DNA of 64,000 bases from Leptolyngbya sp. PCC 6406. GTDB taxonomy: Bacteria; Cyanobacteriota; Cyanobacteriia; Phormidesmidales; Phormidesmidaceae. The notes under the pieces are model-generated. The model saw only the letters and a list, made by a program, of their open reading frames with translations, made no database searches and was not told the DNA's origin. Both the position numbers and the translations under genes were made by a program. Shown here piece after piece: positions 1 to 64,000 of the stretch (positions are counted from its first letter, which is position 1; each line of letters starts with the position of its first letter). Location of the stretch: positions 1,272,291 through 1,336,290 of the forward strand of contig NZ_KI913949.1 of the NCBI RefSeq assembly GCF_000332095.2, written 5' to 3'.

Positions 1-40
1 AAGTGGGGGTCAAAACTCCAGATCCGAAGATGGGCAACGG

Positions 41-811
41 TTACAGGCTGTCCAACTGGGTTTTGAGTTCTTCCAACTCGGCATCTACCGCCTGGTCTTG
101 AGGGGCGGCCACGGGCTCGTCAGAAGCGGGCAGCGAGGATTGGCCGACGGACCCACCCGCCAGTTGGGCCTTCATGGCCGCCAGTTCATCATCCACATTG
201 CCACCGGATTCTAGGGCCGCAAATTGGCTCTCTAGATCGGCTCCCGCCAACTCTGATGCAGCCTGGGATTTGGCCTCCATCATCAACACCTTTTCTTCCA
301 TGCGCTCAAAGGCTCCCATGGCACTGCCAGTACTCATCTGGCCCATGGTGCTTTGCAATTGCTCGTTGGCCTTCGCGGCGCTGACCCGAGCCTTCAGCAT
401 GTCCTTCTTGGTCTTAGCTTCGGAGATCTTGCTCTCTAGGCCAATCAGGCTTTTCTTGAGCTGGTCTACCTGGGTGACTTGGCCGTCCAGTTGGGTCTTG
501 AGGGAGGCAGCGGTGTCGGTGTTCGCCTTCTTACGGCTCAGGGCTTCCCGCGCTAGGCTCTCATCACCCTTTTGCAGGGCCAGTTGTGCCCGTTGGTGCC
601 AGGTATTGGACTCGGACTGGGCCTTCTCGTATTGCTGTTGAACTCGCTTTTGGGAGGCGATCGCCTGGGCCACGGCCTGACGCATTTGGATTAAATCCTC
701 CTGCATGTCGATAATGGCTTGATCTAGGATTTTTTCTGGATCTTCGGCGGCGCTAACGGCGGCGTTCAGGTTGGAGCGAACAACTCGGCTGACTCGATCA
801 AACAACCCCAT
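41..811 (-). CDS. vipp1: PspA/IM30 family membrane-remodelling protein (Vipp1-type)
   Basis: The 256-residue product begins MGLFDRVSRVVRSNLNA, the N-terminal amphipathic helix typical of PspA/IM30, followed by an almost wholly helical coiled-coil body (about residues 25-215) rich in Glu, Lys, Gln and Ala. After a Gly/Ser/Pro linker a short acidic helix ends in ELEELKTQLDSL. That separate C-terminal helix is the feature that distinguishes Vipp1 from PspA, so Vipp1 is preferred, though PspA is not excluded. Family members form ESCRT-III-like rings on the inner and thylakoid membranes and support membrane maintenance and thylakoid biogenesis. An in-frame upstream start 30 codons earlier exists, but the ATG at 811 is preceded by GGAAGGAAA at good spacing and matches the family N-terminus. 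The gene appears monocistronic, with about 500 bp of repeat-bearing DNA before the next gene. Confidence 0.9.
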   Translation of the reverse strand: MGLFDRVSRVVRSNLNAAVSAAEDPEKILDQAIIDMQEDLIQMRQAVAQAIASQKRVQQQYEKAQSESNTWHQRAQLALQKGDESLAREALSRKKANTDTAASLKTQLDGQVTQVDQLKKSLIGLESKISEAKTKKDMLKARVSAAKANEQLQSTMGQMSTGSAMGAFERMEEKVLMMEAKSQAASELAGADLESQFAALESGGNVDDELAAMKAQLAGGSVGQSSLPASDEPVAAPQDQAVDAELEELKTQLDSL

Positions 812-1193
812 GACTCTGAGTTTCCTTCCAATGTATGTGTGACTCGTCGGAGGGTATCCTTTCGCAGGGATGCTACGCACCAATGCGTTGGGTCCGTGCA
901 ATGTGGAACGCTTAGGCAGTCCCTAGACTCCCAGGCTGGCACCTAGACAGCAGGATGCCCACACCTTAGCCTTATACCCGGCGGTCGGCCCGGTTTCCTT
1001 AACCCTTTGAGAGAAACCCCTTGGGCGGCAGGTCACTGCCTGTCTCTAGTCTTAGCACATGGCTCTAAAGCTGCCCCTATCTCTGCTGTATGGCTTTGGT
1101 CAATTTCTGGCTTTCCTGGTTCCCAGGCTCTGCCTGGGAATCCTCCCCGAGGCTCTGCCTTGTCGTTAGAAAACGGCAAGGATTTACGCCCTG

Positions 1194-1346
1194 CGGTACT
1201 GGTACTGTGCGGCGTAAATACCCTGGCCGTTCTATCGTGGCACACCTCGGCCCCTCACCCTAGCCCTCTCCCACGGGGAGAGGGGACCGGAGAATGTTGG
1301 GCTGGTGCGACAGAATAGTAATCCTATTTCAGCCTAGGTGTACTAG
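1194..1346 (-). repeat. 150-bp dispersed element with CTAG ends, copy 1
   Basis: One of four copies in the window (others near 12011, 12891 and 32057). In the reverse orientation it reads from CTAGTACACCTAGGCTG through a conserved core with CCAGCCCAAC, a GGGGAGAGGG hairpin and GAGGGGCCGAGTGTGCC, ending near GTACT. No coding potential is seen. The length, dispersed copies and near-symmetric CTAGTAC/AGTACTAG ends suggest a non-autonomous mobile element. Its outer end overlaps the thrC stop codon. Confidence 0.7.
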
Positions 1347-2464
1347 AGGCCCATGGCCTGGGCGATCGCATCTAGGGTGGCGGGGATTCCCGTTTTGACC
1401 CCATTCTCGCCGTGGGTGATGGCCACATCGGGATCCTTGAGGCCATTGCCCGTGAGGACGCAGACGACGGTGGCTCCGGTGGGTACCTGATCCTTGACCT
1501 TGAACAAACCTGCTACGGAGGCGGCGCTGGCGGGTTCGCAAAAAATGCCCTCTTCCTGGGCTAGGAAGCGGTAGGCGGCGAGGATCTCATCGTCGGTGAC
1601 GGCGTTGAAGGCTCCCTGGCTGGCGTCGCGGACCGCCACCGCCTGATTCCAACTGGCGGGGTTGCCGATGCGGATGGCGGTGGCTAGGGTATCTGGGGCA
1701 TGGACAGGGTGGCCTAGCACTAGAGGAGCGGCTCCGGCGGCCTGAAAGCCCATCATTTGGGGCAGGCGACGGCAGCGGCCTTCTCGATGGTATTCACAGA
1801 AGCCCATCCAGTAGGCGGTGATATTGCCTGCATTGCCAACGGGAATGCAGAGCCAGTCTGGGGCGTCCCCGAGGGCGTCTACGACTTCAAAGGCGGCGGT
1901 TTTCTGCCCTTCTAAACGATAGGGATTGACGGAGTTCACTAGGGTAACGGGGTACTGGTCTGCCATCTGGCGCACTAGGGCAAGGGCATCGTCGAAGTTG
2001 CCTTGAATGGCTAGGACTTCAGCGCCGTAGAGCAATGCCTGGGCCAGTTTACCTAGGGCAATATAGCCGTCGGGCACTACTACATAGGCCCGCATTCCTC
2101 CCCGGCGGGCATAGGCGGCGGCAGCGGCGGAGGTGTTGCCGGTGCTAGCGCAGATGACGGCTTCGGCTCCTGCTTCTTTGGCCTTGGATACGGCCATGGT
2201 CATGCCCCGGTCTTTGAAGCTGCCGGTGGGGTTGAGTCCATCATATTTGACAAGAACCTGGACTTGGCGACCGATGCGCTGGGCGATGGCGGGGGCGGGG
2301 ATCAGCGGGGTATTGCCTTCGTTGAGGGTGACAATGGGAGTGCGATCGCTGATGGGCAGGTAGTTCGCATAGTGGCGCATCAATCCCCCCCAGCCTTGGT
2401 GGGCTGGAGGTGTGGGGGCGGAAGGGGGGGCGGTTGTTACAGCCGAATCTACACTCAGGGTCAC
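1343..2464 (-). CDS. thrC: threonine synthase
   Basis: This 373-residue protein is a fold-type II PLP enzyme that converts O-phospho-L-homoserine to L-threonine, the last step of threonine synthesis. The PLP lysine is visible as Lys84 in [11 protein letters not shown], the phosphate-binding serine/asparagine loop as [14 protein letters not shown], and a second glycine-rich segment as [11 protein letters not shown]. Length fits the shorter bacterial ThrC class. The N-terminal 20 residues are Ser/Pro/Ala-rich and probably unstructured. The TAG stop lies in the terminal CTAG of a 150-bp dispersed element, so the final residue context was probably set by that insertion. The DNA upstream to 2917 contains dispersed repeats and no obvious partner gene. 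Confidence 0.95.
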
Positions 2465-2636
2465 GGGTTACCTACTACGCAATCACTAGTTTTTGGCGAT
2501 GATTTGAACCCTTGTCCATTTTGGGAGCTGGGTTTAACTCGGACTGGGACCAGCCCAGAGCCGTTGTTTTCTCAGTTTACCGCGCTGTCTTAGCGGCCCG
2601 GTGTCTATGTTGAGGTTTAGGGTTTGGGGGGGTGAG

Positions 2637-2800
2637 GGGGTAGGGGCGCGGTTTCCGCGCCCAATGCAGGATGTGACAGGTGGTAGGAGTTTTGAGTTTT
2701 GAATTTTGAATTCAATGTCCCGTAGGGTGCATAACGCTAAGGCGCGGCTTTGCCCCTGCGAAGCAATGCACCGCAGGTGACAGAACCGTAGGGTGGGCAT
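2637..2800. repeat. intergenic repeat cluster (GCGCGG block, TTTTGAG tract, GGTGGGC hairpin)
   Basis: Contains GGGGCGCGGTTTCCGCGCCC followed by AATGCAGGATG, a tandem TTTTGAG/TTTTGAA tract near 2693-2713, a GTAGGGTGCATAACGC segment with a matching GCATTGC-type partner, and GGTGGGCATCGCCCACC near 2792-2808. Each piece recurs elsewhere (17.2-17.4, 22.8, 26.0-26.3, 27.7-28.0 kb; the last one also near 7672). No gene is seen between thrC and the ATPase gene ending at 3002. Confidence 0.75.
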
Positions 2801-2916
2801 CGCCCACCAATCCAGGTATCACGCCGTAGGGAACGGTGTGTTGTAGATTGCGTAGCTTGGGTCGAGGAACGTTCGTGCAGCGTCGCCGACAGAAGAAAAC
2901 CCAACAATCTCTGCCC

Positions 2917-2982
2917 AGGGGACGGGTTCCTAGGGGGGAGGCTGGCTACGGAGTAAGGTCATCGCCTAGGAACCCGTCCCCT
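2917..2982 (+). repeat. 66-bp palindromic element, copy 1
   Basis: Perfect 18-bp inverted arms, AGGGGACGGGTTCCTAGG and its complement, enclose a 30-bp centre containing GGCTGGCTACGGAGTAAGG. The same element lies at 6827-6892 in the same orientation and at 7500-7565 in the opposite orientation. Folded as RNA it would give a very strong stem. It sits just beyond the 3' end of the ATPase gene ending at 3002 and could stop transcription there, but no T-tract follows. Confidence 0.8.
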
Positions 2983-3001
2983 ACCCCATGGGGGGATGGG
3001 C

Positions 3002-5524
3002 TCAGTAGCGGCCTGCGGCCACGCCCTCGACATAGTGGCGGAAGAGGGGGATCTGGAATTGGGGGGAGCCCTGGGGGTCTAGCGCTAGGATGTCCCGCTG
3101 GATTAGGCGCTGGAGGGTGGGCTGGGAGTCGGGGGAGAGGGTGGTTTGGGTGACCAGGTGTAGCAGCAGGGCTTGCTCTGGGTCGGGCAAGGTCTCAAAG
3201 CGCTCCCGCAGGACTTCGCCGCCCCGCTCGATCACCTTGGGCAGGATGGCGGTGATGTCGGCGGGGATGGCTTGGTAGCCCCGCTCCCTGGCTTGGCGAC
3301 GGTTCAGATCTTCGACGAGGACGAGGCAGGTGAGTTGGAGGTAGTAGGGCTGGCAGTGGGTCAGGTGCAGGATGGTCTCCACCGCCGCTGGGGTGTAGAT
3401 GTCAGGGAAGCCCTCAATGGGGTTTTGCACCAGGGCGCGGGCTTCCGGCTCTTCTAAATAGCTGAGCTTGAGGGATTGGGCATTGATTAGATAGTCGCTC
3501 CAGTAGGCTTCGAGTTCGTGGCGGGCGCGGGAACCACTGAAGAGAACGATCCATTGCTGTTGGTGCTGGATGATGTAGCGCAGAAAGTTCAGCGGTGCCC
3601 GACTGCCGGTGGCGTTGACCACTTCACTGAAGCGATCGAATTCGTCTAGGCACAGCAAGAACCGCTTGCCCCGGTGGGTCTGCTCGATGGTGGTGAACCA
3701 GTTCTGCAAGGCGGCGAAGGGATCACGTTCTAGGGCTTCGAGGTCTGGAGCTGGCAGGGTGAGGTTGCGGCCCTGCCGTGCCGCCTGCTGGATGGCACTG
3801 ACCAAAAACTGGGCGGTGCCCTGGAGGGTGACGGTCATGCCTAACCCTTGCACGTCTACCAGCAGGGGCACCAGGTCGGGACCGACCCGCTGGGGCAGAT
3901 ATTTCAGGGCGGAGGTTTTGCCGGTGCGGCGACCGCCATAGAGCAACAGTGTCGGGGGCTGGCTGGCGGTGGCCAGGGTTTCGATTTCTCGAAACAGGTC
4001 TTGGCGACCCCGGAACCGCAGCCCTGCCGTGGTGGGGTCTAGGGCGGCACCGGCCACATACACCGCTGGGATTTCAGAGGCCCGCAGGGCTTGATCCTTG
4101 AGGGTGGCCTGGGCGGTGGTGAGTAGCCCCAGCCATTGCTCCACAATGCCGCCATAGGTGGTGGCCAGGGCCGGGGACTGCTGGGCTAATTCCTGTTTCA
4201 GGCGCTGCACCTGCTGGATTACTGGCCCCAGGGCTTCCCATTGGCGATAGGTGGAGGTCATCTCCGTTGCGGCCCGCACCCCCTGGCTGAGGTCGAGGAA
4301 CTGGGGCAACAGTGGCCCTACCTGGGGCGGCGGTGGCGAGGGAATCCAAGCCAACTCCCCGGCCATGGCCCCCATCTGCGCCACGGTCTGACACCCCGCC
4401 AGTCGATCCACGGCAATCTCCGCCATGGCCACTGCTGCGACCCGCTGCTGGTTGGTGGAGGTAATCAGGTAGTCGATGGTCTGCTGCGCCGCCACGGGGT
4501 TGGTGCGGTGGGCCTGGGCAATGAACTCCGCCATAAAGGGCAGGGGCAGGTAGATCAATTCATCAAACCGAGGGGGTAACCACCGCAACCCCTTGGCCGC
4601 CTGTTCTTCTGGAAGCACCCACCCCAGCCCCACCATCCACAGCAACTCCGGTAGCCAAAACCAGACCCGCAGTACCCCCAAGATGATCGTGACACCGACT
4701 GCGACACCGCTTGCGACACCGACTGCGACACCGCTTGCGACACCGACTGCGACACCAAATACGACACCGACTGCGACACCGACTGCGACACCGACTGCAA
4801 CACCAAATGCGACACCGCTTGCGACACCGCTTGCGACACCGACTGCGACAATGCCTGCGACACTGAATGCGGCACCGATTGCTGCGACACCAACTGCGAC
4901 ACCGATTGCGATACTGAATGCGACACTGCCTGGGGCACCGATTGCTGCGAGACCGATTTCTGGCATACCGAGTGCGATCCCAATTGCAATAAAGACGATT
5001 GCAACGAAGACGATTTCTCCCAAGGGCGAATGGCCAATTATTTGCTGCCCAATGAAGTTACTTAAACCTGACATAAACTGCAAATCCGATCTAAACTGCA
5101 CTGCAATCCCTAGAATGATAAAAACAGTGCTTAATGCTAGTAGTACTATTCTTCTCAAGCGATGTAGCTTTTGGATACTTAGGTGAGCAACAACTAGCCC
5201 TACTACCAAACCCAGGAGAAACAACCCACTCTCTGACCAGTTAAAAGGTTTAGCCCAGATGGAATAGGGCACGGCCACTAGCACCGCTGCCACTAGGGGC
5301 AACACCGCCGCCAGCAACCACACTTGACTGGTATAGCGGGCCAAGGCTGGTTTAGTGGCAAACTCTGCCTGTTTACAGAAGGGGTTCGTGTCGAGTTCTA
5401 GCTCCGGGTGCAGGGTGCGCAGCCAGCGCCGCAGGGTAAAGGGTTTGAAATAGATCCAATAGAGCAACCGCAGACATTCCCCCAGGTAGGTGATTGCCCC
5501 TTGCCAGCGTGTTTCTTGGATCAT
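3002..5524 (-). CDS. multi-pass membrane AAA ATPase with G-V-A-[V/S] repeat region
   Basis: The 840-residue product has three parts. Residues about 60-175 hold several hydrophobic helices. Residues about 180-290 are a low-complexity membrane-like stretch built of GVAV and GVAS tetrapeptides. The C-terminal half is a cytosolic P-loop ATPase with Walker A YGGRRTGKTSALKYL and Walker B FLLCLDEFDRFSE, then a downstream SGSRARHE segment resembling a sensor/arginine region and a winged-helix-like tail. It resembles archaeal-type/ORC-like AAA ATPases found as tandem genes in cyanobacteria, whose function is unknown. The start is taken at ATG 5524, which shares one base with the stop of the upstream ATPase (TAATG). 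An in-frame start 20 codons earlier would lie inside that gene. Translational coupling implies the two ATPases act together. Confidence 0.85.
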   Translation of the reverse strand: MIQETRWQGAITYLGECLRLLYWIYFKPFTLRRWLRTLHPELELDTNPFCKQAEFATKPALARYTSQVWLLAAVLPLVAAVLVAVPYSIWAKPFNWSESGLFLLGLVVGLVVAHLSIQKLHRLRRIVLLALSTVFIILGIAVQFRSDLQFMSGLSNFIGQQIIGHSPLGEIVFVAIVFIAIGIALGMPEIGLAAIGAPGSVAFSIAIGVAVGVAAIGAAFSVAGIVAVGVASGVASGVAFGVAVGVAVGVAVGVVFGVAVGVASGVAVGVASGVAVGVTIILGVLRVWFWLPELLWMVGLGWVLPEEQAAKGLRWLPPRFDELIYLPLPFMAEFIAQAHRTNPVAAQQTIDYLITSTNQQRVAAVAMAEIAVDRLAGCQTVAQMGAMAGELAWIPSPPPPQVGPLLPQFLDLSQGVRAATEMTSTYRQWEALGPVIQQVQRLKQELAQQSPALATTYGGIVEQWLGLLTTAQATLKDQALRASEIPAVYVAGAALDPTTAGLRFRGRQDLFREIETLATASQPPTLLLYGGRRTGKTSALKYLPQRVGPDLVPLLVDVQGLGMTVTLQGTAQFLVSAIQQAARQGRNLTLPAPDLEALERDPFAALQNWFTTIEQTHRGKRFLLCLDEFDRFSEVVNATGSRAPLNFLRYIIQHQQQWIVLFSGSRARHELEAYWSDYLINAQSLKLSYLEEPEARALVQNPIEGFPDIYTPAAVETILHLTHCQPYYLQLTCLVLVEDLNRRQARERGYQAIPADITAILPKVIERGGEVLRERFETLPDPEQALLLHLVTQTTLSPDSQPTLQRLIQRDILALDPQGSPQFQIPLFRHYVEGVAAGRY
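4690..4880. repeat. 12-bp coding tandem repeat (unit GCGACACCGACT)
   Basis: A degenerate array of GCGACACCGACT and GCGACACCGCTT units runs through the membrane ATPase gene and fades out toward 4990. Because the unit is 12 bp, gain or loss of copies leaves the frame intact and changes the protein by G-V-A-V or G-V-A-S tetrapeptides. The other frames stay open across the array only because of its periodic composition. Confidence 0.85.
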
Positions 5525-6645
5525 TAGTTTCCCATTCCAAATGTCTCTAAAATTTCGCGAATAACATTTCTCAGCCAAGCCCATTGGGACTGGGTAATGA
5601 TGCCCATTGCCAGCAGCAGCACAATCAACGGCACCATCGCCCCCGGCCCCAACTTCAAGATCCGCTCCAGCCCATTAAAGCCACGGCTGAGGCAATTCCC
5701 CAGCACTCGGGGTAGACCAAACACCAGCCATTGACACCATCGGGGCCAATAGCGGGGCTGGCGGAGTTCCCTCTGGAGGCGCTGGGCTTCTAGGGCAAAT
5801 CGCTGCTGTGCCCAGGTTTCGGGCTTGTCGAGCTGGGCCGCTTCCCACAGGGCTAGGGCCGCCATCTGCAACAACAGGGGATGTTTGCGGCCCCATTGCA
5901 AGGCAGTTTCCTGGGCAGCGGGGGACAGGGCGGGGTGGGCCGGGTCGGGTAAGGTGACGACCTGGCGGGCTTCGGGATCGGAGAAGCACTCTAGCCTGCT
6001 AACCTGTCCCAGGTTGAAAAATGCCGAGGTGAGTTGATAGTCCCGGCGATATTCATCCAGCAACCGACGAGAGGCGGTGATCAGCATTAGATCGCTGTTG
6101 TTCATCAAGGTGCGGAGGCTGTCGTAGAAGTCGTCCTGGAAAACGGCGCGATGGGCAAACAGGGCTTCAAATTCATCCAGACACAGCACCGGCAACACCC
6201 CCGCTGCCCGACTCTGGCGCACCGCCGCCCCAAAGTCGGGGCGATCTAGCCGTCGCTCCCGCCAGATGGCCCGCCATTCCTCTGGGTAGTGGGGGTGGCT
6301 GTCTAAGAGGGTGCGGGCGATCGCTTGGTACAGGCTGCGCTCCTCGGTGCAGGGGGCTCCCTGGAGACTGAGGTAAATCACGGCGTAGGCGTGGCGATGC
6401 TCTGGGGGTAACCGCTGGGGCCAGGTTTGGTAAAAGTGATAGAGCAGGGAGGACTTGCCAATGCGGCGCTCTCCCACCACGTTGACGCTGGTGGGTTGGG
6501 AGGTTCCGGCCATCCGGTTGATCAGGGTTTGCAGCTCGTCCGCGCGCCCCACAAAACTCTGGGGCGACTGAATCATTGGCCCTGCCACAAAGGGGCAGGG
6601 GGTGGGCGGGGGTGGGGACATCAGGGCATTACCCAGGGAATCCAT
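5524..6645 (-). CDS. AAA ATPase with C-terminal membrane anchor
   Basis: A 373-residue P-loop ATPase. After a Pro-rich leader, FVGRADELQTLINRM marks the start of the ATPase domain. Walker A is VVGERRIGKSSLLYH (Lys64) and Walker B is VLPVLCLDEFEALF (Asp157-Glu158). A hydrophobic segment near residues 343-362 (PLIVLLLAMGIITQ) would tether it to the membrane through its C-terminus. It is the upstream partner of the repeat-bearing membrane ATPase, with stop and start sharing an A. The family resembles STAND/archaeal-type ATPases used in signalling and conflict systems, but no effector domain is visible. A later in-frame ATG at 6576 (MIQSPQSFVGR) is a possible alternative start. Confidence 0.85.
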   Translation of the reverse strand: MDSLGNALMSPPPPTPCPFVAGPMIQSPQSFVGRADELQTLINRMAGTSQPTSVNVVGERRIGKSSLLYHFYQTWPQRLPPEHRHAYAVIYLSLQGAPCTEERSLYQAIARTLLDSHPHYPEEWRAIWRERRLDRPDFGAAVRQSRAAGVLPVLCLDEFEALFAHRAVFQDDFYDSLRTLMNNSDLMLITASRRLLDEYRRDYQLTSAFFNLGQVSRLECFSDPEARQVVTLPDPAHPALSPAAQETALQWGRKHPLLLQMAALALWEAAQLDKPETWAQQRFALEAQRLQRELRQPRYWPRWCQWLVFGLPRVLGNCLSRGFNGLERILKLGPGAMVPLIVLLLAMGIITQSQWAWLRNVIREILETFGMGN

Positions 6646-6731
6646 ACCCTAGAGTATCCTCAGATTGTCTGGGGGAGTCCCCTGCAAGGGTGCATCGCTA
6701 GCGCGGATGCACCCTACAACCGAATCTCTGC

Positions 6732-6826
6732 CCAGTGGGCGTAGGCTGGGTCAAACGAAGTGAGACCCAGCATCAGGATAGGCTTGCTGGGTCGGTGTGC
6801 CTTGACCCAGCCGACAAATTTTGCCC
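6732..6826 (+). repeat. GCTGGGTC hairpin repeat, copy 1
   Basis: The segment GTGGGCGTAGGCTGGGTC through ACCCAGCCGACAAATTTTGCCC recurs as a near-exact reverse complement at about 33802-33896. It contains two nested hairpins, GGGTCnnnGACCC and GCTGGGTCnnnGACCCAGC. It lies directly beside copy 2 of the 66-bp palindromic element. Noncoding. Confidence 0.75.
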
Positions 6827-6892
6827 AGGGGACGGGTTCCTAGGGGGGAGGCTGGCTACGGAGTAAAGTCATGGTCTAGGAACCCGTCCCCT
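6827..6892 (+). repeat. 66-bp palindromic element, copy 2
   Basis: Same 18-bp arms and nearly the same centre as the copy at 2917 (GGAGTAAAGTCATGG in place of GGAGTAAGGTCATCG). The arm next to the right end carries one difference from perfect symmetry (TCTAGG for CCTAGG). Confidence 0.8.
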
Positions 6893-7064
6893 TTGCCTAG
6901 GCTACCCCTGGTGCCTAGGCTCCGCCTGGGCACCCCCCGCTGAGGCTCTGCCTCCCGATCCCAGGCGGCAGAGCCAGCCCCCGTAGACCCGCAGCCATCG
7001 GCACCACATTGAGATGCACCCCTGCGATCGCTGTATAATGTCAGCAGCCTTCATGCTTGCTGCC

Positions 7065-7277
7065 ATGACTTCTCAACAACTCGAAGAGCGCTCCCAGCAC
7101 CTCGAAGCGCGAGTTGCAGCCCTAGAAACAGAACTGGCGCAGCTCAGGCAGGTGTTGTCTGCATTTCTGCAAAAGCCAACCCCCTGGTGGTCAGCGATCT
7201 CAGGCAGCTTTGAAAACGATCCTACCTTTGATGCCGCGATCACCTTTGGGCAAGACTGGCGCAAGACCGCCGATTAG
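7065..7277 (+). CDS. small antitoxin-like protein, partner of a lost VapC
   Basis: A 70-residue acidic protein starting MTSQQLEERSQHLEAR. Residues 1-40 form a leucine-heptad coiled coil, followed by PWWSAISGSFENDPTF and a short helical tail ending WRKTAD. This layout (coiled coil, then W-W-x-x-I-x-G-x-F and a D-rich tail) is common in cyanobacterial proteins encoded just upstream of PIN-domain toxins. The remnant of such a toxin follows four bases after this stop codon. An upstream in-frame ATG at 7014 would add an unlikely Cys/Met-rich leader, so 7065 is preferred. It is probably an orphan antitoxin now. Confidence 0.65.
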   Translation: MTSQQLEERSQHLEARVAALETELAQLRQVLSAFLQKPTPWWSAISGSFENDPTFDAAITFGQDWRKTAD

Positions 7278-7281
7278 GTAG

Positions 7282-7401
7282 CCCGCTGCGGATCTGAAAA
7301 TTGCTGCGATCGCGATTTCACTCCAAGCAACTCTTTTGACCCGCAACACCTCAGATTTTAAGCAAGTAGCAGACTTGTTAGTTGAAGACTGGTCAGCATA
7401 A
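7282..7401 (+). pseudogene. C-terminal remnant of a VapC-type PIN toxin
   Basis: Translation from 7291 to the TAA at 7399 gives DLKIAAIAISLQATLLTRN followed by TSDFKQVADLLVEDWSA. This matches the end of VapC PIN domains (D-L-x-I-A-A-x-A, then a-T-L-v-T-R-N-t-x-D-F, then L-x-x-E-D-W). The acidic residues of the third and fourth active-site positions fall in this part. The first 90 or so residues are absent and an in-frame TAG at 7279 closes the frame, so it cannot encode a toxin. Its place right after the antitoxin indicates an internal deletion of a vapBC pair. Confidence 0.75.
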
Positions 7402-7499
7402 TAGGCATTAGTGCTATCTCTACCATAGCTGCGATCGCCCTGCGCGCAGTGAGGCCCACCAACCCATTGATACAATAATGAAGCCATAACCTTTGACCC

Positions 7500-7565
7500 A
7501 GGGGACGGGTTCCTAGGCCACAGTTTTACTTCGTAGCCAGCCCCCTTTCTAGGAACCCGTACCCT
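7500..7565 (-). repeat. 66-bp palindromic element, copy 3 (opposite orientation)
   Basis: The arms AGGGGACGGGTTCCTAGG and TCTAGGAACCCGTACCCT enclose a centre that reads GGGGGCTGGCTACGAAGTAA on the minus strand, i.e. the centre of copies 1 and 2 reversed. Because the arms are inverted repeats, this is simply an insertion in the other orientation. A GGTGGGCATCGCCCACC hairpin follows near 7672. No gene is seen between 7402 and 7858. Confidence 0.75.
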
Positions 7566-7858
7566 TCGCCTAGCAGGACTGGTGGGGTAGATTGGGCGCT
7601 GCACCCCCTAAATCCGTGGGGAGAGATCGCTCTTCATGCAGCAGGTGAACTCCGAAGTAGCTTAAGCGTAGGGTGGGCATCGCCCACCGTAGATCAGCAG
7701 CCCCCACAAAAATTCGCAGAGCCGCCCCGGAGGCTCCCAGCCGCTAGCCAGGGGCCAGGACGATCGCTTTGTAGCAGAACGCTCGAAATCCAAGGCCAAG
7801 GTTGTTTAGACTGAACGATGGGCCAAAGGTGACCCTTCACCACGCCGCATCATTCGCC

Positions 7859-10564
7859 ATGGGAGAGATCCGCACCGTGACCAATAGCTTCAACGCCCAG
7901 CAAACCCTCACCGTTAACGGCAAAGACTATATCTATTACAGTCTGCCCGAGGCCGCCACAACCCTCGGCGACATCAGTCGGCTGCCCTATAGCCTCAAGG
8001 TATTGCTGGAAAACCTGCTGCGTTACGAAGATGGGCGCACGGTAAAAGCGGAAGACGTGCAGGCAGTGGCCAACTGGCTCCAGAGCAAAACCTCCAACCG
8101 CGAAATTGCCTACCGTCCCGCCCGCGTCCTCATGCAGGACTTTACAGGAGTCCCTGCTGTGGTGGACTTAGCCGCCATGCGGGACGCGATGGTAGCCCTG
8201 GGGGGAAGCCCAGAGCAGATCAATCCCCTGGCCCCCGTGGATTTGGTGATTGACCATTCGGTGATGGTGGATAGCTTTGGCAGTGACCATGCCTTCGCCG
8301 ACAACGTCACCAAGGAGTTCTATCGCAACAATGAGCGTTACGCCTTTCTGCGCTGGGGTCAGAGCGCCTTTGACAATTTCCGGGTGGTGCCTCCAGGAAC
8401 GGGCATTTGTCACCAGGTCAACCTAGAGTACCTGGCTCAGGTGGTGTGGACGAAGGAGGAGAACGGTCAAACTGTGGCCTACCCCGATACCCTGGTGGGC
8501 ACCGATAGCCACACGACGATGATCAATGGCCTTGCTGTCCTCGGCTGGGGTGTGGGCGGCATTGAGGCAGAAGCAGCCATGTTGGGCCAACCCATCTCCA
8601 TGGTGCTGCCGGAGGTGGTGGGCTTTAAGCTGACGGGAGCCCTGCCGGAGGGGGCCACCGCCACCGACCTGGTGCTGACGGTGGTGCAGATGCTGCGGCA
8701 AAAGGGCGTGGTGGGTAAATTTGTGGAGTTCTATGGCGATGGCCTCTCCTGCCTGACCCTGGCGGATCGGGCCACCCTATCTAATATGGCCCCTGAGTAT
8801 GGGGCGACCTGTGGCTTTTTCCCCATTGATGCGGAGACGGTGAATTACCTGACATTTTCGGGGCGGGATCCGGAGCGCATCGCCCTGGTGGAAGCCTATG
8901 CCAAGGCTCAGGGTCTGTGGCGGGAGGATGATACCCCCGATCCCGTTTTCACCGACAGTCTGGGGTTAGATCTGGCCACGGTGGAGCCTTCTTTGGCGGG
9001 GCCGAAGCGGCCCCAGGATCGGGTGCTATTGTCGGATCTGGCGGTGCAGTTCCGGGAGTCGGACTTTCCCAGCTTTAGTGGCCTGGAGTCCTATGCCCAG
9101 AAGCGGTCGGTGCCTGTCGTAGGAACGGATTACGACTTGACGGATGGGGCAGTTGCGATCGCGGCCATTACCAGTTGCACCAACACCTCCAACCCCTCCG
9201 TGATGATCGGGGCGGGGCTAGTAGCGCGAAAGGCACGGGCCAAGGGGCTGATGGTGAAGCCCTGGGTGAAGACTTCCCTCGCTCCCGGCAGTCAGGTGGT
9301 GTCCGACTATTTAGAAAAGGCGGGGCTCCAGGAAGACTTGGATGCCCTGGGCTTTAACCTGGTGGGCTACGGCTGCACCACCTGCATTGGCAACTCTGGT
9401 CCCCTGCCAGATGCCATTGTGGCGGCGATTAATGCGGAAGATCTGGTGGTGGGAGCTGTCCTGTCGGGCAACCGCAACTTTGAAGGGCGGGTGAGCCCCC
9501 ACACCAAGGCCAACTACCTGGCATCGCCCCCCTTGGTGGTGGCCTATGCCATTGCCGGCAATCTGGCCATGGATTTGAAAACCGATCCCATTGGTCAAGA
9601 TTCCACTGGTAGGCCCGTCTATCTCAAGGACATCTGGCCCACCACGGAGGAAATTAAAACCGTGATGGCAGCGGCCCTGACGCCAGAGATGTTCCGTAGC
9701 CGCTATAGCAACGTGTTCACCGGGACAGAGGACTGGCAGGCGATCTCCACCGAAGCCAGCCAAACCTACCCCTGGCAATCCGCCAGCACCTATGTGCAAA
9801 ATCCTCCCTTCTTTGAGGGCATGGCGGCAACGGTCAATGGCCAAGCCTTCAGCGATATCCATGGGGCGCGGCCCCTGGCCCTGCTGGGGGACAGCATCAC
9901 CACGGATCACATTTCCCCCGCCGGAGCAATCAAGACCAATAGCCCCGCTGGCAGTTATCTCACGGGCAATCAGGTCACCGTGGCGGACTTCAACTCCTTT
10001 GGTTCCCGCCGGGGTAACCATGAGGTGATGATGCGGGGCACCTTCGCCAATATTCGCCTGCAAAACGAGATGGTGCCCGGTTCCTCGGGCGGCGTGACCA
10101 AACACATGCCCGATGGCACAGAGCTATCCATCTACGATGCCGCCATGCAGTACCAAGGGGAAGGGACTCCCCTGGTGGTGATTGCTGGGAAGGAATATGG
10201 CACCGGCTCCTCCCGCGACTGGGCCGCGAAGGGCACCCGCCTGCTGGGGGTAAAGGCAGTAGTGGCGGAGAGCTTTGAGCGCATCCACCGTTCCAACTTA
10301 GTGGGGATGGGGGTGTTGCCTTTGCAGTTTCCACCGGGCAGCGATCGCCGCACCCTGGGCCTAGAGGGCACCGAAACCTTTGATCTGACGGGCCTCAGCG
10401 GTGGCATTCAGCCGGGGATGACGGTGACCCTAACGGTGCACCGTGCCGATGGTAGCCAAATGGAAGTACCTCTGCTCTGTCGCATCGATACTCTGGATGA
10501 GGTGGAATACTACCGCCACGGCGGCATTCTCCACTATGTCCTGCGGCAGTTGCTCGCGGCCTAG
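7859..10564 (+). CDS. acnA: aconitate hydratase, AcnA/IRP type
   Basis: A 901-residue [4Fe-4S] enzyme that isomerises citrate and isocitrate in the TCA cycle. Cluster ligands are visible as Cys440 in [16 protein letters not shown] and Cys506/Cys509 in [15 protein letters not shown]. Substrate-binding segments include [19 protein letters not shown] and [12 protein letters not shown]. Domain order and length match AcnA (about 890-900 residues) rather than AcnB (about 860 residues, different domain order). The start ATGGGAGAGATCCGC at 7859 matches the family N-terminus, and an upstream in-frame ATG at 7802 would add 19 unlikely residues. Cyanobacteria usually carry AcnB, so this gene may have been acquired. 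Whether acnB is also present cannot be seen here. Confidence 0.95.
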
Positions 10565-10787
10565 AGGATCTGCGGGTTAATGGTGTACAGGTGTACAGAT
10601 TTTCTCCCTTCGGGAGACGCAAAGCGTATAGCTTAAGTCGTTGGCGTCAGAGTCTCTCGAAGGGAAAAAGCCTGAGCGAAGTCATTCATAATAATGGCTT
10701 CCCAGGGAGCAAGTCCAATCAGCGGGCATCTTATTTTTCTGCGAATCGCTAGTGCTGCACTCAACCTACGCAGACTCGCAAAGGCAA

Positions 10788-10817
10788 AGTTGACAGACCG
10801 CTAGTGGTCTGTCAACT
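10788..10817 (+). terminator. 12-bp perfect hairpin between convergent genes
   Basis: AGTTGACAGACC, a six-base loop GCTAGT, and GGTCTGTCAACT form a perfect stem between acnA and the convergent DUF1579 gene. There is no T-tract on either side, so it is a candidate bidirectional terminator or a small palindromic repeat. The rest of 10565-10787 has only a TCTCCCTTCGGGAGA hairpin and no gene. Confidence 0.5.
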
Positions 10818-10845
10818 CATGATTGACAGATCACCGGAAAAGGCC

Positions 10846-11361
10846 TCAAAACTGACGGTGATAGTTTGCCGTCATAAACTGGTGCCACTGACCATCATCG
10901 CCCAAGTTAAAAGAGGTCAGTACCCGGTGATCGTCGCTTTTAAATTCGATCACGTCTTTGTACTGAGACATTTTGCCTTCGCCAGCCATGGCAGGCCCCT
11001 CAGAATGTAAGGTGAGCACCCGTTCAGCGGCGTCGAGTTCGCCGTCATAGACCCAAAGGTGACTCATCATTGACCCCAGCCAGGTACCGACATAGCGCTG
11101 CTTTTGGGGGTTGTAGCCCAGGGTCATAAGGGTAGTGGCCATACTGCCACACATTTCGCCCTGACCTTCGGCGACCACCCAGAGACCATCCAGGGATTTG
11201 ACACGCTCTATCCCCGTGGATGTTTCAAGGGACTGATCTGACTCTGCCACAGCCTCAACCTCATAGGTCCACTCACCTACCAACTGTTGGAGCCACTGGT
11301 GTTCTTTTTGGGGCTGTTCTACTGTGGGCGAAGCCTGTTGCACGTCAGTTGTCGTTGTCAT
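10846..11361 (-). CDS. DUF1579 family protein
   Basis: A 171-residue soluble protein. After a Thr/Gln-rich leader it shows HQWLQQLVGEWTYEVE, the G-x-W signature at the start of DUF1579, and then alternating beta strands such as GYNPQKQRYVGTWLGS and TSFNLGDDGQWHQFM, which fit a lipocalin-like barrel. Members of unknown function often sit beside VOC/DGPF-type genes, as here: a VOC protein lies 190 bp upstream on the same strand. ATG at 11361 is preceded by GGAGAAGAACT, a good ribosome site. Confidence 0.8.
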   Translation of the reverse strand: MTTTTDVQQASPTVEQPQKEHQWLQQLVGEWTYEVEAVAESDQSLETSTGIERVKSLDGLWVVAEGQGEMCGSMATTLMTLGYNPQKQRYVGTWLGSMMSHLWVYDGELDAAERVLTLHSEGPAMAGEGKMSQYKDVIEFKSDDHRVLTSFNLGDDGQWHQFMTANYHRQF

Positions 11362-11551
11362 AGTTCTTCTCCATTTACGTCACATTACAAATATGGCTGC
11401 ATCGAAATTGCTGGATAGTTGTGGTGTCCTCGGTGACTGATTTTTGCTGTCTTACAGAAACCCGGTTGATCGATCTAAACCTTGCCCAAGTCCAGAAGTG
11501 GAGTTTTCCCGGTGGGGAAACTCCAGATTTCGGGCTGGACTTGGTATAAGA

Positions 11552-11956
11552 CTAATCACAGTTGATCATCCAGGGAATGCCAAACTGATCAACGGCCATG
11601 CCAAACCGTTTGGCCCAAAAAGTCTCTGCTAAAGGCATTTGAATGTTGCCGCCTTCGGCCAGGGCTTGAAAGATTTTCTCAGCCTTGTCTGGGTCAGGAA
11701 TTTGTAGAGAAACCGAGAAGCCTTTGGGCACATCGTACTGCCCAGGGGGGCAGTCAGACCCCATGATGGCCCAGTCGCCCAGGGTCAGTTGAGTGTGCAT
11801 GATTTTGCTGCCAAACTCAGGAGGCACTTCGGCTTCGGCAGGGGAGCCCGCAAAGGTCATCATGTCACCTAATTCGCCCCCCAAGACTTGGTGGTAAAAG
11901 GTGAAGGCTTCTTTGCATTGGCCATCAAAAAAGAGGTAAGGATTGACTTGCATCAT
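11552..11956 (-). CDS. VOC-superfamily (PhnB/glyoxalase-like) protein
   Basis: About 134 residues. It starts MMQVNPYLFFDGQCKEAFTF and contains FYHQVLGGELGDMMTF and AEGGNIQMPLAETFWAKRFGM, all characteristic of the PhnB/DUF899-like branch of the VOC fold, with the final W-A-x-x-F-G-x-x-x-D-x-F-G-I-x-W block. AAGGAGATC stands immediately before a double ATG (11956 or 11953), so the longer in-frame start at 11989 is rejected. The substrate is unknown; such proteins often lack the metal ligands of true glyoxalase. It is co-directional with the DUF1579 gene. Confidence 0.85.
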   Translation of the reverse strand: MMQVNPYLFFDGQCKEAFTFYHQVLGGELGDMMTFAGSPAEAEVPPEFGSKIMHTQLTLGDWAIMGSDCPPGQYDVPKGFSVSLQIPDPDKAEKIFQALAEGGNIQMPLAETFWAKRFGMAVDQFGIPWMINCD

Positions 11957-12010
11957 GATCTCCTTGAATAGCTGAGTTACATCGAACAATTGGGAACGCC
12001 TCAGGAATAC

Positions 12011-12182
12011 GAGTACACCTAGGCTGAAATAGGCTTACTATTCTGTCGCACCAGCCCAACCTTTTCCGGTCCCCTCTCCCAAGGGGAGAGGGCTAGGGCT
12101 TCGGCGTGAGCTCAGCCGAACGGTGAGGGGCCGAGTGTGCCACGATGAAACGGTCAGGGTATTTCCGCCGCAGAGTACTAGG
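12011..12182 (+). repeat. 150-bp dispersed element, copy 2
   Basis: Begins GAGTACACCTAGGCTGAAAT and ends CCGCAGAGTACTAG. This copy carries an extra 20-25 bp (GCTTCGGCGTGAGCTCAGCCGAA, itself a hairpin) after the GAGAGGGCTAGGG core compared with the copies near 12891 and 32057. A second TTCTCCCTTCGGGAGAA hairpin follows near 12226. Confidence 0.7.
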
Positions 12183-12263
12183 GGACTCGCAGGAAAATAA
12201 CGTACCCGCTCCGCTGATCGGGCTTTCTCCCTTCGGGAGAAAACCTGGCCACTGGGTACACTA

Positions 12264-12797
12264 TTAACCCGCAGCTCCCTTAGCGTTGAACTCAGACCAA
12301 TCCGCTCGATCTAGGCGATAGACTGAGCAGTCGTCGTCGCCAAAGCGGCGGTGTCCCAAAAACTTGAACCCGAGACGCTGGTAAAAGCGGTGGGCGCGGG
12401 TGTTGCTGTCCAGGGGGTCAATCAGCACCGCAGTCACCTCGGGGTTGGCAAAACAATGGACTAGAGCCAACCGCATCATGGTGGTTCCGTAGCCTTTGCC
12501 CAACGCAGTGGGTTCGCCAATCCAAATGTCGATCGCCCGTAAATTGGCAGGCACATCGCCCCAGTAGTGGCTGTCTTCTTCGGCAGGGTCAATGATTTGA
12601 ATGAAGCCAATGGGGCGACCTCCTAGCTCGGCGATCAACTGCTCGCGCCAGACAGGGGTGCGGGCTAGCTCGACCTCCCACATCCAGTCGTCGTTGGGAT
12701 CGGCAGCGACCACATGGGGTTGCTCATCCCAGTAACGGAGTAGGGCTGTGTCGGCAGGGGTAGCGGGCCGCAATGAAATGGCGCTTGACTCAGACAT
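12264..12797 (-). CDS. GNAT acetyltransferase, AAC(6')-like
   Basis: A 177-residue GNAT-fold protein. It opens ISLRPATPADTALLRYWDEQPHV, has the strand GGRPIGFIQIIDP, then DIWIGEPTALGKGYGTTMMR, which contains the acetyl-CoA pyrophosphate loop (G-K-G-Y-G-T), and ends with TRAHRFYQRLGFKFLGHR. This arrangement is close to the aminoglycoside 6'-N-acetyltransferase branch, but environmental members act on varied amines and resistance cannot be inferred. The gene is isolated between two copies of the 150-bp element. Confidence 0.8.
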   Translation of the reverse strand: MSESSAISLRPATPADTALLRYWDEQPHVVAADPNDDWMWEVELARTPVWREQLIAELGGRPIGFIQIIDPAEEDSHYWGDVPANLRAIDIWIGEPTALGKGYGTTMMRLALVHCFANPEVTAVLIDPLDSNTRAHRFYQRLGFKFLGHRRFGDDDCSVYRLDRADWSEFNAKGAAG

Positions 12798-12890
12798 GGT
12801 GGGTACCGGCTGGTTCAGTATCGGCTAACCACGCAATCAATATAGTTCTTATGTACTATTTTGTGAGCGGGCAAAATAAATCTTTAGAAA

Positions 12891-13038
12891 CGACTAGTAC
12901 CGCAGGGCGTAAATCAGTCCACTATTGTCACACCAGCCCAACGTTGTCCGGTCCCCTCTCCCCGTGGGAGAGGGCTAGGGTGAGGGGCCGAGTGTGCCAC
13001 GATGCAACGGCCAGGGTATTTCCGCCGCCCAGTACTAG
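12891..13038 (+). repeat. 150-bp dispersed element, copy 3
   Basis: Starts ACTAGTACCGCAGGGCG and ends CCGCCGCCCAGTACTAG, with the shared core CACCAGCCCAACGTTGTCCGG. The left 30 bp differ from the other copies, suggesting either end replacement or partial decay. Confidence 0.65.
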
Positions 13039-13123
13039 GCCAGAGTAAGCCAGCATTGTGGCTTGACAGCGCACTAGATGCCCGAGTAGGGTAGCGTCCC
13101 TGATGGTGACTGAAATAGCGTAT

Positions 13124-13735
13124 CTACAATAGCGTGCAGTGTTGTTGCAGGGCGTAGTTGAGTTGCTGGCGATAGATGCGCTGGGGGACGACGTAGGCCC
13201 CAAATCGGGCTAGGTGGGGATTCATCATCTGGACATCGAAGAGTTGGAATCGGCGCGATCGCAGTCGTTCCACTAGCTTCACCATGGCCACCTTCGAGCC
13301 CTCGGGGATGCGGTAAAACATCGACTCCCCCACAAAGACCCCGCCAATGGTGAGTCCCAAAATGCCCCCTGCCAGTTCATCCCCCTGCCAAGTCTCAAAA
13401 CTGTGCGCCCAGCCCGCCCCATGGAGCGCTTGGTAAATACCCTTGAGTTCCTCTGAAATCCAAGTTGTATCCCGATTGGCACAGCCCTCCACCACTTCAG
13501 TAAAGGCCCGATCAATAGCGATCTCAAAGCGGTTTTGATTCAGCACCCGCCGCAGTGACTTGGGATAACGGAACCGCTCATCCAGAGGCAGCAGAGTCCG
13601 TTGACGGCTGGAATACCAGGCTACGTTGCCTTCCCCCTCGTTTGCCATCAAGAAGTAACCCTGGGTGTAGCCCTCAATGATGGAGGCAATGTCGTACTGA
13701 AATACTCTCACGCTAGAGCGGGTCCAAAATCCCAC
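13124..13735 (-). CDS. aat: leucyl/phenylalanyl-tRNA-protein transferase
   Basis: The 203-residue enzyme transfers Leu or Phe from tRNA to N-terminal Lys or Arg of proteins, marking them for ClpS/ClpAP in the N-end rule. Family motifs are all visible: GYFLMANEGEGNVAWYS, RFEIAIDRAFTEVVEGCA, TWISEELKGIYQALH, GGILGLTIGGVFVGESMF and FDVQMMNPHLARFGAY. The GTG at 13735 is taken as start; a second GTG eight codons in (VRVFQYD) is also possible. The C-terminus YRQQLNYALQQH is slightly shorter than in enterobacteria, as usual for cyanobacterial Aat. Confidence 0.93.
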   Translation of the reverse strand: MGFWTRSSVRVFQYDIASIIEGYTQGYFLMANEGEGNVAWYSSRQRTLLPLDERFRYPKSLRRVLNQNRFEIAIDRAFTEVVEGCANRDTTWISEELKGIYQALHGAGWAHSFETWQGDELAGGILGLTIGGVFVGESMFYRIPEGSKVAMVKLVERLRSRRFQLFDVQMMNPHLARFGAYVVPQRIYRQQLNYALQQHCTLL

Positions 13736-13863
13736 AGACTTCAGATATTAACCATAATCTACTCTTCTAGAAGCAGGGCCAATATCCCAGAAATGGGGAC
13801 AGAGCAGGTGTACTCAAGGTCTAATGTACTGCTATTCTGAAGGGGCAATGTCGCGTTAGCGTC

Positions 13864-16800
13864 ATGATCCCCCATCAATTAACCCTCAAAAACTTCCTCA
13901 GCTATCGGGAAACCCAATTGAATTTCCGGGGATTACATGTGGCCTGTATTTGTGGTCCCAATGGGGCTGGAAAATCCTCTTTGCTAGAGGCGATCGCATG
14001 GGCCGTCTGGGGACAAAGTCGGGTCGCCACGGAGGACGATGTGATTCACGCTGGGGCTATGGAAACCCAAGTGAATTTCACCTTTGAACATCAGCAGCAA
14101 ACCTATCGCGTTCTGCGCCATCGCCACCGCCAACAGGGGGGTAGCCTAGAATTTCAGGTCCAGACCGAAGCCGGATTTCGACCCTTGACCCAGCGGGGAA
14201 TGCGGGCCACCCAACAGTTAATTTGTGAGACGCTACGGCTGGACTATGACACCTTTGTAAACGCGGCCTATCTGCGCCAGGGTCGGGCCGATGAGTTTAT
14301 GGTGAAGCGCCCGAGTGAACGCAAGCAAATTCTGGCGGACCTGCTGAAGCTCTCCCAGTACGACACCCTAGCGGAACGGGCTAAGGTGCGATCGCGGCAA
14401 GCCCAGGCCCAGACGGTGGTGCTGGAAACCACCCTCACCCGCCTCCAGGGCCAACTGGATCAGCGCAGTGCGATCGCCCAGGAAGCCGTCCAGCTTCAGA
14501 GCCAACTGACGGACCTGCAAGCCCAACAGCAGGACGATCAGAGCCAACTCCAGCACTGGCGAGAGGTCCAGACCCAACGGCAAGAACAGCAGCAGCGCCT
14601 CACCCTGCACCAGCAGCAAGCAGCCCATCTAGCCCAACAGCGATCGCGCCTCGATACGGAAATAGCCGCCCATCGTACCCAGCAATTGGCCCTAGAAGCC
14701 ACCTTGGCAGAGGCTGCAACCATCGAAATCGGTTGGCAACGGTTGCAAGCCCTCCAGGTAGAAGAGGAGGATCTCGCCCATCGGTTTGGCCAACTGCAAG
14801 CCCTGCAACAACAGCACCAGGCGCAAATCCACACCTACCAAAGTCAGAAAGATGCCCTAGAGCAACAACGCCATCAGGCCCAACGGGAACTGGACTGGGT
14901 GGATCAACAGGGCAGCGATCTCGCCGCCACGGTGGCCCAGCAGGATGATATCGCCGCCGCCATGGCCCAACTCCAGGCGGCACGAGACCAGTTGCGTTAC
15001 CTCGATCAACAGCAGGCAGAGGCTGCCCCCCTGATCCAGCGGCAACGGGAGATTCAGACCCAACTAACCCAGGCCCAAGCCCAGATCACCGCTGAGATCC
15101 AAGCCCTGAACCGCTCTGCCCTGCAATTACAACAGCAGATGGAGGCCCAGCCCCAACTCCAACAGGCGGCGGTGGCGGTGGGGCACACCCTAGATCAGCT
15201 CATGGCCCGCCGTGCCTACCAAGAGCAGGTCCGGGAAAAGGGGCTAGAGCGCCGCAGCTTTATGGAACGACTCCAGGCCACCCAGCGCAGCTATGAGGTG
15301 CAGTTGGCCCAAATCGACCAAAAACTAGAGGTTTTGATGACCCCCGGTGCCCCTTGCCCCTTCTGTGACCACCCGCTAGATCCTCTCCACTGGCAGTTGG
15401 TCCGCAGTCGCCATCACCAAGAGCGGGAGGAGATTCAGCGGGATATCTGGGGCATCCACGAGCAGCTCACGGTCTCGGAGCGGGAGATTCAAGTCCTGCG
15501 TCAGGAATACCGCGATCTGGAGGCGGAGTTGGCGGGCTATGGCACGGTGCTGGAGCGCCGGGGGCAACTCCAGGCCCAGCTCGACTCAAGCGCCAGCCTG
15601 CGCCAAGATTTGGCCACCCTATTAGAGGAGCGCCAGCAGTTAGAACAGACCCTCAGCCAGGGATCCTATGCGCCAGATCTCCAGGCGGCTCTAGCCCAGG
15701 TGACGGAGGAACTGCTGGCCCTGGCCTACGACGAGCGAGATCATGCCCTGGTGCGGGGTCAGGTGGATCGGCTACGGTGGGCAGAGATCAAGCAGGCGGA
15801 AATCCACCAAGCCCAGCGAAAACAGGGTCAGCTTCAGGCCCAACGCCCCCAGTTGGAGCGTGCGATCGCAGATCTCACCCAGCAGCTTATGGCGCTGGAG
15901 CAATCGGTAGTCGTCCAGAACATTCAAGCCCTAGGGGCGCAGATCACCGCCCTCGACTATTCCCTTGATCACCACCAGCAGGTCCGGGCAGACCTGCGAC
16001 AGGCCCAAACCTGGGCAGTCCAGTACGCCGCCCTACAACAGGCCCGTGACACCCTGCCCCACGTTCAGCACCAGGGAACCCTACTAGCCCAGCGACAGGC
16101 AGACTTAGAGCAGGCCCAGGCAACCTTAACCCTGCACATTCAAGCAACCCAGGAACTGCTGACAGCCTTGCCCGAGCCCCAGGGGCAGATCGTCCAGTTA
16201 GAGGGCATTTTGGCCGATCGCCAGCAGCAGCGGGAGAACATCCTGGCCCGCACTGGAGCCCTGCACCAGCAGCTTGAGCACCTAGAGCAGCTCCAAGCCC
16301 AGCAGTTGGAGCACCAGCAAACCCTGCTCACCGCCAAACGTCAAGGGCAGGTCTATCAGGAGCTAGCCACTGCCTTTGGCCGCAATGGCCTCCAAGCCCT
16401 GCTGATCGAAAATGTTTTGCCCCAGTTAGAGGCGGAAACCAATCAACTCCTCGGTCGCCTCAGTGCCCACCAACTCCACGTCCAATTCGTTACCCAGCGG
16501 ACGGGACGCAATAAGGCCAAGCTGATTGATACCCTGGATATCCTGATCGCCGATGCCCAGGGCACCCGCCCCTACGAAACCTATTCCGGTGGTGAAGCCT
16601 TTCGCGTCAATTTCGCCATTCGCCTTGCCCTAGCGCGACTCCTGGCCCAGCGCTCCGGCACCCCCCTGCAAATGCTGATCATCGACGAGGGTTTTGGCAC
16701 TCAAGACCAAGACGGCTGCGATCGCTTAGTGGGGGCCATTAATGCGATCGCGGCGGACTTTAGCTGCATCCTGGCGGTGACCCACGTATCCCACTTCCGG

Positions 16801-16869
16801 GAAGCCTTCCAGACTCGCATTGATGTCATCAAAACCCCCGACGGCTCCCAACTCCAGATTTCCCTGTAA
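13864..16869 (+). CDS. sbcC: SbcC/Rad50-type exonuclease ATPase subunit
   Basis: A 1001-residue SMC-like protein that, with SbcD, processes DNA ends and hairpins. The N-terminal P-loop is CGPNGAGKSSLLEAIAW (Lys37). Long Gln-rich coiled coils (about 170-490 and 510-850) flank a zinc hook Cys498-Pro-Phe-Cys501. The C-terminal half has the ABC signature YSGGEAFRVNFAIRLAL and Walker B MLIIDEGFGTQDQ (Asp941, Glu942). No sbcD lies next to it in this window. The large excess of palindromic repeats around it is notable, given that SbcCD cleaves hairpins. Start ATG at 13864 fits the family beginning (MIPHQLTLKNFLSY). Confidence 0.96.
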   Translation: MIPHQLTLKNFLSYRETQLNFRGLHVACICGPNGAGKSSLLEAIAWAVWGQSRVATEDDVIHAGAMETQVNFTFEHQQQTYRVLRHRHRQQGGSLEFQVQTEAGFRPLTQRGMRATQQLICETLRLDYDTFVNAAYLRQGRADEFMVKRPSERKQILADLLKLSQYDTLAERAKVRSRQAQAQTVVLETTLTRLQGQLDQRSAIAQEAVQLQSQLTDLQAQQQDDQSQLQHWREVQTQRQEQQQRLTLHQQQAAHLAQQRSRLDTEIAAHRTQQLALEATLAEAATIEIGWQRLQALQVEEEDLAHRFGQLQALQQQHQAQIHTYQSQKDALEQQRHQAQRELDWVDQQGSDLAATVAQQDDIAAAMAQLQAARDQLRYLDQQQAEAAPLIQRQREIQTQLTQAQAQITAEIQALNRSALQLQQQMEAQPQLQQAAVAVGHTLDQLMARRAYQEQVREKGLERRSFMERLQATQRSYEVQLAQIDQKLEVLMTPGAPCPFCDHPLDPLHWQLVRSRHHQEREEIQRDIWGIHEQLTVSEREIQVLRQEYRDLEAELAGYGTVLERRGQLQAQLDSSASLRQDLATLLEERQQLEQTLSQGSYAPDLQAALAQVTEELLALAYDERDHALVRGQVDRLRWAEIKQAEIHQAQRKQGQLQAQRPQLERAIADLTQQLMALEQSVVVQNIQALGAQITALDYSLDHHQQVRADLRQAQTWAVQYAALQQARDTLPHVQHQGTLLAQRQADLEQAQATLTLHIQATQELLTALPEPQGQIVQLEGILADRQQQRENILARTGALHQQLEHLEQLQAQQLEHQQTLLTAKRQGQVYQELATAFGRNGLQALLIENVLPQLEAETNQLLGRLSAHQLHVQFVTQRTGRNKAKLIDTLDILIADAQGTRPYETYSGGEAFRVNFAIRLALARLLAQRSGTPLQMLIIDEGFGTQDQDGCDRLVGAINAIAADFSCILAVTHVSHFREAFQTRIDVIKTPDGSQLQISL

Positions 16870-16904
16870 TGGTATTACAGGGAAATTAAAGGGCATCGCT
16901 TCCC

Positions 16905-18629
16905 CTACAGCCAAGACCCAACCCACCAGCGCCAAGCCAGGGCCTCCAGGGGCAGAGGCCAGCCCAGCCACAGAGGCAGCCAAAAGCCGAAACTGGCGAG
17001 CATCGCCCCCAGCAGAGTCCAGCCTGCCCAGCGCCAGCTTGGTCGGGGGGCGGTGAGCCATCGCCCCATAAGCCAAGCCAGGGCCAGTTCCGCTAGCAGG
17101 GCAGCGGGCTGATAGTGATAGAGAAAGGTGCTACGGCTGATCCCGGCCCAGGGCAACCATAGGGTCAGATAGGTGACGCATAGGAATATTGGGGGTGGGG
17201 GAGTGGGGGACAGGAATTTTAAGTTTTGAGTTTTGAGTTTTGAGTTTTGAGTTGAATGGCCCGTAGGGTGCATAACGCTAAGGCGTGGCTTCGCCCACGC
17301 GAAGCAATGCACCGCAGAGATGCCGCGCCCAATGCCAGGTATTGGGGTAGGGGCGCGGTTTCCGCGCCCAATGCAGGATGTCTTCGTAGGGTCAATCCCT
17401 TGCTTGCCCTGTTCATGTAGCGGCTCCGAAGGAGCAACATAGTCGTAGGGGGGTTGCCCGGTGGGTGGGTGACCGATATTGGGGTGGATGGGTGTGTATA
17501 GCCTAAAGGCATTCAAGAAAGGCGAGCCTGCCGGTTGACGATGAGCCTGCCTTTGGCATAGGGCTTGGGTGTTATTTGATTTCATGGCCCCAAGGATCTC
17601 AATGCGGTGAGTCCAGACTTTGGAAATCAACGGACACAGCCATTGATTCAGCACCATGATCAGGGCTGCTGTAGATAGCCACCACAGCACCGGGTTGCCA
17701 GTGCCGTAGAGGGCGATCGCCCTGCTATCTCCCAAGTCCTCGTAAAAATAGGCCATGGGTCGTAGCAGCAGCGGCCAACTAAACCAGGGAGACTGGTAGG
17801 GATGGGACGCCGTGAGCCCGAGGTGAGTAAAAAAGATCTCGCTATGGAGACTCCCCAGGTTCTGACCCATAAGCTGGAGATGGGGCCACCACCACAGGCT
17901 GTAGGTGAGGGCGGGCAGCACCCCGAGGGTAAAAAGGCGGGTTGCCCAATTCAGGCCAGGACCGAGGCTCAGCAGCCCTAGGGCTAGCAGGTATCCGGCC
18001 CCATTCCATTTCACCGCGATCGCACTTCCCAAACAGATCCCCGCCAGAGATCGCCACCCCCAAGCCCAGGAACTATGGGCTGCCCGTCCCCAAGCCCCGA
18101 GAGCCGCTAAACCCGCCACCACTAGGGCGGGATGGAGTAGGGCCAGACGGGATTCCACCAGGGCCAATCCATCCAAACTGGTTAGCCCCATTGCCAATAG
18201 GGTGAAAGCCCAACGGCGACGGGGATCGGTGCCGTAGCTCCATTCCCAGGCCACCCACCCCGCCAGTAGGGGGATGGCGGTGCCCAGCCCCCCATTCAGC
18301 CAGCGGTAGCTGAGGGGATCGAGGGTCTCAGGGGTGAGCCCCGCTGGCAACCCGTTGCCCGTAGTGACGGCGTAAAAAAGCCAGATCCCCGCCGCGATCG
18401 CAAGTTTGCCTAGGGGCGGATGCAAATCGAAAAAGGGGACGCCTTGCAAATAGTCCAGCGCAAATTGAACGTAGTACACCTCATCAAACACCAGGGTGGC
18501 GGGGGTAGCCATGGCCCCCCACCGCAGGATCAAATTCACAATCGTCAGCCCCAAGACCAATCCCCACCCCAGCCAGGGCCAAGACTGCTGAGAGGTCTGG
18601 GCAAGAGATGGCGAGAAAAAAGGTGGCAT
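16905..18629 (-). CDS. PMT-family (dolichyl-phosphate mannose-type) glycosyltransferase with in-frame repeat insertion
   Basis: A 574-residue multi-pass membrane protein. After one helix comes FDEVYYVQFALDYLQGVPF then FDLHPPLGKL, the D-E-containing first periplasmic loop typical of PMT/GT39 enzymes, which transfer sugars from a polyprenyl-phosphate donor. Eight or more hydrophobic helices follow to about residue 350. Between roughly residues 350 and 480 the protein reads through intergenic-type repeats (GRGNRAPT, NSKLKTQNLK) with no membrane character, and then helices resume (PPPIFLCVTYLTLWLPWAGI). The frame is kept across this insertion. Function may be lost or the loop tolerated. It is divergent from the DUF938 gene, 89 bp away. 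Confidence 0.8.
   Translation of the reverse strand: MPPFFSPSLAQTSQQSWPWLGWGLVLGLTIVNLILRWGAMATPATLVFDEVYYVQFALDYLQGVPFFDLHPPLGKLAIAAGIWLFYAVTTGNGLPAGLTPETLDPLSYRWLNGGLGTAIPLLAGWVAWEWSYGTDPRRRWAFTLLAMGLTSLDGLALVESRLALLHPALVVAGLAALGAWGRAAHSSWAWGWRSLAGICLGSAIAVKWNGAGYLLALGLLSLGPGLNWATRLFTLGVLPALTYSLWWWPHLQLMGQNLGSLHSEIFFTHLGLTASHPYQSPWFSWPLLLRPMAYFYEDLGDSRAIALYGTGNPVLWWLSTAALIMVLNQWLCPLISKVWTHRIEILGAMKSNNTQALCQRQAHRQPAGSPFLNAFRLYTPIHPNIGHPPTGQPPYDYVAPSEPLHEQGKQGIDPTKTSCIGRGNRAPTPIPGIGRGISAVHCFAWAKPRLSVMHPTGHSTQNSKLKTQNLKFLSPTPPPPIFLCVTYLTLWLPWAGISRSTFLYHYQPAALLAELALAWLMGRWLTAPRPSWRWAGWTLLGAMLASFGFWLPLWLGWPLPLEALAWRWWVGSWL
17195..17520. repeat. intergenic repeat block lying inside the PMT gene
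   Basis: Includes a TTTTGAG tandem tract (17217-17252), GTAGGGTGCATAACGC, the GCGCGGTTTCCGCGC block followed by AATGCAGGATG (about 17346-17380), and a segment CTTGCTTGCCCTGTTC that recurs near 27820. The same pieces occur between genes elsewhere in the window, but here they interrupt an otherwise continuous membrane-protein reading frame. Confidence 0.8.
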
Positions 18630-18718
18630 GGGAGGCTAGGGGTAGACGTTGTAAAGAGACTGCAAGTCAACGATGGAAACCTGGGAATCCGTATTGGCCG
18701 TATTGGAATACCACCACC

Positions 18719-19390
18719 ATGTCTGAGTCTAGCGATCGCCGCCGCCATGCCCCAGCAGCAGAGCGCAACCGCGAACCAATTTTGTCCGTACTCCAGCAGA
18801 TCTTGCCCACCACGGGTACGGTGCTGGAGATTGCCAGCGGTACCGGCCAGCACGCCGCCCATTTTGCCCCCGCCCTCGCTCCCCGTCACTGGTTACCCAG
18901 CGATCCCAACCCAGAAGCACGGGAAAGCATTCAGGCTTGGCGGTCTGAGGTAGATGGGGTCGAGTTGCATTCCCCCCTTGCCCTGGATGTAATGCGGGCA
19001 GACTGGTCCCAAATCATCCTGGACTGGAAACAACATCACCGGGATCATGTGCCCCCGATTGTAGCCCTCGTCGCCATTAACCTGATCCATATTTCCCCTT
19101 GGGCCGCCTGCCAAGGGCTGATGGCAGGGGCGGAAATCCTGCTGCCCCCCAGTGGCCTGCTCTATCTCTACGGCCCCTATCGACAGGGGGGAAGCCATAC
19201 CGCTCCCAGCAATGAAGCCTTTGACCTTAGCCTGCGATCGCAGGATTCCCGCTGGGGAGTCCGGGACTTGGAAGCAGTGGTGGCCCTAGCCACGACCCAC
19301 GGTCTAACGCTGACTCAGGTTATAGCCATGCCCGCCAACAACCTTTCTGTGGTGTTTTGTCGTCACGCCCTGGAGCGTGACGACAATTGA
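18719..19390 (+). CDS. DUF938 family SAM-dependent methyltransferase-like protein
   Basis: A 223-residue Rossmann-fold protein. It begins MSESSDRRRHAPAAERNREP, the family entry, followed by SAM-binding motif I VLEIASGTGQHAAHF and motif II WLPSDPNPEA. Later segments INLIHISPWAACQGLMAGA and GLLYLYGPYRQGG are conserved DUF938 blocks. Substrate is unknown. An upstream in-frame ATG at 18608 overlaps the start of the divergent PMT gene and is unlikely. The protein ends RHALERDDN. A GACGACAATT direct duplication spans the stop codon (19379-19398). Confidence 0.88.
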   Translation: MSESSDRRRHAPAAERNREPILSVLQQILPTTGTVLEIASGTGQHAAHFAPALAPRHWLPSDPNPEARESIQAWRSEVDGVELHSPLALDVMRADWSQIILDWKQHHRDHVPPIVALVAINLIHISPWAACQGLMAGAEILLPPSGLLYLYGPYRQGGSHTAPSNEAFDLSLRSQDSRWGVRDLEAVVALATTHGLTLTQVIAMPANNLSVVFCRHALERDDN

Positions 19391-19752
19391 CGACAATTAA
19401 CGAGTAAATCCTTGCGGGGTAGGCATGACCACGCCCACCCTAGGGAATCAAGCTAGGGGCTGTAACCGCCCCATAACCAGGAATCTGACGTTGATGCTTC
19501 ACATAAGGCTTCACAGTGCCTAGCAGCCGGGACTGGCCCATGAACTTATGTAACTTTTCCTGGGTTTATACTGGCTTAGATATCGGCCCCTGACCCGATG
19601 GCATCAGGGCGGTATAGAGAACCCAAGGTTGATCCCCATTGCCCCCATTCCCGGAGGAGAGGGCAACGGGGATCAAAGCGGTAGGGAGACATCCCTGTCT
19701 GGGGGCGTCTGGAGCGCAGTCCCCCATGCAGAATTTCTAGGAGAGATAAACC
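19391..19752. other. leader region of the TPR gene
   Basis: No open gene is seen. A TATACT box near 19567 preceded by AT-rich sequence could be a -10 promoter element for the TPR gene. A purine-rich GGAGGAGAGGG run and the ribosome site TAGGAGAG lie just ahead of ATG 19753. The long leader of about 180 bp could hold regulation, but no known riboswitch is recognised. Confidence 0.35.
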
Positions 19753-20949
19753 ATGATCAAACGCCAGTGGATAGCATCGTTCTTGGGAGCCAGTGTGTTG
19801 ACCCTGGGGGGAGCCACTTGGGGAGAGCCGATTGGGGCCGCTGAGGGCGCAGTTTCCCCACCCCTGGCTACCGCACCCACCGCCATCTTGCTCCCCAGCC
19901 CGATCACCTTGGCCCAGACCGCAACCCTCAACGATGCCGACCAGGAACAGTTTGATGAACTGTTACGCCAAGGGCAGGAACGGGTCTCGGCTCGGGACTA
20001 TGGAAATGCGATCGCAATTTACCAACAGGCCATGCGCCTGGACCCCGCCAATCCAAGGCTCCATTCCGGTATCGCCTATCTCTACACCCAGCAGGGTAAC
20101 CATGCCGAAGCCATCTCCGCTTATGAACAAGCCATTCGCCTCGACCCAGCACATTTACCCTCCCGTTACGCCCTAGCCTATAGCTACATCCAGCTAGAAC
20201 AGTACAACCGCGCCCTAGAGGTCTACCGCAATATCCTGACCGTAGACCCCCAGAATGAAACCGCCTATCTCGGTCTAGGCAGTATCTACATTCAGCAAGA
20301 AGACTACAGCGCCGCCCTAGAAGCCTACGAAGGGCTGCGGCGAGTTGCCCCCAACAATCCCAGTGGTGCGGAAGCGGTCGGTAACCTCTACCTCATTCAG
20401 GAAAACTACACCGCCGCCCGCGACGCCTTTCAACAGGCACTACGCCTCAATGCTAATCGCAGCAGCCTTCACGTAGGGCTAGCAGAGGCCCAAATTGCCC
20501 TAGGGCAGAGCAATAGCGCCTTTCAATCACTCCAGCGGGCCGTCCAGATAGACACCTCCAATGCCCAAGCCCATTTCCTATTAGGGGAAATTTTCATGCA
20601 GCGGAGAGATGAAGACGCCGCCTACCTCAGCTACCGTCGAGCGGCCCAGGCCGATGAAACCTTCATTCCGGCCCAAGCGGCAGCAGGAGCCCAGTATCTG
20701 GCCCGAGAAGAATATATCCAGGCAGTCCTAGCCTACCGTCGGATCACCCGCGCCCTCCCGAATAACCCCGGTGCCCACTACAATCTAGGACTGGCACTGT
20801 GGGGCCAGGGATTAAGGGGACAGGCCATTGCCTCTCTTCAACAGGCCCGTCGTCTTTATGACAGTCAAGGAGATCTAGCAGGAACAGAGCGCGTAGAGGC
20901 TTTATTTGCCCTATGGAACATTGATACCGCTGAGACAGAACGTCCTTAG
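19753..20949 (+). CDS. secreted TPR-repeat protein
   Basis: A 398-residue protein with an N-terminal signal sequence (MIKRQWIASFLGASVLTLGG, then a probable cleavage near AAEGA or LAQTA). From residue about 60 on it contains around nine TPR units, e.g. YGNAIAIYQQAMRLDPANPR, HAEAISAYEQAIRLDPAHLP and YNRALEVYRNILTVDPQNET, ending near residue 385. Such periplasmic or lumenal TPR proteins scaffold complexes, e.g. in photosystem assembly or envelope biogenesis; the partner cannot be inferred. AGGAGAGATAAACC precedes the ATG. The gene is followed with no gap by a convergent hypothetical gene. Confidence 0.88.
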   Translation: MIKRQWIASFLGASVLTLGGATWGEPIGAAEGAVSPPLATAPTAILLPSPITLAQTATLNDADQEQFDELLRQGQERVSARDYGNAIAIYQQAMRLDPANPRLHSGIAYLYTQQGNHAEAISAYEQAIRLDPAHLPSRYALAYSYIQLEQYNRALEVYRNILTVDPQNETAYLGLGSIYIQQEDYSAALEAYEGLRRVAPNNPSGAEAVGNLYLIQENYTAARDAFQQALRLNANRSSLHVGLAEAQIALGQSNSAFQSLQRAVQIDTSNAQAHFLLGEIFMQRRDEDAAYLSYRRAAQADETFIPAQAAAGAQYLAREEYIQAVLAYRRITRALPNNPGAHYNLGLALWGQGLRGQAIASLQQARRLYDSQGDLAGTERVEALFALWNIDTAETERP

Positions 20950-21321
20950 TTACACCGATGCCTCCACGGCGATTCCACGGACTTGCTCCGCTGACAGCAC
21001 CTGTTCTGCACCGCAAAGGTGTTGAATAGCCTGCTCAGCGGTGATCAGTCGCTTGAGCACCACTTGCCCGAAAGGCGGTGATCCTTCCGGGGCGACACCT
21101 GGAACATCACGGGATAGAGGGTGACCGGGTTGAGGGCACACCTCCACCATCAGCACCGCCTCCTCGACCTGATAGAGCCAGAGGATTTCCCCCTGCTCCT
21201 GAATACAGAGATCCAATCGCTGAATTTGGGGTTTGCGCTGCCAGCTCATTTCATTCCAGAGCCCGCCAAATTCCCATATCCGGCCTGTTACCCAGCCGTC
21301 TGAGAGAAAAAAATATTTCAC
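20950..21321 (-). CDS. conserved cyanobacterial-type hypothetical protein
   Basis: A soluble protein of 123 residues starting (GTG) KYFFLSDGWVTGRIWEFGG, with LWNEMSWQRKPQIQRLDLCI and YQVEEAVLMVEVCPQ, then a short helical C-terminus with AEQAIQHLCGAEQVLSAEQV. Strand-rich N-terminal half with several Trp. No domain is recognised. The GTG at 21321 is preceded by GGGGAG at five bases, and upstream in-frame ATG 21378 lacks a ribosome site, so the short form is chosen. Its stop abuts the stop of the TPR gene. Confidence 0.7.
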   Translation of the reverse strand: MKYFFLSDGWVTGRIWEFGGLWNEMSWQRKPQIQRLDLCIQEQGEILWLYQVEEAVLMVEVCPQPGHPLSRDVPGVAPEGSPPFGQVVLKRLITAEQAIQHLCGAEQVLSAEQVRGIAVEASV

Positions 21322-21636
21322 AGCCACTCCCCGTCGTGCCGTATCCAAAGAGATTATCCACCAAAGTGGCGGAATCATCAGGATATAGCCTTTCCTCGCT
21401 TCCTGTGGTCTCCCTGGGTAAAGCTAAGGGATCTGCGGGTACGTTACTTTCCTGCGAATCCCTAAGGTGGGTATCAGAAAACTAGAACTGAGCAACTGGA
21501 GCCTAAAGGCTGGTCGCTAAGAACCCATGCCTATAGCTCGCTTTGTTTACGAGAAATACAGGCTTTGAGAGGATGTTTTCAAATAGCGGTTCCCTAATGG
21601 ATGAGGTACAGCTCAACTTGATGGCAATTCGGGGAA

Positions 21637-21789
21637 CAAGGGGCTTAAGCCCCTTGCCTGTACTTAACCCGAGGCAGAAGTCCGTTAAAACGGACTCGCC
21701 CCCCTATCCCCAGCCCAGCTCCCAGTCCATTTTTAATAGCCATTAAAAATGGACTAGAGCCTGTTAGCCGGGAATTCAAAATTCCCGGC
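21637..21789. repeat. cluster of four palindromes
   Basis: Four near-perfect hairpins follow each other: CAAGGGGCTTAAGCCCCTTG at 21637-21656, AGTCCGTTAAAACGGACT at 21679-21696, AGTCCATTTTTAATAGCC with its partner at 21724-21755, and GCCGGGAATTC with AAATTCCCGGC at 21767-21789. This kind of hairpin series is a familiar intergenic repeat in several cyanobacteria. No gene is supported between 21322 and 21942. Confidence 0.75.
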
Positions 21790-21942
21790 GGGGTGACAGC
21801 GCTGATACCGCATTGACGTTTTTTAGCCCCCTACTCCTTGTCGAACTCAGGTCACGGAGGGAAGTTTCTGAGAAGTCGCTTCGCGAACAGCATGACATTG
21901 GATACGTCTCAAACAGCCTTTGAGGGTTTTGCCGGGTGGGCT

Positions 21943-22674
21943 CTAAATGTGGATGCCGCACTCGGTTTTGCCGCTGCCCCGCCAGCGCCCCGCCCGCTCA
22001 TGTTCGCCGGGATTGACCCGAGTAGTGAGGGGTTCGTCACCAATGCTGGCATAGCCCTGATCATGGAGGGGGTTATAGGGAACGTGGTGCTTGAGGGTAT
22101 AGCTCCACACGTCATTCCGGCTCCAGTTGGCCAGGGGATTAATCTTGAGCCGCCCATCCCCATCCCGTTCCAGAATCGGCATCTGCTCACGGGTAGAAGC
22201 CTGTTCCCGGCGACGCCCAGTGATCCAGGCGGTGACCCCGATTTCCTCTAGAGCCCGCTGGAGAGGTTCCACCTTAGTAAGATAGTGGAACTGGGCAATA
22301 TCTTGTTCCCATAGGGCTTCCCCGTAGCGGGCAGCAAAGGTTTCACGACTGCTGACCCCCTTGGCTCGATAGACCCGTAGATCTAGGTTGTAGCGAGATT
22401 TGGCCCGATCGACCGTTTCCAAGGTTTCACGAAAATGGTGCAGCGTATCGAGAAACAGTACGGGAATAGGAGGGTTGGGCTTTAGCTCTCGGTAGAGCAT
22501 ATCGGTAATCACCAATAGGCTGAAGGCACTGGTTTGCACAAGACCTTCAGGAATATTGTTGATGGCCCAGCTCAGGATGTGCTGAGGAGTAGCGGTTTCA
22601 AATCGCTGGTTAAGGGTCTCTAAGTCAAAGTCACCCGTGAGAGACCGAGGAGAAGAGATCATGCACTGAACCAT
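21943..22674 (-). CDS. cysH: phosphoadenylyl-sulfate (PAPS) reductase
   Basis: About 243 residues. The enzyme reduces PAPS to sulfite with thioredoxin or glutaredoxin as donor in assimilatory sulfate reduction. Visible signatures are the PP-loop-like region SAFSLLVITDMLYREL, VLFLDTLHHFRETLETV, AWITGRRREQASTRE, KINPLANWSRNDVW and the C-terminal catalytic ECGIHI. The extra Cys pairs that bind a [4Fe-4S] cluster in APS reductases are absent, so PAPS is the expected substrate. Start is uncertain among 22710, 22674 (MVQCM) and 22662 (MISSPRS). The divergent neighbour is a glutaredoxin-like gene, which fits a redox role. Confidence 0.93.
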   Translation of the reverse strand: MVQCMISSPRSLTGDFDLETLNQRFETATPQHILSWAINNIPEGLVQTSAFSLLVITDMLYRELKPNPPIPVLFLDTLHHFRETLETVDRAKSRYNLDLRVYRAKGVSSRETFAARYGEALWEQDIAQFHYLTKVEPLQRALEEIGVTAWITGRRREQASTREQMPILERDGDGRLKINPLANWSRNDVWSYTLKHHVPYNPLHDQGYASIGDEPLTTRVNPGEHERAGRWRGSGKTECGIHI

Positions 22675-22799
22675 AATGTCTTTGCCTTTAAGCGTCTGCG
22701 GCAGCGCCAAGTTTAGTTATACACCCTATCTTAACCAGGAATCACACATAAATCGGTCGGGATAGTGGGGATTATATTCCTTGTGAGCGGAAAATGGGT

Positions 22800-22870
22800 A
22801 TTGGGGTAGGGGCGCGGAAACCGCGCCCAATGCAGGATGTCGCCGTAGGGGCGAGGTTTTCGTGCCCAAT
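22800..22870. repeat. GCGCGG block in the cysH/glutaredoxin intergenic region
   Basis: GGGTAGGGGCGCGGAAACCG followed by CGCCCAATGCAGGATG matches the family at 2641, 17346 and 25968-28010. The centre reads GAAACC instead of GTTTCC, i.e. the palindromic core is in the other orientation. Confidence 0.75.
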
Positions 22871-22935
22871 TCAGAAAAGGGGTGAGGGTGGGGATGGGGC
22901 TACAATTTCCAACGTAGTGTTCAAAATTCACCGCG

Positions 22936-23220
22936 ATGGAACTGGTGCTGTATAGCAAACCGGGGTGCCACCTCTGCGAAGGGCTGGCGGAGAAGTTGGC
23001 GGCGCTGGGACATTTGGATTTCACCCTGGAGGTGCGGGATATTACCTCTAGGCCCGATTGGTTTGCCGCCTATCAGTATGAGATTCCGGTGCTGTGCCGT
23101 CGAATTATAACGGCGGCGGACAGTCGGGAGGAGCCCCTACCCCGGTTATCGCCTCGGGCTCCTGTAGCTCAGGTGGAGCGGTTGATACAGAAATACCTGG
23201 ACGCAGATACGGCACAATAG
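22936..23220 (+). CDS. glutaredoxin-like (DUF836) thiol protein
   Basis: A 94-residue thioredoxin-fold protein. MELVLYSKPGCHLCEGLAEKL has the C-H-L-C active site in the first strand-helix turn, followed by FTLEVRDITSRPDWFAAYQY and EIPVLCRR, with the conserved cis-Pro in I-P-V. This matches the DUF836 group of small glutaredoxin-like proteins of unknown target. It lies 31 bp upstream of murE on the same strand and probably shares its transcript. Confidence 0.87.
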   Translation: MELVLYSKPGCHLCEGLAEKLAALGHLDFTLEVRDITSRPDWFAAYQYEIPVLCRRIITAADSREEPLPRLSPRAPVAQVERLIQKYLDADTAQ

Positions 23221-23251
23221 CCTAAGCCCCGAGATGTGAGGAGTTGCTGAC

Positions 23252-24772
23252 GTGAAGCTGCGAGAATTACTGGCGAAGCTGCCGAGTAGTCTAATGGCCA
23301 TGGAGGACACCTTTGCGGCAGGTCATCCGGCGTTAGGACAATCGGTGGAGGGGATTTGTACCAACTCCCATGCCTGCCAACCGGGGGATCTATTCATTGG
23401 GATGCCGGGGACGCGGGTGGATGGGGGCGAGTTTTGGCCCAGTGCGGTAGAGGCGGGCGCGATCGCGGCTTTGATTTCCCCCGGTGCTTTCCAGTCCCAT
23501 CCGCCCCAGTCGGCCCAGTCCCGCGCCTTTGTGATTCCGATGACGGATATGGCTATTGCTTGTGCGGCGGCGGCGGCGGCTTTCTATGGCTACCCGGCTC
23601 GCCAGATGAAGCTAGTGGGGGTAACGGGCACTAATGGCAAAACCACAACGACTCACCTGATTGAAGCCCTCCTTCAGCGCAAGGGTGCCACGGCATTGCT
23701 AGGCACCCTCTATAGCCGCTGGCCGGGGCACCAAGCTACCGCCCTCCACACCACCCCCTTTGCGGTAGATCTCCAAAGTGATCTGAAGGTGGCACTCCAG
23801 GCGGGCTGCACTACTGCCGTGATGGAGATCAGTTCCCATGCCTTGGCCCAGCGTCGTCCCTGGGGCTGCCCCTTTGAGGTGGCGGTGTTTACGAACCTGA
23901 CCCAGGATCACCTGGACTACCACCGGGATATGGAGGATTATTTTGCGGCTAAGGCCCTGTTGTTTAGTTCTGACTACCTGGTGGGACGGGCCATTGTGAA
24001 TGGGGACGATCCCTACGGTAGGCGACTGCTGGATACCCTGCCCAGTGATCGCCGGTGGGTCTATAGTGTCTCTGACCCTAGGGTGGATCTCTATACCCAG
24101 GACTTGACCTACGGGGCAGAGGGGGTCCAGGGTACCCTCCATACCCCAGTGGGGAGTATTCCCTTCACGCTGCCGCTGGTGGGGCAGTTTAACTTGGCGA
24201 ATATGCTGGCGGCGGTGGGGGCGGCTCTGCATTTGGGGGTGGCTCTAGACGCCGTAGCGGTGGCACTGGCAGGATTTTCTGGGGTGCCTGGCCGCATGGA
24301 GCAGGTAGTGGGTATTGGGGAGCAGGATATCAGCGTGATTGTGGACTATGCCCACACGCCGGACAGTCTTCAGAATGCCTTGAAGGCGGCGCGACCCTTT
24401 GTTAAGGGTCGGTTGATCTGTGTGTTTGGCTGTGGCGGCGATCGCGATCGCACCAAGCGGCCCCAGATGGGTCGCATTGCCTATGAGTTGGCGGACCAGG
24501 TGGTGGTTACCTCTGATAATCCCCGGACTGAAGACCCAGAGCGGATCCTGGCGGATATCTTGGCAGGCATTGCAACGGAACTGCCGCCAGAGCAGGTGAT
24601 CTGCGATCGCGCTGACGCTATTCGTCAAGCCATTCTGCAAGCTCAGCCGGGGGATAGTGTTCTCATTGCAGGCAAGGGCCACGAGGATTATCAAATTCTG
24701 GGTACAGAGAAGATTCACTTTGACGATCGCGAACAGGCCCGCGCCGCCCTAGAACAGCGGGCTGTTAGGTGA
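23252..24772 (+). CDS. murE: UDP-MurNAc-L-Ala-D-Glu--meso-diaminopimelate ligase
   Basis: The 506-residue Mur ligase adds meso-DAP to the peptidoglycan precursor in the cytosol. The ATP loop is GVTGTNGKTTTTHLIEAL (Lys130). The middle domain has MEISSHALAQRR and FTNLTQDHLDYH, and the C-terminal domain has DYAHTPDSLQNAL, FGCGGDRDRTKRPQMG and the DAP-selecting DNPR (Asp422-Arg425). This supports DAP rather than lysine. The GTG at 23252 is the start. The stop directly adjoins the stop of the convergent GIDE-like gene. Confidence 0.97.
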   Translation: MKLRELLAKLPSSLMAMEDTFAAGHPALGQSVEGICTNSHACQPGDLFIGMPGTRVDGGEFWPSAVEAGAIAALISPGAFQSHPPQSAQSRAFVIPMTDMAIACAAAAAAFYGYPARQMKLVGVTGTNGKTTTTHLIEALLQRKGATALLGTLYSRWPGHQATALHTTPFAVDLQSDLKVALQAGCTTAVMEISSHALAQRRPWGCPFEVAVFTNLTQDHLDYHRDMEDYFAAKALLFSSDYLVGRAIVNGDDPYGRRLLDTLPSDRRWVYSVSDPRVDLYTQDLTYGAEGVQGTLHTPVGSIPFTLPLVGQFNLANMLAAVGAALHLGVALDAVAVALAGFSGVPGRMEQVVGIGEQDISVIVDYAHTPDSLQNALKAARPFVKGRLICVFGCGGDRDRTKRPQMGRIAYELADQVVVTSDNPRTEDPERILADILAGIATELPPEQVICDRADAIRQAILQAQPGDSVLIAGKGHEDYQILGTEKIHFDDREQARAALEQRAVR

Positions 24773-25423
24773 TTACCGCTGCTGTCGATAGCGTCGCCAA
24801 GTAGAAAAACCAGTGTAAATCGCACCCAGCACCAGCCCTCCGCCCAAGCCCATAAACCCCCGCGCCATCCACCGCAGCACAATGACACCTTGATTCAGAT
24901 CGGCGATATAGGTTTCATAGGTGCCAAAGGCCACTGTGGCAGATTGGAGCTTGGGCGGTGTGGAAGGGGCGACCACCTCCCCAATCACAAAGACCGGATC
25001 TCGAACCCGCAGCCCTTCATAGAGATCGGCACCATCCCGTTCGCTGTGGATCGTCCTGCCAATGGTGTAGCCAGAGGTGACTTCCACCTCTAGATCCACC
25101 CCCTTGACCCACAGGGGCGGCGAATGCCGTTCTCGCAACTCCCATGTGGTTTCGCCGTCACGGGTCACCCGTCGATAGCGACGGTAGGCCACAAAGGGAA
25201 GCTCTTCACCGGGGGGGGTGCGATCGCTAATATCCCCCTCTAGCCACACCCGAGTCCCCGCTTCCTGAAAGCTACTGGCCCTAGCCATTGGTGTCGCCGC
25301 CATCTCAGCAGCCGTAGAGAGGGATCGGGTAGACCAGAAACTCAAGCCCATCCCAGCACCGAGAAAGGGGACACCCACTAGGGCAAAAACCCCAGGCAAC
25401 AACCAGCGCTCCATCTGCCTCAC
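24773..25423 (-). CDS. GIDE-like membrane protein
   Basis: A 216-residue protein with one N-terminal (about 8-30) and one C-terminal (about 180-205, MARGFMGLGGGLVLGAIYTGF) membrane helix and a soluble strand-rich middle. TRVWLEGDISDRTPPGEELPF, YRRYRRVTRDGETTWELRE and WVKGVDLEVEV resemble the GIDE/BAM domain of bacterial and organellar proteins. No RING domain is present. Function unknown. It begins two bases after the flavin-reductase stop and is probably cotranscribed with it. Confidence 0.7.
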   Translation of the reverse strand: MRQMERWLLPGVFALVGVPFLGAGMGLSFWSTRSLSTAAEMAATPMARASSFQEAGTRVWLEGDISDRTPPGEELPFVAYRRYRRVTRDGETTWELRERHSPPLWVKGVDLEVEVTSGYTIGRTIHSERDGADLYEGLRVRDPVFVIGEVVAPSTPPKLQSATVAFGTYETYIADLNQGVIVLRWMARGFMGLGGGLVLGAIYTGFSTWRRYRQQR

Positions 25424-25425
25424 GG

Positions 25426-25908
25426 TTAGCCCCCGTAATTCCAGCCAGTGCTCTCCAGCAGCAGGGGATCACCCTCGCGGTGAATCGCCGCCCCCACCAC
25501 TTCACCCACAAAAACCGTATGGTCGCCGTGCTCCACAGCGCCAACCACCCGGCACTCCACATAGCCCAGGGTGTCCTTGATCACCGGACAACCCGTTTCC
25601 GGAGCCTCGTAGAACTCGATGTCTTCAAACTTATTTCCCACCCGGCGCAGGGGTTTGAAAAAGTTTTGGGCCAGAGATTTTTGCCCTGCCTCTGGAAAAC
25701 TGAGGGCAAAGACACCGCTGGCCTTGATCATGGCGTGGGAGGTGGAGTCATTTTTAACGCAGTTCACCACCAAGGGCGGCTGAAACGATGCCTGCATCAC
25801 CCAACTCGCGGTGAAGCCATTCATCTCCTCCCCATTCCGCACACCGCAGACATAGAGCCCGTGGGGGATCTTCCGCAGTAGGGTTTTCTTAGCCTGTTCA
25901 TCTAGCAT
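25426..25908 (-). CDS. flavin reductase-domain (FMN-binding) protein
   Basis: A 160-residue split-barrel flavoprotein. IPHGLYVCGVRNGEEMNGFT then ASWVMQASFQPPLVVNCVKN is the FMN-binding core of the flavin-reductase/DIM6 family, followed by SGVFALSFPEAGQ and GCPVIKDTLGYVECRVVGAV. It may be a stand-alone flavin reductase, or resemble the C-terminal reductase part of cyanobacterial flavodiiron proteins. GGAGAATATTC stands before ATG 25908. It heads a two-gene operon with the GIDE-like gene. Confidence 0.88.
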   Translation of the reverse strand: MLDEQAKKTLLRKIPHGLYVCGVRNGEEMNGFTASWVMQASFQPPLVVNCVKNDSTSHAMIKASGVFALSFPEAGQKSLAQNFFKPLRRVGNKFEDIEFYEAPETGCPVIKDTLGYVECRVVGAVEHGDHTVFVGEVVGAAIHREGDPLLLESTGWNYGG

Positions 25909-25964
25909 GAATATTCTCCAGTTATTTCAAAATTCACATCCACCACCCACCCACCCTCTCCCCT

Positions 25965-26270
25965 CCTGCATTGGGCGCAGAAACCGCGCCCCTACCATTC
26001 TCGACACCCTGCATTAGGCGCGGAAACCGCGCCCCTACCATTCGCGACACCCTGCATTGGGCGCGGAAACCGCGCCCCTACGGTTCGGCAACACCCACAC
26101 CCAATCACCCTGTCCCCTCCTGCATTGGGCGCGGAAACCGCGCCCCTACCGCCCATCCACCCACGCCAAAGCCCAATATCGGTCACCCAGCAACAAGGGC
26201 AACCACAAGGGATTGCCCCTACGGGAAATTGAATTCAAAATTCAAAACTCAAAACTCAAAATTCCTATCA
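25965..26270. repeat. array of GCGCGG blocks and a TTTTGAG tract
   Basis: Four copies of CTGCATTGGGCGCGGAAACC plus GCGCCCCTAC lie at about 25969, 26011, 26051 and 26122, separated by 10-40 bp of variable sequence. An AATTCAAAACTCAAAACTC tract follows near 26233. The copies point the same way and look locally amplified. No gene is supported from 25909 to 26322. Confidence 0.8.
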
Positions 26271-26322
26271 CCTATCACCTGTCACCCCCCACACCCCCAT
26301 CACCCCCACACCCCACACCCCA

Positions 26323-27714
26323 TCACCCCCTCGCCACCCCCGCATCCCGCGCAGCCTGCTGCACAGCGGCGGAGACGGCAGGCACCACCCGCTCATCGAA
26401 TACCGAGGGGATGATGTGTTCGGGGTTGAGCTCATTCACAGCCACGAGGGACGCGATCGCATGGGCCGCCTCCAGATACATGGAGGTGGTAATGGCCTCG
26501 GCGCGGCAGTCTAGGGCTCCCCGCAGGACACCGGGGAAGGCTAGGACATTGTTGATCTGGTTGGGATAGTCGCTGCGCCCGGTGGCCATCACTGCAACCA
26601 AGTCTGTCACCAGTTCCGGCTGAATTTCAGGAATGGGGTTGGCCATGGCGAACAGGATGGGCTGGGACGCCATGGACTTGACCATCTCCACCGTCACCGC
26701 CCCCGGCACACTTACCCCTAGGAACACATCTGCTCCCTGGAGAGCGTCCGCCAAGGTGCCGGAGGGCTCTCCGGCAAAGGCTTGCTTCTGGGGATTTAGG
26801 TCGGTGCGATCGCGACTTACGATCCCCTTGGAATCACAGAGCAGAATCTGCTGCGCCCCCGCCTTTTGCAGCAGATGTGCGATCGCAACCCCCGCCGCTC
26901 CGGCCCCATTGATCACAATCTGCACTGCCGCCATGGCCTTATCCACTAACCTCAGGGCATTGGTGAGGGCCGCCAGCACCACAATAGCGGTCCCGTGCTG
27001 ATCATCATGGAAAACGGGAATATCCAGTTCCCGCCGCAGTCGCGCCTCAATTTCAAAACAGCGGGGGGCGCTAATATCCTCCAGATTGACACCGCCAAAG
27101 ACAGGGGCAATGTGCTTCACCGTCTGCACAATCTCCTCCACATCCTGGGTGTCTAGGCAGATAGGGAAGGCATCTAAGCCCGCAAATTCCTTAAACAGCA
27201 GTGCCTTACCCTCCATCACCGGCAGGGCTGCTGCTGGTCCCAGGTTGCCCAACCCCAGCACGGCACTGCCGTCGGTGACAATGGCCACGGTGTTGTGCTT
27301 AATGGTGAGGTCATAGACCCGATCAGGATCCGCCGCGATCGCCTTGCACACTCGCCCCACACCGGGGGTATAGGCCATGGCCAGGTCATCCTGGTTCCGC
27401 ACAGTGATTTTGCTCTCGACCCGGATCTTGCCCCCCTCATGGAGTTGGAAGGTACGATCCGCCACCGAGAGGACTTGAATATCCGGCAAGTCCCGTACCG
27501 CCGTCACAATTTCCTCGGCGTGCTCAATGCTGGCGGCGTCCACCGTCAGTTCTCGCACCACCCATTTGCGGGTGCGCTCCAGCAGTCGCACATCTTCTAG
27601 ATTGCCCCTAGCCACTGCGATCGCTTGGGTGACCTGGGCCAGCATTCCGGCCTGGTTGGGGAGTTTGAGACATAGGGTAAGGCCGTAGCTGGGGTTGGGG
27701 GTGAGGTGGCGCAT
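26323..27714 (-). CDS. NAD(P)-dependent malic enzyme with N-terminal ACT-like domain
   Basis: About 463 residues. The enzyme decarboxylates malate to pyruvate, giving NAD(P)H and CO2. Residues 1-85 (SYGLTLCLKLPNQAGMLAQV, LEDVRLLERTRKWVVREL) form an ACT-like regulatory domain. The catalytic part has AYTPGVGRVCKAIAADP, DGSAVLGLGNLGPAAALPV, LDIPVFHDDQHGTAIVVLA, the Rossmann loop INGAGAAGVAIAHLL, and ALDCRAEAITTSM. Length and the ACT domain match many cyanobacterial malic enzymes. ATG 27714 is chosen because the frame upstream of it is GCGCGG-type repeat DNA. No clear Shine-Dalgarno precedes it, and the repeat block begins about 10 bp upstream. Confidence 0.92.
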   Translation of the reverse strand: MRHLTPNPSYGLTLCLKLPNQAGMLAQVTQAIAVARGNLEDVRLLERTRKWVVRELTVDAASIEHAEEIVTAVRDLPDIQVLSVADRTFQLHEGGKIRVESKITVRNQDDLAMAYTPGVGRVCKAIAADPDRVYDLTIKHNTVAIVTDGSAVLGLGNLGPAAALPVMEGKALLFKEFAGLDAFPICLDTQDVEEIVQTVKHIAPVFGGVNLEDISAPRCFEIEARLRRELDIPVFHDDQHGTAIVVLAALTNALRLVDKAMAAVQIVINGAGAAGVAIAHLLQKAGAQQILLCDSKGIVSRDRTDLNPQKQAFAGEPSGTLADALQGADVFLGVSVPGAVTVEMVKSMASQPILFAMANPIPEIQPELVTDLVAVMATGRSDYPNQINNVLAFPGVLRGALDCRAEAITTSMYLEAAHAIASLVAVNELNPEHIIPSVFDERVVPAVSAAVQQAARDAGVARG

Positions 27715-27721
27715 GGGGAGA

Positions 27722-28030
27722 TAGGGTAGGGGCGCGGTTTCCGCGCCCAATGCAGGATGTGACAGGTGGTAGGAGTTTTGAATTTTGAGTTTTGAATTCA
27801 ATTTCCCGTAGGGGCAATCCCTTGCTTGCCCTGTTCGCGTAGCGGCTCCAGAGGAGCAACTAGCCGTAGGGTGGTTACCCTTGTTGCTGGGTGATCGATA
27901 TTGGGCTTTGGCGTGGGTGGAAGGGCGGGAGGGGCGCGGTTTCCGCGCCCAATGCAGAAGGGCACAGGATGGGCGGTAGGGGCGCGGTTTCCGCGCCCAA
28001 TGCAGGATGCCCGGTGGGTGGGTAGCCGAT
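27722..28030. repeat. GCGCGG and TTTTGAG repeat cluster upstream of the malic enzyme gene
   Basis: Three GCGCGGTTTCCGCGCCCAAT blocks lie at about 27730, 27932 and 27983, with a TTTTGAATTTTGAGTTTTG tract at about 27775-27797 and a CTTGCTTGCCCTGTTCGCG segment shared with 17400. Any promoter for the malic enzyme must lie in or beyond this block. A 20-bp direct duplication, TCTATGGGTGGGGATGGCTA, follows at 28162-28201. Confidence 0.75.
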
Positions 28031-28199
28031 ATTGGGCTGGTGGTGGGGTGTTAATTGCACGTCCCTAAATAGGCAGGGCTAAGCCTCGGGACTTACCCTG
28101 GGATGGATTTGGTACCCACATTTTGTCACAGCCAGATCGTCACAGCCGAATTATCCGTCCACTCTATGGGTGGGGATGGCTATCTATGGGTGGGGATGG

Positions 28200-29270
28200 C
28201 TAGCAATTGTTTAGTACCTCTCCTAGCAATCCTGTGGCTATCTGGCGAATGTGCTCTAGTTTTTCAAACAGGGCTCCCTCGGTCAACATTTTCTCAGCCT
28301 GGGTAAAGGCAGCTTCTAGGCTGTCACAGACGCCAAAGCGCCAGAGATAAAAGCCCCCATTCCAAATCACCGACTCAACCAAGGGGCTGGGTTTACCCAG
28401 AACGACGGCAGAAAGGGACTCTAAATATTCGGCTTCATCCCCTAGGGGCACGTCTTCAGTGCTAAAGCCGTAGTCTTGGGGATGGAGCAGGAGCCGCTGA
28501 AGGGTGCCATCGGCTTGGGCCAAACCCGCGATCGCAGTGCGGCTGCGGGGCAGATCACAACTGCCCTCCAGTCCTTTGACCGTGGTGAACTGTTCCCGAC
28601 CCTGGAGGGCAAACGTAGCCTGAGCAAAAACTTCCGTAGGGGGATGAACAAAGCCGCTGACCACATGGGCATTGCCACCGTAGGGACACCAAAACAGTTC
28701 AATCGTGGCCAAGGGCGGACGCTTGCCAATCTGGTCGCGGTAGGGCACCAGGTCTGCCGCCTGGGGAAAATGGCGCGGGAGATAGATAAAGCCAAACCCC
28801 GTTTCCTGGAGCAGACTGCGGGCTTGCCCCAGACTCAGGCGATCCAGGGGTAACCGCCAATGCCGCCAAATATCAATAAAGGGAAGCCCTTCCTTCGTCG
28901 GCATCCGGTCGCCCCCATGGAGGAGCACGGGTACTCCGGCAGCGGCCAGCATGAGGGCGGTGAGGGGAGTAATGGGGGCAGTGCGCGATCGCCCATCGTA
29001 GGGACAGCCCAAAACCGCCACGGGCTGCTCCGTTTCAATGGGCATGACCATGGGGCCGAGGTCGGCGTAGGCATCCAGCAACCCCGCCAGTTCCTCTGGC
29101 ACAGGGCGCTTGATTCGGTGGGCGATCAAAAACGCACCAATCTGAGCCGGGGTGGCCGTTTGGGTCAGCATCATCCGGCCCGCATCCGCAGCTTCATCAC
29201 GGGTAAGGGGGCGCGAGGTGTGACTACCACTGCCCACCTTCTTTAACAAGTCTTTGAAAGCCTGACTCAT
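28200..29270 (-). CDS. anthranilate phosphoribosyltransferase family protein (TrpD2-like)
   Basis: A 356-residue protein with the TrpD/nucleoside phosphorylase fold. The N-terminal helical part has TSRPLTRDEAADAGRMMLTQ and AQIGAFLIAHRIKRPVPEEL, and the alpha/beta part has VAVLGCPYDGRSRTAPITPL, VPVLLHGGDRMPTK, FIYLPRHFPQAADL and YGGNAHVVSGFVHP. The classic TrpD G-T-G-G-D and N-x-S-T motifs are altered (GGDRM; no GTGG), so it is probably a TrpD2-type paralogue rather than the biosynthetic enzyme; such proteins can bind nucleic acid. It follows the LysR gene by 12 bp. Confidence 0.82.
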   Translation of the reverse strand: MSQAFKDLLKKVGSGSHTSRPLTRDEAADAGRMMLTQTATPAQIGAFLIAHRIKRPVPEELAGLLDAYADLGPMVMPIETEQPVAVLGCPYDGRSRTAPITPLTALMLAAAGVPVLLHGGDRMPTKEGLPFIDIWRHWRLPLDRLSLGQARSLLQETGFGFIYLPRHFPQAADLVPYRDQIGKRPPLATIELFWCPYGGNAHVVSGFVHPPTEVFAQATFALQGREQFTTVKGLEGSCDLPRSRTAIAGLAQADGTLQRLLLHPQDYGFSTEDVPLGDEAEYLESLSAVVLGKPSPLVESVIWNGGFYLWRFGVCDSLEAAFTQAEKMLTEGALFEKLEHIRQIATGLLGEVLNNC

Positions 29271-29282
29271 GGACGCTGGGGG

Positions 29283-30218
29283 TTAAGGAACTGAGAGCAG
29301 GGTAGGAATATCATCCAGAGGCAAAAAATCGCGACTCTGGGCTTGCACCAATTGGCTAAACCGGTGAATGGGGGGAATCGCAAGGCGATCCCCCGTGGTC
29401 ACCAGCACTACCCGCCGCGTGAGCACCGGGTTTTGGGTGGGGCGCACCACCAAACCCGGATCTCGACGACTCTCCACTAAGGCCGACTGGGGCAACAGCG
29501 CCACCAGATCGCCCTGGCGCACCACCCCCCGGAAGGCATCGAGGGTGTTGAGTTCCAAGGCGGCTTGGAGAATACCGCCACTCTGGTCAAATTGCTCCTG
29601 GACCAAGCGCTGCATCCCATAACCATCCTTGAAGACCACCTGGGGATAGGCCGCCAGTTCTGCCCAGGGTACTTGGCGAAAGCGGCTGAGGGGATGATCG
29701 ACGGACATCAGCACCTCCACGGGTTCTTCGTAGAGGGGCTGCACCGCCATATCAGGGCTAAGGGTGAGGCGGGGGTTATCCATAACGATGGCGATGTCCA
29801 CGAGGCCATCCCGCAGTACCTTGAGGGAGCGATCGCTGCCCAGGGCCGTGACCCGCAGTTGCACCGCTGGGTAGTCTCGCCGAAACTGTTGCAGGGCTGG
29901 CGGTAGCAGATGGGAACAGACGGAATGGATGGCGGCGACGCAGAGTTCCGGTTGCTTGCCTGCCATCAGGTCGGCAATTTCCCGCGTGGCCTGCCGCCAG
30001 TCCTGGCAAATGCGACGGGCACGGGGCAGTAGGGCTTCCCCTGCCACCGTCAATTTCACCTGGGCCTGACGGTGCACCAGCACCACATCCAACTCCGCTT
30101 CAAGAGCCTGAATCTGGCGGCTGATGGTGGACTGGGTAACTCCACACTGCTGGGCAGCGGCTTGAAAGCTGCCCGTTTCCATCACGGCTAAAAATGCTTC
30201 TAACTGCTCTAGGCGCAT
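29283..30218 (-). CDS. LysR-family transcriptional regulator
   Basis: A 311-residue LTTR. The winged helix-turn-helix at residues 1-60 reads MRLEQLEAFLAVMETGSFQA then CGVTQSTISRQIQALE, followed by the linker helix and a periplasmic-binding-like effector domain (LCVAAIHSVCSHLLPPALQQ, DIAIVMDNPRLT, YPQVVFKDGYGMQRLVQ). It is the first gene of an operon with the TrpD2-like gene, an unusual order since LTTRs more often face their target gene divergently. Start chosen at the M of MRLEQLE; 12 codons upstream is another in-frame ATG with no family support. Confidence 0.9.
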   Translation of the reverse strand: MRLEQLEAFLAVMETGSFQAAAQQCGVTQSTISRQIQALEAELDVVLVHRQAQVKLTVAGEALLPRARRICQDWRQATREIADLMAGKQPELCVAAIHSVCSHLLPPALQQFRRDYPAVQLRVTALGSDRSLKVLRDGLVDIAIVMDNPRLTLSPDMAVQPLYEEPVEVLMSVDHPLSRFRQVPWAELAAYPQVVFKDGYGMQRLVQEQFDQSGGILQAALELNTLDAFRGVVRQGDLVALLPQSALVESRRDPGLVVRPTQNPVLTRRVVLVTTGDRLAIPPIHRFSQLVQAQSRDFLPLDDIPTLLSVP

Positions 30219-30492
30219 GCCCACTATCAACCTAGGGGATCTACCCCATGCCATCCTTGGCTACTAATTAAACAGATGCCCTGGGTTTGCTTCGTATCAA
30301 CCGTTGCTAAAGGGCAGGGCTAAAGGTGCTGAGGGAGGACTATCCCAGCATCTTTAACGGATAACGGACTTCTGCTATGGGCTAGGGCAATTTATTCCCT
30401 GGTGGATGGTCAGCGAAAGCGCAAAGCTCTGGCCTGACTACGTTGCAGTCCTACTCCCACCCTTCGGGAAGCACAAGGCTCTACATCCCCCA

Positions 30493-30544
30493 GCCCCTTT
30501 TCCCGTGGGCTGAGCGGAGTCGAAGCCCACGGGAAAAGCGGGGC
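30493..30544. repeat. long inverted repeat in the lysR-tatA gap
   Basis: GCCCCTTTTCCCGTGGGCT pairs with AGCCCACGGGAAAAGCGGGGC across a 12-base loop GAGCGGAGTCGA, with one two-base bulge. The loop sequence is typical of dispersed cyanobacterial hairpin repeats. No T-tract follows. The remaining 30219-30736 shows no gene. Confidence 0.6.
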
Positions 30545-30736
30545 CGGATTCAAAGTCCGCCTCCTAGGGAGCTACCGCTTATAGACATCTCTGAATCAGG
30601 CGGTAGACCTTGCAGCTTAAGTTTGCTCGAAGGAAGGCTTTTCGCCCTTTCCAGAATCTTGCCTCACCAGCCCCGGAACCGATAGCAGTGGACTGCTGAA
30701 CCAGGGTAGAGCGGTGAGGACGGAGAAGAGGAGGTG

Positions 30737-31129
30737 CTAGGCCGTTTGAGGGTCTTCAGCGGGAGCATCTTCCGGCCCAGGGTCCGAGGCTGTCTCCATC
30801 TCCGCCAAAACCTCCGTCGCAACGAGATCGGTGGCCACCTTTGGGGTTTCCCCCGCCACTGCCGCACCGTTTTGGTCGTGGTTTTGGGCTGCCAGCGCCT
30901 TCGGCTCGGGTTTTTCAAGAGAAGCCTTCATCGGCTCGGTCACGGATTTTTGTAGTTCTTCCGCTTCCCGCTTAAACTCCGCCTCAAAGTCTTGCTGTGC
31001 CTTCTGGAAGCTCTTGAGGGCTTTGGCAAGGCTGCTACCAATTTCCGGTAATTTTTTGGGGCCGAATACCAACAGCGCGATGACCAAGATGAGCGCCATC
31101 TCGGGCAAGCCAATGCCAAAAAAGTTCAT
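30737..31129 (-). CDS. tatA: Sec-independent protein translocase TatA
   Basis: A 130-residue protein. The N-terminal single membrane helix MNFFGIGLPEMALILVIALL is followed by the FGPKKLPEIGSSLAKALKSF hinge and amphipathic helix, diagnostic of TatA/TatE. TatB is possible, but the single cyanobacterial TatA-type protein commonly carries a long acidic, Ala/Glu-rich tail such as that after residue 60. It forms the pore subunit of the twin-arginine export path for folded proteins in thylakoid and plasma membranes. It is co-directional with psbH but separated from it by about 375 bp and a terminator. Confidence 0.92.
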   Translation of the reverse strand: MNFFGIGLPEMALILVIALLVFGPKKLPEIGSSLAKALKSFQKAQQDFEAEFKREAEELQKSVTEPMKASLEKPEPKALAAQNHDQNGAAVAGETPKVATDLVATEVLAEMETASDPGPEDAPAEDPQTA

Positions 31130-31505
31130 GGGACAGTCTCCCCTATGCGATCGCAGTCCTTACTCACACTACTGTAATAGCCGACAAATAGGACTGGACA
31201 CTGGAAAATCCTGTCTTGAGGGTGCGCCATGGCAGAAACCATCCCTCTGACCCTCTGACCCTCTTCCCCCAGTCCCTACGCCCAAAATGGAAGCAGGGTA
31301 ACTGGGTAACTGGATGCTCAGAACCTCTCGTCCTGCGGGAGAGGGGCAGGAGTGAGGGGCTAACGGGATGTTTTTAGGAGTTAGACGAGTCCAAGCCAGC
31401 CCATGGCCCCGATCTAGGGGGACTATAGCCATCCCATTTGATTTCTGCCCCCCGTCGCTACGGGGCTTATTCAAAGCTCATGCAGAATCGCTATAGGTGA
31501 ACAGT

Positions 31506-31541
31506 AAAAAGGCAGGGTAGAGAGGTTGTCTCTACCCTGCC
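31506..31541 (-). terminator. intrinsic terminator of psbH
   Basis: On the minus strand GGCAGGGTAGAGA, a five-base loop, and TCTCTACCCTGCC form a perfect 13-bp stem followed by TTTTT. It lies 35 bp beyond the psbH stop codon. This is the clearest rho-independent terminator in the window. Confidence 0.9.
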
Positions 31542-31575
31542 CGATCAGAGAATTTAGAGCTTGGTGCCGCCAAGG

Positions 31576-31779
31576 CTAGAGGCCCAGGCTTCTCCAGTCC
31601 ACATCAATGTTCTCCAGCAGTAGCGAGGAGTTGTAGAGCTGAAGGATGATCAGGAGGAACACCAAAAACAACCCCATAAAGACGCCCATCAACGGGGTGG
31701 TGCCCCAACCCGGAGAAACCTTACCGTATTCAGAGTTAAGGGGCTTCAAAACATCGCCCAGCCAAGTCTTTTGTGCCAT
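31576..31779 (-). CDS. psbH: photosystem II protein H
   Basis: The 67-residue PSII subunit starts [20 protein letters not shown], continues [20 protein letters not shown] and has one thylakoid-membrane helix (about 28-50, [16 protein letters not shown]), then a lumenal tail ending DVDWRSLGL. It is the usual cyanobacterial form without the long phosphorylated N-terminus of plants. PsbH supports QB-site function and binding of CP47 and D2. It is divergent from psbN and ends at a strong terminator. Confidence 0.98.
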
Positions 31780-31853
31780 GGGTCACCCGTGTTACGCACT
31801 TTAATATTCCGTAATATCATAGGATGAAGACAATGACATAACGAGATCTCGCC

Positions 31854-31985
31854 ATGGAACCTGCAACAGTTCTTATTATTTCCGTCGGTGCCATCATTGT
31901 CGCCTTCACCGCCTACGCGGTGTACACCGCCTTTGGTCCCCCTGCCAAGCAACTGACGGACCCCTTCGACGAGCATGAGGATTAG
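31854..31985 (+). CDS. psbN: PsbN, photosystem II assembly protein
   Basis: A 43-residue protein translated from ATG 31854: [20 protein letters not shown], then [20 protein letters not shown] ending in HED. One N-terminal membrane helix and the conserved [12 protein letters not shown] tail identify it. PsbN is not a PSII core subunit but aids assembly and repair of the reaction centre. It lies antiparallel to psbH, the arrangement conserved from cyanobacteria to chloroplasts, with 74 bp between the starts that must hold both promoters. HIP1 sites are absent from this gap. Confidence 0.97.
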
Positions 31986-32056
31986 ACCCCCCCTGAACGC
32001 TCCTGAAACTTGTGGTAGCAGTGGCTTGAGTCAGCAAGTTAATGGCAAATGACCCA

Positions 32057-32203
32057 CTAGTACACCCAGGCCGAAATAAGCTTGCTATTCTGTCGCGCCA
32101 GTTCAACATTGTCCGGTCCCCTAGCCCCCTGGGAGAGGGCTAGGGAGAGGGGCCGAGTGGGCCACGATAGAACGGCCAGGGTATTTCCGCCACCCAGCAC
32201 TAG
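32057..32203 (+). repeat. 150-bp dispersed element, copy 4
   Basis: The cleanest copy: it starts CTAGTACACCCAGGCCGAAA and ends CCACCCAGCACTAG. The internal core matches the copies at 1194, 12011 and 12891. It is 72 bp downstream of psbN and is followed by CTATCCAGTAG, a sequence that appears again at the IS630 left end. Confidence 0.75.
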
Positions 32204-32210
32204 CTATCCA

Positions 32211-32266
32211 GTAGGCTGTGTACAGCCTGCGGCATGGCTGCGCTAAAGCGGCAGCGTAACGCATCA
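32211..32266 (+). repeat. GTGTACAGCCTGCGGCATGG repeat, left member of an inverted pair
   Basis: GCCTGCGGCATGGCTGCGCT followed by AAAGCG and AGCGTAACGCATC recurs as its reverse complement at 33714-33770, so the two copies flank the IS630 element and its small relative. This type of repeat is noncoding and common beside mobile elements. Confidence 0.7.
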
Positions 32267-32300
32267 ATCCGAGTTGAAAACCCTACGGAACTAGCTATCC

Positions 32301-33563
32301 AGTAGTGGTACGACACAGCTAAAGTAGTGCAATAGATTGTCGACTATGTCGCTGCCTCAAACACCGGGTAAAGATGCTTCAATTTCACTCTGGCATCATC
32401 AGTTGTGAATTTCCAAATCACTTTGGCCGCACTTTGGTTGCGTTCTTGCTGCCAAGCTTCGAGTTCGTTCTTGAGTTCTGCTGGTGAGGCGATGCGGCGG
32501 TCTAAGCACTGCCGGGACAAGACGCTCAGCTCGGTTTCAGCCCCGTTGAGCCAACTACCGTTGCGGGGTGTGTGATAGAGGATCAAGCGTCTGGCGAGTC
32601 GATGCGCCTCTAGAGCCGGAAACGCTTTGTAGAGCGAGTCAATGTTGTACGTATTAAGGTTATCTGAGAGCAATTTCACGACTGGCACATCGGGGTAATC
32701 GACATCCAGCAACTGACGCACTTCCTCGGCCCAGTCAATGCTGGTGCGACTGTCCCTTTGACTGACGCGCCGCCAACCCCGATTGGGGTCGAAAAACATG
32801 AACAACGATTGCATGCCCTCGCGTTGGTAGTGGTAGCCCTCCTTTGTGTCCTGTCCCGGTTCCATCTCAACGGGCGAATAAAGGTCGGACTGCAACTGGT
32901 AAGCCGCCTCGTCCATGCAAACCAACGGTGCATCGGCTGTGTGTTCGCTGCTGTAGAGGTCTAAAACCACTTCCATCTGAGCCACAAAGCGCGGCAAGTC
33001 CCGTTCTGGGATGCAAAAACGTTCTACTTTCCAAGGGCGTAACTTGTTTTTTTAAACGTCCGTCGCACCGTCTCTCGCGAGATCTGCGCCACAATTTGTC
33101 GGGCTTTCAACTGCTGGGTGAGCAGTTCGAGTGTCCAGCGGGTGCGTCCCTCAGGGGCTTCAGAACAGCACAGGGCAATGATTTGAGCCTCCAAATGCCC
33201 ATCCACCACCGGGGCAACTGGCGGTGTTGCTCGGACTCGTCGGTTGAGCGCTGGTTGTTCCCCGTCCGCTAAGAAGCGGTAGCGAATCCGTCCCACCGTG
33301 TTGCGGTGCAGATTGAGTGCTGCTGCAATCTCCTCATCCGTCCAGTGTCTGGTTGCCCACTCTCCCTCGTCCGCCATCAGTAGAACTTGGGCATGGAGGA
33401 TTTTCTTGGCAGGGGCGTGACCATTGCGACTGATGTCTTCCAATCGGTGGCGTTGCTCAGCACTTAAACAAATTTTATTTTCATCTTTTTTCCCGCGCCC
33501 CATTGTAAAACTCCTGCATCGACACTTCTTATTGCACTATTTTAGCTGTGTCGATCCACTACT
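32301..33563 (-). mobile_element. IS630-family insertion sequence
   Basis: A 1.26-kb element bounded by inverted ends AGTAGTGGTACGACACAGCT (left) and the complement of TTTAGCTGTGTCGATCCACT (right). The core TIR CGACACAGCTAAA[A/G]TAGTGCAATA is shared by both ends. It encodes a DDE transposase in two overlapping frames. The right end directly abuts a 105-bp relative with similar ends. Confidence 0.82.
32344..33503 (-). CDS. IS630 transposase, two frames joined by a probable -1 frameshift
   Basis: The first frame (33503 to stop 33024) holds the helix-turn-helix part (WTDEEIAAALNLHRNTVGRI). The second frame (to stop 32344) holds the DDE part: VCMDEAAYQL with the first Asp, VKLLSDNLNTYNIDSLYKAF with the second, and HTPRNGSWLNGAETELSVLS with the final Glu. 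The frames overlap at an A7 run (33047-33053) reading TTT-AAA-AAA-ACA; a -1 slip there yields KLRPWKVERFCIPERDLPRF and continues into the DDE frame with no stop. A-rich slippery sites serve this purpose in many IS elements, so the transposase may be intact. Confidence 0.82.
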
Positions 33564-33668
33564 GGTACGACATAGCTAAAACTGTGCTTTAGAAATTCCA
33601 GCGAATTCCTTGTTAGTGGGCAAAGCCCACCCTAAGTAATGCACTATTTTAGCTGTGTTGTACCAGTA
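33561..33668. mobile_element. IS630-related MITE
   Basis: About 105 bp with ends ACTGGTACGACATAGCTAAA and the complement of TTTTAGCTGTGTTGTACCAG, nearly those of the neighbouring IS630, plus a central hairpin GTGGGCAAAGCCCAC. It has no coding capacity and could be mobilised in trans by the IS630 transposase. Confidence 0.7.
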
Positions 33669-33713
33669 GGATGTGTTAGGCGGTAGCCGTAACGCATCAC
33701 GACCCTTGAAGTC

Positions 33714-33770
33714 GATGCGTTACGCTGTCGCTTTAGCGCAGCCATGCCGCAGGCTATACACATCCTACGC
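33714..33770 (-). repeat. GTGTACAGCCTGCGGCATGG repeat, right member of the inverted pair
   Basis: GATGCGTTACGCTGTCGCTT then TAGCGCAGCCATGCCGCAGG is the complement of the segment at 32211-32266. The pair frames the IS630 and MITE. Confidence 0.7.
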
Positions 33771-33801
33771 AAGAATTCAGTTTTATTAAATCCACGATCC
33801 T

Positions 33802-33896
33802 GGGCAGAATTTGTCGGCTGGGTCAAGGCACGCCGACCCAGCAAACCTGTCCCGATGCTGGGTCAAACGAAGTGAGACCCAGCCCACGCCCACTGA
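33802..33896 (-). repeat. GCTGGGTC hairpin repeat, copy 2
   Basis: Reverse complement of 6732-6826 with about four differences. Followed at 33936-33978 by three tandem copies of TTTGTCATCCCGCT (the first slightly altered) just upstream of the nucleotidyltransferase gene. Confidence 0.75.
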
Positions 33897-34052
33897 AACA
33901 ACAGCTCGGTCTACAGGGGTGAGATCAGGCACCTTCGTCATCCCGCTTTTGTCATCCCGCTTTTGTCATCCCGCTTTATCCTTGGGTAGAGAGCCCTTTT
34001 GCCAAGAGCCCCCATGCTGAACGCAGGTGTGCTGACCTTTCAGGAATTTGCC

Positions 34053-34643
34053 ATGGGAGAATCCCTGCCGCTGGCCACAGTGCAAGCAGCCGTATTTGAG
34101 TTTTTGCAAAACCGAGACGATGTAGTTGTTTTTGGCGCACAAGCCGTCAACGCCTGGGTCAGCGAACCCCGCATGACCCAAGATATTGACCTCATGGCCC
34201 TCAATGCCGCCGAACTGGCCGAAGCCATTCGTCACATGTTGTCCCAGCGGTTTCAGATTGCGGTGCGGGTGCGAGAAGTGAAAGCAGGGCTGGGGTACCG
34301 GGTGTATCAACTCCAGAAAACTGGAAACCGCCATCTGGTTGATATTCGCGCCATTGATCAACTGCCTGCCTACGAGCAAATTGAGCAAGTGCGCATCTTG
34401 GCCCCGACGGATCTGATCGCTCAAAAAGTGATCGCCTTCCACCAACGGCGGGGCAAACCCAAAGCCGGGACCGATTGGCGCGATATCGCCATGTTGTTAC
34501 TCACCTTCCCCCACCTCAAGCAAGATCCTGGGCCTGTCACCACTGCCCTGGTGCAGGCAGGAGCCAGTGCCGAAGTGTTAGGCGTTTGGCGAGACTGGGT
34601 GCAGCAAGACCTGCAACCCATCGACGAAGACGAGGATTTTTGA
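34053..34643 (+). CDS. nucleotidyltransferase-like protein (AbiEii/MNT-like)
   Basis: About 196 residues. After a short N-terminal helix the strand-turn DDVVVFGAQAVNAWVSEPRM then TQDIDLMAL gives the G-A-x-A-V...D-x-D pattern of Pol beta-like nucleotidyltransferases (Asp pair in QDIDLM). Later VDIRAID supplies a possible third acidic residue, and a helical C-terminal half (LIAQKVIAFHQRRGKPKAGT, DWRDIAMLL) matches the R-x-K-D-x-x-D/L type of AbiEii-like proteins. Such proteins are toxins or antitoxins in abortive infection, or RNA modifiers. No clear partner gene is adjacent. AGGAATTTGCC precedes ATG 34053; earlier starts at 34014 and 33999 are possible. Confidence 0.7.
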   Translation: MGESLPLATVQAAVFEFLQNRDDVVVFGAQAVNAWVSEPRMTQDIDLMALNAAELAEAIRHMLSQRFQIAVRVREVKAGLGYRVYQLQKTGNRHLVDIRAIDQLPAYEQIEQVRILAPTDLIAQKVIAFHQRRGKPKAGTDWRDIAMLLLTFPHLKQDPGPVTTALVQAGASAEVLGVWRDWVQQDLQPIDEDEDF

Positions 34644-34753
34644 ATTTCTTCCTTTTCCATTTGCCCTGGCTCCCAGCCTCTGGCTCGGAGACTCCGGGGA
34701 CAGCTCTTCCGCCTAGACTCGGGAAGCTCGGCTTGTAGGAGCAATTTGATCTG

Positions 34754-35377
34754 TCATCGTCTTAATTCATCCAGCTTTGCTGCTAACGTTTCCCAAAGGC
34801 GCTTAAATTCAGGAGCCCTTTCCTTCAACTTTTCAGGATCAATCTTGCCCAAAAGTTCTGTTCCATGAGCGATTTTTCGATAGATTCCTTTCTGTGTGTT
34901 TCTAGTAGCGTTGTTGAGTGAACTTTCAATTTCACTTTTCGTTGTTTCCTCAATGTTGTTACGGCGAGGAATTGAGTTACGATTAAATCCTTGGCCGTAA
35001 TAAGCTGCCAACGCATCTGGGTCAGTCACTAACCACGCTTCCATCGTTGGTGTCATCAAATAAACCTGGTTTTCTTCAGCATTAGATAAATCCCAAGGAT
35101 CTCTTTGGTGCAAATGCTCAATCGGTGTCTTTGAAACGGGGTCTTCTGCATCCACCAGCAAAATATTTAACGCATTAGGATTTTGTTTGCAAGCAATTGT
35201 AAAGTCTCCGTAAGCATCATTTCTTGCCCCGCAAACAATCACCCTGAAACGGATTTTCTGATTCCTTGCCTTTGTCTTTAGGTGGGATAAAAGCGCATCC
35301 ATGCCTTGACGCATCTTGACCTTGGTGCTTTTGTCGCTACCTCCTCCCTCTATATAAATCCGGATTTCAGCTACCAC
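34754..35377 (-). CDS. DUF4276 (TOPRIM-like) protein, partner of AAA ATPase
   Basis: A 207-residue protein. RIYIEGGGSDKS provides the conserved TOPRIM-like Glu, NALNILLVDAEDPVS the acidic D-x-E-D pair, and YLMTPTMEAWLVTDPDALAA the family's M-x-x-x-E-A-W block. DUF4276 proteins are thought to be nucleases or regulators and are usually encoded directly downstream of an AAA15-type ATPase, as here (seven-base overlap). That architecture parallels AriA/AriB of PARIS and split-OLD nucleases in phage defence. The C-terminal Lys/Glu-rich helix ends ETLAAKLDELRR. Confidence 0.82.
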   Translation of the reverse strand: MVAEIRIYIEGGGSDKSTKVKMRQGMDALLSHLKTKARNQKIRFRVIVCGARNDAYGDFTIACKQNPNALNILLVDAEDPVSKTPIEHLHQRDPWDLSNAEENQVYLMTPTMEAWLVTDPDALAAYYGQGFNRNSIPRRNNIEETTKSEIESSLNNATRNTQKGIYRKIAHGTELLGKIDPEKLKERAPEFKRLWETLAAKLDELRR

Positions 35378-36588
35378 CGAACGCCCCCCAGTTCACCCAT
35401 ACTCCAGAGTTCGCCCAGACGATAGTTTTCGAGCCATGCACTCATGCGGTCCGGCTCTAACCGTTGAAGCTGTGTCCCATCCGGTCCCCGCTCACAGACC
35501 ATGACAGATTCTGGTATCTCGCTCAATTCCGATATCAGCGTTTCTGAGTGCGTTGTCACAATCAGTTGAGTCTTCTGCGATGCCGAAATCAATAGCTTCG
35601 CCACTGTCGGCAGAATGTCGGGATGCAGCCCCAGTTCTGGTTCTTCGATGCACACCAGCGGCGGTGGACTGGGGTGGCACAAAATTGTCAGCAGGCACAG
35701 GTATCGCAACGTCCCATCCGACAGCCGTGTTGCTGGTATCGGTTGCCGCAGTCCCCGCTCCCGCAAAAAGAGCTGCACCGTCCCGCCTAGAATTCGAGTA
35801 GGAATTTCCTCTACATCTTCGTAAAAAACCTTGAGCTGATCCACCAGAACCTGACTTCCCAGCACATGTTGCAAGTTGTTGATTACCAAGCCTAGGTTGC
35901 TGGCATCCTCCAGCAAAAAGCCTCCCGGCAAGTCTGTTTTTTGGGGCATTCTCGGAGCCGTATAGCGGCCCAAATTCCATTCTCGATAGAGCTGAATTTC
36001 CGAAAACTGACTACCCAAATACGTTAGCTCTGGATACTGGTCAGGATCCTTCCGCTGAGAGATTACTGACTGATCCGGCTTTAAATCTTCTCGGCGGAGA
36101 CGACGTTGATTTCGCCCAACATCCGTTCCAGGTTTTTCCTCAAGCTGGTTCCTGACATTGAGAACTGGCCGTCCCTGTAGATAGCGATAGAAGAAATAAA
36201 CATCCTGTTGGTGGTGATTAATCGGATACTCGTTTTCAACAGCTTCATCGGTGATCTCCATCCGCTGCCCCGCCATCGTGAACTGCAACTTATATCGCAA
36301 GGGCATCACCCCATCAGGATAGTTGGCAACAACTTCAAGTTCTGCTGTCGGTGTCGCTGCCCCACCCTTCCACAGCCATTCTTCAACGCCACCCCCTTGT
36401 CGGATTGGCACACTCAAATCATTTGGTAACGCCTTAAAAAGCCCCAATGCTTCCAGCAAATTGGACTTACCCGATGCATTCGGACCGATGATGACATTCA
36501 GCGGTTCTAGGTCAATCGTTATCCCCTCACTGCCATAGGAGAGGAAATTCTTGAGTTTGAGCTGATTGATAAAGCGATGACCGTCCAC
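35371..36588 (-). CDS. AAA (RecF/OLD-like) ATPase of a two-gene module
   Basis: A 405-residue ABC-type ATPase. INQLKLKNFLSYGSEGITID and LNVIIGPNASGKSNLLEAL contain the Walker A loop (G-P-N-A-S-G-K-S); RLSDGTLRYLCLLTIL is the signature region; PPPLVCIEEPELGLHPDILP is Walker B with E-E-P-E-L-G-L-H and the D-loop; LIVTTHSETLISEL the H-loop. No TOPRIM domain is fused; the DUF4276 gene overlapping its 3' end may supply it. The preceding IS630, MITE and nucleotidyltransferase suggest an accessory island. Likely a defence or DNA-damage module; the function is inferred from architecture only. Confidence 0.87.
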   Translation of the reverse strand: MDGHRFINQLKLKNFLSYGSEGITIDLEPLNVIIGPNASGKSNLLEALGLFKALPNDLSVPIRQGGGVEEWLWKGGAATPTAELEVVANYPDGVMPLRYKLQFTMAGQRMEITDEAVENEYPINHHQQDVYFFYRYLQGRPVLNVRNQLEEKPGTDVGRNQRRLRREDLKPDQSVISQRKDPDQYPELTYLGSQFSEIQLYREWNLGRYTAPRMPQKTDLPGGFLLEDASNLGLVINNLQHVLGSQVLVDQLKVFYEDVEEIPTRILGGTVQLFLRERGLRQPIPATRLSDGTLRYLCLLTILCHPSPPPLVCIEEPELGLHPDILPTVAKLLISASQKTQLIVTTHSETLISELSEIPESVMVCERGPDGTQLQRLEPDRMSAWLENYRLGELWSMGELGGVRW

Positions 36589-37037
36589 GGGTGTTACTCA
36601 AATAACGCTGACTCGAATCTTAACGGAGGAAGTGAGCTGGGTTCCCCTCAACAGCCAGCCCTAACGTGACATCCGACCACAAACCCCTTGCCCACCGGCG
36701 TGGATGCTGGCCGGATGAGATACCCTGATAGCCATGTATACCCTGTCTTTACGGAGGGGACGGGTTGGGGCGATCGCGCCCTGTTTGGTGATGCGCCCCA
36801 GTAAATTCTTCCACCAAATCTAAAGATGCCTTTGGGTTTCCCTAGGGAGACGTGATCCCGTCGGTACACTCTAGGCGATCGCTTAACGCTTCGTGCAGGA
36901 GCAAAGTTCATGGGTCGTCCCCAAAACAGGCCCCCAGAGACGGGCTCAGGCAGCGACCATCAAAGCCCTGTAGCGCAGCATTCCTAGGATCCATAGAGAA
37001 GACTCCAGTTGTACACCCCTTGCGGAGAGAAGCTTGT
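36589..37037. other. phosphoketolase upstream region
   Basis: No supported gene. An in-frame opening from 36852 runs into phosphoketolase but has no family similarity before 37038. GAGGGGACGGGTTGGGG near 36756 resembles half of the 66-bp palindromic element. The shared region must carry divergent promoters for the ATPase module and for xfp. Confidence 0.4.
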
Positions 37038-39440
37038 ATGGTTTTATCTAGCTCCACCCAAAGTAACTGCCCCCTCACCGATGATGAGTTACGGAAAATT
37101 GATGCCTACTGGCGGGCCTGTAACTACCTAGCTGTGGGCATGATTTACCTGCGGGATAACCCCCTACTGCGGGAGCCGTTGAAATCAGAGCAGGTCAAGC
37201 ACCGCCTGCTGGGTCACTGGGGCGCATCCCCCGCCCTCAGCTTCACCTACATCCACTGCAACCGCCTGATCAAAAAGTACGACCTCGACATGATCTTCAT
37301 GGCGGGGCCAGGGCACGGCGCGCCGGGGGTTCTCGGCCCGGTATACCTAGAAAGTACCTACAGCGAGATTTATCCCGACAAAAGCGAAGATGCGGAAGGG
37401 ATGCAGAAGTTTTTCAAGCAGTTCTCCTTCCCCGGTCACATTGGTAGCCACGTCACCCCCGAAACCCCCGGTTCCATCCACGAAGGGGGAGAACTGGGCT
37501 ACAGCCTCTCCCACGCCTTTGGGGCAGCTTTCGATAATCCCGACCTGATCGTCACCTGTGTCGTCGGCGACGGGGAGGCAGAAACTGGCCCCTTGGCCAC
37601 CGCATGGCATTCCAACAAATTCCTCAATCCGATCCGGGATGGGGCAGTGCTGCCGGTGCTGAACTTGAACGGCTACAAAATCGCCAACCCCACGATCCTG
37701 GCCCGGATTTCGCGAGAAGAACTGGAGAGTCTGTTCCGGGGCTATGGCTACACCCCCTACGTGGTGGAGGGCAGCGACCCAGCGGAAATGCACCAAAAAA
37801 TGGCCGGAGTCATGGAAACCTGTCTCCACCAAATTCGCTCCGCCCAGCAGGAAGCCCGCAACAGCGGCCACGCCGAACGCCCCCGCTGGCCCATGATCAT
37901 CCTCCGCACCCCCAAGGGCTGGACTGGCCCCCAGGAGGTAGACGGCCATAAGGTGGAAGGCTTCTGGCGCGCCCACCAGGTACCCATGGGGGGAATGCAC
38001 AGCAATCCCGACCACTTGCGGGCCTTGGAAGTGTGGATGAAGGGTTACCGCCCAGAGGAACTGTTTGATGACAATGGGACTTTGGTTCCAGAGTTGAAAG
38101 AACTGGCCCCCACGGGCCACCGCCGCATGAGTGCTAATCCCCACACCAACGGGGGCATGTTGCGCCATCGGCTGCGGCTACCGGATTTCCGGGACTACGC
38201 GGTGCAAATGGACGGCTACGGCAAGGTGGAGGTGGAAAACACCGGCATCATGGGGCTGTTTCTGCGGGATGTGATGGCCCAGAACATGACCAGTTTCCGA
38301 GTCTTTGGCCCCGATGAAACCGCCTCCAATCGCCTGTCGGCCCTCTATGAAGTGACGAAAAAAGCCTGGATGGCGGATTTCTATCCAGAGGATCTGGACG
38401 GCGGCGAACTCTCCCCCGATGGTCGGGTGATGGAAATGCTCAGTGAGCATACCCTCCAGGGTTGGTTAGAGGGCTATCTCCTCTCCGGTCGCCATGGACT
38501 CTTCCACACCTACGAGGCCTTTGCCCATGTGGTGGATTCCATGTTTAACCAGCACGCCAAGTGGCTGGATATTTCCAAGAAACATGCCCCCTGGCGGATG
38601 TCGGTGTCGTCGTTGAACATCCTGTTATCTTCCGTGGTGTGGCGGCAGGATCACAACGGCTTTAGTCACCAGGATCCGGGCTACATCGATTTAGTCACCA
38701 ACAAGAGCCCCGATGTGGTGCGGGTGTATCTGCCGCCGGATGCCAACTGCCTGCTGTCGGTGACAAACCATTGCCTCCGCAGCAAGGACTATGTGAATGT
38801 GATTGTGGCGGATAAGCAAAAGCATTTGCAGTACCTACCCATCGATGAAGCGGTGAAGCACTGCACCAAGGGCATCGGTATCTGGGAATGGGCCAGTAAT
38901 GACGACTGTGGCACCGAGCCGGATGTGCCGGATGTGGTCATGGCCTGTGCGGGGGACATCCCCACCATGGAGTCCCTGGCGGCGACGGCCATCCTGCGGA
39001 AAGAGTTTCCTGACCTGAAGGTGCGGTTTATTAACGTGGTGGATCTGTTCAAGCTGATGCCAGAACGGGAGCACCCCCATGGGTTGAGCGATCGCGACTT
39101 CGACACCCTGTTTACCCCAGACAAGCCGGTGATCTTCAACTTCCACGGCTACCCCTTCCTGATCCACAAGTTCACCTATCGCCGCACCAACCAGCACCGG
39201 ATCCACGTCCGGGGCTATAAGGAGGAAGGGAATATCAACACCCCCTTGGAGCTGGCCATTCACAACCAGATTGACCGCTTCAACCTGGTCATTGATGTGA
39301 TCGATCGGGTGCCCAAACTGGGGTCAGCGGCGGCCTACGTCAAGGAACGGATGAAAAACCACATCATCGACTGCATCAGCTATGCCTTTGAACATGGCAA
39401 GGATGCTGATGAACTGGTGCATTGGAAGTGGCCTTACTAA
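37038..39440 (+). CDS. xfp: xylulose-5-phosphate/fructose-6-phosphate phosphoketolase
   Basis: The 800-residue ThDP enzyme splits Xu5P or F6P with phosphate into acetyl-phosphate and GAP or E4P, giving cyanobacteria a carbon-saving route to acetyl-CoA. Family blocks visible include [60 protein letters not shown], the ThDP/Mg motif [20 protein letters not shown] (Asp178), RDYxVQ-like [11 protein letters not shown] and [19 protein letters not shown]. Length matches the Xfp family. ATG 37038 has GGAGAGAAG about ten bases upstream and the family N-terminus [15 protein letters not shown]. Confidence 0.97.
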
Positions 39441-39536
39441 TCCCAACGCTTAGTTAGTGGCCCTATTGATGAAGTCCAGAGATAGGTTGGGTCGCCGGAG
39501 GGCAACCCAACCTATCCCCCCCTCCCCCATCGGCCT

Positions 39537-40292
39537 GTGGTATGTTACAAAGAGTTAACTATTCTGAGAAGCTCCTTGTCCTCCTACAGTCCTCCCTCTC
39601 CACTAACGGTTGATCGCCCCTGGTTTGGGGCTTGGGTGCTACAGACCTGGGCATCGTGGCCCCTGACTCTACGGGTCTTGCTGGCGGCGGTGGGTCTAGT
39701 TGTGGTGCCCGTCTTCTTTGAAGCGCCTTTGGTGCGATCGCTTCCCTGGCTGAGTCTGACGCTGACAGGTTCCTGGGTGCTAGTGGGGGTGGCTTTGATG
39801 ACCCACAGCAGCACCCGCATCTGGGGAGATATCTTGGTGGGGTTTGCCTGGACTTGGTTGGCGGGATCCCTCTATTGGGGCTGGTTTCGCTGGGAACCCT
39901 TCGTTCACCTACCCCTGGAGTCTGTGGGCATTCCCATTGTGTTGCTGCTGCTGCTGCGGGGCCACAGTCGGGTGGGCTGCTACTTTTACCTGGGCTCCCT
40001 CCTGGGGACGGCGGTGACGGATCTCTATGTGTATTGGATGGATCTGGTGCCCCTGTGGCGGCAGGTGATGGTGGCGGAACCGGATCAGGTGGCTTGGGTG
40101 CTGCGGGATGCGATCGCAATATTACAGACCCCTATAGCCGCTAGTAGGGCTCTACTCTTGGGGCTTGGGCTCTTGACGGTGGGGGTGGTGCCTTTGCGAT
40201 CGCAGCAGCCTTGTTGGTGGGCCTTCAGCGGTGCAGTTTTGAGTACGTTATTAGTAGATGGACTTTTTGCGGTGAGCGCTTTGCTAGCCTGA
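39537..40292 (+). CDS. DUF3120-like cyanobacterial membrane protein
   Basis: A protein of up to 251 residues with six or so hydrophobic helices: WPLTLRVLLAAVGLVVVPVF, LSLTLTGSWVLVGVALMTH, IWGDILVGFAWTWLAGSLYW, IPIVLLLLLRGHSRVGCYFY, LGSLLGTAVTDLYVYWMDLV and a C-terminal helix pair. FFEAPLVR, CYFYLGSLLGTAVTDLYVYW and VPLWRQVM resemble DUF3120, a cyanobacterial/plastid-lineage family of unknown role. The start is uncertain: the frame opens with GTG 39537, but family proteins likely begin later near DRPWFGAWVLQ. It is followed by a long hairpin and the FHA-cyclase gene. Confidence 0.75.
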   Translation: MVCYKELTILRSSLSSYSPPSPLTVDRPWFGAWVLQTWASWPLTLRVLLAAVGLVVVPVFFEAPLVRSLPWLSLTLTGSWVLVGVALMTHSSTRIWGDILVGFAWTWLAGSLYWGWFRWEPFVHLPLESVGIPIVLLLLLRGHSRVGCYFYLGSLLGTAVTDLYVYWMDLVPLWRQVMVAEPDQVAWVLRDAIAILQTPIAASRALLLGLGLLTVGVVPLRSQQPCWWAFSGAVLSTLLVDGLFAVSALLA

Positions 40293-40350
40293 GTTGTACT
40301 CTATACACCGCAGGGCAGCAATATCTTTGGCATAATGATGCCAACTCAAT

Positions 40351-40399
40351 CGTTAGGATCTGGAAAACGAGATATTTTCTGGTTTTCCAGATCCTAACG
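40351..40399 (+). promoter_or_regulatory. 18-bp perfect inverted repeat upstream of the FHA-cyclase gene
   Basis: CGTTAGGATCTGGAAAAC, a 13-base loop GAGATATTTTCTG, and GTTTTCCAGATCCTAACG. There is no U-tract, so a simple terminator for the DUF3120 gene is possible but not proven. It lies 37 bp before the GTG start of the cyclase, where it could act in the leader RNA or as a binding site. Confidence 0.6.
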
Positions 40400-40436
40400 C
40401 TGCCCTCCCGCTATCCCATACAGCCCTTAATTCGTA

Positions 40437-41414
40437 GTGACTGGAAGACCTGGGCCTTACGTGGTGTTGCAAACTGACGCTGGCAATCGCCATTTGTCCC
40501 TAGCGGGTAGCAACTGCTGGACGGTGGGGCGCAGTGACGACAACAATTTAGTCCTTCCCGATCGCTGGATCTCCCGCAACCATGCCATGATCCAATGCAT
40601 GGAGACAGGGGAGTTTTACCTCATCGATCTGGGCAGCCGCAATGGATCCTTTGTGAATGGACGGCGAGTCAGTGTCCCCGTCACCCTGCGGGACAAGGAT
40701 ATGCTCACCTTTGGGCAAACAGAACTTCAGTTCTACTGCCCAACCCATGAGTCAGATCTGCCCAAAGCCAGCCCCAGTACCCAGGATTTCACCGCCACCG
40801 CCAGCCTCCATGTACGGCGGCTGATCTCGGTCATGGTGGTGGACATTCGCGACTTTACGGTAATGACCCGCCAAACCGATGAGAAGGTGCTATCAGAATC
40901 CATCGGTACCTGGTTTCGCTGTGCCGGAGACATCATTGCTGAGCACGGCAGTTGGGTAGACAAGTACATTGGCGATGCCGTCATGGCGGTGTGGATCCAT
41001 GGCCCAGGGGGGGCGGAATTGGAGGAAATGCTCCAGATTGGTCGCGCCATTAGCGCCCTCTCCAAAATGACGGGATCGCTCCACAAGCGCTTCCCCCTGC
41101 CCTTTCCCCTACGGATTGGGGCCGGGTTGAACACGGGTTACGCTATGGTGGGAAATGCGGGCAGCGGCGATCGCCCCGAATATACCGCCCTGGGGGATAC
41201 GGTCAACGCTGCTTTTCGCTTTGAAACCTCGACCAAGCAGTTGGGCCTAGACCTAGCCATAGGCGAGACGACCTACGAATACCTCGTGCGCTTGGGAGCT
41301 ACGGAGGAACTGTTCAAGCGCTACACGGTAATGATGAAGGGCTATGAAACCCCTATTGTCACCCACGCCAGCACCTTTTCTGATCTAGACCGCTTCCTCC
41401 ACAAGCATTCTTGA
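40437..41414 (+). CDS. FHA domain-class III nucleotidyl cyclase
   Basis: A 325-residue soluble protein. Residues 5-100 are an FHA phosphopeptide-binding domain (WTVGRSDDNNLVL, RWISRNHAMIQ, LIDLGSRNGSFVNG). Residues 125-300 are a class III cyclase: metal ligands Asp136 (VVDIRDFT) and Asp180 (KYIGDAVMAVW), Lys176, Thr250 in EYTALGDTVN, transition-state Asn257 and Arg261 (VNAAFRFE). The Lys/Thr pair points to class IIIb adenylyl cyclases, which include bicarbonate-responsive cyanobacterial enzymes. Thus it probably makes cAMP under control of a phosphorylated partner. GTG start at 40437; earlier ATG starts are not present. Confidence 0.9.
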   Translation: MTGRPGPYVVLQTDAGNRHLSLAGSNCWTVGRSDDNNLVLPDRWISRNHAMIQCMETGEFYLIDLGSRNGSFVNGRRVSVPVTLRDKDMLTFGQTELQFYCPTHESDLPKASPSTQDFTATASLHVRRLISVMVVDIRDFTVMTRQTDEKVLSESIGTWFRCAGDIIAEHGSWVDKYIGDAVMAVWIHGPGGAELEEMLQIGRAISALSKMTGSLHKRFPLPFPLRIGAGLNTGYAMVGNAGSGDRPEYTALGDTVNAAFRFETSTKQLGLDLAIGETTYEYLVRLGATEELFKRYTVMMKGYETPIVTHASTFSDLDRFLHKHS

Positions 41415-41504
41415 TGCCCGAATTCAATACCCCCCGCTTCACCCGATTGGGGTAGACTTGAGCCTGCCAGACGACGAGGCTGACCTCACCCCGGAGGGCA
41501 CTGT

Positions 41505-41960
41505 ATGACCGCAACCTTAACTGCCCCTAGCCGCTGCATGGTGCTACGAGGGGTTAGCTGGGCTACCTACCAGGCATTGATTCACGATTTGGAATCGGAG
41601 CCGGGGAAACGGCTGACCTACGATCAGGGAACCTTAGAAATTATGGCCCCACTGCCTCCCCATGAAAGCTACAAGAGCCTGATGGGGCGCATGGTGGAAG
41701 TTGCTACCGAAGAAACGGAAACCGAGATTCGCAGTCTGGGCTCAACCACCTGGGGCCGGGAAGACCTGCAAAAGGGGCTAGAACCAGACGAGTGTTTTTA
41801 CATTCAAAATGAGCGGACGGTGCGGGGTAAGGATGAGATTGACCTGACCTTGGACCCACCGCCCGACCTAGCCATTCGGCGCAGTCAAACAGCGATGGCC
41901 CCTTCGGGCCGGTCCCTGACCATTGCATTCCTTGACCCCTATTCGAGCTGGCCACCCTAA
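41505..41960 (+). pseudogene. Uma2-family protein, C-terminally truncated
   Basis: Residues 1-125 (GVSWATYQALIHDLESEPGK, RLTYDQGTLEIMAPLPPHES, EIRSLGSTTWGREDLQKGLE, CFYIQNERTVRGKDEIDL, DPPPDLAI) are typical Uma2/DUF820, a PD-(D/E)XK-like fold of uncertain activity abundant in cyanobacteria. In family members DLAI continues with a catalytic E-I-D/E segment and about 60 more residues; here the frame instead reads RRSQTAMAPSGRSL and stops. The catalytic Glu/Lys region is therefore missing. A fragment with a Uma2-type end lies on the same strand at 47219. Confidence 0.8.
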
Positions 41961-42391
41961 AGAATAGTCAGGTAGGTATCGACTGAGGTTTCTGGCAATA
42001 CTTTCAGGGTTTGATTTTGCAAATCTAATTCAATGCCAAGGGCTTCTAGCGGAATCACCCCTAACAGGGCATTTTCGCCGCCAGGGAGTTCTAAACACTC
42101 AAAGCTGCCTTCGCGGCCCAGCAGAGAAATATTGGCATCTCGAAAAATACGGGCTTTACTCAGCCCAGTGGCGGTAGAAACGTCTACTTCTCGCAGGAGA
42201 TCCAACCCTAGCTGGGCGATCGCGGTGGCAGGTAAACACAGGGTCGTCGCCCCGGTATCCACTAGGACGTTATTGAGGGTGAGCGATCGCACGTCTTCCG
42301 GTGGAATCACCTGACGAGCGGCGAGGATCTGATCGGCTCGGTTTGTAATAGTCAACGTAGTCAGGATTTTACCCATCTGTTCAGTAGACAT
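41957..42391 (-). CDS. retropepsin-like aspartic protease, copy 1
   Basis: A 144-residue clan AA protease-like protein. LNNVLVDTGATTLCLPATAI carries the D-T-G active-site motif (Asp45) and LVDTG is preceded by a flap-like VRSLT. It continues SLLGREGSFECLELPGGENA and ALLGVIPLEALGIELDLQNQ, the second hydrophobic (ALLG) block of single-domain retropepsins, which work as dimers. A paralogue with 85-90% identity by eye lies at 44128-44562. ATG 42391 is preceded by a conserved untranslated segment (CTCCCGGTACTCTACCACC on the + strand) shared with the other copy, so the 43-residue upstream extension is rejected. Confidence 0.82.
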   Translation of the reverse strand: MSTEQMGKILTTLTITNRADQILAARQVIPPEDVRSLTLNNVLVDTGATTLCLPATAIAQLGLDLLREVDVSTATGLSKARIFRDANISLLGREGSFECLELPGGENALLGVIPLEALGIELDLQNQTLKVLPETSVDTYLTIL

Positions 42392-42568
42392 CGGATTGGC
42401 TCCCGGTACTCTACCACCATTGTAGGGGGGAGCATGGGGCGCGATGGTCTCCGACCGGCTAAGGGCCATCGCCCTACCAAAACCCGATAGCCCACAACCC
42501 GAATCAACCCCAACACCCATCGGGTTATTTGGGATGTAGCTAAGGCGATCTCAAACCTCAAGGGGTGT

Positions 42569-42798
42569 TCAAGAGACGTGATAGGCCATAATAGCAACCT
42601 TACCGTCGCGGCTGTAAATCGCCTCAATACGACGATGGGTGGGATGTACCACCACACTTTGATGCGGTTGTCTTGGGCGGGGGCTGTAGCCGTTTGCTGA
42701 TAGCCTTCAGTGCGTAGCAGGGACTCAAACCCATCAACGGGTAAGGTCTTGCTTTTGATTTGAGGAATACCATCTAGTTTGTGTTTATCCAGGGTCAT
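42569..42798 (-). pseudogene. hypothetical protein, frameshifted
   Basis: From ATG 42798 (MTLDKHKLDGIPQIKSKTLP, VDGFESLLRTEGYQQTATA) the frame runs into GTGTGGTGGTACATCC; a one-base shift near 42640 restores HPTHRRIEAIYSRDGKVAIM and AYHVS before TGA at 42569, which looks like the true C-terminus. Unshifted, the frame continues into unrelated sequence. The family is not recognised. It overlaps the end of the neighbouring small gene at 42785. Confidence 0.5.
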
Positions 42799-43066
42799 AG
42801 GAGCCCTGATAGGTACTGTAGATGCGATATCCCGGCAACACGATCGCGGCCCCACGGGTATCGTGGATGGTTCCGGTGTAGTTCGGTTCGGGTTGACTAC
42901 CGCCAATGCGGATCTGCCATGCGCCCCACCATAGATAAATCCCTGGAATTAGGGCATCCATGCTGTAGGCGATCGCCCTCAAGGTGTTATCACTGGATGT
43001 ATCTGGATGCGGCGATGGCACGGATGTACCCATATCGTTCATCTGGGGTTGATCCTGCAACATCAT
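42785..43066 (-). CDS. hypothetical protein
   Basis: A 93-residue product: MMLQDQPQMNDMGTSVPSPH, then IPGIYLWWGAWQIRIGGSQP, EPNYTGTIHDTRGAAIVLPG and a Tyr-rich end YRIYSTYQGSYDPG. The N-terminal 21 codons and upstream 40 bp are duplicated at 48310-48420. The function is unknown. It overlaps the frameshifted gene downstream by 14 bases and the two may have been a coupled pair. Confidence 0.45.
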   Translation of the reverse strand: MMLQDQPQMNDMGTSVPSPHPDTSSDNTLRAIAYSMDALIPGIYLWWGAWQIRIGGSQPEPNYTGTIHDTRGAAIVLPGYRIYSTYQGSYDPG

Positions 43067-43253
43067 TGACCACCATTATAAAAGTCCAGGCGGGGATATC
43101 GGTGTAGTCAAGCCGCGATCGCGGCTATCCTTCTTCAGTCGGATGCCAATGGCGCTACGAACCCCAACCAGAAATGCAAGCTATGATGATGACAATCGAT
43201 TAAGTATCGATGTACTTAACTCTGTTCTGATTGCTATTTTCAAATGGGGAATT

Positions 43254-43535
43254 ATGCCAACGGAAGCAGTCACTTTTGAGGTTTCACCTGATCTGCTGGC
43301 AGCACTTAAATTAGGTGCTATTGACTTGGGGCGACATATTCGCTTAATAGCAGCGATTTCCTACTTCCAGGAGAAAAAACTGTCTCTGGGTAAGGCAGCC
43401 CAATTGGCAGGCATGAATCGCTTGGCTTTCATGGACAGTCTGGCAAAGAAAGGAATTATTGTTTTTGATTATGACGAGTCAATGGTGGAAGGTGAGTTAG
43501 AAGGGATTTCGGCTCTCTCAATGCTCAACTTGTAG
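43254..43535 (+). CDS. UPF0175-type antitoxin
   Basis: A 93-residue protein from ATG 43254: MPTEAVTFEVSPDLLAALKL, then AISYFQEKKLSLGKAAQLAG, MNRLAFMDSLAKKGIIVFDY and an acidic C-terminus ending ISALSMLNL. L-S-x-G-K-A-A-x-L-A-G-M-x-R-x-x-F is the UPF0175 helix-turn-helix signature; the family serves as antitoxins to DUF3368 PIN toxins and such a gene follows after six bases. The N-terminal extension from 43143 lies outside family similarity. Confidence 0.88.
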   Translation: MPTEAVTFEVSPDLLAALKLGAIDLGRHIRLIAAISYFQEKKLSLGKAAQLAGMNRLAFMDSLAKKGIIVFDYDESMVEGELEGISALSMLNL

Positions 43536-43541
43536 TGGTGC

Positions 43542-44024
43542 ATGATTATCAGTAATGCGACTCCATTAATTGCTTTCGCCCGTATTGATCAGCTTTCTCT
43601 ACTACAAAAAGTGGTGGGAAAAGTTTTCATTCCATTGGGAGTCGCCCAGGAAATCTCGGCCTATAAGCCAGGGCCTCCAGGGAGTATTGATTTGGCCCAT
43701 GAATCCTGGATTGAAACGGTTTCGGTAAAATCGGAGGATACGGTCTCTCTATTACTATCTACCTTAGATCGAGGTGAAGCTGAGGTCATTGCTCTTGCTC
43801 TAGAAGTGGACGCTCAAGTTGTTTTAATGGATGAATTGACGGGGCGTAAGGTTGCAGAGTCTTTGAATCTAAAAGTAACTGGCTCGGTTGGCTTGCTGAT
43901 TCGGGCCAAACAATTGGGGCATATTTTAGCAGTCAAGCCTTACCTTCAGGCCATGAGAGACGCTGGGATTTATTTCAGCGATCGCTTTATTCAAGCAGTA
44001 TTGCAGCAGTTTGACGAAGGTTGA
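43542..44024 (+). CDS. DUF3368 PIN-domain toxin
   Basis: A 160-residue predicted ribonuclease. MIISNATPLIAFARIDQLSL carries the N-terminal S-N/D-x-x-P-L-I block (Asn5 in place of the usual Asp seen in some members), then LDRGEAEVIALALEVDAQVV with the GEAExIALA acidic motif, LMDELTGRKVAESLNLKVTG with the D-E-x-x-G-R-x-x-A core, and VKPYLQAMRDAGIYFSDRFI. Intact and preceded by its antitoxin, so this is a plausible working toxin-antitoxin module sitting between the two retropepsin copies. Confidence 0.9.
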   Translation: MIISNATPLIAFARIDQLSLLQKVVGKVFIPLGVAQEISAYKPGPPGSIDLAHESWIETVSVKSEDTVSLLLSTLDRGEAEVIALALEVDAQVVLMDELTGRKVAESLNLKVTGSVGLLIRAKQLGHILAVKPYLQAMRDAGIYFSDRFIQAVLQQFDEG

Positions 44025-44127
44025 TACTTGGCCCTGATGGTGCATTGGTGCGGCGATCGCGCAACTCAACTCAATGCATTTTCTAAAGGGCGATCGCATT
44101 TCTTTTCTCCTGCTCCCAATGCCCCAG

Positions 44128-44562
44128 CTAAAGAATGGTCAGGTAGGTATCGACCGAGGTTTCTGGCAGCACTTTCAGGGTTTGGTTTTGCAGGTCTAAC
44201 TCAATGCCCAGGGCTTCTAAGGGGATGACTCCTAACAGGGCATTTTGACCCCCAGGCAGCTCTAAACACTCGAAGTTCCCTTCTCGCCCCAGTAATGACA
44301 GTTGGGCATCTTGAAAAATGCGGGCTTTGCTCAGTCCAGTAGCGGTGGAGACATCGACTTCCCGCAGGAGATCCAGCCCTAGCTGGGCGATCGTGGTGGC
44401 AGGTAAACACAGGGTCGTCGTCCCGGTATCCACTAGGACGTTGTTGAGGGTGAGCGATCGCACCTGGTCCGCAGGGATATACCCGCGAGAGGCTGCTGAT
44501 TGATCAGCCCGGTTGGTAATGGTCAGGGTGGTGAGGATTTTGCCCATTGGTTCGGTAGACAT
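44128..44562 (-). CDS. retropepsin-like aspartic protease, copy 2
   Basis: 144 residues, same length and strand as copy 1. NNVLVDTGTTTLCLPATTIA has D-T-G-T rather than D-T-G-A, the variant common in pepsin-like enzymes. The most divergent part is the loop TNRADQSAASRGYIPADQV. The last 90 residues differ by only a few changes from copy 1. Similarity extends past both ends, so a segment of about 480 bp was duplicated. The IS1 element begins 60 bp upstream of its start codon. Confidence 0.83.
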   Translation of the reverse strand: MSTEPMGKILTTLTITNRADQSAASRGYIPADQVRSLTLNNVLVDTGTTTLCLPATTIAQLGLDLLREVDVSTATGLSKARIFQDAQLSLLGREGNFECLELPGGQNALLGVIPLEALGIELDLQNQTLKVLPETSVDTYLTIL

Positions 44563-44839
44563 GGGTTTGACTCCCGGTACTCTACCACCAGTGTAGGTGA
44601 GGGGTTTGGGGATAGGGGAGGTGGTAGTGCATTAATGTAAAGGATAAAGAAAAACAAGGTATAGCCGTAGCAATTTCACGGGAGTAGGGCACATGAAGAT
44701 CGAGATGACCTGTCCAACTTGTGGGTCTCACGACATCTCAAAGAACGGTACTACCAGACGCGGAAAGCAAAACTACAAGTGCCGAGACTGCAATCGTCAA
44801 TTCGTAGAAGATCCCCAGTGGAAGCCGAAAGACAAAGAC

Positions 44840-46161
44840 CTTAACGGGTGACAAGGGCACTCAACGTCATACGGTACAGGGTTTTGAGATAATGGAGGGG
44901 ACAAAAAAAAGGGAGCCTCAGTACAGCTCCCCCAACCAAATATGTTCCCTACATTCTACCAAACTACCCTTCTCACCCATCTCAATGAAAAACAGTACTT
45001 GACCTTCCAGTTACTGTTGTTATTGCTACAAGCGCATCGCCAAGTCAAACTCTCCGTCTTAGCCAGCGTCTTTCCTCAGCCCATTCAGTATCAAAGTCGC
45101 AAACGGAACTTACAACGCTTTTTAGCCTTACCCAAACTCACGCTCAAGGTGCTGTGGTTTCCACTGCTCAAATATTGGATCCGCCAAGTGGAAACGGGAC
45201 GGGGCTTGAACCGTGACCAACGCCGTCGTCTGAGAACGCTCAAACACCATAAACACGGCTATTGGATTCTGGCAATGGACCGCACGGAATGGAAAGGGCG
45301 AAATATATTCATGGTCAGCGTGGTGTGGGGGACTCATGCTTTACCCGTCTATTGGGAGCGTTTAGGGCGGGCGGGCACGAGTGACCTGAAAACGCAACGG
45401 CGACTGCTGAAAGCGGCCCTGTCCTTGTTTAAGTCCTACCCGGTTCTACTGCTGGGTGACCGGGAGTTCCATAGCCCTAAACTGGCGGAATGGTTGGATC
45501 AGCGCGGGGTGTCCTTTGCACTCCGACAGAAAAAGGACTTCCATTTCAAGACCGATACCGATACCGACTATCAAGTCCTCAAAAACGTTGGCTTCAAACC
45601 GGGCCAGTCTCGATTTTATGAGGGAGTTTTGTGCAACAAGGGCGATGGTATGGGCCCGTTTAATTTAGCGGTGTATTGGAAGCGCTCCTATCGCCAGAAG
45701 GGGCCGAAGGAACCGTGGTATATCCTGACTAATCTGCCCACCTTGAAGCAAGCCTTAGCAGTCTATCGATGTCGCTGGGGCATTGAACAGCTCTTCAAAG
45801 ACTTTAAGACTGGGGGCTATAACTTGGAGGACACCAAGGTCAATGACACCCGATTCTTAGCCTTAGTTTTACTGATCGCTCTGGCTTACAGTTTGGCGAC
45901 TCTCCACGGCCAGTGGATGCAGGAGGCCAAGCTAGCTCAGTATGCCGGACGTCTCCAAGAGCACCAAGATAAGGCTCCACGGCACAGTGACTTTAGCTTC
46001 AGTCTCTATGGGCAACGATGGCTCTATGCCATGGATTTATGGGCCGATTGGGCGCTCAAGCTGGTAGCCCTCAAACCCCATAAACACCGCTATTTTCAGC
46101 GAGGTTTTCACGCCCTATCCCTTATCCAGCAAGCTCTCTAGGGGGGTTGTCACCCTGTAAG
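44840..46161 (+). mobile_element. IS4-family (IS4Sa-like) insertion sequence
   Basis: 1322 bp, with inverted ends CTTAACGGGTGACAA and complement of TTGTCACCCTGTAAG, flanked by the 9-bp target duplication GACAAAGAC (44831-44839 and 46162-46170) inside the IS1 transposase gene. A hairpin GGGAGCnnnAGCTCCC at 44911-44932 precedes the transposase, perhaps limiting its expression from outside promoters. Confidence 0.9.
44942..46141 (+). CDS. IS4-family transposase
   Basis: 399 residues, apparently intact. DDE residues are in GYWILAMDRTEWKGRNIF (Asp), YPVLLLGDREFHSPKLAEWL (Asp) and YRCRWGIEQLFKDFKTGGYN (Glu, in the Y-x2-R-x3-E-x6-K signature of the IS4 family). The N-terminal helical domain is Gln/Leu-rich and Arg/Lys-rich. 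It lies in the same direction as the interrupted IS1 transposase and ends 20 bp before the right end of the element. The intact frame and perfect target duplication indicate recent insertion. Confidence 0.93.
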   Translation: MFPTFYQTTLLTHLNEKQYLTFQLLLLLLQAHRQVKLSVLASVFPQPIQYQSRKRNLQRFLALPKLTLKVLWFPLLKYWIRQVETGRGLNRDQRRRLRTLKHHKHGYWILAMDRTEWKGRNIFMVSVVWGTHALPVYWERLGRAGTSDLKTQRRLLKAALSLFKSYPVLLLGDREFHSPKLAEWLDQRGVSFALRQKKDFHFKTDTDTDYQVLKNVGFKPGQSRFYEGVLCNKGDGMGPFNLAVYWKRSYRQKGPKEPWYILTNLPTLKQALAVYRCRWGIEQLFKDFKTGGYNLEDTKVNDTRFLALVLLIALAYSLATLHGQWMQEAKLAQYAGRLQEHQDKAPRHSDFSFSLYGQRWLYAMDLWADWALKLVALKPHKHRYFQRGFHALSLIQQAL

Positions 46162-46974
46162 GACAAAGACACTCGGAGTTTGGTCGATCTGCTGCTGTTA
46201 GAGAAGATCCCCCTAGCCGGCATCGCCAGAGCCACCGACGTCTCTGATAGTTGGCTACAAAGCTACGTCAACGCTTGCTATGAGGCAGTGCCAAAAGCGG
46301 CAGAGGTTGTCCCCAAGGCCAAAGGCAAGCTGAAAGTGCAGATGGATGAGCTGTGGTCATTTGTCGATAACAAAGGCAACAAGCAGTGGGTCTGGCTGGC
46401 GATCGATGCAGACACCCGAGAAATCATCGGCTGTCATATCGGCGACCGCTCCAGAGAATCAGCCATTGCCCTATGGCAGTCCATCCCGGCTGTATACCGA
46501 CAGTGTGGCCAGATCTACACCGACTACTGGGAAGCCTACGTCAGCGTCATTCCGAGCAAACGACATTTTGCTGTTGGCAAAGATAGCGGCTTGACGAACT
46601 ACATCGAAAGACTAAACAACACCCTGAGGCAGCGGATTTCTCGGTTAGTGAGGAAGACACTGTCCTTTTCCAAGAAGCTAGAGAATCACATCGGCGCGAT
46701 CTGAACGTTCATCCATGACTACAATCGCCGAGTCAGAGAGAAGCTGGCAGCAAGGGAAGAGTCCATGGTTTCCTCTGTCCTTTACTAAAATGCACTACCG
46801 GGGAGGTTTGATGGGAAGGTACACCGTTCGCCTCTACAGGGTGTTGCTAGATAAGGGGCGATACCTGCGGTGAGCTTCGCTAACGCGCCCCCCCATTTTG
46901 GGAAGCGGCGATCGCGATATCAGGTCATTTGGGATAGGGTTGAGGTGATCTCACTGACCCGTCTCGCTCAATGC

Positions 46975-47190
46975 TGCAACACCGCGATCTCGGTATGGGG
47001 CTCATTGCCCAGTGGATGTTTTCTATCATCAAGTCGGCAGTGAGAAGCACTGGATACAAGCAACGGGTGAAAGCCAGAAACCGGGCCTTTGTCAACTCCT
47101 TAGCAGGGTAATACCAAGGAGAGCAAAGCCCGGTTTCTGGGGATGTGGATGTGTGGAATTGGGAAGTGCGATCGCTAGCCAAAACTGCTG
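46975..47190. repeat. 200-bp direct repeat, left copy
   Basis: About 210 bp, from CGCGATCTCGGTATGGGGCT to GCTAGCCAAAACTGCTG, about 87% identical by eye to 48120-48330, in the same orientation. It contains GGAGAGCAAAGCCCGGTTTC, which pairs with GAAACCGGGC 50 bp upstream in a long hairpin. No convincing reading frame. 46808-46974 holds nothing recognised. Confidence 0.7.
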
Positions 47191-47218
47191 CTGGTTAATT
47201 GACTCCAAATACAGGTGA

Positions 47219-47332
47219 GTGGAAATTTACCGTGCCGGTCAAAACATTGAGGTTTTAGACAACCCAACAACATTGTCGGGAGCAAAGACTTTGCCAGGGT
47301 TTACGCTGAATCTGCAAAGAATTTGGGCTTAA
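47219..47332 (+). pseudogene. C-terminal fragment of a Uma2-family protein
   Basis: GTG 47219 opens VEIYRAGQNIEVLDNPTTLS then GAKTLPGFTLNLQRIWA and stop. This is the typical Uma2 end (V-x-x-Y-R-p-g-x-x-v-e-x-L-x-x-P-x-x-L-S-g-x-x-x-L-P-G-F-x-L-x-L-x-x-I-W). A TGA immediately precedes it, so only 37 residues remain. It could be the lost end of the truncated Uma2 gene at 41505, 5.3 kb away on the same strand. Confidence 0.7.
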
Positions 47333-47337
47333 GCACC

Positions 47338-47892
47338 CTAACCATCAAGGCCGCGATACAGTTCAGATATCTCAAATTCCAAGCCAATGCTGGTCAGAGC
47401 AACCCGCTCCCCCGACGTATAAATAACCGTTTCCCAATCGCCCACACTGTTGCGACGGCGACACTCAACGCGCTGCTCATTCTGAGAAATCACGACATAT
47501 TCTTCTAGAGATTCAATCTGCTTGTAATCGTTATATTTTTCGCCCAAGTCAAACGTTTTTGTGCTGGATGAGAGCACCTCTGTGATCAGTTTGGGATAGC
47601 GCTTCACATAGCGATCGCTCCGATCTCGCGGGTCGCAGGTCACAAAGGCATCCGGATAGTAATAAAACTCATCTCGGTAGTTGACCTTGACATTACCTGA
47701 GTGAAATCGACACTCTGTGTTGCGTAAGTTTAAGTTGATTAGCGTCAACAGGTTGAGGGCAATGCGATCGTGATTATCGGTGCCACCTGCCATGGCATAT
47801 ACCAGCCCCCGTCGATATTCATGGCGAACTGGGCTTTGTCGCTCGATATCGAGATATTCTTCGGGGCTGACGTAGTTGGGAACGGCAATCAT
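47338..47892 (-). CDS. Uma2-family (DUF820) endonuclease-like protein
   Basis: A complete 184-residue member. MIAVPNYVSPEEYLDIERQS, VRHEYRRGLVYAMAGGTDNH, YYYPDAFVTCDPRDRSDRYV (Pro-Asp active-site region), PKLITEVLSSSTKTFDLGEK (Glu, with the downstream K-x-x-x-Y) and YVVISQNEQRVECRRR. The P-D...E-V...K arrangement preserves the PD-(D/E)XK core. The role of these proteins is uncertain despite their abundance in cyanobacteria. It is convergent with the Uma2 fragment at 47219 but is from a different subgroup. Confidence 0.9.
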   Translation of the reverse strand: MIAVPNYVSPEEYLDIERQSPVRHEYRRGLVYAMAGGTDNHDRIALNLLTLINLNLRNTECRFHSGNVKVNYRDEFYYYPDAFVTCDPRDRSDRYVKRYPKLITEVLSSSTKTFDLGEKYNDYKQIESLEEYVVISQNEQRVECRRRNSVGDWETVIYTSGERVALTSIGLEFEISELYRGLDG

Positions 47893-47948
47893 GGATTTTC
47901 TGGGGATGCGTTAGCGAAGCTCACTGTAGGTAAGGCATCGCACTGACT

Positions 47949-48130
47949 CTATTTTAGCGATCGCCAACCGCTAAGAACAGTGGTGCACGATCTCGCACCC
48001 CCTTGTTTTTTGCCAATGTCAATGTAGTAAATACGATTTGTTGCAGCATCGTAACGTGTAACGATGTCTACGTGACCAAAGGTAGGATCGAAATCTGTTC
48101 CCATGAAAGAAATAACAGCTCCGCGATCGC
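47949..48130 (-). pseudogene. C-terminal remnant of a CHAP/amidase-like protein
   Basis: Read on the minus strand: GAVISFMGTDFDPTFGHVDI, then VTRYDAATNRIYYIDIGKKQ and GGARSCTTVLSGWRSLK before TAG at 47949. G-x-V-I-S-F...F-G-H-V-x-I-V resembles the His-containing half of CHAP or NlpC-like amidases. No upstream part with the catalytic Cys remains; the 200-bp direct repeat replaces it. Confidence 0.45.
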
Positions 48131-48330
48131 GGTATGGGGCTCACCGCTCAATGGATGTTTTCCATCGTCAAGTCGGCAGTGAGAAGCACTGGATGCAAGC
48201 AACTGGTGAACGCAAGAAACCGAGCTTTTGCTAACTCCCTGGCAAGGTGATCCCAAGGAGAGCAAAGCCCGGTTTCTAGGGATGTGGACATGTGGGATTG
48301 GGAGGTGCGATCGCTAGCCAAAACTGCTGG
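48120..48330. repeat. 200-bp direct repeat, right copy
   Basis: Matches 46975-47190. At its right end (after GCTAGCCAAAACTGCTG) the sequence switches to a duplicate of 43005-43090, including the first 21 codons of the hypothetical gene at 42785-43066 and its leader (48328-48420). The junction therefore marks a recombination between two repeated segments. Confidence 0.7.
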
Positions 48331-48524
48331 ATGCGGCGATGGCACGGATGTACCTATATCGTTCATCTGGGGTTGATCCTGCAACATCATTGACCACCCT
48401 TATAAATGTCCAGGCAGCAGGCGATCGCGCTGCCAATATCCAAGCCGTCGCCATTGCCCAGGACGCGATCGCGCTGCCGATACCATCAAGGGGTGATCGC
48501 CCATCATGTGAAAATTAAGTGATA

Positions 48525-51500
48525 TCAGAGATTCCTAGAACGCCAATATGCTTGAAGTGGGCTTATCGATTTAGATCGATTGTAAGAGTGCCCTTCATGA
48601 ACCTCTAAGTGTAAATGTTGAGCCATCCAATAACCGCTGGGGAGATAAGCGCCATCAAAAACAGTGCCAATTTTCATACCCTTGGTGATAGTTTGGCCAA
48701 TGCCTACCGAGTAGTTCTCAAGGTGTCCATAGATCCAAAGGTTTCCATCATCTCCCTTCACACCGACAAAATAGTTGCCTGCAATATTCTGGACTAATGT
48801 TGTAGTACCCCCAACTACAGCCCTAACGGCATCACCAGCCAATCCAGCCATATCTATTCCATAGTGGGTGCCAGAGTAATTAGTATTGTCGAAGTATCCA
48901 GCAGTCATGGCTTTGTATGAGCCAAATATCTCATTAGAGAGATCGGAATAGATTTGCTTCACTGACAACGAACTCTCACCATTACTGGTTTTCCCATCAA
49001 AGAACAAATTGTCTTTACTCTGTTGATTCCATTCGGAACGGCTTAAAGCTGACAACTCAGCGTAATAGCCACCTGAGGCTACTTTAGGATCAGCGTTGAC
49101 AACCCAGGGCGTGCCATCAGGTGCTACGGCAATCTGAACTGCACTACCGCCGACATTGTCCCAACCCTGCCCATTCCAGCGATAAATACCGTAGCCCCCT
49201 GACTCAGCCCCCGTTCCAATCACCCAAACTGAGCCATCAGCGCCAATGCCAATGTCATTGGCTTTTCCAGGCATCGGTCGCCAAACATTATTCTCTCGCT
49301 TGTAGATGGTGCCTTGAGAATTGACGACCCAAGGTGTACCGTCAGGTGCCACGGCTACATGCACTGCACTACCGCCTACCTTGTCCCAGTTAGTTCCATT
49401 CCAGCGATAAATACCATAGCCTCCCGACTCAGCCCCAGTTCCAATTACCCAAACTGAACCATCAGCGCCAATGCCAATGTCTTTGGCTTGTCCAGGCATC
49501 CGTCGCCAAGCGTTATTCTCGCGTTTGTAGATTGTGCCCTTAGAATTAACGACCCAAGGCGTACCGTCGGGAGCAACGGCTACACGCACTGCACTACCGC
49601 CTACTTTGTCCCAGTTAATTCCATTCCAGCTATAAATACCGTACCCTCCCGACTCAGACCCAGTTCCAATTACCCAGACTGAGCCATCAGCGCCAATGCC
49701 AATATCTTTGGCTTGCCCAGGCATCTGCCGCCAAGTATTGTGACTGCGCTGGTAAATATGATTTCCCGAGTTTGGCAAGTTTGGCGTTGGTTCACTAACA
49801 ACCCAGGGGTTGCCATTAGGGGTAACTGTAATCTGAACGCCGCCACCATTTTGTCGATCCCACCCTGTCCCATTCCAACGGTGTATGGTGTATCCGCCAA
49901 AAACGCGCTGTGTTCCAATCACCCAAACTGAGCCATCAGCGCCAATGCCGATGTCTTTGGCTGTTCCAGGCATCTGCCGCCAAGCATTATTCTCTCGCTT
50001 GTAGATTGCGCCCTTAGAGTTGACAACCCAAGGCGTACCATCGGGGGCCACAGCTATTCGTACTGCACTACCGCCTACCTTGTTCCAATCCTGGCCATTC
50101 CAGTTATAAATACCGTAGCCCCCTGACTCAGGCTCCGTTCCAATTACCCAAACTGAGCTATCGGCTCCAATGCCAATGTCTTTGGCTTGCCCAGGCATCT
50201 GCCGCCAAACATTATTCTCGCGCTTGTAGATATTTCCTTTAGAGTTGACGACCCAAGGCGTACCATCGGGTGCCACAGCTATTCGTACTGCACTACCGCC
50301 TACCTTGTTCCAACCCTGGCCATTCCAGTTATAAATACTGTAGCCCCCTGATTCAGGTTCCGTTCCAATGACCCAAACTGAACCATCGGCTCCAACGGAA
50401 ATATCTTTAGCTTTACCTGGCATTTCTGCCCAGAAATCACCTTGAAGTTGATAGATAGAATCGCCCAGGTTTGTTGAGCGATGCGTTAGCCGCTGGGGTG
50501 TCGCACTAGGCGCAATAGTTACAGGCAACCCAGTCCCTACTGCATACCAAGACTGGTGACCGCTGGGTTGAATCGTTAAATAGCCCTTGGTGTAGTAACG
50601 AACAGTGACACCATTACTCATTTCCTCTTTGATGAAAGCGCCTAAATTCTGTGGAATCGAGCTGACTTGTGCGTAACCTGTCCCCGTTCCATTAACGGCA
50701 CGTTCAGAAGTTGTAAATTCCTTTGACCCTGACCAAATTTGCGGTGTAAACCAGGGTTCTGGATCATAAGGCTTGGGCGATGTCGCCTTCGCCATCAACA
50801 GCGCCGCAGGGAGATTAAGGAGCCCCGCCCCCGTCTGAGCATCCCACCCCGGCGTGTTTAGGTCCGTCGCCGTCGCCTGCAAAATCTCAATTACCTGACG
50901 ATAGCTCAACTGCGGATTCGCCGCCCACACCTGCGACACTGCCCCCGTCACCTGAGCCGTCGCCACCGACGTACCCGCCATCGTCCCCAAACCATCCGCC
51001 ATCAGCGACACCACCGGATTCTCCGCCGTACCCCCCGCAGCCAATAGCCCCAACCCATTGCCATAGCTGGAATAGGCGGCTTTACCCAGCCCATCCGCCG
51101 CGCCCACGGTGAGGATATTGTCAAACTCCTGGGCCGCCTGCCCCAGCACCGACATCACCCCGCCATCATTGCCCGCCGCCACCACCATCAGCACCCCATT
51201 TTGGCGGGCATACTCAATTGCCTCCCGCTCTTGGGGCGTGAATTCATAGCGGGTGGTCACATTACCATCGGTATCAATCTGAGTCAGGTCAAAGCTGAGG
51301 TTGACCACCGCATTGGGTTGGCCCGACTCGATCGCCGCATCCACAAACTCCGTCAAGGAATTGGCCCACTGTCCAGAGCCCACAGCCCGAGAAACCCAGA
51401 TGGGAGATTGGTCGTTGATACCGTCGATGCCAATGCCGTTATCCCGAATTGCCGCAATCTTACTCGCGACAAAGGTGCCATGGTCATCCCCTGCTCCCAG

Positions 51501-52646
51501 GGTATGGAAGGAGTTGTTGTTGCCATCCACCCAGTCCCAGCCAGAGGTGATGTTGTTGTAATTGAGATCGGGGTGGCCTGTGGTGAGGCCCGTGTCAATG
51601 ATGCCGACTAGGGGTTGGGCCGCTGGCGGGGCTGAGGCGGAGATCGCCAAGCTGCTGTCGAAGGGAGCCACATAGGATTCGGCATAGGTGTGAATTGCCC
51701 GCCCAATATCCGTGGAGCGCCAATCCTGACTGGGATCCACAAGGTCGCCCATGTACAGGGCTTTACCTTCTGCTCCCCGCACTTGGAACACGATGTCGTT
51801 GTAGTCCAGGTCAGAGCCCCGGTCTACCCGTATGTCCTCAAAAGCAAACGTATTGCCATCGCCGAAGACATCGGCGATTTGGCCCATGGCGAACATGTCA
51901 TCGGGGTTCGCCGTGGCCATCGAGAACAGCGGTGTACCGCTGCTATCGATACGGGGGTTATTGAAGGCGCTCCAGACCCGGCCCCTGGGCACCAGCATGA
52001 GGCCGAATTCATCCCCCGCCTTCATCTGAAAGGTCTTGGCTCCCAGGTAATCCCCCGAGTTCCACTGATCCAGCTTGGGATTGTATTCCCCAAAGCGGGC
52101 ACCTTCAAGGCGATCGCGGATGACGATGTGGCCTTCTTCGGTGCCAGTGAGGGCGCGGCGGGCGGCTTCGCGGATGAAGTCCTCAGAGCCCAGTTCAAAC
52201 TCCTCCATCCCCTCTAGGCTAAAGATGGCTAGTTCGCCCTGGTAGCTACCGCCATCGAAGAGATAGTCGATGGTGACTTCGCCGCTCTCGCCCACAGTAA
52301 AGACGCCAGACTCAAACTCGAAGGAGAGGCTCGTGGAGAAATCCTCTGGGGGTGGAATGAAATCAATGTCTTCGAGGTCTTCTTCCGGGGTGTTGCCGAT
52401 GTCGAAGGGGGGGGTGTCCTCAAGGTCACCGGGGTCAAAACCGCCGTCAACATCAGCTTCAGCATCCAGAGAGGACAGATCAATATCGGCCCCGTCAGGA
52501 GCATCTTCTCCTGTATCGAGAAGGCCACTGGGGGTCAGGATTTGTTCCAGCAGAAAGGTTTGGTGGACAGGTGAGGCTTCAGTGGGCTGGGGGACAAAGC
52601 CCTTAGCAGGTTGACGCCGGGTCCGAAGAGAACCAAACAGTTTCAT
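48525..52646 (-). CDS. giant DUF4114-subtilisin-tectonin-M23 protein
   Basis: 1373 residues in five parts. (1) Residues 40-105: acidic, Asp/Glu/Pro-rich linker. (2) About 110-295: DUF4114-like module (GDEFGLMLVPRG, RGSDLDYNDIVFQVRG). (3) About 340-620: S8 subtilase with Asp351 (VGIIDTG), His389 (DDHGTFVAS) and Ser560 (GTMAGTSVATAQ). (4) About 738-1198: six tectonin-like units of 75-83 residues (MPGQAKDIGIGADGSVWVIG, VAPDGTPWVVNSKG). (5) About 1258-1373: M23 peptidase with His1261, Asp1265 (HYGIDM), YGHL and His1344/His1346 (HLHLEV). No Sec signal peptide is seen; DUF4114 proteins are often exported by type I systems. Two peptidases and a lectin-like propeller suggest cell-wall attack or remodelling. 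Confidence 0.9.
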   Translation of the reverse strand: MKLFGSLRTRRQPAKGFVPQPTEASPVHQTFLLEQILTPSGLLDTGEDAPDGADIDLSSLDAEADVDGGFDPGDLEDTPPFDIGNTPEEDLEDIDFIPPPEDFSTSLSFEFESGVFTVGESGEVTIDYLFDGGSYQGELAIFSLEGMEEFELGSEDFIREAARRALTGTEEGHIVIRDRLEGARFGEYNPKLDQWNSGDYLGAKTFQMKAGDEFGLMLVPRGRVWSAFNNPRIDSSGTPLFSMATANPDDMFAMGQIADVFGDGNTFAFEDIRVDRGSDLDYNDIVFQVRGAEGKALYMGDLVDPSQDWRSTDIGRAIHTYAESYVAPFDSSLAISASAPPAAQPLVGIIDTGLTTGHPDLNYNNITSGWDWVDGNNNSFHTLGAGDDHGTFVASKIAAIRDNGIGIDGINDQSPIWVSRAVGSGQWANSLTEFVDAAIESGQPNAVVNLSFDLTQIDTDGNVTTRYEFTPQEREAIEYARQNGVLMVVAAGNDGGVMSVLGQAAQEFDNILTVGAADGLGKAAYSSYGNGLGLLAAGGTAENPVVSLMADGLGTMAGTSVATAQVTGAVSQVWAANPQLSYRQVIEILQATATDLNTPGWDAQTGAGLLNLPAALLMAKATSPKPYDPEPWFTPQIWSGSKEFTTSERAVNGTGTGYAQVSSIPQNLGAFIKEEMSNGVTVRYYTKGYLTIQPSGHQSWYAVGTGLPVTIAPSATPQRLTHRSTNLGDSIYQLQGDFWAEMPGKAKDISVGADGSVWVIGTEPESGGYSIYNWNGQGWNKVGGSAVRIAVAPDGTPWVVNSKGNIYKRENNVWRQMPGQAKDIGIGADSSVWVIGTEPESGGYGIYNWNGQDWNKVGGSAVRIAVAPDGTPWVVNSKGAIYKRENNAWRQMPGTAKDIGIGADGSVWVIGTQRVFGGYTIHRWNGTGWDRQNGGGVQITVTPNGNPWVVSEPTPNLPNSGNHIYQRSHNTWRQMPGQAKDIGIGADGSVWVIGTGSESGGYGIYSWNGINWDKVGGSAVRVAVAPDGTPWVVNSKGTIYKRENNAWRRMPGQAKDIGIGADGSVWVIGTGAESGGYGIYRWNGTNWDKVGGSAVHVAVAPDGTPWVVNSQGTIYKRENNVWRPMPGKANDIGIGADGSVWVIGTGAESGGYGIYRWNGQGWDNVGGSAVQIAVAPDGTPWVVNADPKVASGGYYAELSALSRSEWNQQSKDNLFFDGKTSNGESSLSVKQIYSDLSNEIFGSYKAMTAGYFDNTNYSGTHYGIDMAGLAGDAVRAVVGGTTTLVQNIAGNYFVGVKGDDGNLWIYGHLENYSVGIGQTITKGMKIGTVFDGAYLPSGYWMAQHLHLEVHEGHSYNRSKSISPLQAYWRSRNL
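49075..50450 (-). repeat. six coding tandem repeats (tectonin-like units)
   Basis: Units of about 225-250 bp encode W-R-x-M-P-G-x-A-K-D-I-G-I-G-A-D-G-S-V-W-V-I-G-T and a second half with V-A-P-D-G-T-P-W-V-V-N-S-K-G. Unit 3 is the most divergent (TQRVFGGYTIHRWNG). Units 4, 5 and 6 are nearly identical in DNA, pointing to recent duplication or gene conversion. Confidence 0.85.
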
Positions 52647-52974
52647 GGGAATGCTCCTGATTGCTGGAAAGAAAGCGGTCTAGGTAGCTTACGCAGAAGG
52701 CTAAGGCAGAATGCTGGGAATGACCGTGATAATTCTTACAGGGTCATACTGGGGATACTAACCTGAAATGTTTGAAATGCCCCCCCCTGTTTTGGGGTTA
52801 GCTGATGGGATGAGGGGCCATGAAACTCCTTTAATCCCTTGTCAAACAAAGCTTCTGGGGAATTGACTCACTTTTTGGCTCAGCAAAAGGTGAGCCAAAA
52901 TCAAAAAAGGTGAGCCAATAATTCAGTAATTTCCCGGATTAAGCCTCAGTAGATTCCGGTAGACATTGGGTGTT
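52647..52974. promoter_or_regulatory. divergent control region with TGAGCCAA repeats
   Basis: TTTTGGCTCA (52873-52882), eight bases, then TGAGCCAAAA (52891-52900) form a perfect 10-bp inverted repeat, and AAAAGGTGAGCCAATA (52906-52920) repeats the right arm. This cluster lies 60-100 bp upstream of the M50 gene and 230-250 bp from the giant protease start, and could be a regulator site for both. No gene is seen. Confidence 0.5.
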
Positions 52975-54429
52975 ATGCAAATTGATAGCCCAACTGCCCA
53001 GGATTGGCTTTGCCCCGACCTCAGTGCCCATTGGCGACTGCGGCAAAACCGGGTTGCCAATTGCTGGATTTTGCAGGGGCGGGAGACACCACGTCAGATT
53101 CGCTTTGACCCCATGGAGGGCTATGCCTTGGCCCGCTTTAGCGGCGGCTGGACCGTGGCCCAGATTCAGGCCCAGTGTGAGGCAGAATTTGGCACCGACG
53201 TGCCGCCGGACTTGGTGGTAACGGTGCTGACCAAGTTGGTGCAACTGGGGATTTTGGCCCCTGAGGGTGAGACCGGCCCAGAGCCCGCCGCCCCTCAATC
53301 CTTGGGGCTGAAGCCGGGGGTGCGGTGGGTGCATCAGGCCGATGGTCATTGGATTTTGGGGGATGCGGAGGGGTTGCGTCACCTGCAAGTCAGTCCTGGG
53401 GATAAGGTGATTATTGAGCAGATTGGTCACTTGCCTCTGGCGGCGATCGCACATCAGCACCACTGCACTCCACACCATCTGCGATCGCTGCTCAACCTTC
53501 TAGCCCAGGCCCAAATGCTCACGGGGGTAGAGACACCCCCCCCGCCCCGGCGCAAATTTACCCCTATACAATTGCTGTACTTCAAAAAGTCCCTGCTCAA
53601 CCCCGATCGCTGGCTAGAACGCCACGTCGGCAAACTGGGCTGGCTGTGGCGGCAATCTACCGGCCTGCTGCTCTGTGGGTTTTTGGCCTTGACGGCGGTG
53701 ATGGCCAATGCCCATCGCCCCGACCTCCTGTTCTTTGGCCAGGGACTATTGCACGCCTATGGCTGGACCCTGCTACTACCCTTTGGCCTGCTGGCCATGG
53801 CCGTCGTGTCGTTACATGAACTGGCCCACGCCTTTACGCTGAAGCACTTTGGCGGCGCGGTGTCCGACATGGGACTGCTGTTTATGTGCCTGATCCCCGC
53901 CGCCTATACCAACAGCAGCGATGCTTACCGCCTGCGCCAGGGTCAGCAGGTGTTGGTGATTGGGGCTGGGGTGCTGTGTCAGGTTGTCATTGGCGCGATC
54001 GCATTTTGGCTGTGGTTTGGCACCGCCGCCAGTGCCGGACTCCACACCCTGGCCTATCTATTAATGGTGGCGGCTCTGTTCACTGTGGCCCTGAATTTGA
54101 ATCCCATGGCCCGCTTCGACGGCTATTACCTCCTCAGTGCCGCCACCGGCATTCGCAACCTCAAACCCCGCTCCTTTCTGTTCTATGCCGCCCTCCTACG
54201 GCGACAGCCCAGCCCCGAGCAGGGCCGTGATGGTCAAAGACCGGCCAGAGGCCATCGCGCCATTCTGGCCACCTATGCCCCCCTCAGCTTTCTCTACCTG
54301 CTGCTGGTCTTTGGCAAATTATTCCTCTGGTTAGCCAATGTCATCCTGACCCACATTCCCTATGTGGCCCTGGTTCTGTTCGTTCTCTGGTGTCTCTACT
54401 ACTTTTCACCCCATGACAACCTCCCCTAA
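52975..54429 (+). CDS. M50-family zinc metalloprotease with PqqD-like N-terminus
   Basis: About 484 residues. Residues 1-100 form a winged-helix/PqqD-like region (FDPMEGYALARFSGGWTVAQ) seen in peptide-modification systems. From residue 225 come six or more membrane helices with the zinc motif VVSLHELAHAFTLKHFGGAV and the second M50 motif LNPMARFDGYYLLSAATGI. Such YydH/SpoIVFB-like proteins are coupled to HlyD adaptors in export of small peptides. The HlyD gene overlaps by 17 bases. ATG 52975 is used; the frame also opens at TTG 52966. Confidence 0.87.
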   Translation: MQIDSPTAQDWLCPDLSAHWRLRQNRVANCWILQGRETPRQIRFDPMEGYALARFSGGWTVAQIQAQCEAEFGTDVPPDLVVTVLTKLVQLGILAPEGETGPEPAAPQSLGLKPGVRWVHQADGHWILGDAEGLRHLQVSPGDKVIIEQIGHLPLAAIAHQHHCTPHHLRSLLNLLAQAQMLTGVETPPPPRRKFTPIQLLYFKKSLLNPDRWLERHVGKLGWLWRQSTGLLLCGFLALTAVMANAHRPDLLFFGQGLLHAYGWTLLLPFGLLAMAVVSLHELAHAFTLKHFGGAVSDMGLLFMCLIPAAYTNSSDAYRLRQGQQVLVIGAGVLCQVVIGAIAFWLWFGTAASAGLHTLAYLLMVAALFTVALNLNPMARFDGYYLLSAATGIRNLKPRSFLFYAALLRRQPSPEQGRDGQRPARGHRAILATYAPLSFLYLLLVFGKLFLWLANVILTHIPYVALVLFVLWCLYYFSPHDNLP

Positions 54430-55798
54430 CCCCCGGCAAAAAGCGCCCTTTAGGGTGGTGCCGCCCCCAGCCGCCCCGACACCCCAGCCGACCTCATCCC
54501 CAGCTTCCCCCCCAGCCGCCCCGAGCCAACCTCTACCCACCGATGCCCCTGCCTCGGCGGCATCGCCCTCGGCAACAGCCCCTGAAACAACGCCATTCCG
54601 GTGGCCTTGGCGCGGATTGATCGTGGCAAGCGGCCTTGTCCTAGCGGGATTTATCCCCACCCCCTACCAAGTCGGGGGCGAAGTCACCCTGGCATGGCCC
54701 GAAGGTGATCGCCAGCAAATCCGGGCTCCGATGCGGGCTATTGTCGAGGAGTTCTACGTGGCACCGGGGGATCAGGTAACGGCAGGACAGACAATTGTGC
54801 GACTCTCCAGCTTGGACCTAGAGCGAGAGATCGCTCAGCTACAGAGAGACATTGATCAGGCCCAGCAGCTTTTGGCAGAGGTGCAGCGAGAGCAACTCCA
54901 AGCCCAAGCAAGAGTAAGGGAGATCACCGCCGTAGTGGTGGTCACCGAGGACAAGACCAAGCGTGCCGTGGTCCGAGGTGAGCAGGGAGCCCAGGGGGCC
55001 ACCTTGCCTGAAATTGCCCTGCTAGAGGTACAGCGCGATCGCTTAGACAGCCAATTGGTCACGGATCGGGAGGAATGGGAGCGGTACCAATTTCTCCATG
55101 CCCAGGGTGCGATCGCAGATGAGGAAGTGCGACGGCGAGAAAACAATTACCTCAACACCCAGAAGGATCTCCAAGTTAAAGCCGCAGAGATTGCCCATAC
55201 CCGTCAGCGTCTAGCAGACACCGCCGCCGATGAAATTGGCAATGCCCAGGTGCAGGGAGCCAGCGCAGATGCTGCTGCCCTACTGGCAGGCTATCGAGAT
55301 CTCATCACGGCCCAAGAACAGGTCATCGCCAGCCACCGTGAGCGCCAACTGGCCCTCCAGGCCCAGCAGCAGAACTTGGTGCTGGTGTCCGCCCAGACCG
55401 GAACGGTTTTGGACGACGATCTCGACCTGCTGGTCGGGCAGGAAGTTACCCCCGAGAAGAACTTGCTGCGAATTGCCCAACTTAACCAACTCACCGCCAA
55501 TGTAGAGGTGAAGGAAGAAGATTTGAACTATGTTCAGCCGGGAGCCGCCGTCACCTTCCGACCCACCTCTTCTAAACTGACACCCTACGATGCAGAAGTC
55601 GATCGGGTGCTGAAGGATGTTGCCCCCGACAGCACCCAGCAGCGCCGGATTGCCACCGTGCGCGTCGTCATTGACAATGCTGATCAGCAGTTGCGACCGG
55701 GATCCGGCGGCTACGCCAAGATTTTTTCCGAGTGGATTCCCCTCTATCAACGTCTGGGACGAGAAGTGATCAAGCTAGTCCCCAGTCGTTTTCTCTAA
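54413..55798 (+). CDS. HlyD-family membrane fusion protein
   Basis: About 461 residues. A Pro/Ala/Ser-rich leader (1-60) precedes one membrane helix (LIVASGLVLAGFIPTPYQVG), a biotinyl-lipoyl-like half (IRAPMRAIVEEFYVAPGDQV), a long coiled coil (about 125-300, LEREIAQLQRDIDQAQQLLA) and a beta-barrel part (GTVLDDDLDLLVGQEVTPEK, VQPGAAVTFRPTSS). This is the adaptor of a type I-like or M50-linked exporter. No ABC transporter gene is adjacent, as is usual for M50/HlyD pairs. It is read directly after the M50 gene. Confidence 0.9.
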   Translation: MTTSPNPRQKAPFRVVPPPAAPTPQPTSSPASPPAAPSQPLPTDAPASAASPSATAPETTPFRWPWRGLIVASGLVLAGFIPTPYQVGGEVTLAWPEGDRQQIRAPMRAIVEEFYVAPGDQVTAGQTIVRLSSLDLEREIAQLQRDIDQAQQLLAEVQREQLQAQARVREITAVVVVTEDKTKRAVVRGEQGAQGATLPEIALLEVQRDRLDSQLVTDREEWERYQFLHAQGAIADEEVRRRENNYLNTQKDLQVKAAEIAHTRQRLADTAADEIGNAQVQGASADAAALLAGYRDLITAQEQVIASHRERQLALQAQQQNLVLVSAQTGTVLDDDLDLLVGQEVTPEKNLLRIAQLNQLTANVEVKEEDLNYVQPGAAVTFRPTSSKLTPYDAEVDRVLKDVAPDSTQQRRIATVRVVIDNADQQLRPGSGGYAKIFSEWIPLYQRLGREVIKLVPSRFL

Positions 55799-55884
55799 CG
55801 GATCCCTCGATTCTGGCCCTCTCCCCAACAATGAAATGCGACCCCTTGCACGGCAACCCATGATAACCATGGCCTCTACAGGAT

Positions 55885-56805
55885 TTAACCCTTCCTACCA
55901 CTGAGCCAGCGCTTGCGCCATGCCCCCGTCGGCTGGAGTGGGGAAGTAGCCTGTTCCTGCTGGCGGCGTTGCTGAATTATTACGGCTGAATCTGTCAAGG
56001 TCGGATCCCGATAGGGCACCGCTGCTCGCGTTTGCAAATGCTCCACCTCCTGTTGAGAGAGGGCGGGCAAGGGTGTATCTCCCCAATTGGCAAGGGTTCC
56101 TGGCCAGCGGCGACCCACTGCGGCACTGGGGCCAATGTGCAGCCCCGCGAGTTGCAGAGCCGATCGCACCGCCGCTGCGCAGGAGTAGGTGGCCAAGCAT
56201 CCCCCAGGGGCCAGACAGCGGGCCACTAGGGTCAAAAACTCTGCGGTCCAGAGCTGGGGACAGCGGGGGGGCGAGAAGGGATCAAGAAAGATGACATCCG
56301 CCTGGAAACCGGATTGCACCAGGGTTTGAATGGTTTGGCGGGCATCCCCCAGATGCAGGTCTGCTTGCAGCCCTGGGGAGTGGACAGAACTCTGGCCCAC
56401 TGTGGCCAATTGCTCCAGAATAGTCTGCACAGCAAGAGGCCAGCCGCTGACTAACCCTTGGGCGATCGCAGCTTGGGGCACCTGTCCATCTAACTCCAGC
56501 CCCACAATCCGAATTGGCAAGCTGGGATCTATGGCCCACAGCGCCTCCAGAGCCGCAGCGGTGTTGTAGCCCAAGCCGTAGCACAGGTCTAGGATTCCGA
56601 TGGCCTTTGGCCGACCAAAGGCTATTGCACTGTGCCGCTGTGCTCGTGCGACTAAATCTGTAGCCTCAACATAGGTGCCACGGGCTTCTTCGTAGGCTCC
56701 ACCGCGACTGTGAAACCATTCTCCAAAGGTGGTGGAGTAAAACGTCTGGCTCCCGTCCCCGGTAGGCTCTGGAGATAGGGTTGAATCGATGGTGGTATCT
56801 GTCAT
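55885..56805 (-). CDS. MnmC-like tRNA methyltransferase (MnmD domain)
   Basis: About 306 residues. ILDLCYGLGYNTAAALEAL is the SAM motif, ADLHLGDARQTIQTLVQSGF and ADVIFLDPFSPPRCPQLWT contain the MnmC N-domain catalytic D-P-F-S-P signature; TLVARCLAPGGCLATYSCAA follows. The protein lacks the FAD oxidase half of bifunctional MnmC, so it would act as a stand-alone methylase of tRNA wobble uridine (nm5 to mnm5). The start is probably ATG 56805 (MTDTTIDSTLSPEPTGDG); 56850 is possible. It is convergent with the HlyD gene, 86 bp away. Confidence 0.87.
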   Translation of the reverse strand: MTDTTIDSTLSPEPTGDGSQTFYSTTFGEWFHSRGGAYEEARGTYVEATDLVARAQRHSAIAFGRPKAIGILDLCYGLGYNTAAALEALWAIDPSLPIRIVGLELDGQVPQAAIAQGLVSGWPLAVQTILEQLATVGQSSVHSPGLQADLHLGDARQTIQTLVQSGFQADVIFLDPFSPPRCPQLWTAEFLTLVARCLAPGGCLATYSCAAAVRSALQLAGLHIGPSAAVGRRWPGTLANWGDTPLPALSQQEVEHLQTRAAVPYRDPTLTDSAVIIQQRRQQEQATSPLQPTGAWRKRWLSGRKG

Positions 56806-56850
56806 TGCCGTCTGATTGACTGACAAAAGTTCAGGGACGATTGGCGACAA

Positions 56851-57397
56851 GTCGCGCCTATGCGCCTATGCGCCTATGAGTCAGCACAGACCAGCTTTGA
56901 TTATATGGTATGTATCGTAGCGGTTTTGTATGGCAGCGGTTACTCAGTACTCCGGAAAAAGTCCTCAGGGGTATTGGACGTTTATTAGGACTAAAAATTA
57001 GGAGATATAAAACAAAGAATAGCAGTACCCAGAACGGTTCCATTGAGTGATCTCCTCACATCTGTCAAACCTGCCTGGAGTTGCCTCAATACGGTGTCTT
57101 CGGTGACTTCTCGCCCCGCCGTATTTATCGCATTGCTCCCTGCTACTGAGCAGAGGAAATATCAAAAACCTGCTTGGATACTGCTGTCTTCGACGAAACC
57201 GGTTCAGACGTTAAATCGATACTTAACCTCCTATTTAACGGGGACTGAACTTCCGATTTGGAACCGGAGCCTTAAGCTCCTTAACTACTAAGATAGGGGG
57301 TCATTTGCCCTGATCCCCAACTTTGAAACCAAAGTTTATCTTCGGGTTAAAAGAAAAACAGGAGCCGGGAAATGGCAGAGGGGCCGGGGTGAGGGGA
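56851..57397. other. gene-poor gap
   Basis: No reliable gene. A frame on the + strand from 57043 to 57291 (82 residues) shows no family and ordinary composition. Near 57220 an AACCGGAGCCTTAAGCTCC hairpin and near 57297 GGGGGTCATTTGCCCTGATC occur. GCGCCTATGCGCCTATG is a short duplication at 56855-56875. An unrecognised RNA gene cannot be excluded. Confidence 0.4.
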
Positions 57398-58186
57398 CTA
57401 AAGGATCTTGGCACTGGTGGGTGTGAGGAGAAAATCTGCCGCTGCTTGCAGGGAGCCATAGAGGCGGGTAGGTTTACAACTGGCCAGGGAAGAGGCGCTA
57501 CGAATGCCACAGGTCAGGCCAATCGTGGGAATATGGGCGGCCTGTCCAGCCCGAATGTCGGCCTCTGTGTCGCCAATCATCCAAGCTCCCACGGGATCTA
57601 GACCCAGTCGGCGGCGATCTGCGATCGCGCCCCTGAGGCTGGCAATTTTGTGCTCGATGCGGTTAGGGTAAGCGGCCTCCACCTCCGTCGCCCCATAGAT
57701 TTGGTGCACCGTGGTAGTCAGGTCGTGGTCGTAGAGAAACTGCATCACTTGAGCACCATGGCGCAGAGTAACAATGACCAAGCGGATGCCATGGGCCTGG
57801 AAGCGCAACAGCGCTTCCCTGGCCCCAACCTGAAGACAATCCTGCTCCAGTAAATCCGCTTGATTCACAATGTCATTCACCCGACCCAGAAACCAAGTCA
57901 CCGCGTCACCCCTCAGCCCCGACCAGTCAGCAATCATCGGGTCGGGCACTCGGGTTTGCTTCATTCGCCAAAACTGCGCCTTCGTTAACACCCGCACAGA
58001 TAGGTCAAGACCCTGGGCGGCATAGCCCGCCTGGGTATCCATGAGCGCCTGTCGATAGGTGCTGTAGTAGCGATCCGACACATCGGCAATGGGACCATCA
58101 AAATCACAGAATAGGGTTGCCCCATGGGACAGCGGCACTGAGCCCACCGCCGCAGTTCGGCTTTCCCCAGAAACGAAGCAATGCAT
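57398..58186 (-). CDS. HAD-superfamily hydrolase
   Basis: About 262 residues. TLFCDFDGPIADVSDRYYST holds the nucleophile and acid Asp of motif I, then a four-helix cap; IRLVIVTLRHGAQVMQFLYD is motif II (T), HKIASLRGAIADRR motif III (K) and VGAWMIGDTEADIRAGQAA motif IV (G-D-T-x-x-D). The layout is that of phosphoglycolate phosphatase-like HADs; the substrate is unknown. The short leader MHCFVSGESRTAAVGSVP is poorly conserved in this group, so the start may be further in. Confidence 0.9.
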   Translation of the reverse strand: MHCFVSGESRTAAVGSVPLSHGATLFCDFDGPIADVSDRYYSTYRQALMDTQAGYAAQGLDLSVRVLTKAQFWRMKQTRVPDPMIADWSGLRGDAVTWFLGRVNDIVNQADLLEQDCLQVGAREALLRFQAHGIRLVIVTLRHGAQVMQFLYDHDLTTTVHQIYGATEVEAAYPNRIEHKIASLRGAIADRRRLGLDPVGAWMIGDTEADIRAGQAAHIPTIGLTCGIRSASSLASCKPTRLYGSLQAAADFLLTPTSAKIL

Positions 58187-58412
58187 ATTTCGCTGCATAG
58201 GCTACGAAAACTTTAGATTAGTTAAGAATCCTCTCAAGCCACTACACCTTAGCAGCCCCTTTTTAGAAATGGGGGACTCATCACCAAGACTCATATAGTC
58301 TGGGCTTATTGCTTATGAGAGAATACATAAGTGGAATTGCGGTCAAATGCCGGGGATCGCCTGCCCACAGGGATATGAAAACGGGGATTTAGTCCAGAAG
58401 GGTGAGAACCCC

Positions 58413-59729
58413 CTACGCCACAATCGTGCCCCAGAGATCGTATACATCAGCCTTATCAATATGAACGCGGGCCATTTGGCCCAGAGCGGCCTGCCCTGTC
58501 ACGTAAACGACACCGTCCACATCGGGGGCAAAGCGGGCCGATCGCCCGATCATTTCCCCCGTTGTCGGCTGGATCTGCTCCATCAGCACCTCCATAACCT
58601 GACCCACCTGGGCTTGGTTGCGCCTCAGGGAGATGGCTTGCTGAGCGAGCATCACCTGTTCTCGGCGCTGATCCATCACAGCCTGGGGAAGCTGATGCGG
58701 CAGGGTGGCGGCGGGAGTGCCCTCTTCAGCAGAAAAGGTAAAGACCCCTACATGGTCAAACTCGTGGCGCTGAACAAACTGCATCAGGTGCTCAAAGTGA
58801 GCTTCCGTTTCGCCGGGAAAGCCAACAATGAAGGTGGTTCGGAGCACTGCTTCAGGTAATGCCGCCTTAATCCGATTAATAATGTTGTCGTTGACTTGGC
58901 CCTGCCAGGGGCGATTCATCGCCCGCAGCACCTCAGGGTGGGAATGTTGTAGGGGCAAATCTAGGTAGGGTAGGACGTTGGGCACCTCTCGCATAGTCTG
59001 AATGACCTCTGGCGTCAGACCCGTGGGGTAGGCATAGTGCATCCGCACCCAGGGAATATCCACTTCCCCCAAGGCCCGCAGCAGTTCCGCCAGTTGGGGC
59101 TTGCCATAGAGATCGGTGCCGTAGTTAGTGGTGATCTGGGAAATGAGCACCAGTTCTTTTACCCCTTCGGCAGCGAGTTGGTGGGCCTCCGCCACGATGG
59201 ACTCAATAGGCCGCGATCGCTGATCCCCCCTCAGGTGAGGAATGATGCAAAAGGCACAGCGATAGTTGCAGCCCTCCGCCACCCGCAGGTAGGCGGTGCC
59301 TTCGCTGGTGGTGCGATAACGCGGCACGGTTTCATCGGCAATGTAGGTGGGCTCCAGGCTCACCTCCTTCACCCGTTCCCCTGCCTCGGCCCGCTGGATC
59401 ACCTCCACAATTTTGTGGTAGTCCCCCGTGCCGACGAGGGCCACCGCCTCGGGAATTTCCTCCAGCAGTTCATCCCGAAAATGCTGGGCCAGACACCCGG
59501 TAATCACTACTTTTTTCTTGGCTTCCGCCAGTTCTACCAGGGTGCGTACCGACTCTTCCCGCGCTGATTCAATAAAGCTACAGGTGTTGACAATGACGTA
59601 ATCCGCCAGTTCCTCGTTGGCATCTACCCCATACCCTGCTTGCACTAGCAGCCCTAGCATGTGCTCGGTGTCAACGCGATTTTTTTCACAGCCTAGGTGG
59701 GTTACAGCAATGGTAGGAGTTGCAGTCAT
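58413..59729 (-). CDS. rimO: ribosomal protein S12 methylthiotransferase
   Basis: The 438-residue radical SAM enzyme modifies Asp89 (E. coli numbering) of ribosomal protein S12. The UPF0004 cluster cysteines are Cys14 ([10 protein letters not shown]), Cys50 ([12 protein letters not shown]) and Cys79 (VITGCLAQ); the radical SAM triad is Cys154, Cys158, Cys161 ([16 protein letters not shown]). [20 protein letters not shown] and a C-terminal TRAM domain (about 375-438) complete the match. The MiaB-type sequence patterns differ, so RimO is favoured. It is divergent from the fibrillin gene, 237 bp away. Confidence 0.95.
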
Positions 59730-59966
59730 AGGGGCGGGGTAGGAAGGTCCAAAACCTCTATTGTACTGGGTCTGTCTCCGGTTCTGGAGGCGGCGCGATC
59801 AATATGTTCCCTGGGTTTTCTCCTAGCGGAGACACTGCGCGAACATGCTTCAACCCCCGCTACGTCCAGCACTGTATACGTAGCGCTGAACAATAGGTTT
59901 TGTATCATGATCATGAGCCTAGGCCGTAACCAACCGTCCATTCCACTTGTGGAGACCTGGTGAACC

Positions 59967-60758
59967 ATGGACACCGCCGTACTCAGTACCCCCTTTGAGC
60001 CTGCTGCCCTAGCCGCAGCCGATACCGCTACCCTCAAGGCCACCCTGCTGAAGCACGTCGAGGGGCGAGAGGCTGAATCGATGGCGAAAAAGGTGCGCTT
60101 TGCTAACGAAACCCTGATGCCCCTCTTTCACGAGTTGGCCAAGCGTAACCCCATCCCGGACTTGCACCAGCAGATTCCGCTATTACAAGGGCTCTGGGTG
60201 TCCCTGTGGTCTACCAACCCGTTTCAGGATATTTTGCCGGGGCGCGTCCACGACGAGTCTTACCAGATTTTTGATGACAGCGGCTACTACGCCAACTTGG
60301 CTCGCTATAAACCGGGGCGCAAGACCCCGATTCTGAACCGGATTTCCCGCTGGCTCCTCAGCTATGACTTGCTGATTATGCAGTCCTACCGGGTGCAAAC
60401 CCTGGCCCAGGGGAAGTCGGAGGATGCCATCCATGGAACTCCCCCCATGCAGCAATACTGGGAGATTCAAAATGTGTGCATTCAGCAGGCGCTTCGCATT
60501 GGCTCCCGCTCCTTTAGTCCAGAGGCGGCGCAGATATGGCTCCGCAAGGCTATTGCCCAGCAGCAGTCGGCAGACTCCGCGCTCCCCCCGCCAGAGGCTC
60601 CCCAGAAGGGACGGCTGAAGGCAAAGCAATACCAGCAAATTGCTAAAGCCCGCCCCCAGCTCGATAACCTGTACATTGACTCGGAGTTTCGCCTGGTCAA
60701 GACCCAGCGGGAAAAATCCCAACGCCCCTCCTACACCGTTGCTATCCGGAAGACGTAA
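59967..60758 (+). CDS. PAP/fibrillin family protein
   Basis: A 263-residue protein of the plastid-lipid-associated/fibrillin type. LLQGLWVSLWSTNPFQDILP then GRVHDESYQIFDDSGYYANL and ARYKPGRKTPILNRISRW are conserved lipocalin-like segments; the end has DNLYIDSEFRLVKTQREKSQ then RPSYTVAIRK, the final-strand block that binds lipids or quinones. Cyanobacterial fibrillins attach to thylakoids and protect photosystems. The N-terminal 60 residues are Ala/Thr-rich and helical. The gene is monocistronic; the panC-cmk gene follows after 204 bp. Confidence 0.87.
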   Translation: MDTAVLSTPFEPAALAAADTATLKATLLKHVEGREAESMAKKVRFANETLMPLFHELAKRNPIPDLHQQIPLLQGLWVSLWSTNPFQDILPGRVHDESYQIFDDSGYYANLARYKPGRKTPILNRISRWLLSYDLLIMQSYRVQTLAQGKSEDAIHGTPPMQQYWEIQNVCIQQALRIGSRSFSPEAAQIWLRKAIAQQQSADSALPPPEAPQKGRLKAKQYQQIAKARPQLDNLYIDSEFRLVKTQREKSQRPSYTVAIRKT

Positions 60759-60962
60759 CTACAGCGGCAAGAAGAAACCTAGTACGGTCAAAAATAATGG
60801 GATTAGCGCCCAAGGCGGGCGGGTTGTGTTTCTGCGTCCTTCTGTCGCCCGCTACCCCACTCAACGGTCTGGTACTGTATAGAGTTTGTGGCTGCCGCCT
60901 AGCCCAACTAGGGCAGCTTTGCAGGTGGGGCGCAAGCCCCCTATTGGTGGGAGGGAGCAACA

Positions 60963-62531
60963 GTGCGAGAACTCAAAACCCTAGAGGGATTGCAGTGCTG
61001 TCTATCGGCTTGGCAGCAACCTGCCTTGGCCGCAGGGGCAGTGGACACCGCTTCCGTGGGACTGGTCCCCACCATGGGCGCATTGCATCGGGGCCACTTG
61101 AGCTTGGTACACCGAGCCCGAGGGGAAAATGATCGGGTGGTGGTGACGATTTTCGTGAACCCTCTCCAGTTTGCCCCCGGCGAAGATTTAGACCAGTATC
61201 CTCGGACTCTGGAAGCGGACTTGGCCCAGTGCAAGGCAGCAGGGGTGGATGCGGTGTTTTGCCCCAGTCCCATCACCCTCTACGGGGGGGAGCCCCAGGA
61301 GATCGCTCTGACTCAGGTGGTGCCGCCCCCAGAGCTAATGGCCCATCTCTGCGGTCCCTACCGCCCCGGTCACTTTGCGGGGGTGACAACGGTGGTGGCT
61401 AAGCTGCTGAATTTAGTGCAGCCCCATCGGGTGTATTTTGGCGAGAAGGATGCCCAGCAGTTGGCCATTCTGCGGCGGCTCGTGGCGGATTTGAACTGGC
61501 CGGTTACGGTGGTGGGCTGTCCCACAGTGCGGGAACCCGACGGTCTGGCTTTGAGTTCCCGCAATCAGTACCTCACCCCGGCGGAACGGACCCAGGCTTC
61601 ATTGCTCTACCAGGGCTTGCAGGTGGCTAGGGATGCTTTTGAGGGGGGAGAGCGACGGGCGGCAACGCTGGTGGCGATGGTGCAGAAGGGTTTGGCGGCG
61701 GCACCGGATCTGCGGCCTCAGTATGTGGAACTGGTGCATCCTGTGATGCTTCAGCCCCTAGAGCAGGTGGAAACCACGGGGCTATTGGCGATCGCGGCTT
61801 ATCTAGGGCGTACCCGGTTGATTGATAATCTCCTATTGCGATCGCGCCAGCCCATCGTCGCCATTGACGGCCCAGCGGGGGCGGGCAAGTCCACCGTCAC
61901 CCGGCTGGTGGCGGATGCCCTGGGGCTGTTGTACCTAGACACAGGGGCCATGTATCGGGCGGTGACCTGGCGTGTTCTCCAGGTAGGCATTGACCCCAAG
62001 GATGAGGTGGCGGTGGCGGAACTGCTGGCGGACTGCATCATTCGCCTTGCTCCCAGCCCCCAGAAAGAGGGTCAACCCAGCCCTAGTCAGGTCTGGGTCA
62101 ATGGGGTGGAGGTAACCCAGGCGATTCGCAGCCCAGAGGTAACGGCCCTAGTCTCAACGGTGGCCGCCCAGCCCATGGTGCGCCAGGTGCTGCTGCGGCA
62201 GCAGCAGGACTATGGCCAAGCTGGGGGGGTCGTGATGGAAGGCCGGGATATCGGCACCCAGGTTTTTCCTGAAGCAGAGGTGAAGATATTTCTGACCGCT
62301 TCGGTGCAGGAACGTGCGCGTCGCCGCCAGCGGGATCTAGCCGCCCAAAACCAACCGGCGACGAGCTTGGAGGCGCTGGAAAAGGCGATTGATGAGCGCG
62401 ATCGCAAGGACAGCACCCGCCGAGTCGCCCCCCTTCGTAAGGCGGCGGATGCTGTGGAGGTGGTGACAGACGGCCTCACCATTGAGCAGGTGGTGGCCAA
62501 AATCGTCAGTCTGTGTCGTCGCTCAATATGA
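60963..62531 (+). CDS. panC/cmk: bifunctional pantothenate synthetase/cytidylate kinase
   Basis: 522 residues. Residues 1-290 are PanC: LVPTMGALHRGHLSLVHRAR with the H-x-G-H nucleotidyl motif, IFVNPLQFAPGEDLDQYPRT, VTTVVAKLLNLVQPHRVYFG and SSRNQYLTPAER. Residues 298-522 are cytidylate kinase: IDGPAGAGKSTVTRLVADAL (Lys309), YLDTGAMYRAVTWRVLQVG, VVMEGRDIGTQVFPEAEVKI and IDERDRKDSTRRVAPLRKA. The fusion is characteristic of cyanobacteria and links pantothenate and CMP/dCMP phosphorylation in one chain. GTG start. Confidence 0.97.
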   Translation: MRELKTLEGLQCCLSAWQQPALAAGAVDTASVGLVPTMGALHRGHLSLVHRARGENDRVVVTIFVNPLQFAPGEDLDQYPRTLEADLAQCKAAGVDAVFCPSPITLYGGEPQEIALTQVVPPPELMAHLCGPYRPGHFAGVTTVVAKLLNLVQPHRVYFGEKDAQQLAILRRLVADLNWPVTVVGCPTVREPDGLALSSRNQYLTPAERTQASLLYQGLQVARDAFEGGERRAATLVAMVQKGLAAAPDLRPQYVELVHPVMLQPLEQVETTGLLAIAAYLGRTRLIDNLLLRSRQPIVAIDGPAGAGKSTVTRLVADALGLLYLDTGAMYRAVTWRVLQVGIDPKDEVAVAELLADCIIRLAPSPQKEGQPSPSQVWVNGVEVTQAIRSPEVTALVSTVAAQPMVRQVLLRQQQDYGQAGGVVMEGRDIGTQVFPEAEVKIFLTASVQERARRRQRDLAAQNQPATSLEALEKAIDERDRKDSTRRVAPLRKAADAVEVVTDGLTIEQVVAKIVSLCRRSI

Positions 62532-62745
62532 CCGCAAAACTCAGTCCAGATCGCCAATGGGCCGGACGGCCTCGGTTGCCAGCCGGATGCCCAGGATAGA
62601 GAATTAAGTCATGGAATCTTGGCATAGCGTTTGTCATGAACTCGCTAGGAAGATGACCTCTGATAGGTTCGGTTAAGTTTGACAGTCCGCGATTGCGCTT
62701 CTCTGAATTCTTCGGTCCTGTTCTTTCTCCGCACCTCGATTCATC

Positions 62746-63843
62746 ATGACCATCTATAACCACGACATCATGTTGAGTACCCATGAAAAGTACGGGGGTA
62801 TTCATTTTTACTCAGGGCGGGCTTTGGGTCTGACCGTCCCCGGCGATAAGCTACAAATGCATCCCGCTCTCCAGGCTGATTGGGATGCGATCGCAGGGCA
62901 TTACCACCGGATTGGACTCACCTTTACGGAAGACATCATCTGGGATGTTTCCATTGAGGAAATTAACCGCCATCCCGGCCACGACATTTCCGTGTATTTT
63001 TTCGGAGATGCCGTTAACCGCAGGAGTTCCTACCAAGCATTCTTTGAAGCGATTGATGCGGACTGGCGCAAAGCCGTTGATTACATTAATTCCAAAAACA
63101 ACTTTATTCACCTAGCCGAAGAATTAAATATCCCCGTTCCCCCCACCCTCTGTTTTGACCACCAGGACGACTTAGCAGACCTCGCTGAGTTGCCCTATCC
63201 CTGCTATCTCAAACCCTCCGTATCAGACCATGGGTTTGGCATTGCTCGCTGTGAAACAGTCCAGGATGTCCAGGCAGCCCTGGCTCAATTGGAGCCCGAT
63301 GTGCCCTTTCAAGTGCAGACCGAGGTTGCCGCCAGCGCTTTTTTGAACCTGCAATATCAGACCGTCAACGGGCGGGCCGAGCCGGTACTAGTCTCCGAAC
63401 AAATTCTGGAGGGTTGTGTTCACGGCGGCAATCGCTATCCCGCCAGCCACGAACCCTGGGATATTGTCGCCCCCATGGCCCAGTGGCTGGTAGATCGGGG
63501 TATGAAGGGCATCTTTGCGTTTGACGTGGCCGTGGTGCCTACTGGGGATGAAATCCAATATGTGGCCATTGAATGCAATCCCCGCTTTAACGGATCGTCC
63601 TACCCCACAGGGCTGGCAAATCGACTCCAGATTTCCCAGTGGAGCAGTGCCACCTGTGCCCTAGCTCCCCGGTCCATTCCCGATCTGAACTTGGCGGGGC
63701 TGGAGTTTAATCCTGCTACGGGCAAGGGGGTAATCTTGGTGAACTGGGGCACCATCCATGCCGGCAAGCTGAGTGTGCTCTTGGCGGGTGACCTAGAGGA
63801 ACAGAGCGACCTGCTGACTAAACTAAAACAGCGACTGGGCTAG
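62746..63843 (+). CDS. ATP-grasp domain protein
   Basis: A 365-residue protein. The N-terminal domain opens MTIYNHDIMLSTHEKYGGIH and includes IIWDVSIEEINRHPGHDISV. The ATP-grasp part has IPVPPTLCFDHQDDLADLAE, PYPCYLKPSVSDHGFGIARC (the Lys and glycine-rich loop), and YVAIECNPRFNGSSYPTGLA with the E-C-N-P-R-F metal-binding end. It ligates a carboxylate to an amine or thiol, but the substrates are not known. No partner gene is recognised here; a peptide- or natural-product-like role is possible. GTTGAGTACCC direct repeats do not occur; the start ATG 62746 has no strong ribosome site. Confidence 0.82.
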   Translation: MTIYNHDIMLSTHEKYGGIHFYSGRALGLTVPGDKLQMHPALQADWDAIAGHYHRIGLTFTEDIIWDVSIEEINRHPGHDISVYFFGDAVNRRSSYQAFFEAIDADWRKAVDYINSKNNFIHLAEELNIPVPPTLCFDHQDDLADLAELPYPCYLKPSVSDHGFGIARCETVQDVQAALAQLEPDVPFQVQTEVAASAFLNLQYQTVNGRAEPVLVSEQILEGCVHGGNRYPASHEPWDIVAPMAQWLVDRGMKGIFAFDVAVVPTGDEIQYVAIECNPRFNGSSYPTGLANRLQISQWSSATCALAPRSIPDLNLAGLEFNPATGKGVILVNWGTIHAGKLSVLLAGDLEEQSDLLTKLKQRLG

Positions 63844-63876
63844 GGGCGCGTCAAGCTTGAAATTGCCAGAAAAACC

Positions 63877-63999
63877 CTACCCTTCATTCGTGGTAGATGA
63901 GGCAGCACCGCTGGCAGAGAGGGGGGGGCGGGCAGGACGCTTGACCTGGGGGGGAGATTCCGTTGGCGTCACTTCGAGCGGGGTAATATGAACCGCCTG
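63877..63999 (-). CDS. partial gene, C-terminal tail only
   Basis: The frame entering from the right edge on the minus strand reads QAVHITPLEVTPTESPPQVK then RPARPPLSASGAASSTTNEG and TAG at 63877. The low-complexity Pro/Thr/Ser/Lys tail is typical of a disordered C-terminus; the protein cannot be identified. It is convergent with the ATP-grasp gene. Confidence 0.4.
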   Translation of the reverse strand, partial: QAVHITPLEVTPTESPPQVKRPARPPLSASGAASSTTNEG

Positions 64000-64000
64000 C

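Follow-up and report, generated by a model that had tools for sequence, protein, structure and literature searches.

The window analysed here is a stretch of 64,000 nucleotides from Leptolyngbya sp. PCC 6406. Two overlapping genes, hereafter A and B, reside on its minus strand; the pair is real and intact, and both frames are full length. The features discussed below are the following, in window coordinates.

35371..36588, minus strand: gene A, HEC-01A-like OLD/SMC-type ABC ATPase, 405 aa, GTG start (ORF list, PADLOC, Pfam)
34754..35377, minus strand: gene B, HEC-01B / DUF4276, 207 aa, predicted OLD-type TOPRIM fold (PADLOC, Pfam, AlphaFold)
35371..35377, minus strand: A/B overlap of 7 bases, GTGGTAG; the Trp-stop of A is the start of B in the other frame
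35953..36393, minus strand: rapidly diverging, beta-rich middle part of A (residues ~66-212), located after Walker A and before the signature, proposed sensor, swapped wholesale in some relatives
35348..35350, minus strand: E10 of B, first glutamate of the TOPRIM set, proposed counterpart of Bp OLD E400, conserved in 71/72 rows
35144..35152, minus strand: D76-A-E78 of B, acidic pair of DxD type, proposed counterpart of Bp OLD D455/D457; D76 in 71/72 rows, E78 in 69/72 plus 3 Asp
35039..35041, minus strand: E113 of B, part of TMEAW, proposed counterpart of the TxE metal-B ligand E508, conserved in 72/72 rows
34874..34876, minus strand: K168 of B, possible counterpart of OLD K562, conserved in 72/72 rows
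~32211-33768: IS630-type element, 55-nt terminal inverted repeats 95% complementary, DDE_3 and HTH_32
33999-34643, plus strand: solitary AbiEii-like nucleotidyltransferase, 38.7 bits vs a cut-off of 22.5, no evident AbiEi partner

The PADLOC models proposed as a check by the original prediction (PADLOC-DB 2.0.0) match both proteins nearly at full length. A corresponds to HEC-01A (PDLC04177; 600.6 bits, E 3.1e-181, residues 5-405), B to HEC-01B (PDLC04201; 248.7 bits, E 8.6e-75, residues 1-202), and the two genes are adjacent, as in HEC-01. Pfam detects AAA_21 (128.4 bits) and AAA_15 (78.2 bits) in A, and DUF4276 (PF14103; 84.2 bits vs a cut-off of 30.2) in B; an ATPase gene overlapping a TOPRIM-like DUF4276 gene by seven bases had been correctly recognized from the sequence. 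On these matches the pair is a new member of the listed candidate system HEC-01 ("Hma-embedded candidate 1"), and not PARIS. No decisive difference from HEC-01 is apparent, the window copy itself lying outside any Hma or BREX operon. HECs originate from a preprint (10.1101/2024.01.29.577857) as cited in PMC12988326, the accessible part of which reports antiviral activity for several of them, HEC-06 by name, and does not name HEC-01. HEC-01 is mentioned as a defence system in the available text of PMC12724379. In the literature searched we found neither an experimental report on HEC-01 nor a mention of DUF4276 or PF14103. As far as found, HEC-01 is an uncharacterised candidate family known mainly through its models, and gains a testable mechanism from the fold, the active-site set, the BREX embedding and the hotspot turnover described here.

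A carries a Walker A (GPNASGKSN), a signature-like LSDG, Walker B and glutamates (IEEPE), an HPD motif and an H-loop (THS), all kept across 68 rows. The AlphaFold model of A (pLDDT 94.0, pTM 0.92) is most similar to SMC/Rad50 heads (Z ~19-22), PtuA (19.8) and Ts OLD (18.9); AriA is absent among the best 50 fold matches listed. The model of B, obtained with 71 relatives, is equally well defined (pLDDT 95.6, pTM 0.90). Comparison of DUF4276 with TOPRIM nucleases at the structural level, suggested beforehand as a way to check the prediction, gave a positive answer, the top VIA-align matches being the C-terminal TOPRIM regions of Class 2 OLD proteins (6nk8, Z 9.7, rmsd 4.0, 166 aligned; 6njw, 9.3; 6njv, 9.3; 6njx, 9.2), followed by Ts OLD (7.6) and GajA (6.9, 6.8, 6.6), against 6.3 for the best unrelated chain. 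AriB is absent among the fold matches listed. Foldseek found no match of the B model in the PDB at E <= 0.001, and the OLD likeness of B therefore rests on VIA-align Z scores, coverage and active-site pattern in motif register. Likewise, no sequence-level link to solved structures was found by phmmer or by a 72-row profile of B. In hhalign the DUF4276 profile is weakly related to OLD-like TOPRIM (10.0% probability) and to DUF4435 (21.7%); E10 and D76-x-E78 line up with both, at low probability.

The residues of Class 2 OLD proteins highlighted in the accessible part of PMC7049728 are E400, E404, D455, D457, T506, E508 and K562. Counterparts in B have been assigned by motif order and profile register, and the TOPRIM acidic cluster, on the presence of which the original prediction had staked its case, is represented by the conserved E10, D76, E78 and E113. 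The second acidic position, residue 14, is less constant (Asp in 47 and Glu in 7 of 72 rows), and is a Ser in the window, with D15 adjoining. Two exceptions were found elsewhere, E10 being replaced by Asn in L060 and D76 by Tyr in L066, and some copies of B, such as these, may be dead. B is, on its predicted structure, an OLD-type TOPRIM protein, and a putative nuclease with a conserved acidic set.

Similarity to split OLD enzymes, suggested at the outset, stands as far as it concerns an ATPase joined to a TOPRIM-like nuclease. OLD proteins of Class 1 and Class 2 (6p74, 6nk8) share with the pair the type of ATPase, the TOPRIM fold, and similarly placed acidic ligands and lysine, but consist of one polypeptide, whereas the pair is encoded by two ORFs in different frames. 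Class 2 OLD and Gabija genes are flanked by a UvrD/PcrA/Rep-like helicase gene; the window pair is found instead beside the AbiEii-like gene and XFP. Gabija similarly combines OLD-type ATPase and TOPRIM parts, yet these are fused in GajA, which is paired with a helicase.

The pair had also been placed in a defence island. The IS630 and AbiEii-like neighbours are present, but the surroundings are otherwise housekeeping (XFP phosphoketolase, DUF3120 and FHA-cyclase by Pfam, psbH and tatA by eye), so that a defence island is not supported for the window itself; a separate MITE, also claimed, was not identified. The IS630 transposase is divided between two frames, at 33024-33503 and 32344-32997, and is either frameshift-expressed or broken. 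The AbiEii-like gene is patchily distributed, with matches in 7 of 39 genomes; pieces of it occur in G003 and G026, and at another place in the host genome. Third-position GC is low in the pair, which fits acquisition: B ranks last among 46 window ORFs (0.396 vs a mean of 0.631), A fifth from last (0.546). Absence is the rule in close relatives: among the 39 genomes compared, B occurs only in the host genome itself and in G035. Seventeen stretches upstream of XFP in relatives (five of them short, at contig ends) contain neither A nor B; since the other window neighbours are also absent from these stretches, none of them represents the precise unoccupied site of the window copy, and no convincing direct repeats flank the pair. 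ATPase-like matches upstream of XFP in G013 and G001 proved, on reading the frames, to be RecF-like proteins rather than HEC-01A. A second, intact-looking pair resides in the host genome at G000:C1:1902572-1905934 (L003; A frame 2-1474, B 1471-2118, 4-base overlap), and is assigned by PADLOC to a HEC-01A subtype (PDLC04184, 306.8 bits) and to HEC-01B (PDLC04210, 95 bits). At G000:C1:2865753-2869124 (L002), a 207-aa frame (ORF 1285-1908, plus strand) starts as an ATPase and ends as a DUF4276 protein; it seems to be what an internal deletion has left of a third pair.

Pattern stretches in GTDB genomes number 377; a relative is encoded by 309 of them, and the best 80 have been analysed. A sequence encoding A adjoins B in 79 of these 80, the remaining one ending at a contig end; hence the pairing is not due to chance. 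Allowing ATG, GTG and TTG starts, the genes overlap by 7 bases in 44/80 relatives and by 4 bases in 10/80, and are joined by CTGGTGA in 13 more. The best 80 span Cyanobacteriota, Pseudomonadota, Chloroflexota, Acidobacteriota, Planctomycetota, Latescibacterota, Myxococcota and others. Within the class, B is present in 23/388 genomes, and some copies have stops in frame; no match to B was found in collections of phages, plasmids and viral contigs. In the tree of A (68 rows) 18 phylum changes are counted, where 9 would be the minimum and shuffling gives 35.1 on average. A is clustered by phylum but has been exchanged at times, an example being the Thiotrichaceae rows within the cyanobacterial group. 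The ATPase of L049, a Leptolyngbya bin, is the sister of window A (support 100/99). Window A is 68-70% identical to the ATPases of L041, L035 and L075, window B only 46-47% identical to their partners; B simply changes faster. A first tree set window B outside the L041/L035/L075 group; the tree constrained to one clade had a score 7.2 log units higher. A nuclease swap in the window copy was considered and dropped, as the AU test does not reject one clade (p = 0.672).

The defence context is strong in relatives, and weak in the window. In L107 the pair is embedded in a BREX operon, in the order brxA-brxB-brxC-[pair]-pglX, as determined by models run on the L107 genes. Gene clusters in L088, L097 and L099, nearly identical to each other, are syntenic with L107, and these four loci amount to at most two independent cases. 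The order is brxC-[pair]-pglXI in L049, the locus hosting the sister of window A, and pglX-[pair]-pglZ in L096. In the latter, a Kuenenia bin, the PglX-like frame (L096:2239-6798, plus strand) also includes a Y1 transposase-like stretch. Single neighbours of defence type are hsdR at L032, an hmaC-like gene at L034 and darG at L103. According to the accessible part of a 2026 survey (PMC12839542), TOPRIM-linked OLD-ABC pairs are backup effectors of BREX; the pairs embedded in BREX operons fit this description and belong to the same class, though DUF4276 is not named in that part of the survey. At E <= 1e-10 PADLOC matches among 98/137 nearest neighbours fall into 124 families (the 25 listed include PglX, BrxC, PglZ, REase_I, DarG, NsnC, HmaB and HmaC), those among 57/83 distant neighbours into 12; the selection omits the syntenic loci of Nostocales/Oscillatoriales, close duplicates and some odd frames, protein lengths differ between sets, and members with any match were not counted, so that no enrichment figure is claimed. 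A housekeeping context consistent among relatives, which would have spoken against defence, is not seen: no neighbour cluster is common to more than 12/80 loci, and the pair thus has no common housekeeping context. Directly downstream of the pair, L061 encodes a Peptidase_C14 caspase-domain protein with WD40 repeats (L061:4998-8399, plus strand), the longest frame of which overlaps B by ~40 bases. In Candidatus Marithrix, the gene immediately preceding the pair encodes an nSTAND1-WD40 protein (L100:3279-6836, plus strand).

In Nostocaceae B is found in 23/99 genomes, mutS in 97/99. As read from coordinates, B lies within ~150 bp of the mutS match in 11 of the 23, and within 7 kb in 17. Comparison of 19 stretches from sister genomes, in which flanking DNA is ~72-97% alike, revealed that occupancy of this site varies. 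The pair is present in G462, G471, G402, G420, G458 and G404, as well as in G105 and, with a broken B, in G233; it is missing at the mutS site in G391, G433, G411, G448, G440, G454, G425, G200, G340 and G442, and a 75-residue remnant of B is left in G379. The pair is bordered by directly repeated parts of the mutS 5' region in G471 (128 and 52 nt, 80-81%), G462 (105 nt, 84%) and G458 (81 nt, 81%). At L212, L209 and L219, upstream of mutS, these flanking repeats measure ~80-180 nt, are 80-84% alike and lie ~2 kb apart; the left copy may serve as promoter. Since the G462 repeats diverge from each other more than the G462 flanks diverge from G391, an old insertion, lost in G391, is suggested. In G411 and G200 the site hosts PDC-M07A and PDC-M07B, a candidate system made of a related ATPase and a different small partner; G454 and G425 carry there an ATPase similarly distant from A. 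At this site upstream of mutS the PDC-M07A/B genes span L213:5453-7380 and L222:5627-7359, the small partner having no Pfam match and being PIN-like only by eye. Such turnover is typical of defence cassettes, and counts against a repair role bound to mutS.

The two genes probably form a defence module of HEC-01 type, in which the ATPase works as sensor and latch, and the TOPRIM nuclease as effector. Translational coupling would ensure that A and B are made together, and A would bind B and hold it silent. A phage component could contact the variable middle region of A and shift its ATP-dependent state; B would then be freed or activated, and cut nucleic acid by two-metal chemistry. Phage growth would be halted, probably at the expense of the cell, the response being most likely abortive. 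The substrate might be either DNA or tRNA. OLD proteins, the nearest to B in fold, cut DNA. In turn AriB, a stand-alone TOPRIM protein, cuts tRNA, as reported in the available text of PMC12409363. The association with defence inferred in the original prediction is borne out by the BREX-embedded relatives and by the patchy spread with broken copies, which support a defence role.

Serine 14 and the housekeeping context in the window, the negative Foldseek result and weak profile links of B, and the lack of matches to B in the phage, plasmid and viral-contig collections speak against the defence module, and the copies adjoining mutS in Nostocaceae would also fit a role in repair. An SMC/RecF-like ATPase and a TOPRIM partner could work with MutS in genome maintenance, and the proximity to mutS, the SMC/Rad50 heads ranking nearest to A by Z and the RecF-like matches of A are all in line with this notion. 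We regard it as quite improbable, given that nearly all Nostocaceae have mutS while most lack B, that the pair is cleanly absent from sister genomes and replaced by PDC-M07 at the same site in two of them, that outside this group the pair is found next to genes of BREX, type I restriction or Hma-like systems or to unrelated genes, and that broken copies occur. Somewhat less improbable, but still unlikely, is that the pair is a selfish or stabilising cassette of toxin-antitoxin type, with B as toxin, A as keeper and no specific role against phages. The tight A/B coupling, the direct repeats around the cassette at mutS and the precedent of PARIS, whose ATPase restrains a toxic TOPRIM effector (PMC11455837), can be read in this way; yet phage recognition accounts better than mere stabilisation for the repeated embedding between BREX core genes and for a replaceable region that resembles a sensor, and plasmid records yielded no match to B.

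The defence module has also been measured against PARIS, to which the pair had been likened. Separate genes for ATPase and TOPRIM protein, and the expected sensor/effector logic, are common to both, and the PADLOC AriA model matches A at 121.5 bits (HEC-01A, 600.6 bits), though this 304-position model looks like the general AAA_21 domain. That the pair is a true AriA/AriB variant is nonetheless hardly credible: AriB is a DUF4435 protein, whereas the only Pfam match of B at E <= 0.1 is DUF4276, and PF14491 (DUF4435) has no match in the host genome. Moreover, DUF4435 is linked to OLD-like TOPRIM profiles at 90.9% probability, far above the value obtained with DUF4276. The pair, already catalogued as HEC-01, may still work in a manner analogous to PARIS. 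A very small chance is left that the window copy is an inactive, decaying relic, as the fused remnant in the same genome, the Ser in place of Asp at position 14 and the stops in relatives might hint; both window frames are intact and of full length, with all other conserved residues present.

The pair itself is moderately interesting, and the part most worth following is the replaceable middle region of A. Among the 3828 pairs formed by 88 ATPases (window A and 87 different others), identity is lower over residues 76-200 than over the lobes in 3805, the means being 38.2% in the middle vs 62.9% in the lobes. Between some close relatives identity drops abruptly, as in L209 vs L010 or L071 (lobes 90-91%, middle 28-29%) and L010 vs L011 (90%, 39%); for window A vs L049 A the values are 79% and 30%. 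In AU tests, trees holding middle regions together are rejected for L209/L010 (p = 0.010), L209/L071 (p = 0.005) and L010/L011 (p = 2e-7), and not for L014/L067, tested on the middle region alone (p = 0.137), despite 98% vs 42% identity, L014 standing here for the same ATPase as in the L067/L076 comparison below; the four tests were picked after identities were known, share rows and are uncorrected. In the lobe tree the sister relation of L010 and L011 has only 47% support, and that of L209 and L071 is likewise unsupported. The simplest reading of these alignments is that recombination would have replaced the middle region; in the older pairs, strong diversifying change may be responsible instead. 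Tentatively, residues ~66-212 could be viewed as an exchangeable recognition cartridge, swapped whole by recombination while lobes and nuclease stay unchanged, the same alarm being re-aimed at new phages. Specificity domains are similarly swapped in restriction systems. AriA of PARIS recognises Ocr, probably by charge (PMC11455837), and the middle region of A may sense phages as well. If it is a swappable sensor, phage recognition by OLD-ABC proteins can be tested with two near-identical cyanobacterial systems differing only there. In L067 (Aphanizomenon) and L076 (Dolichospermum) the lobes are 98%, the B proteins 97%, and the middle regions 42% identical. At the DNA level, in 60-base windows, the two loci are 93-100% alike in the lobes, 86-100% in B and 83-98% in most of mutS, and only 35-78% alike over nucleotides ~195-635 of A.

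Follow-up and report, generated by a model that had tools for sequence, protein, structure and literature searches.

A probable modular wall hydrolase of Leptolyngbya sp. PCC 6406 as candidate cargo of a proposed M50 protease/HlyD export system without a linked ABC transporter

A large modular protein, probably able to bind sugars and to degrade the cell walls of bacteria, is encoded opposite an M50 membrane protease and an HlyD-type adaptor in a 64,000-nucleotide stretch of the genome of Leptolyngbya sp. PCC 6406 (hereafter the window). Recurrence of this arrangement across many genomes, together with a common tag at the start of the large proteins, suggests that the protein is probably exported without the usual ATP-driven pump. 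We consider it fairly likely that it is the cargo of an M50/HlyD export system, in which the N-terminal tag would serve as signal, the exit would probably be a single TolC-type factor and the wall-attacking tail would come to lie outside. The fusion of a subtilase (S8) with an M23 peptidase, which had first drawn attention to the locus, is not unique; what is new is the system formed by the M50/HlyD pair, the cargo and its motif.

The cargo (P0001) consists, in order, of a basic N-terminus, an LEP/TPSG motif, an acidic linker, DUF4114, S8, tectonin propellers and M23. Its features are as follows.

48525..52646, minus strand: cargo gene, 1373 aa, from the open reading frame and Pfam, with an RBS-like AGGAGC upstream of the ATG
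52563-52646, minus strand: K/R-rich stretch preceding the motif QTFLLEQILTPSGLLDT
52512..52562, minus strand: N-terminal motif QTFLLEQILTPSGLLDT, residues 29-45, putative export signal, from a cargo alignment and a class-wide scan
52302..52514, minus strand: acidic linker, residues 45-115, with 24 D/E and no K/R, a pattern repeated in 29/29 aligned cargoes
51774..52025, minus strand: DUF4114, residues 208-291 (Pfam E=8e-21), inside the putative gene-conversion patch common to the paralogue at G000:C1:2423141
50823..51614, minus strand: Peptidase_S8, residues 345-608 (Pfam E=1e-31), triad D351, H389 and S560 intact, plus oxyanion N493
49098..50435, minus strand: six tectonin units (Tectonin E=8e-58), about 12 blades, probably two six-bladed propellers, from Pfam and a structure model
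48588..48869, minus strand: Peptidase_M23, residues 1260-1353 (Pfam E=8e-12), ligands H1261, D1265, H1344 and H1346 intact

The original prediction had assigned DUF4114, a subtilase triad, six tectonin units and a complete M23 site to a single chain, and all were recovered at their predicted positions with scores well above chance. The tectonin units are spaced by 75-83 aa and amount to twelve half-units, which suggests two six-bladed propellers. As assessed by structure modelling from the single sequence, this region is predicted to fold as a beta-propeller (pLDDT ~80), and its closest match in the PDB is the fungal lectin tectonin 2, whose structure was determined together with methylated sugars. 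This domain content argues for the tail being an extracellular glycan-binding peptidoglycan endopeptidase, in line with the cell-wall factor that had been proposed. The first 60 residues of P0001 lack a Sec-like hydrophobic core, with a 12-residue Kyte-Doolittle maximum of 1.08 versus 2.17 for a Sec-type control. M23 and tectonin are also paired outside this system, in a Sec-type protein of another genome (G033, L067:7580-8827) that has M23-like N-terminal and tectonin C-terminal domains.

The divergent region and the M50/HlyD pair contain the following features.

52875..52898, no strand: palindrome TTGGCTCA-8-TGAGCCAA (= TTGGCTCAGCAAAAGGTGAGCCAA) in the divergent intergenic region, possible operator
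52909-52918: direct GGTGAGCCAA copy near the palindrome, in the same region
52975..54429, plus strand: M50 membrane metalloprotease, proposed ATG start at 52975 in an open reading frame that opens at TTG 52966
53002..53271, plus strand: PqqD-like winged-helix domain of the M50 protein (weak match)
53302-53535, plus strand: probable second winged-helix-like unit of the M50 protein, residues 113-190
53815..53829, plus strand: HELAH zinc/catalytic motif of the M50 protein, the second motif ARFDG lying at ~54109-54123
54413..55798, plus strand: HlyD periplasmic adaptor, confirmed by Pfam HlyD, likely ATG start at 54413 (MTTSP) in a longer open reading frame that opens at 54362

Both starts were chosen because homologues begin there. 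With these starts, the M50 and HlyD genes overlap by 17 bp, which bears out the predicted overlap, and the gap between cargo and M50 shrinks slightly, from the 330 bp first given to 328 bp. The M50 assignment holds: the window protein keeps HExxH (H284/E285/H288) and NPMARFDG, Pfam M50 matches 8/8 family members searched, and both HE[LF][GA]HA and the aspartate of the second motif are present in 22/22 M50 proteins compared. The PqqD-like N-terminus that had been described is a weak assignment: TIGR03859 matches it at E=5e-5 to 5e-4, Pfam PqqD reaches E=0.16 in 1/8 members, and its top PDB sequence match, PqqD itself (3g2b), has an E value of only 0.2. A single-sequence structure model of M50 was unusable (pLDDT 45), which we counted against the export reading. 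The N-termini of the window HlyD (~54440-54470) and its relatives have in common a conserved motif, P[FL][RK][VL]VPP (FRVVPP here), which is predicted to be cytoplasmic and is a possible docking site.

We then asked how consistently cargo and M50 occur together among 388 cyanobacterial genomes of the class. The M50 family, counted at E<1e-60, is found in 24/388 genomes. DUF4114-S8 fusions occur in 23/388, and 18 of these 23 also have the M50 family (Fisher p=1e-21), which lends good support to the predicted export-and-processing partnership. Where a genome's homologues contain DUF4114 or S8 but not both, the M50 family is no commoner than background (2/52, p=0.76). The link is also local. A motif-bearing large gene lies within 10 kb, or is truncated at a contig edge, at ~18/21 evaluable M50 loci, which is the opposite of a pair that occurs mostly without the large protein; many of these loci are divergent as in the window. 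Leptolyngbya sp. PCC 6406 itself contains another M50/HlyD locus (L048) and another cargo (L062), which lies 1.1 Mb from the first and has CHAP, LysM and SH3 domains in its tail. Two observations were counted against the export reading: no cargo adjoins three of the M50 loci, among them the second one of this genome, and the adjacent HlyD is missing in the Calothrix/Nostoc branch.

The cargoes share the plan of their N-terminus, in which a K/R-rich stretch is followed by TFILEPILTPSGLxD (TFILEPILTPSG-like) and then by an acidic linker with hardly any K/R. A basic N-terminus with an LE(P) motif near residues 20-70 was found in 29/29 cyanobacterial cargoes examined, with the core starting at residue 18-67; the core search was pattern-based, and the invariant positions are therefore invariant partly by construction. 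We built a motif model from ten cargoes and scanned it across the 388 genomes. It detected the motif in 19/388 genomes, 16 of which also have the M50 family (p=7e-20), and the link persists when the model-building genomes are removed (10/12 with M50, p=2e-13). Because these values treat genomes as independent, the count by genus (p=4e-10) is the safer figure. The exceptions are G063, which has broken remnants only and likewise no M50, and the draft assemblies G020 and G339, whose motif-bearing fusions without a detectable M50 were counted against the export reading. Conversely, no motif is present in the relatives that were checked from M50-less genomes (L064, L065, L066, L068 and L069). One cargo beside an M50 gene (in G160) has the motif together with a dockerin and Ig domains and has neither DUF4114 nor S8, which argues that the motif goes with the exporter and not with the S8 module. 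Beside the M50 genes that have diverged furthest lie cargoes with the variant motifs LDDIITPS and LERLNTPS.

A parallel arrangement exists in Proteobacteria. On plasmids of Niveispirillum, Kosakonia, Variovorax, Eleftheria, Burkholderia, Thalassospira, Pseudosulfitobacter and E. coli, a gene encoding an M50-HlyD fusion lies beside a giant gene. At these eight loci, which are those whose giant-gene start was readable, the giants begin with LEPR-like, LEAR, LESR or IEPR motifs (e.g. LEPRMLFD and IEPRILLS), and two of them are annotated as LEPR-XLL. The companions of the fusion are an additional HlyD, one more adaptor and, in most cases, TolC, and no ABC gene was seen adjacent to any of the eight. 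On the E. coli plasmid pECTOK-001_2 (L166), and on plasmids of E. coli and Citrobacter related to it, a TolC-adaptor-HlyD-M50/HlyD operon adjoins an Ig-like giant whose start is a separate DUF4347 open reading frame with an LESRQLFDGA motif, apparently unremarked so far.

LEPR-XLL giants rank among the largest bacterial proteins. Like the cyanobacterial cargoes, the proteobacterial proteins of this family (NF012209) are very large non-Sec proteins of extracellular type in which an LEP(R) motif comes after a basic N-terminus, and at both kinds of loci an M50 membrane protease and an HlyD adaptor are adjacent whereas an ABC gene is not. There are also differences. The cyanobacterial motif is LEPILTPSG, M50 and HlyD are separate genes rather than a fusion, TolC is unlinked, the M50 protein has an additional N-terminal domain, and the cargoes are DUF4114-S8 hydrolases instead of Ig/VCBS giants. 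Membership in LEPR-XLL as defined by NCBIfam was rejected, since NF012209 found no match at its 17-bit cut-off in the N-termini of the window cargo, L051 and L140, whereas the Thalassospira and Pseudosulfitobacter controls scored 29 and 33 bits. A paper on a Vibrio genome (PMC10868602) mentions LEPR-XLL briefly. In the open-access literature, which was the scope of our search, we found neither a description of how LEPR-XLL giants leave the cell nor one of an M50/HlyD association with LEPR, PqqD or a giant protein. The LEP-type motif and its conserved link to an ABC-less M50/HlyD pair offer a concrete and testable candidate for both the signal and the exporter.

Two other readings of the M50 protein have to be weighed at this point. 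It might be a regulatory site-2 protease that cleaves an anti-sigma factor, or a peptide protease of the RiPP type, and lie close to the cargo through shared regulation or hitch-hiking. The NCBIfam models nearest to it are indeed those of daptide and YydH/LiaK peptide proteases, both well under cut-off, and the divergent promoter region does contain a palindrome. We regard this as very improbable, because the linkage is to a single type of cargo and a single N-terminal motif in many genera, it is seen again in Proteobacteria, there together with TolC and adaptors, and neither a precursor peptide nor a modification enzyme was noticed nearby. The likeness to the RiPP proteases (daptide MpaP, YydH/LiaK) lies in the M50 fold, a PqqD-like N-terminal part, weakly matched here, and presumed leader recognition; the M50 protein differs from them in its cargo of 600-4400 aa, its HlyD partner and the absence of a radical-SAM or other modifying enzyme. 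The palindrome TTGGCTCAGCAAAAGGTGAGCCAA occurs once in the 5.78-Mb genome and was rejected as a conserved operator, being absent from the intergenic regions of relatives.

The other reading is that the M50/HlyD pair only matures the cargo, with an unlinked type I ABC exporter moving it through HlyD and TolC and the M50 protease removing a leader. The window HlyD resembles DevB-type ABC-exporter adaptors, ABC genes of cyanobacteria need not be linked, and the genome has a single OEP/TolC-type gene, which is not linked to M50/HlyD. We nevertheless think this unlikely: as the original prediction had noted for the window, no ABC gene adjoins the pair, and the same is true of every related M50 locus, cyanobacterial or proteobacterial, whose gene content was read. 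The export system proposed here shares with type I secretion (HlyB/HlyD/TolC, LapBCE, DevBCA-HgdD) an HlyD-type adaptor, an outer-membrane factor and a large Sec-independent cargo, and departs from it in that no ABC transporter is adjacent, the candidate signal is N-terminal instead of C-terminal, and M50 takes the inner-membrane place.

From these comparisons we infer the following route. The basic N-terminus and the TFxLEPxLTPSG motif would form the export signal, which the PqqD-like domain of M50, itself a weak assignment, would read. M50 would act as the gate in the inner membrane; the conservation of its protease residues in 22/22 proteins argues for proteolysis, perhaps removal of the leader. 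HlyD would span the periplasm, and exit across the outer membrane would probably be via the single TolC-type factor of the genome. Once the cargo is exported, it may be processed by its DUF4114-S8 module, while the tectonin propellers would bind surface glycans and M23 would cut peptidoglycan cross-links. As no translocating ATPase was found, the energy source is the weak point of this reading, or the interesting one. More tentatively, Cyanobacteria and Proteobacteria may share an undescribed class of secretion, in which a site-2-type M50 protease replaces the ABC transporter, a PqqD-like domain reads an LEP motif and proteins of ~600 to >10,000 residues pass through HlyD/TolC, with swappable wall-attacking cargoes in the cyanobacterial branch; we hold this to be possible, and short of likely.

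What the cyanobacterial cargoes carry at their C terminus is variable. The tails comprise M23, CHAP, Amidase_3, LysM, SH3, LGFP and a ricin-type lectin, with weak lipase and GH19-like matches, and they differ among genomes as well as between this genome's two paralogues. The S8-M23 combination, put forward as a novelty, recurs in one chain in the cargoes of four other cyanobacteria (G067, G212, G114 and G094), where M23 is one of several interchangeable tails, and its uniqueness was rejected. The target would most likely be competing bacteria. The main alternative is an autolytic role, in which the cargo would act on the wall of its own producer in filament fragmentation, cell death or a motility sheath. 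Tails with M23, CHAP, amidase, LysM and SH3 domains are characteristic of autolysins, and beside the window cargo, whose nearest gene is Uma2, there is no obvious candidate for a cognate immunity gene. The swapping of tails between close paralogues and genomes, the inclusion of lectin and lipase-like domains, and a patchy distribution (24/388 genomes) unlike that of a housekeeping autolysin make us doubt this alternative, and competition with other bacteria seems the likelier use. As modular wall hydrolases, the cyanobacterial cargoes could matter for competition within mats and blooms.

The cyanobacterial cargoes resemble polymorphic toxin systems (PMC3482391), with a constant N-terminal trafficking part, an internal S8, swappable C-terminal enzymes and recombination between paralogues; in the text considered here, that survey mentions neither M50 nor type I secretion. 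They differ in having no recognised immunity gene in the neighbourhood of the window cargo, and in having cell-wall and lipid hydrolases as tails. Recombination is visible in the two paralogues of this genome (48525-52646 and L062:6399-10169), which have 91% identity at third codon positions in the DUF4114 part (residues 115-199), ~38% in both flanks and unrelated tails. Judging from this pattern, the patch confined to the DUF4114 part is a recent gene conversion.

Elsewhere in the window, two closely similar open reading frames for retropepsin-like aspartyl proteases (41957-42520 and 44128-44562) flank a PIN-like/DUF3368 pair, and similar open reading frames also lie near an M50 locus in L133.
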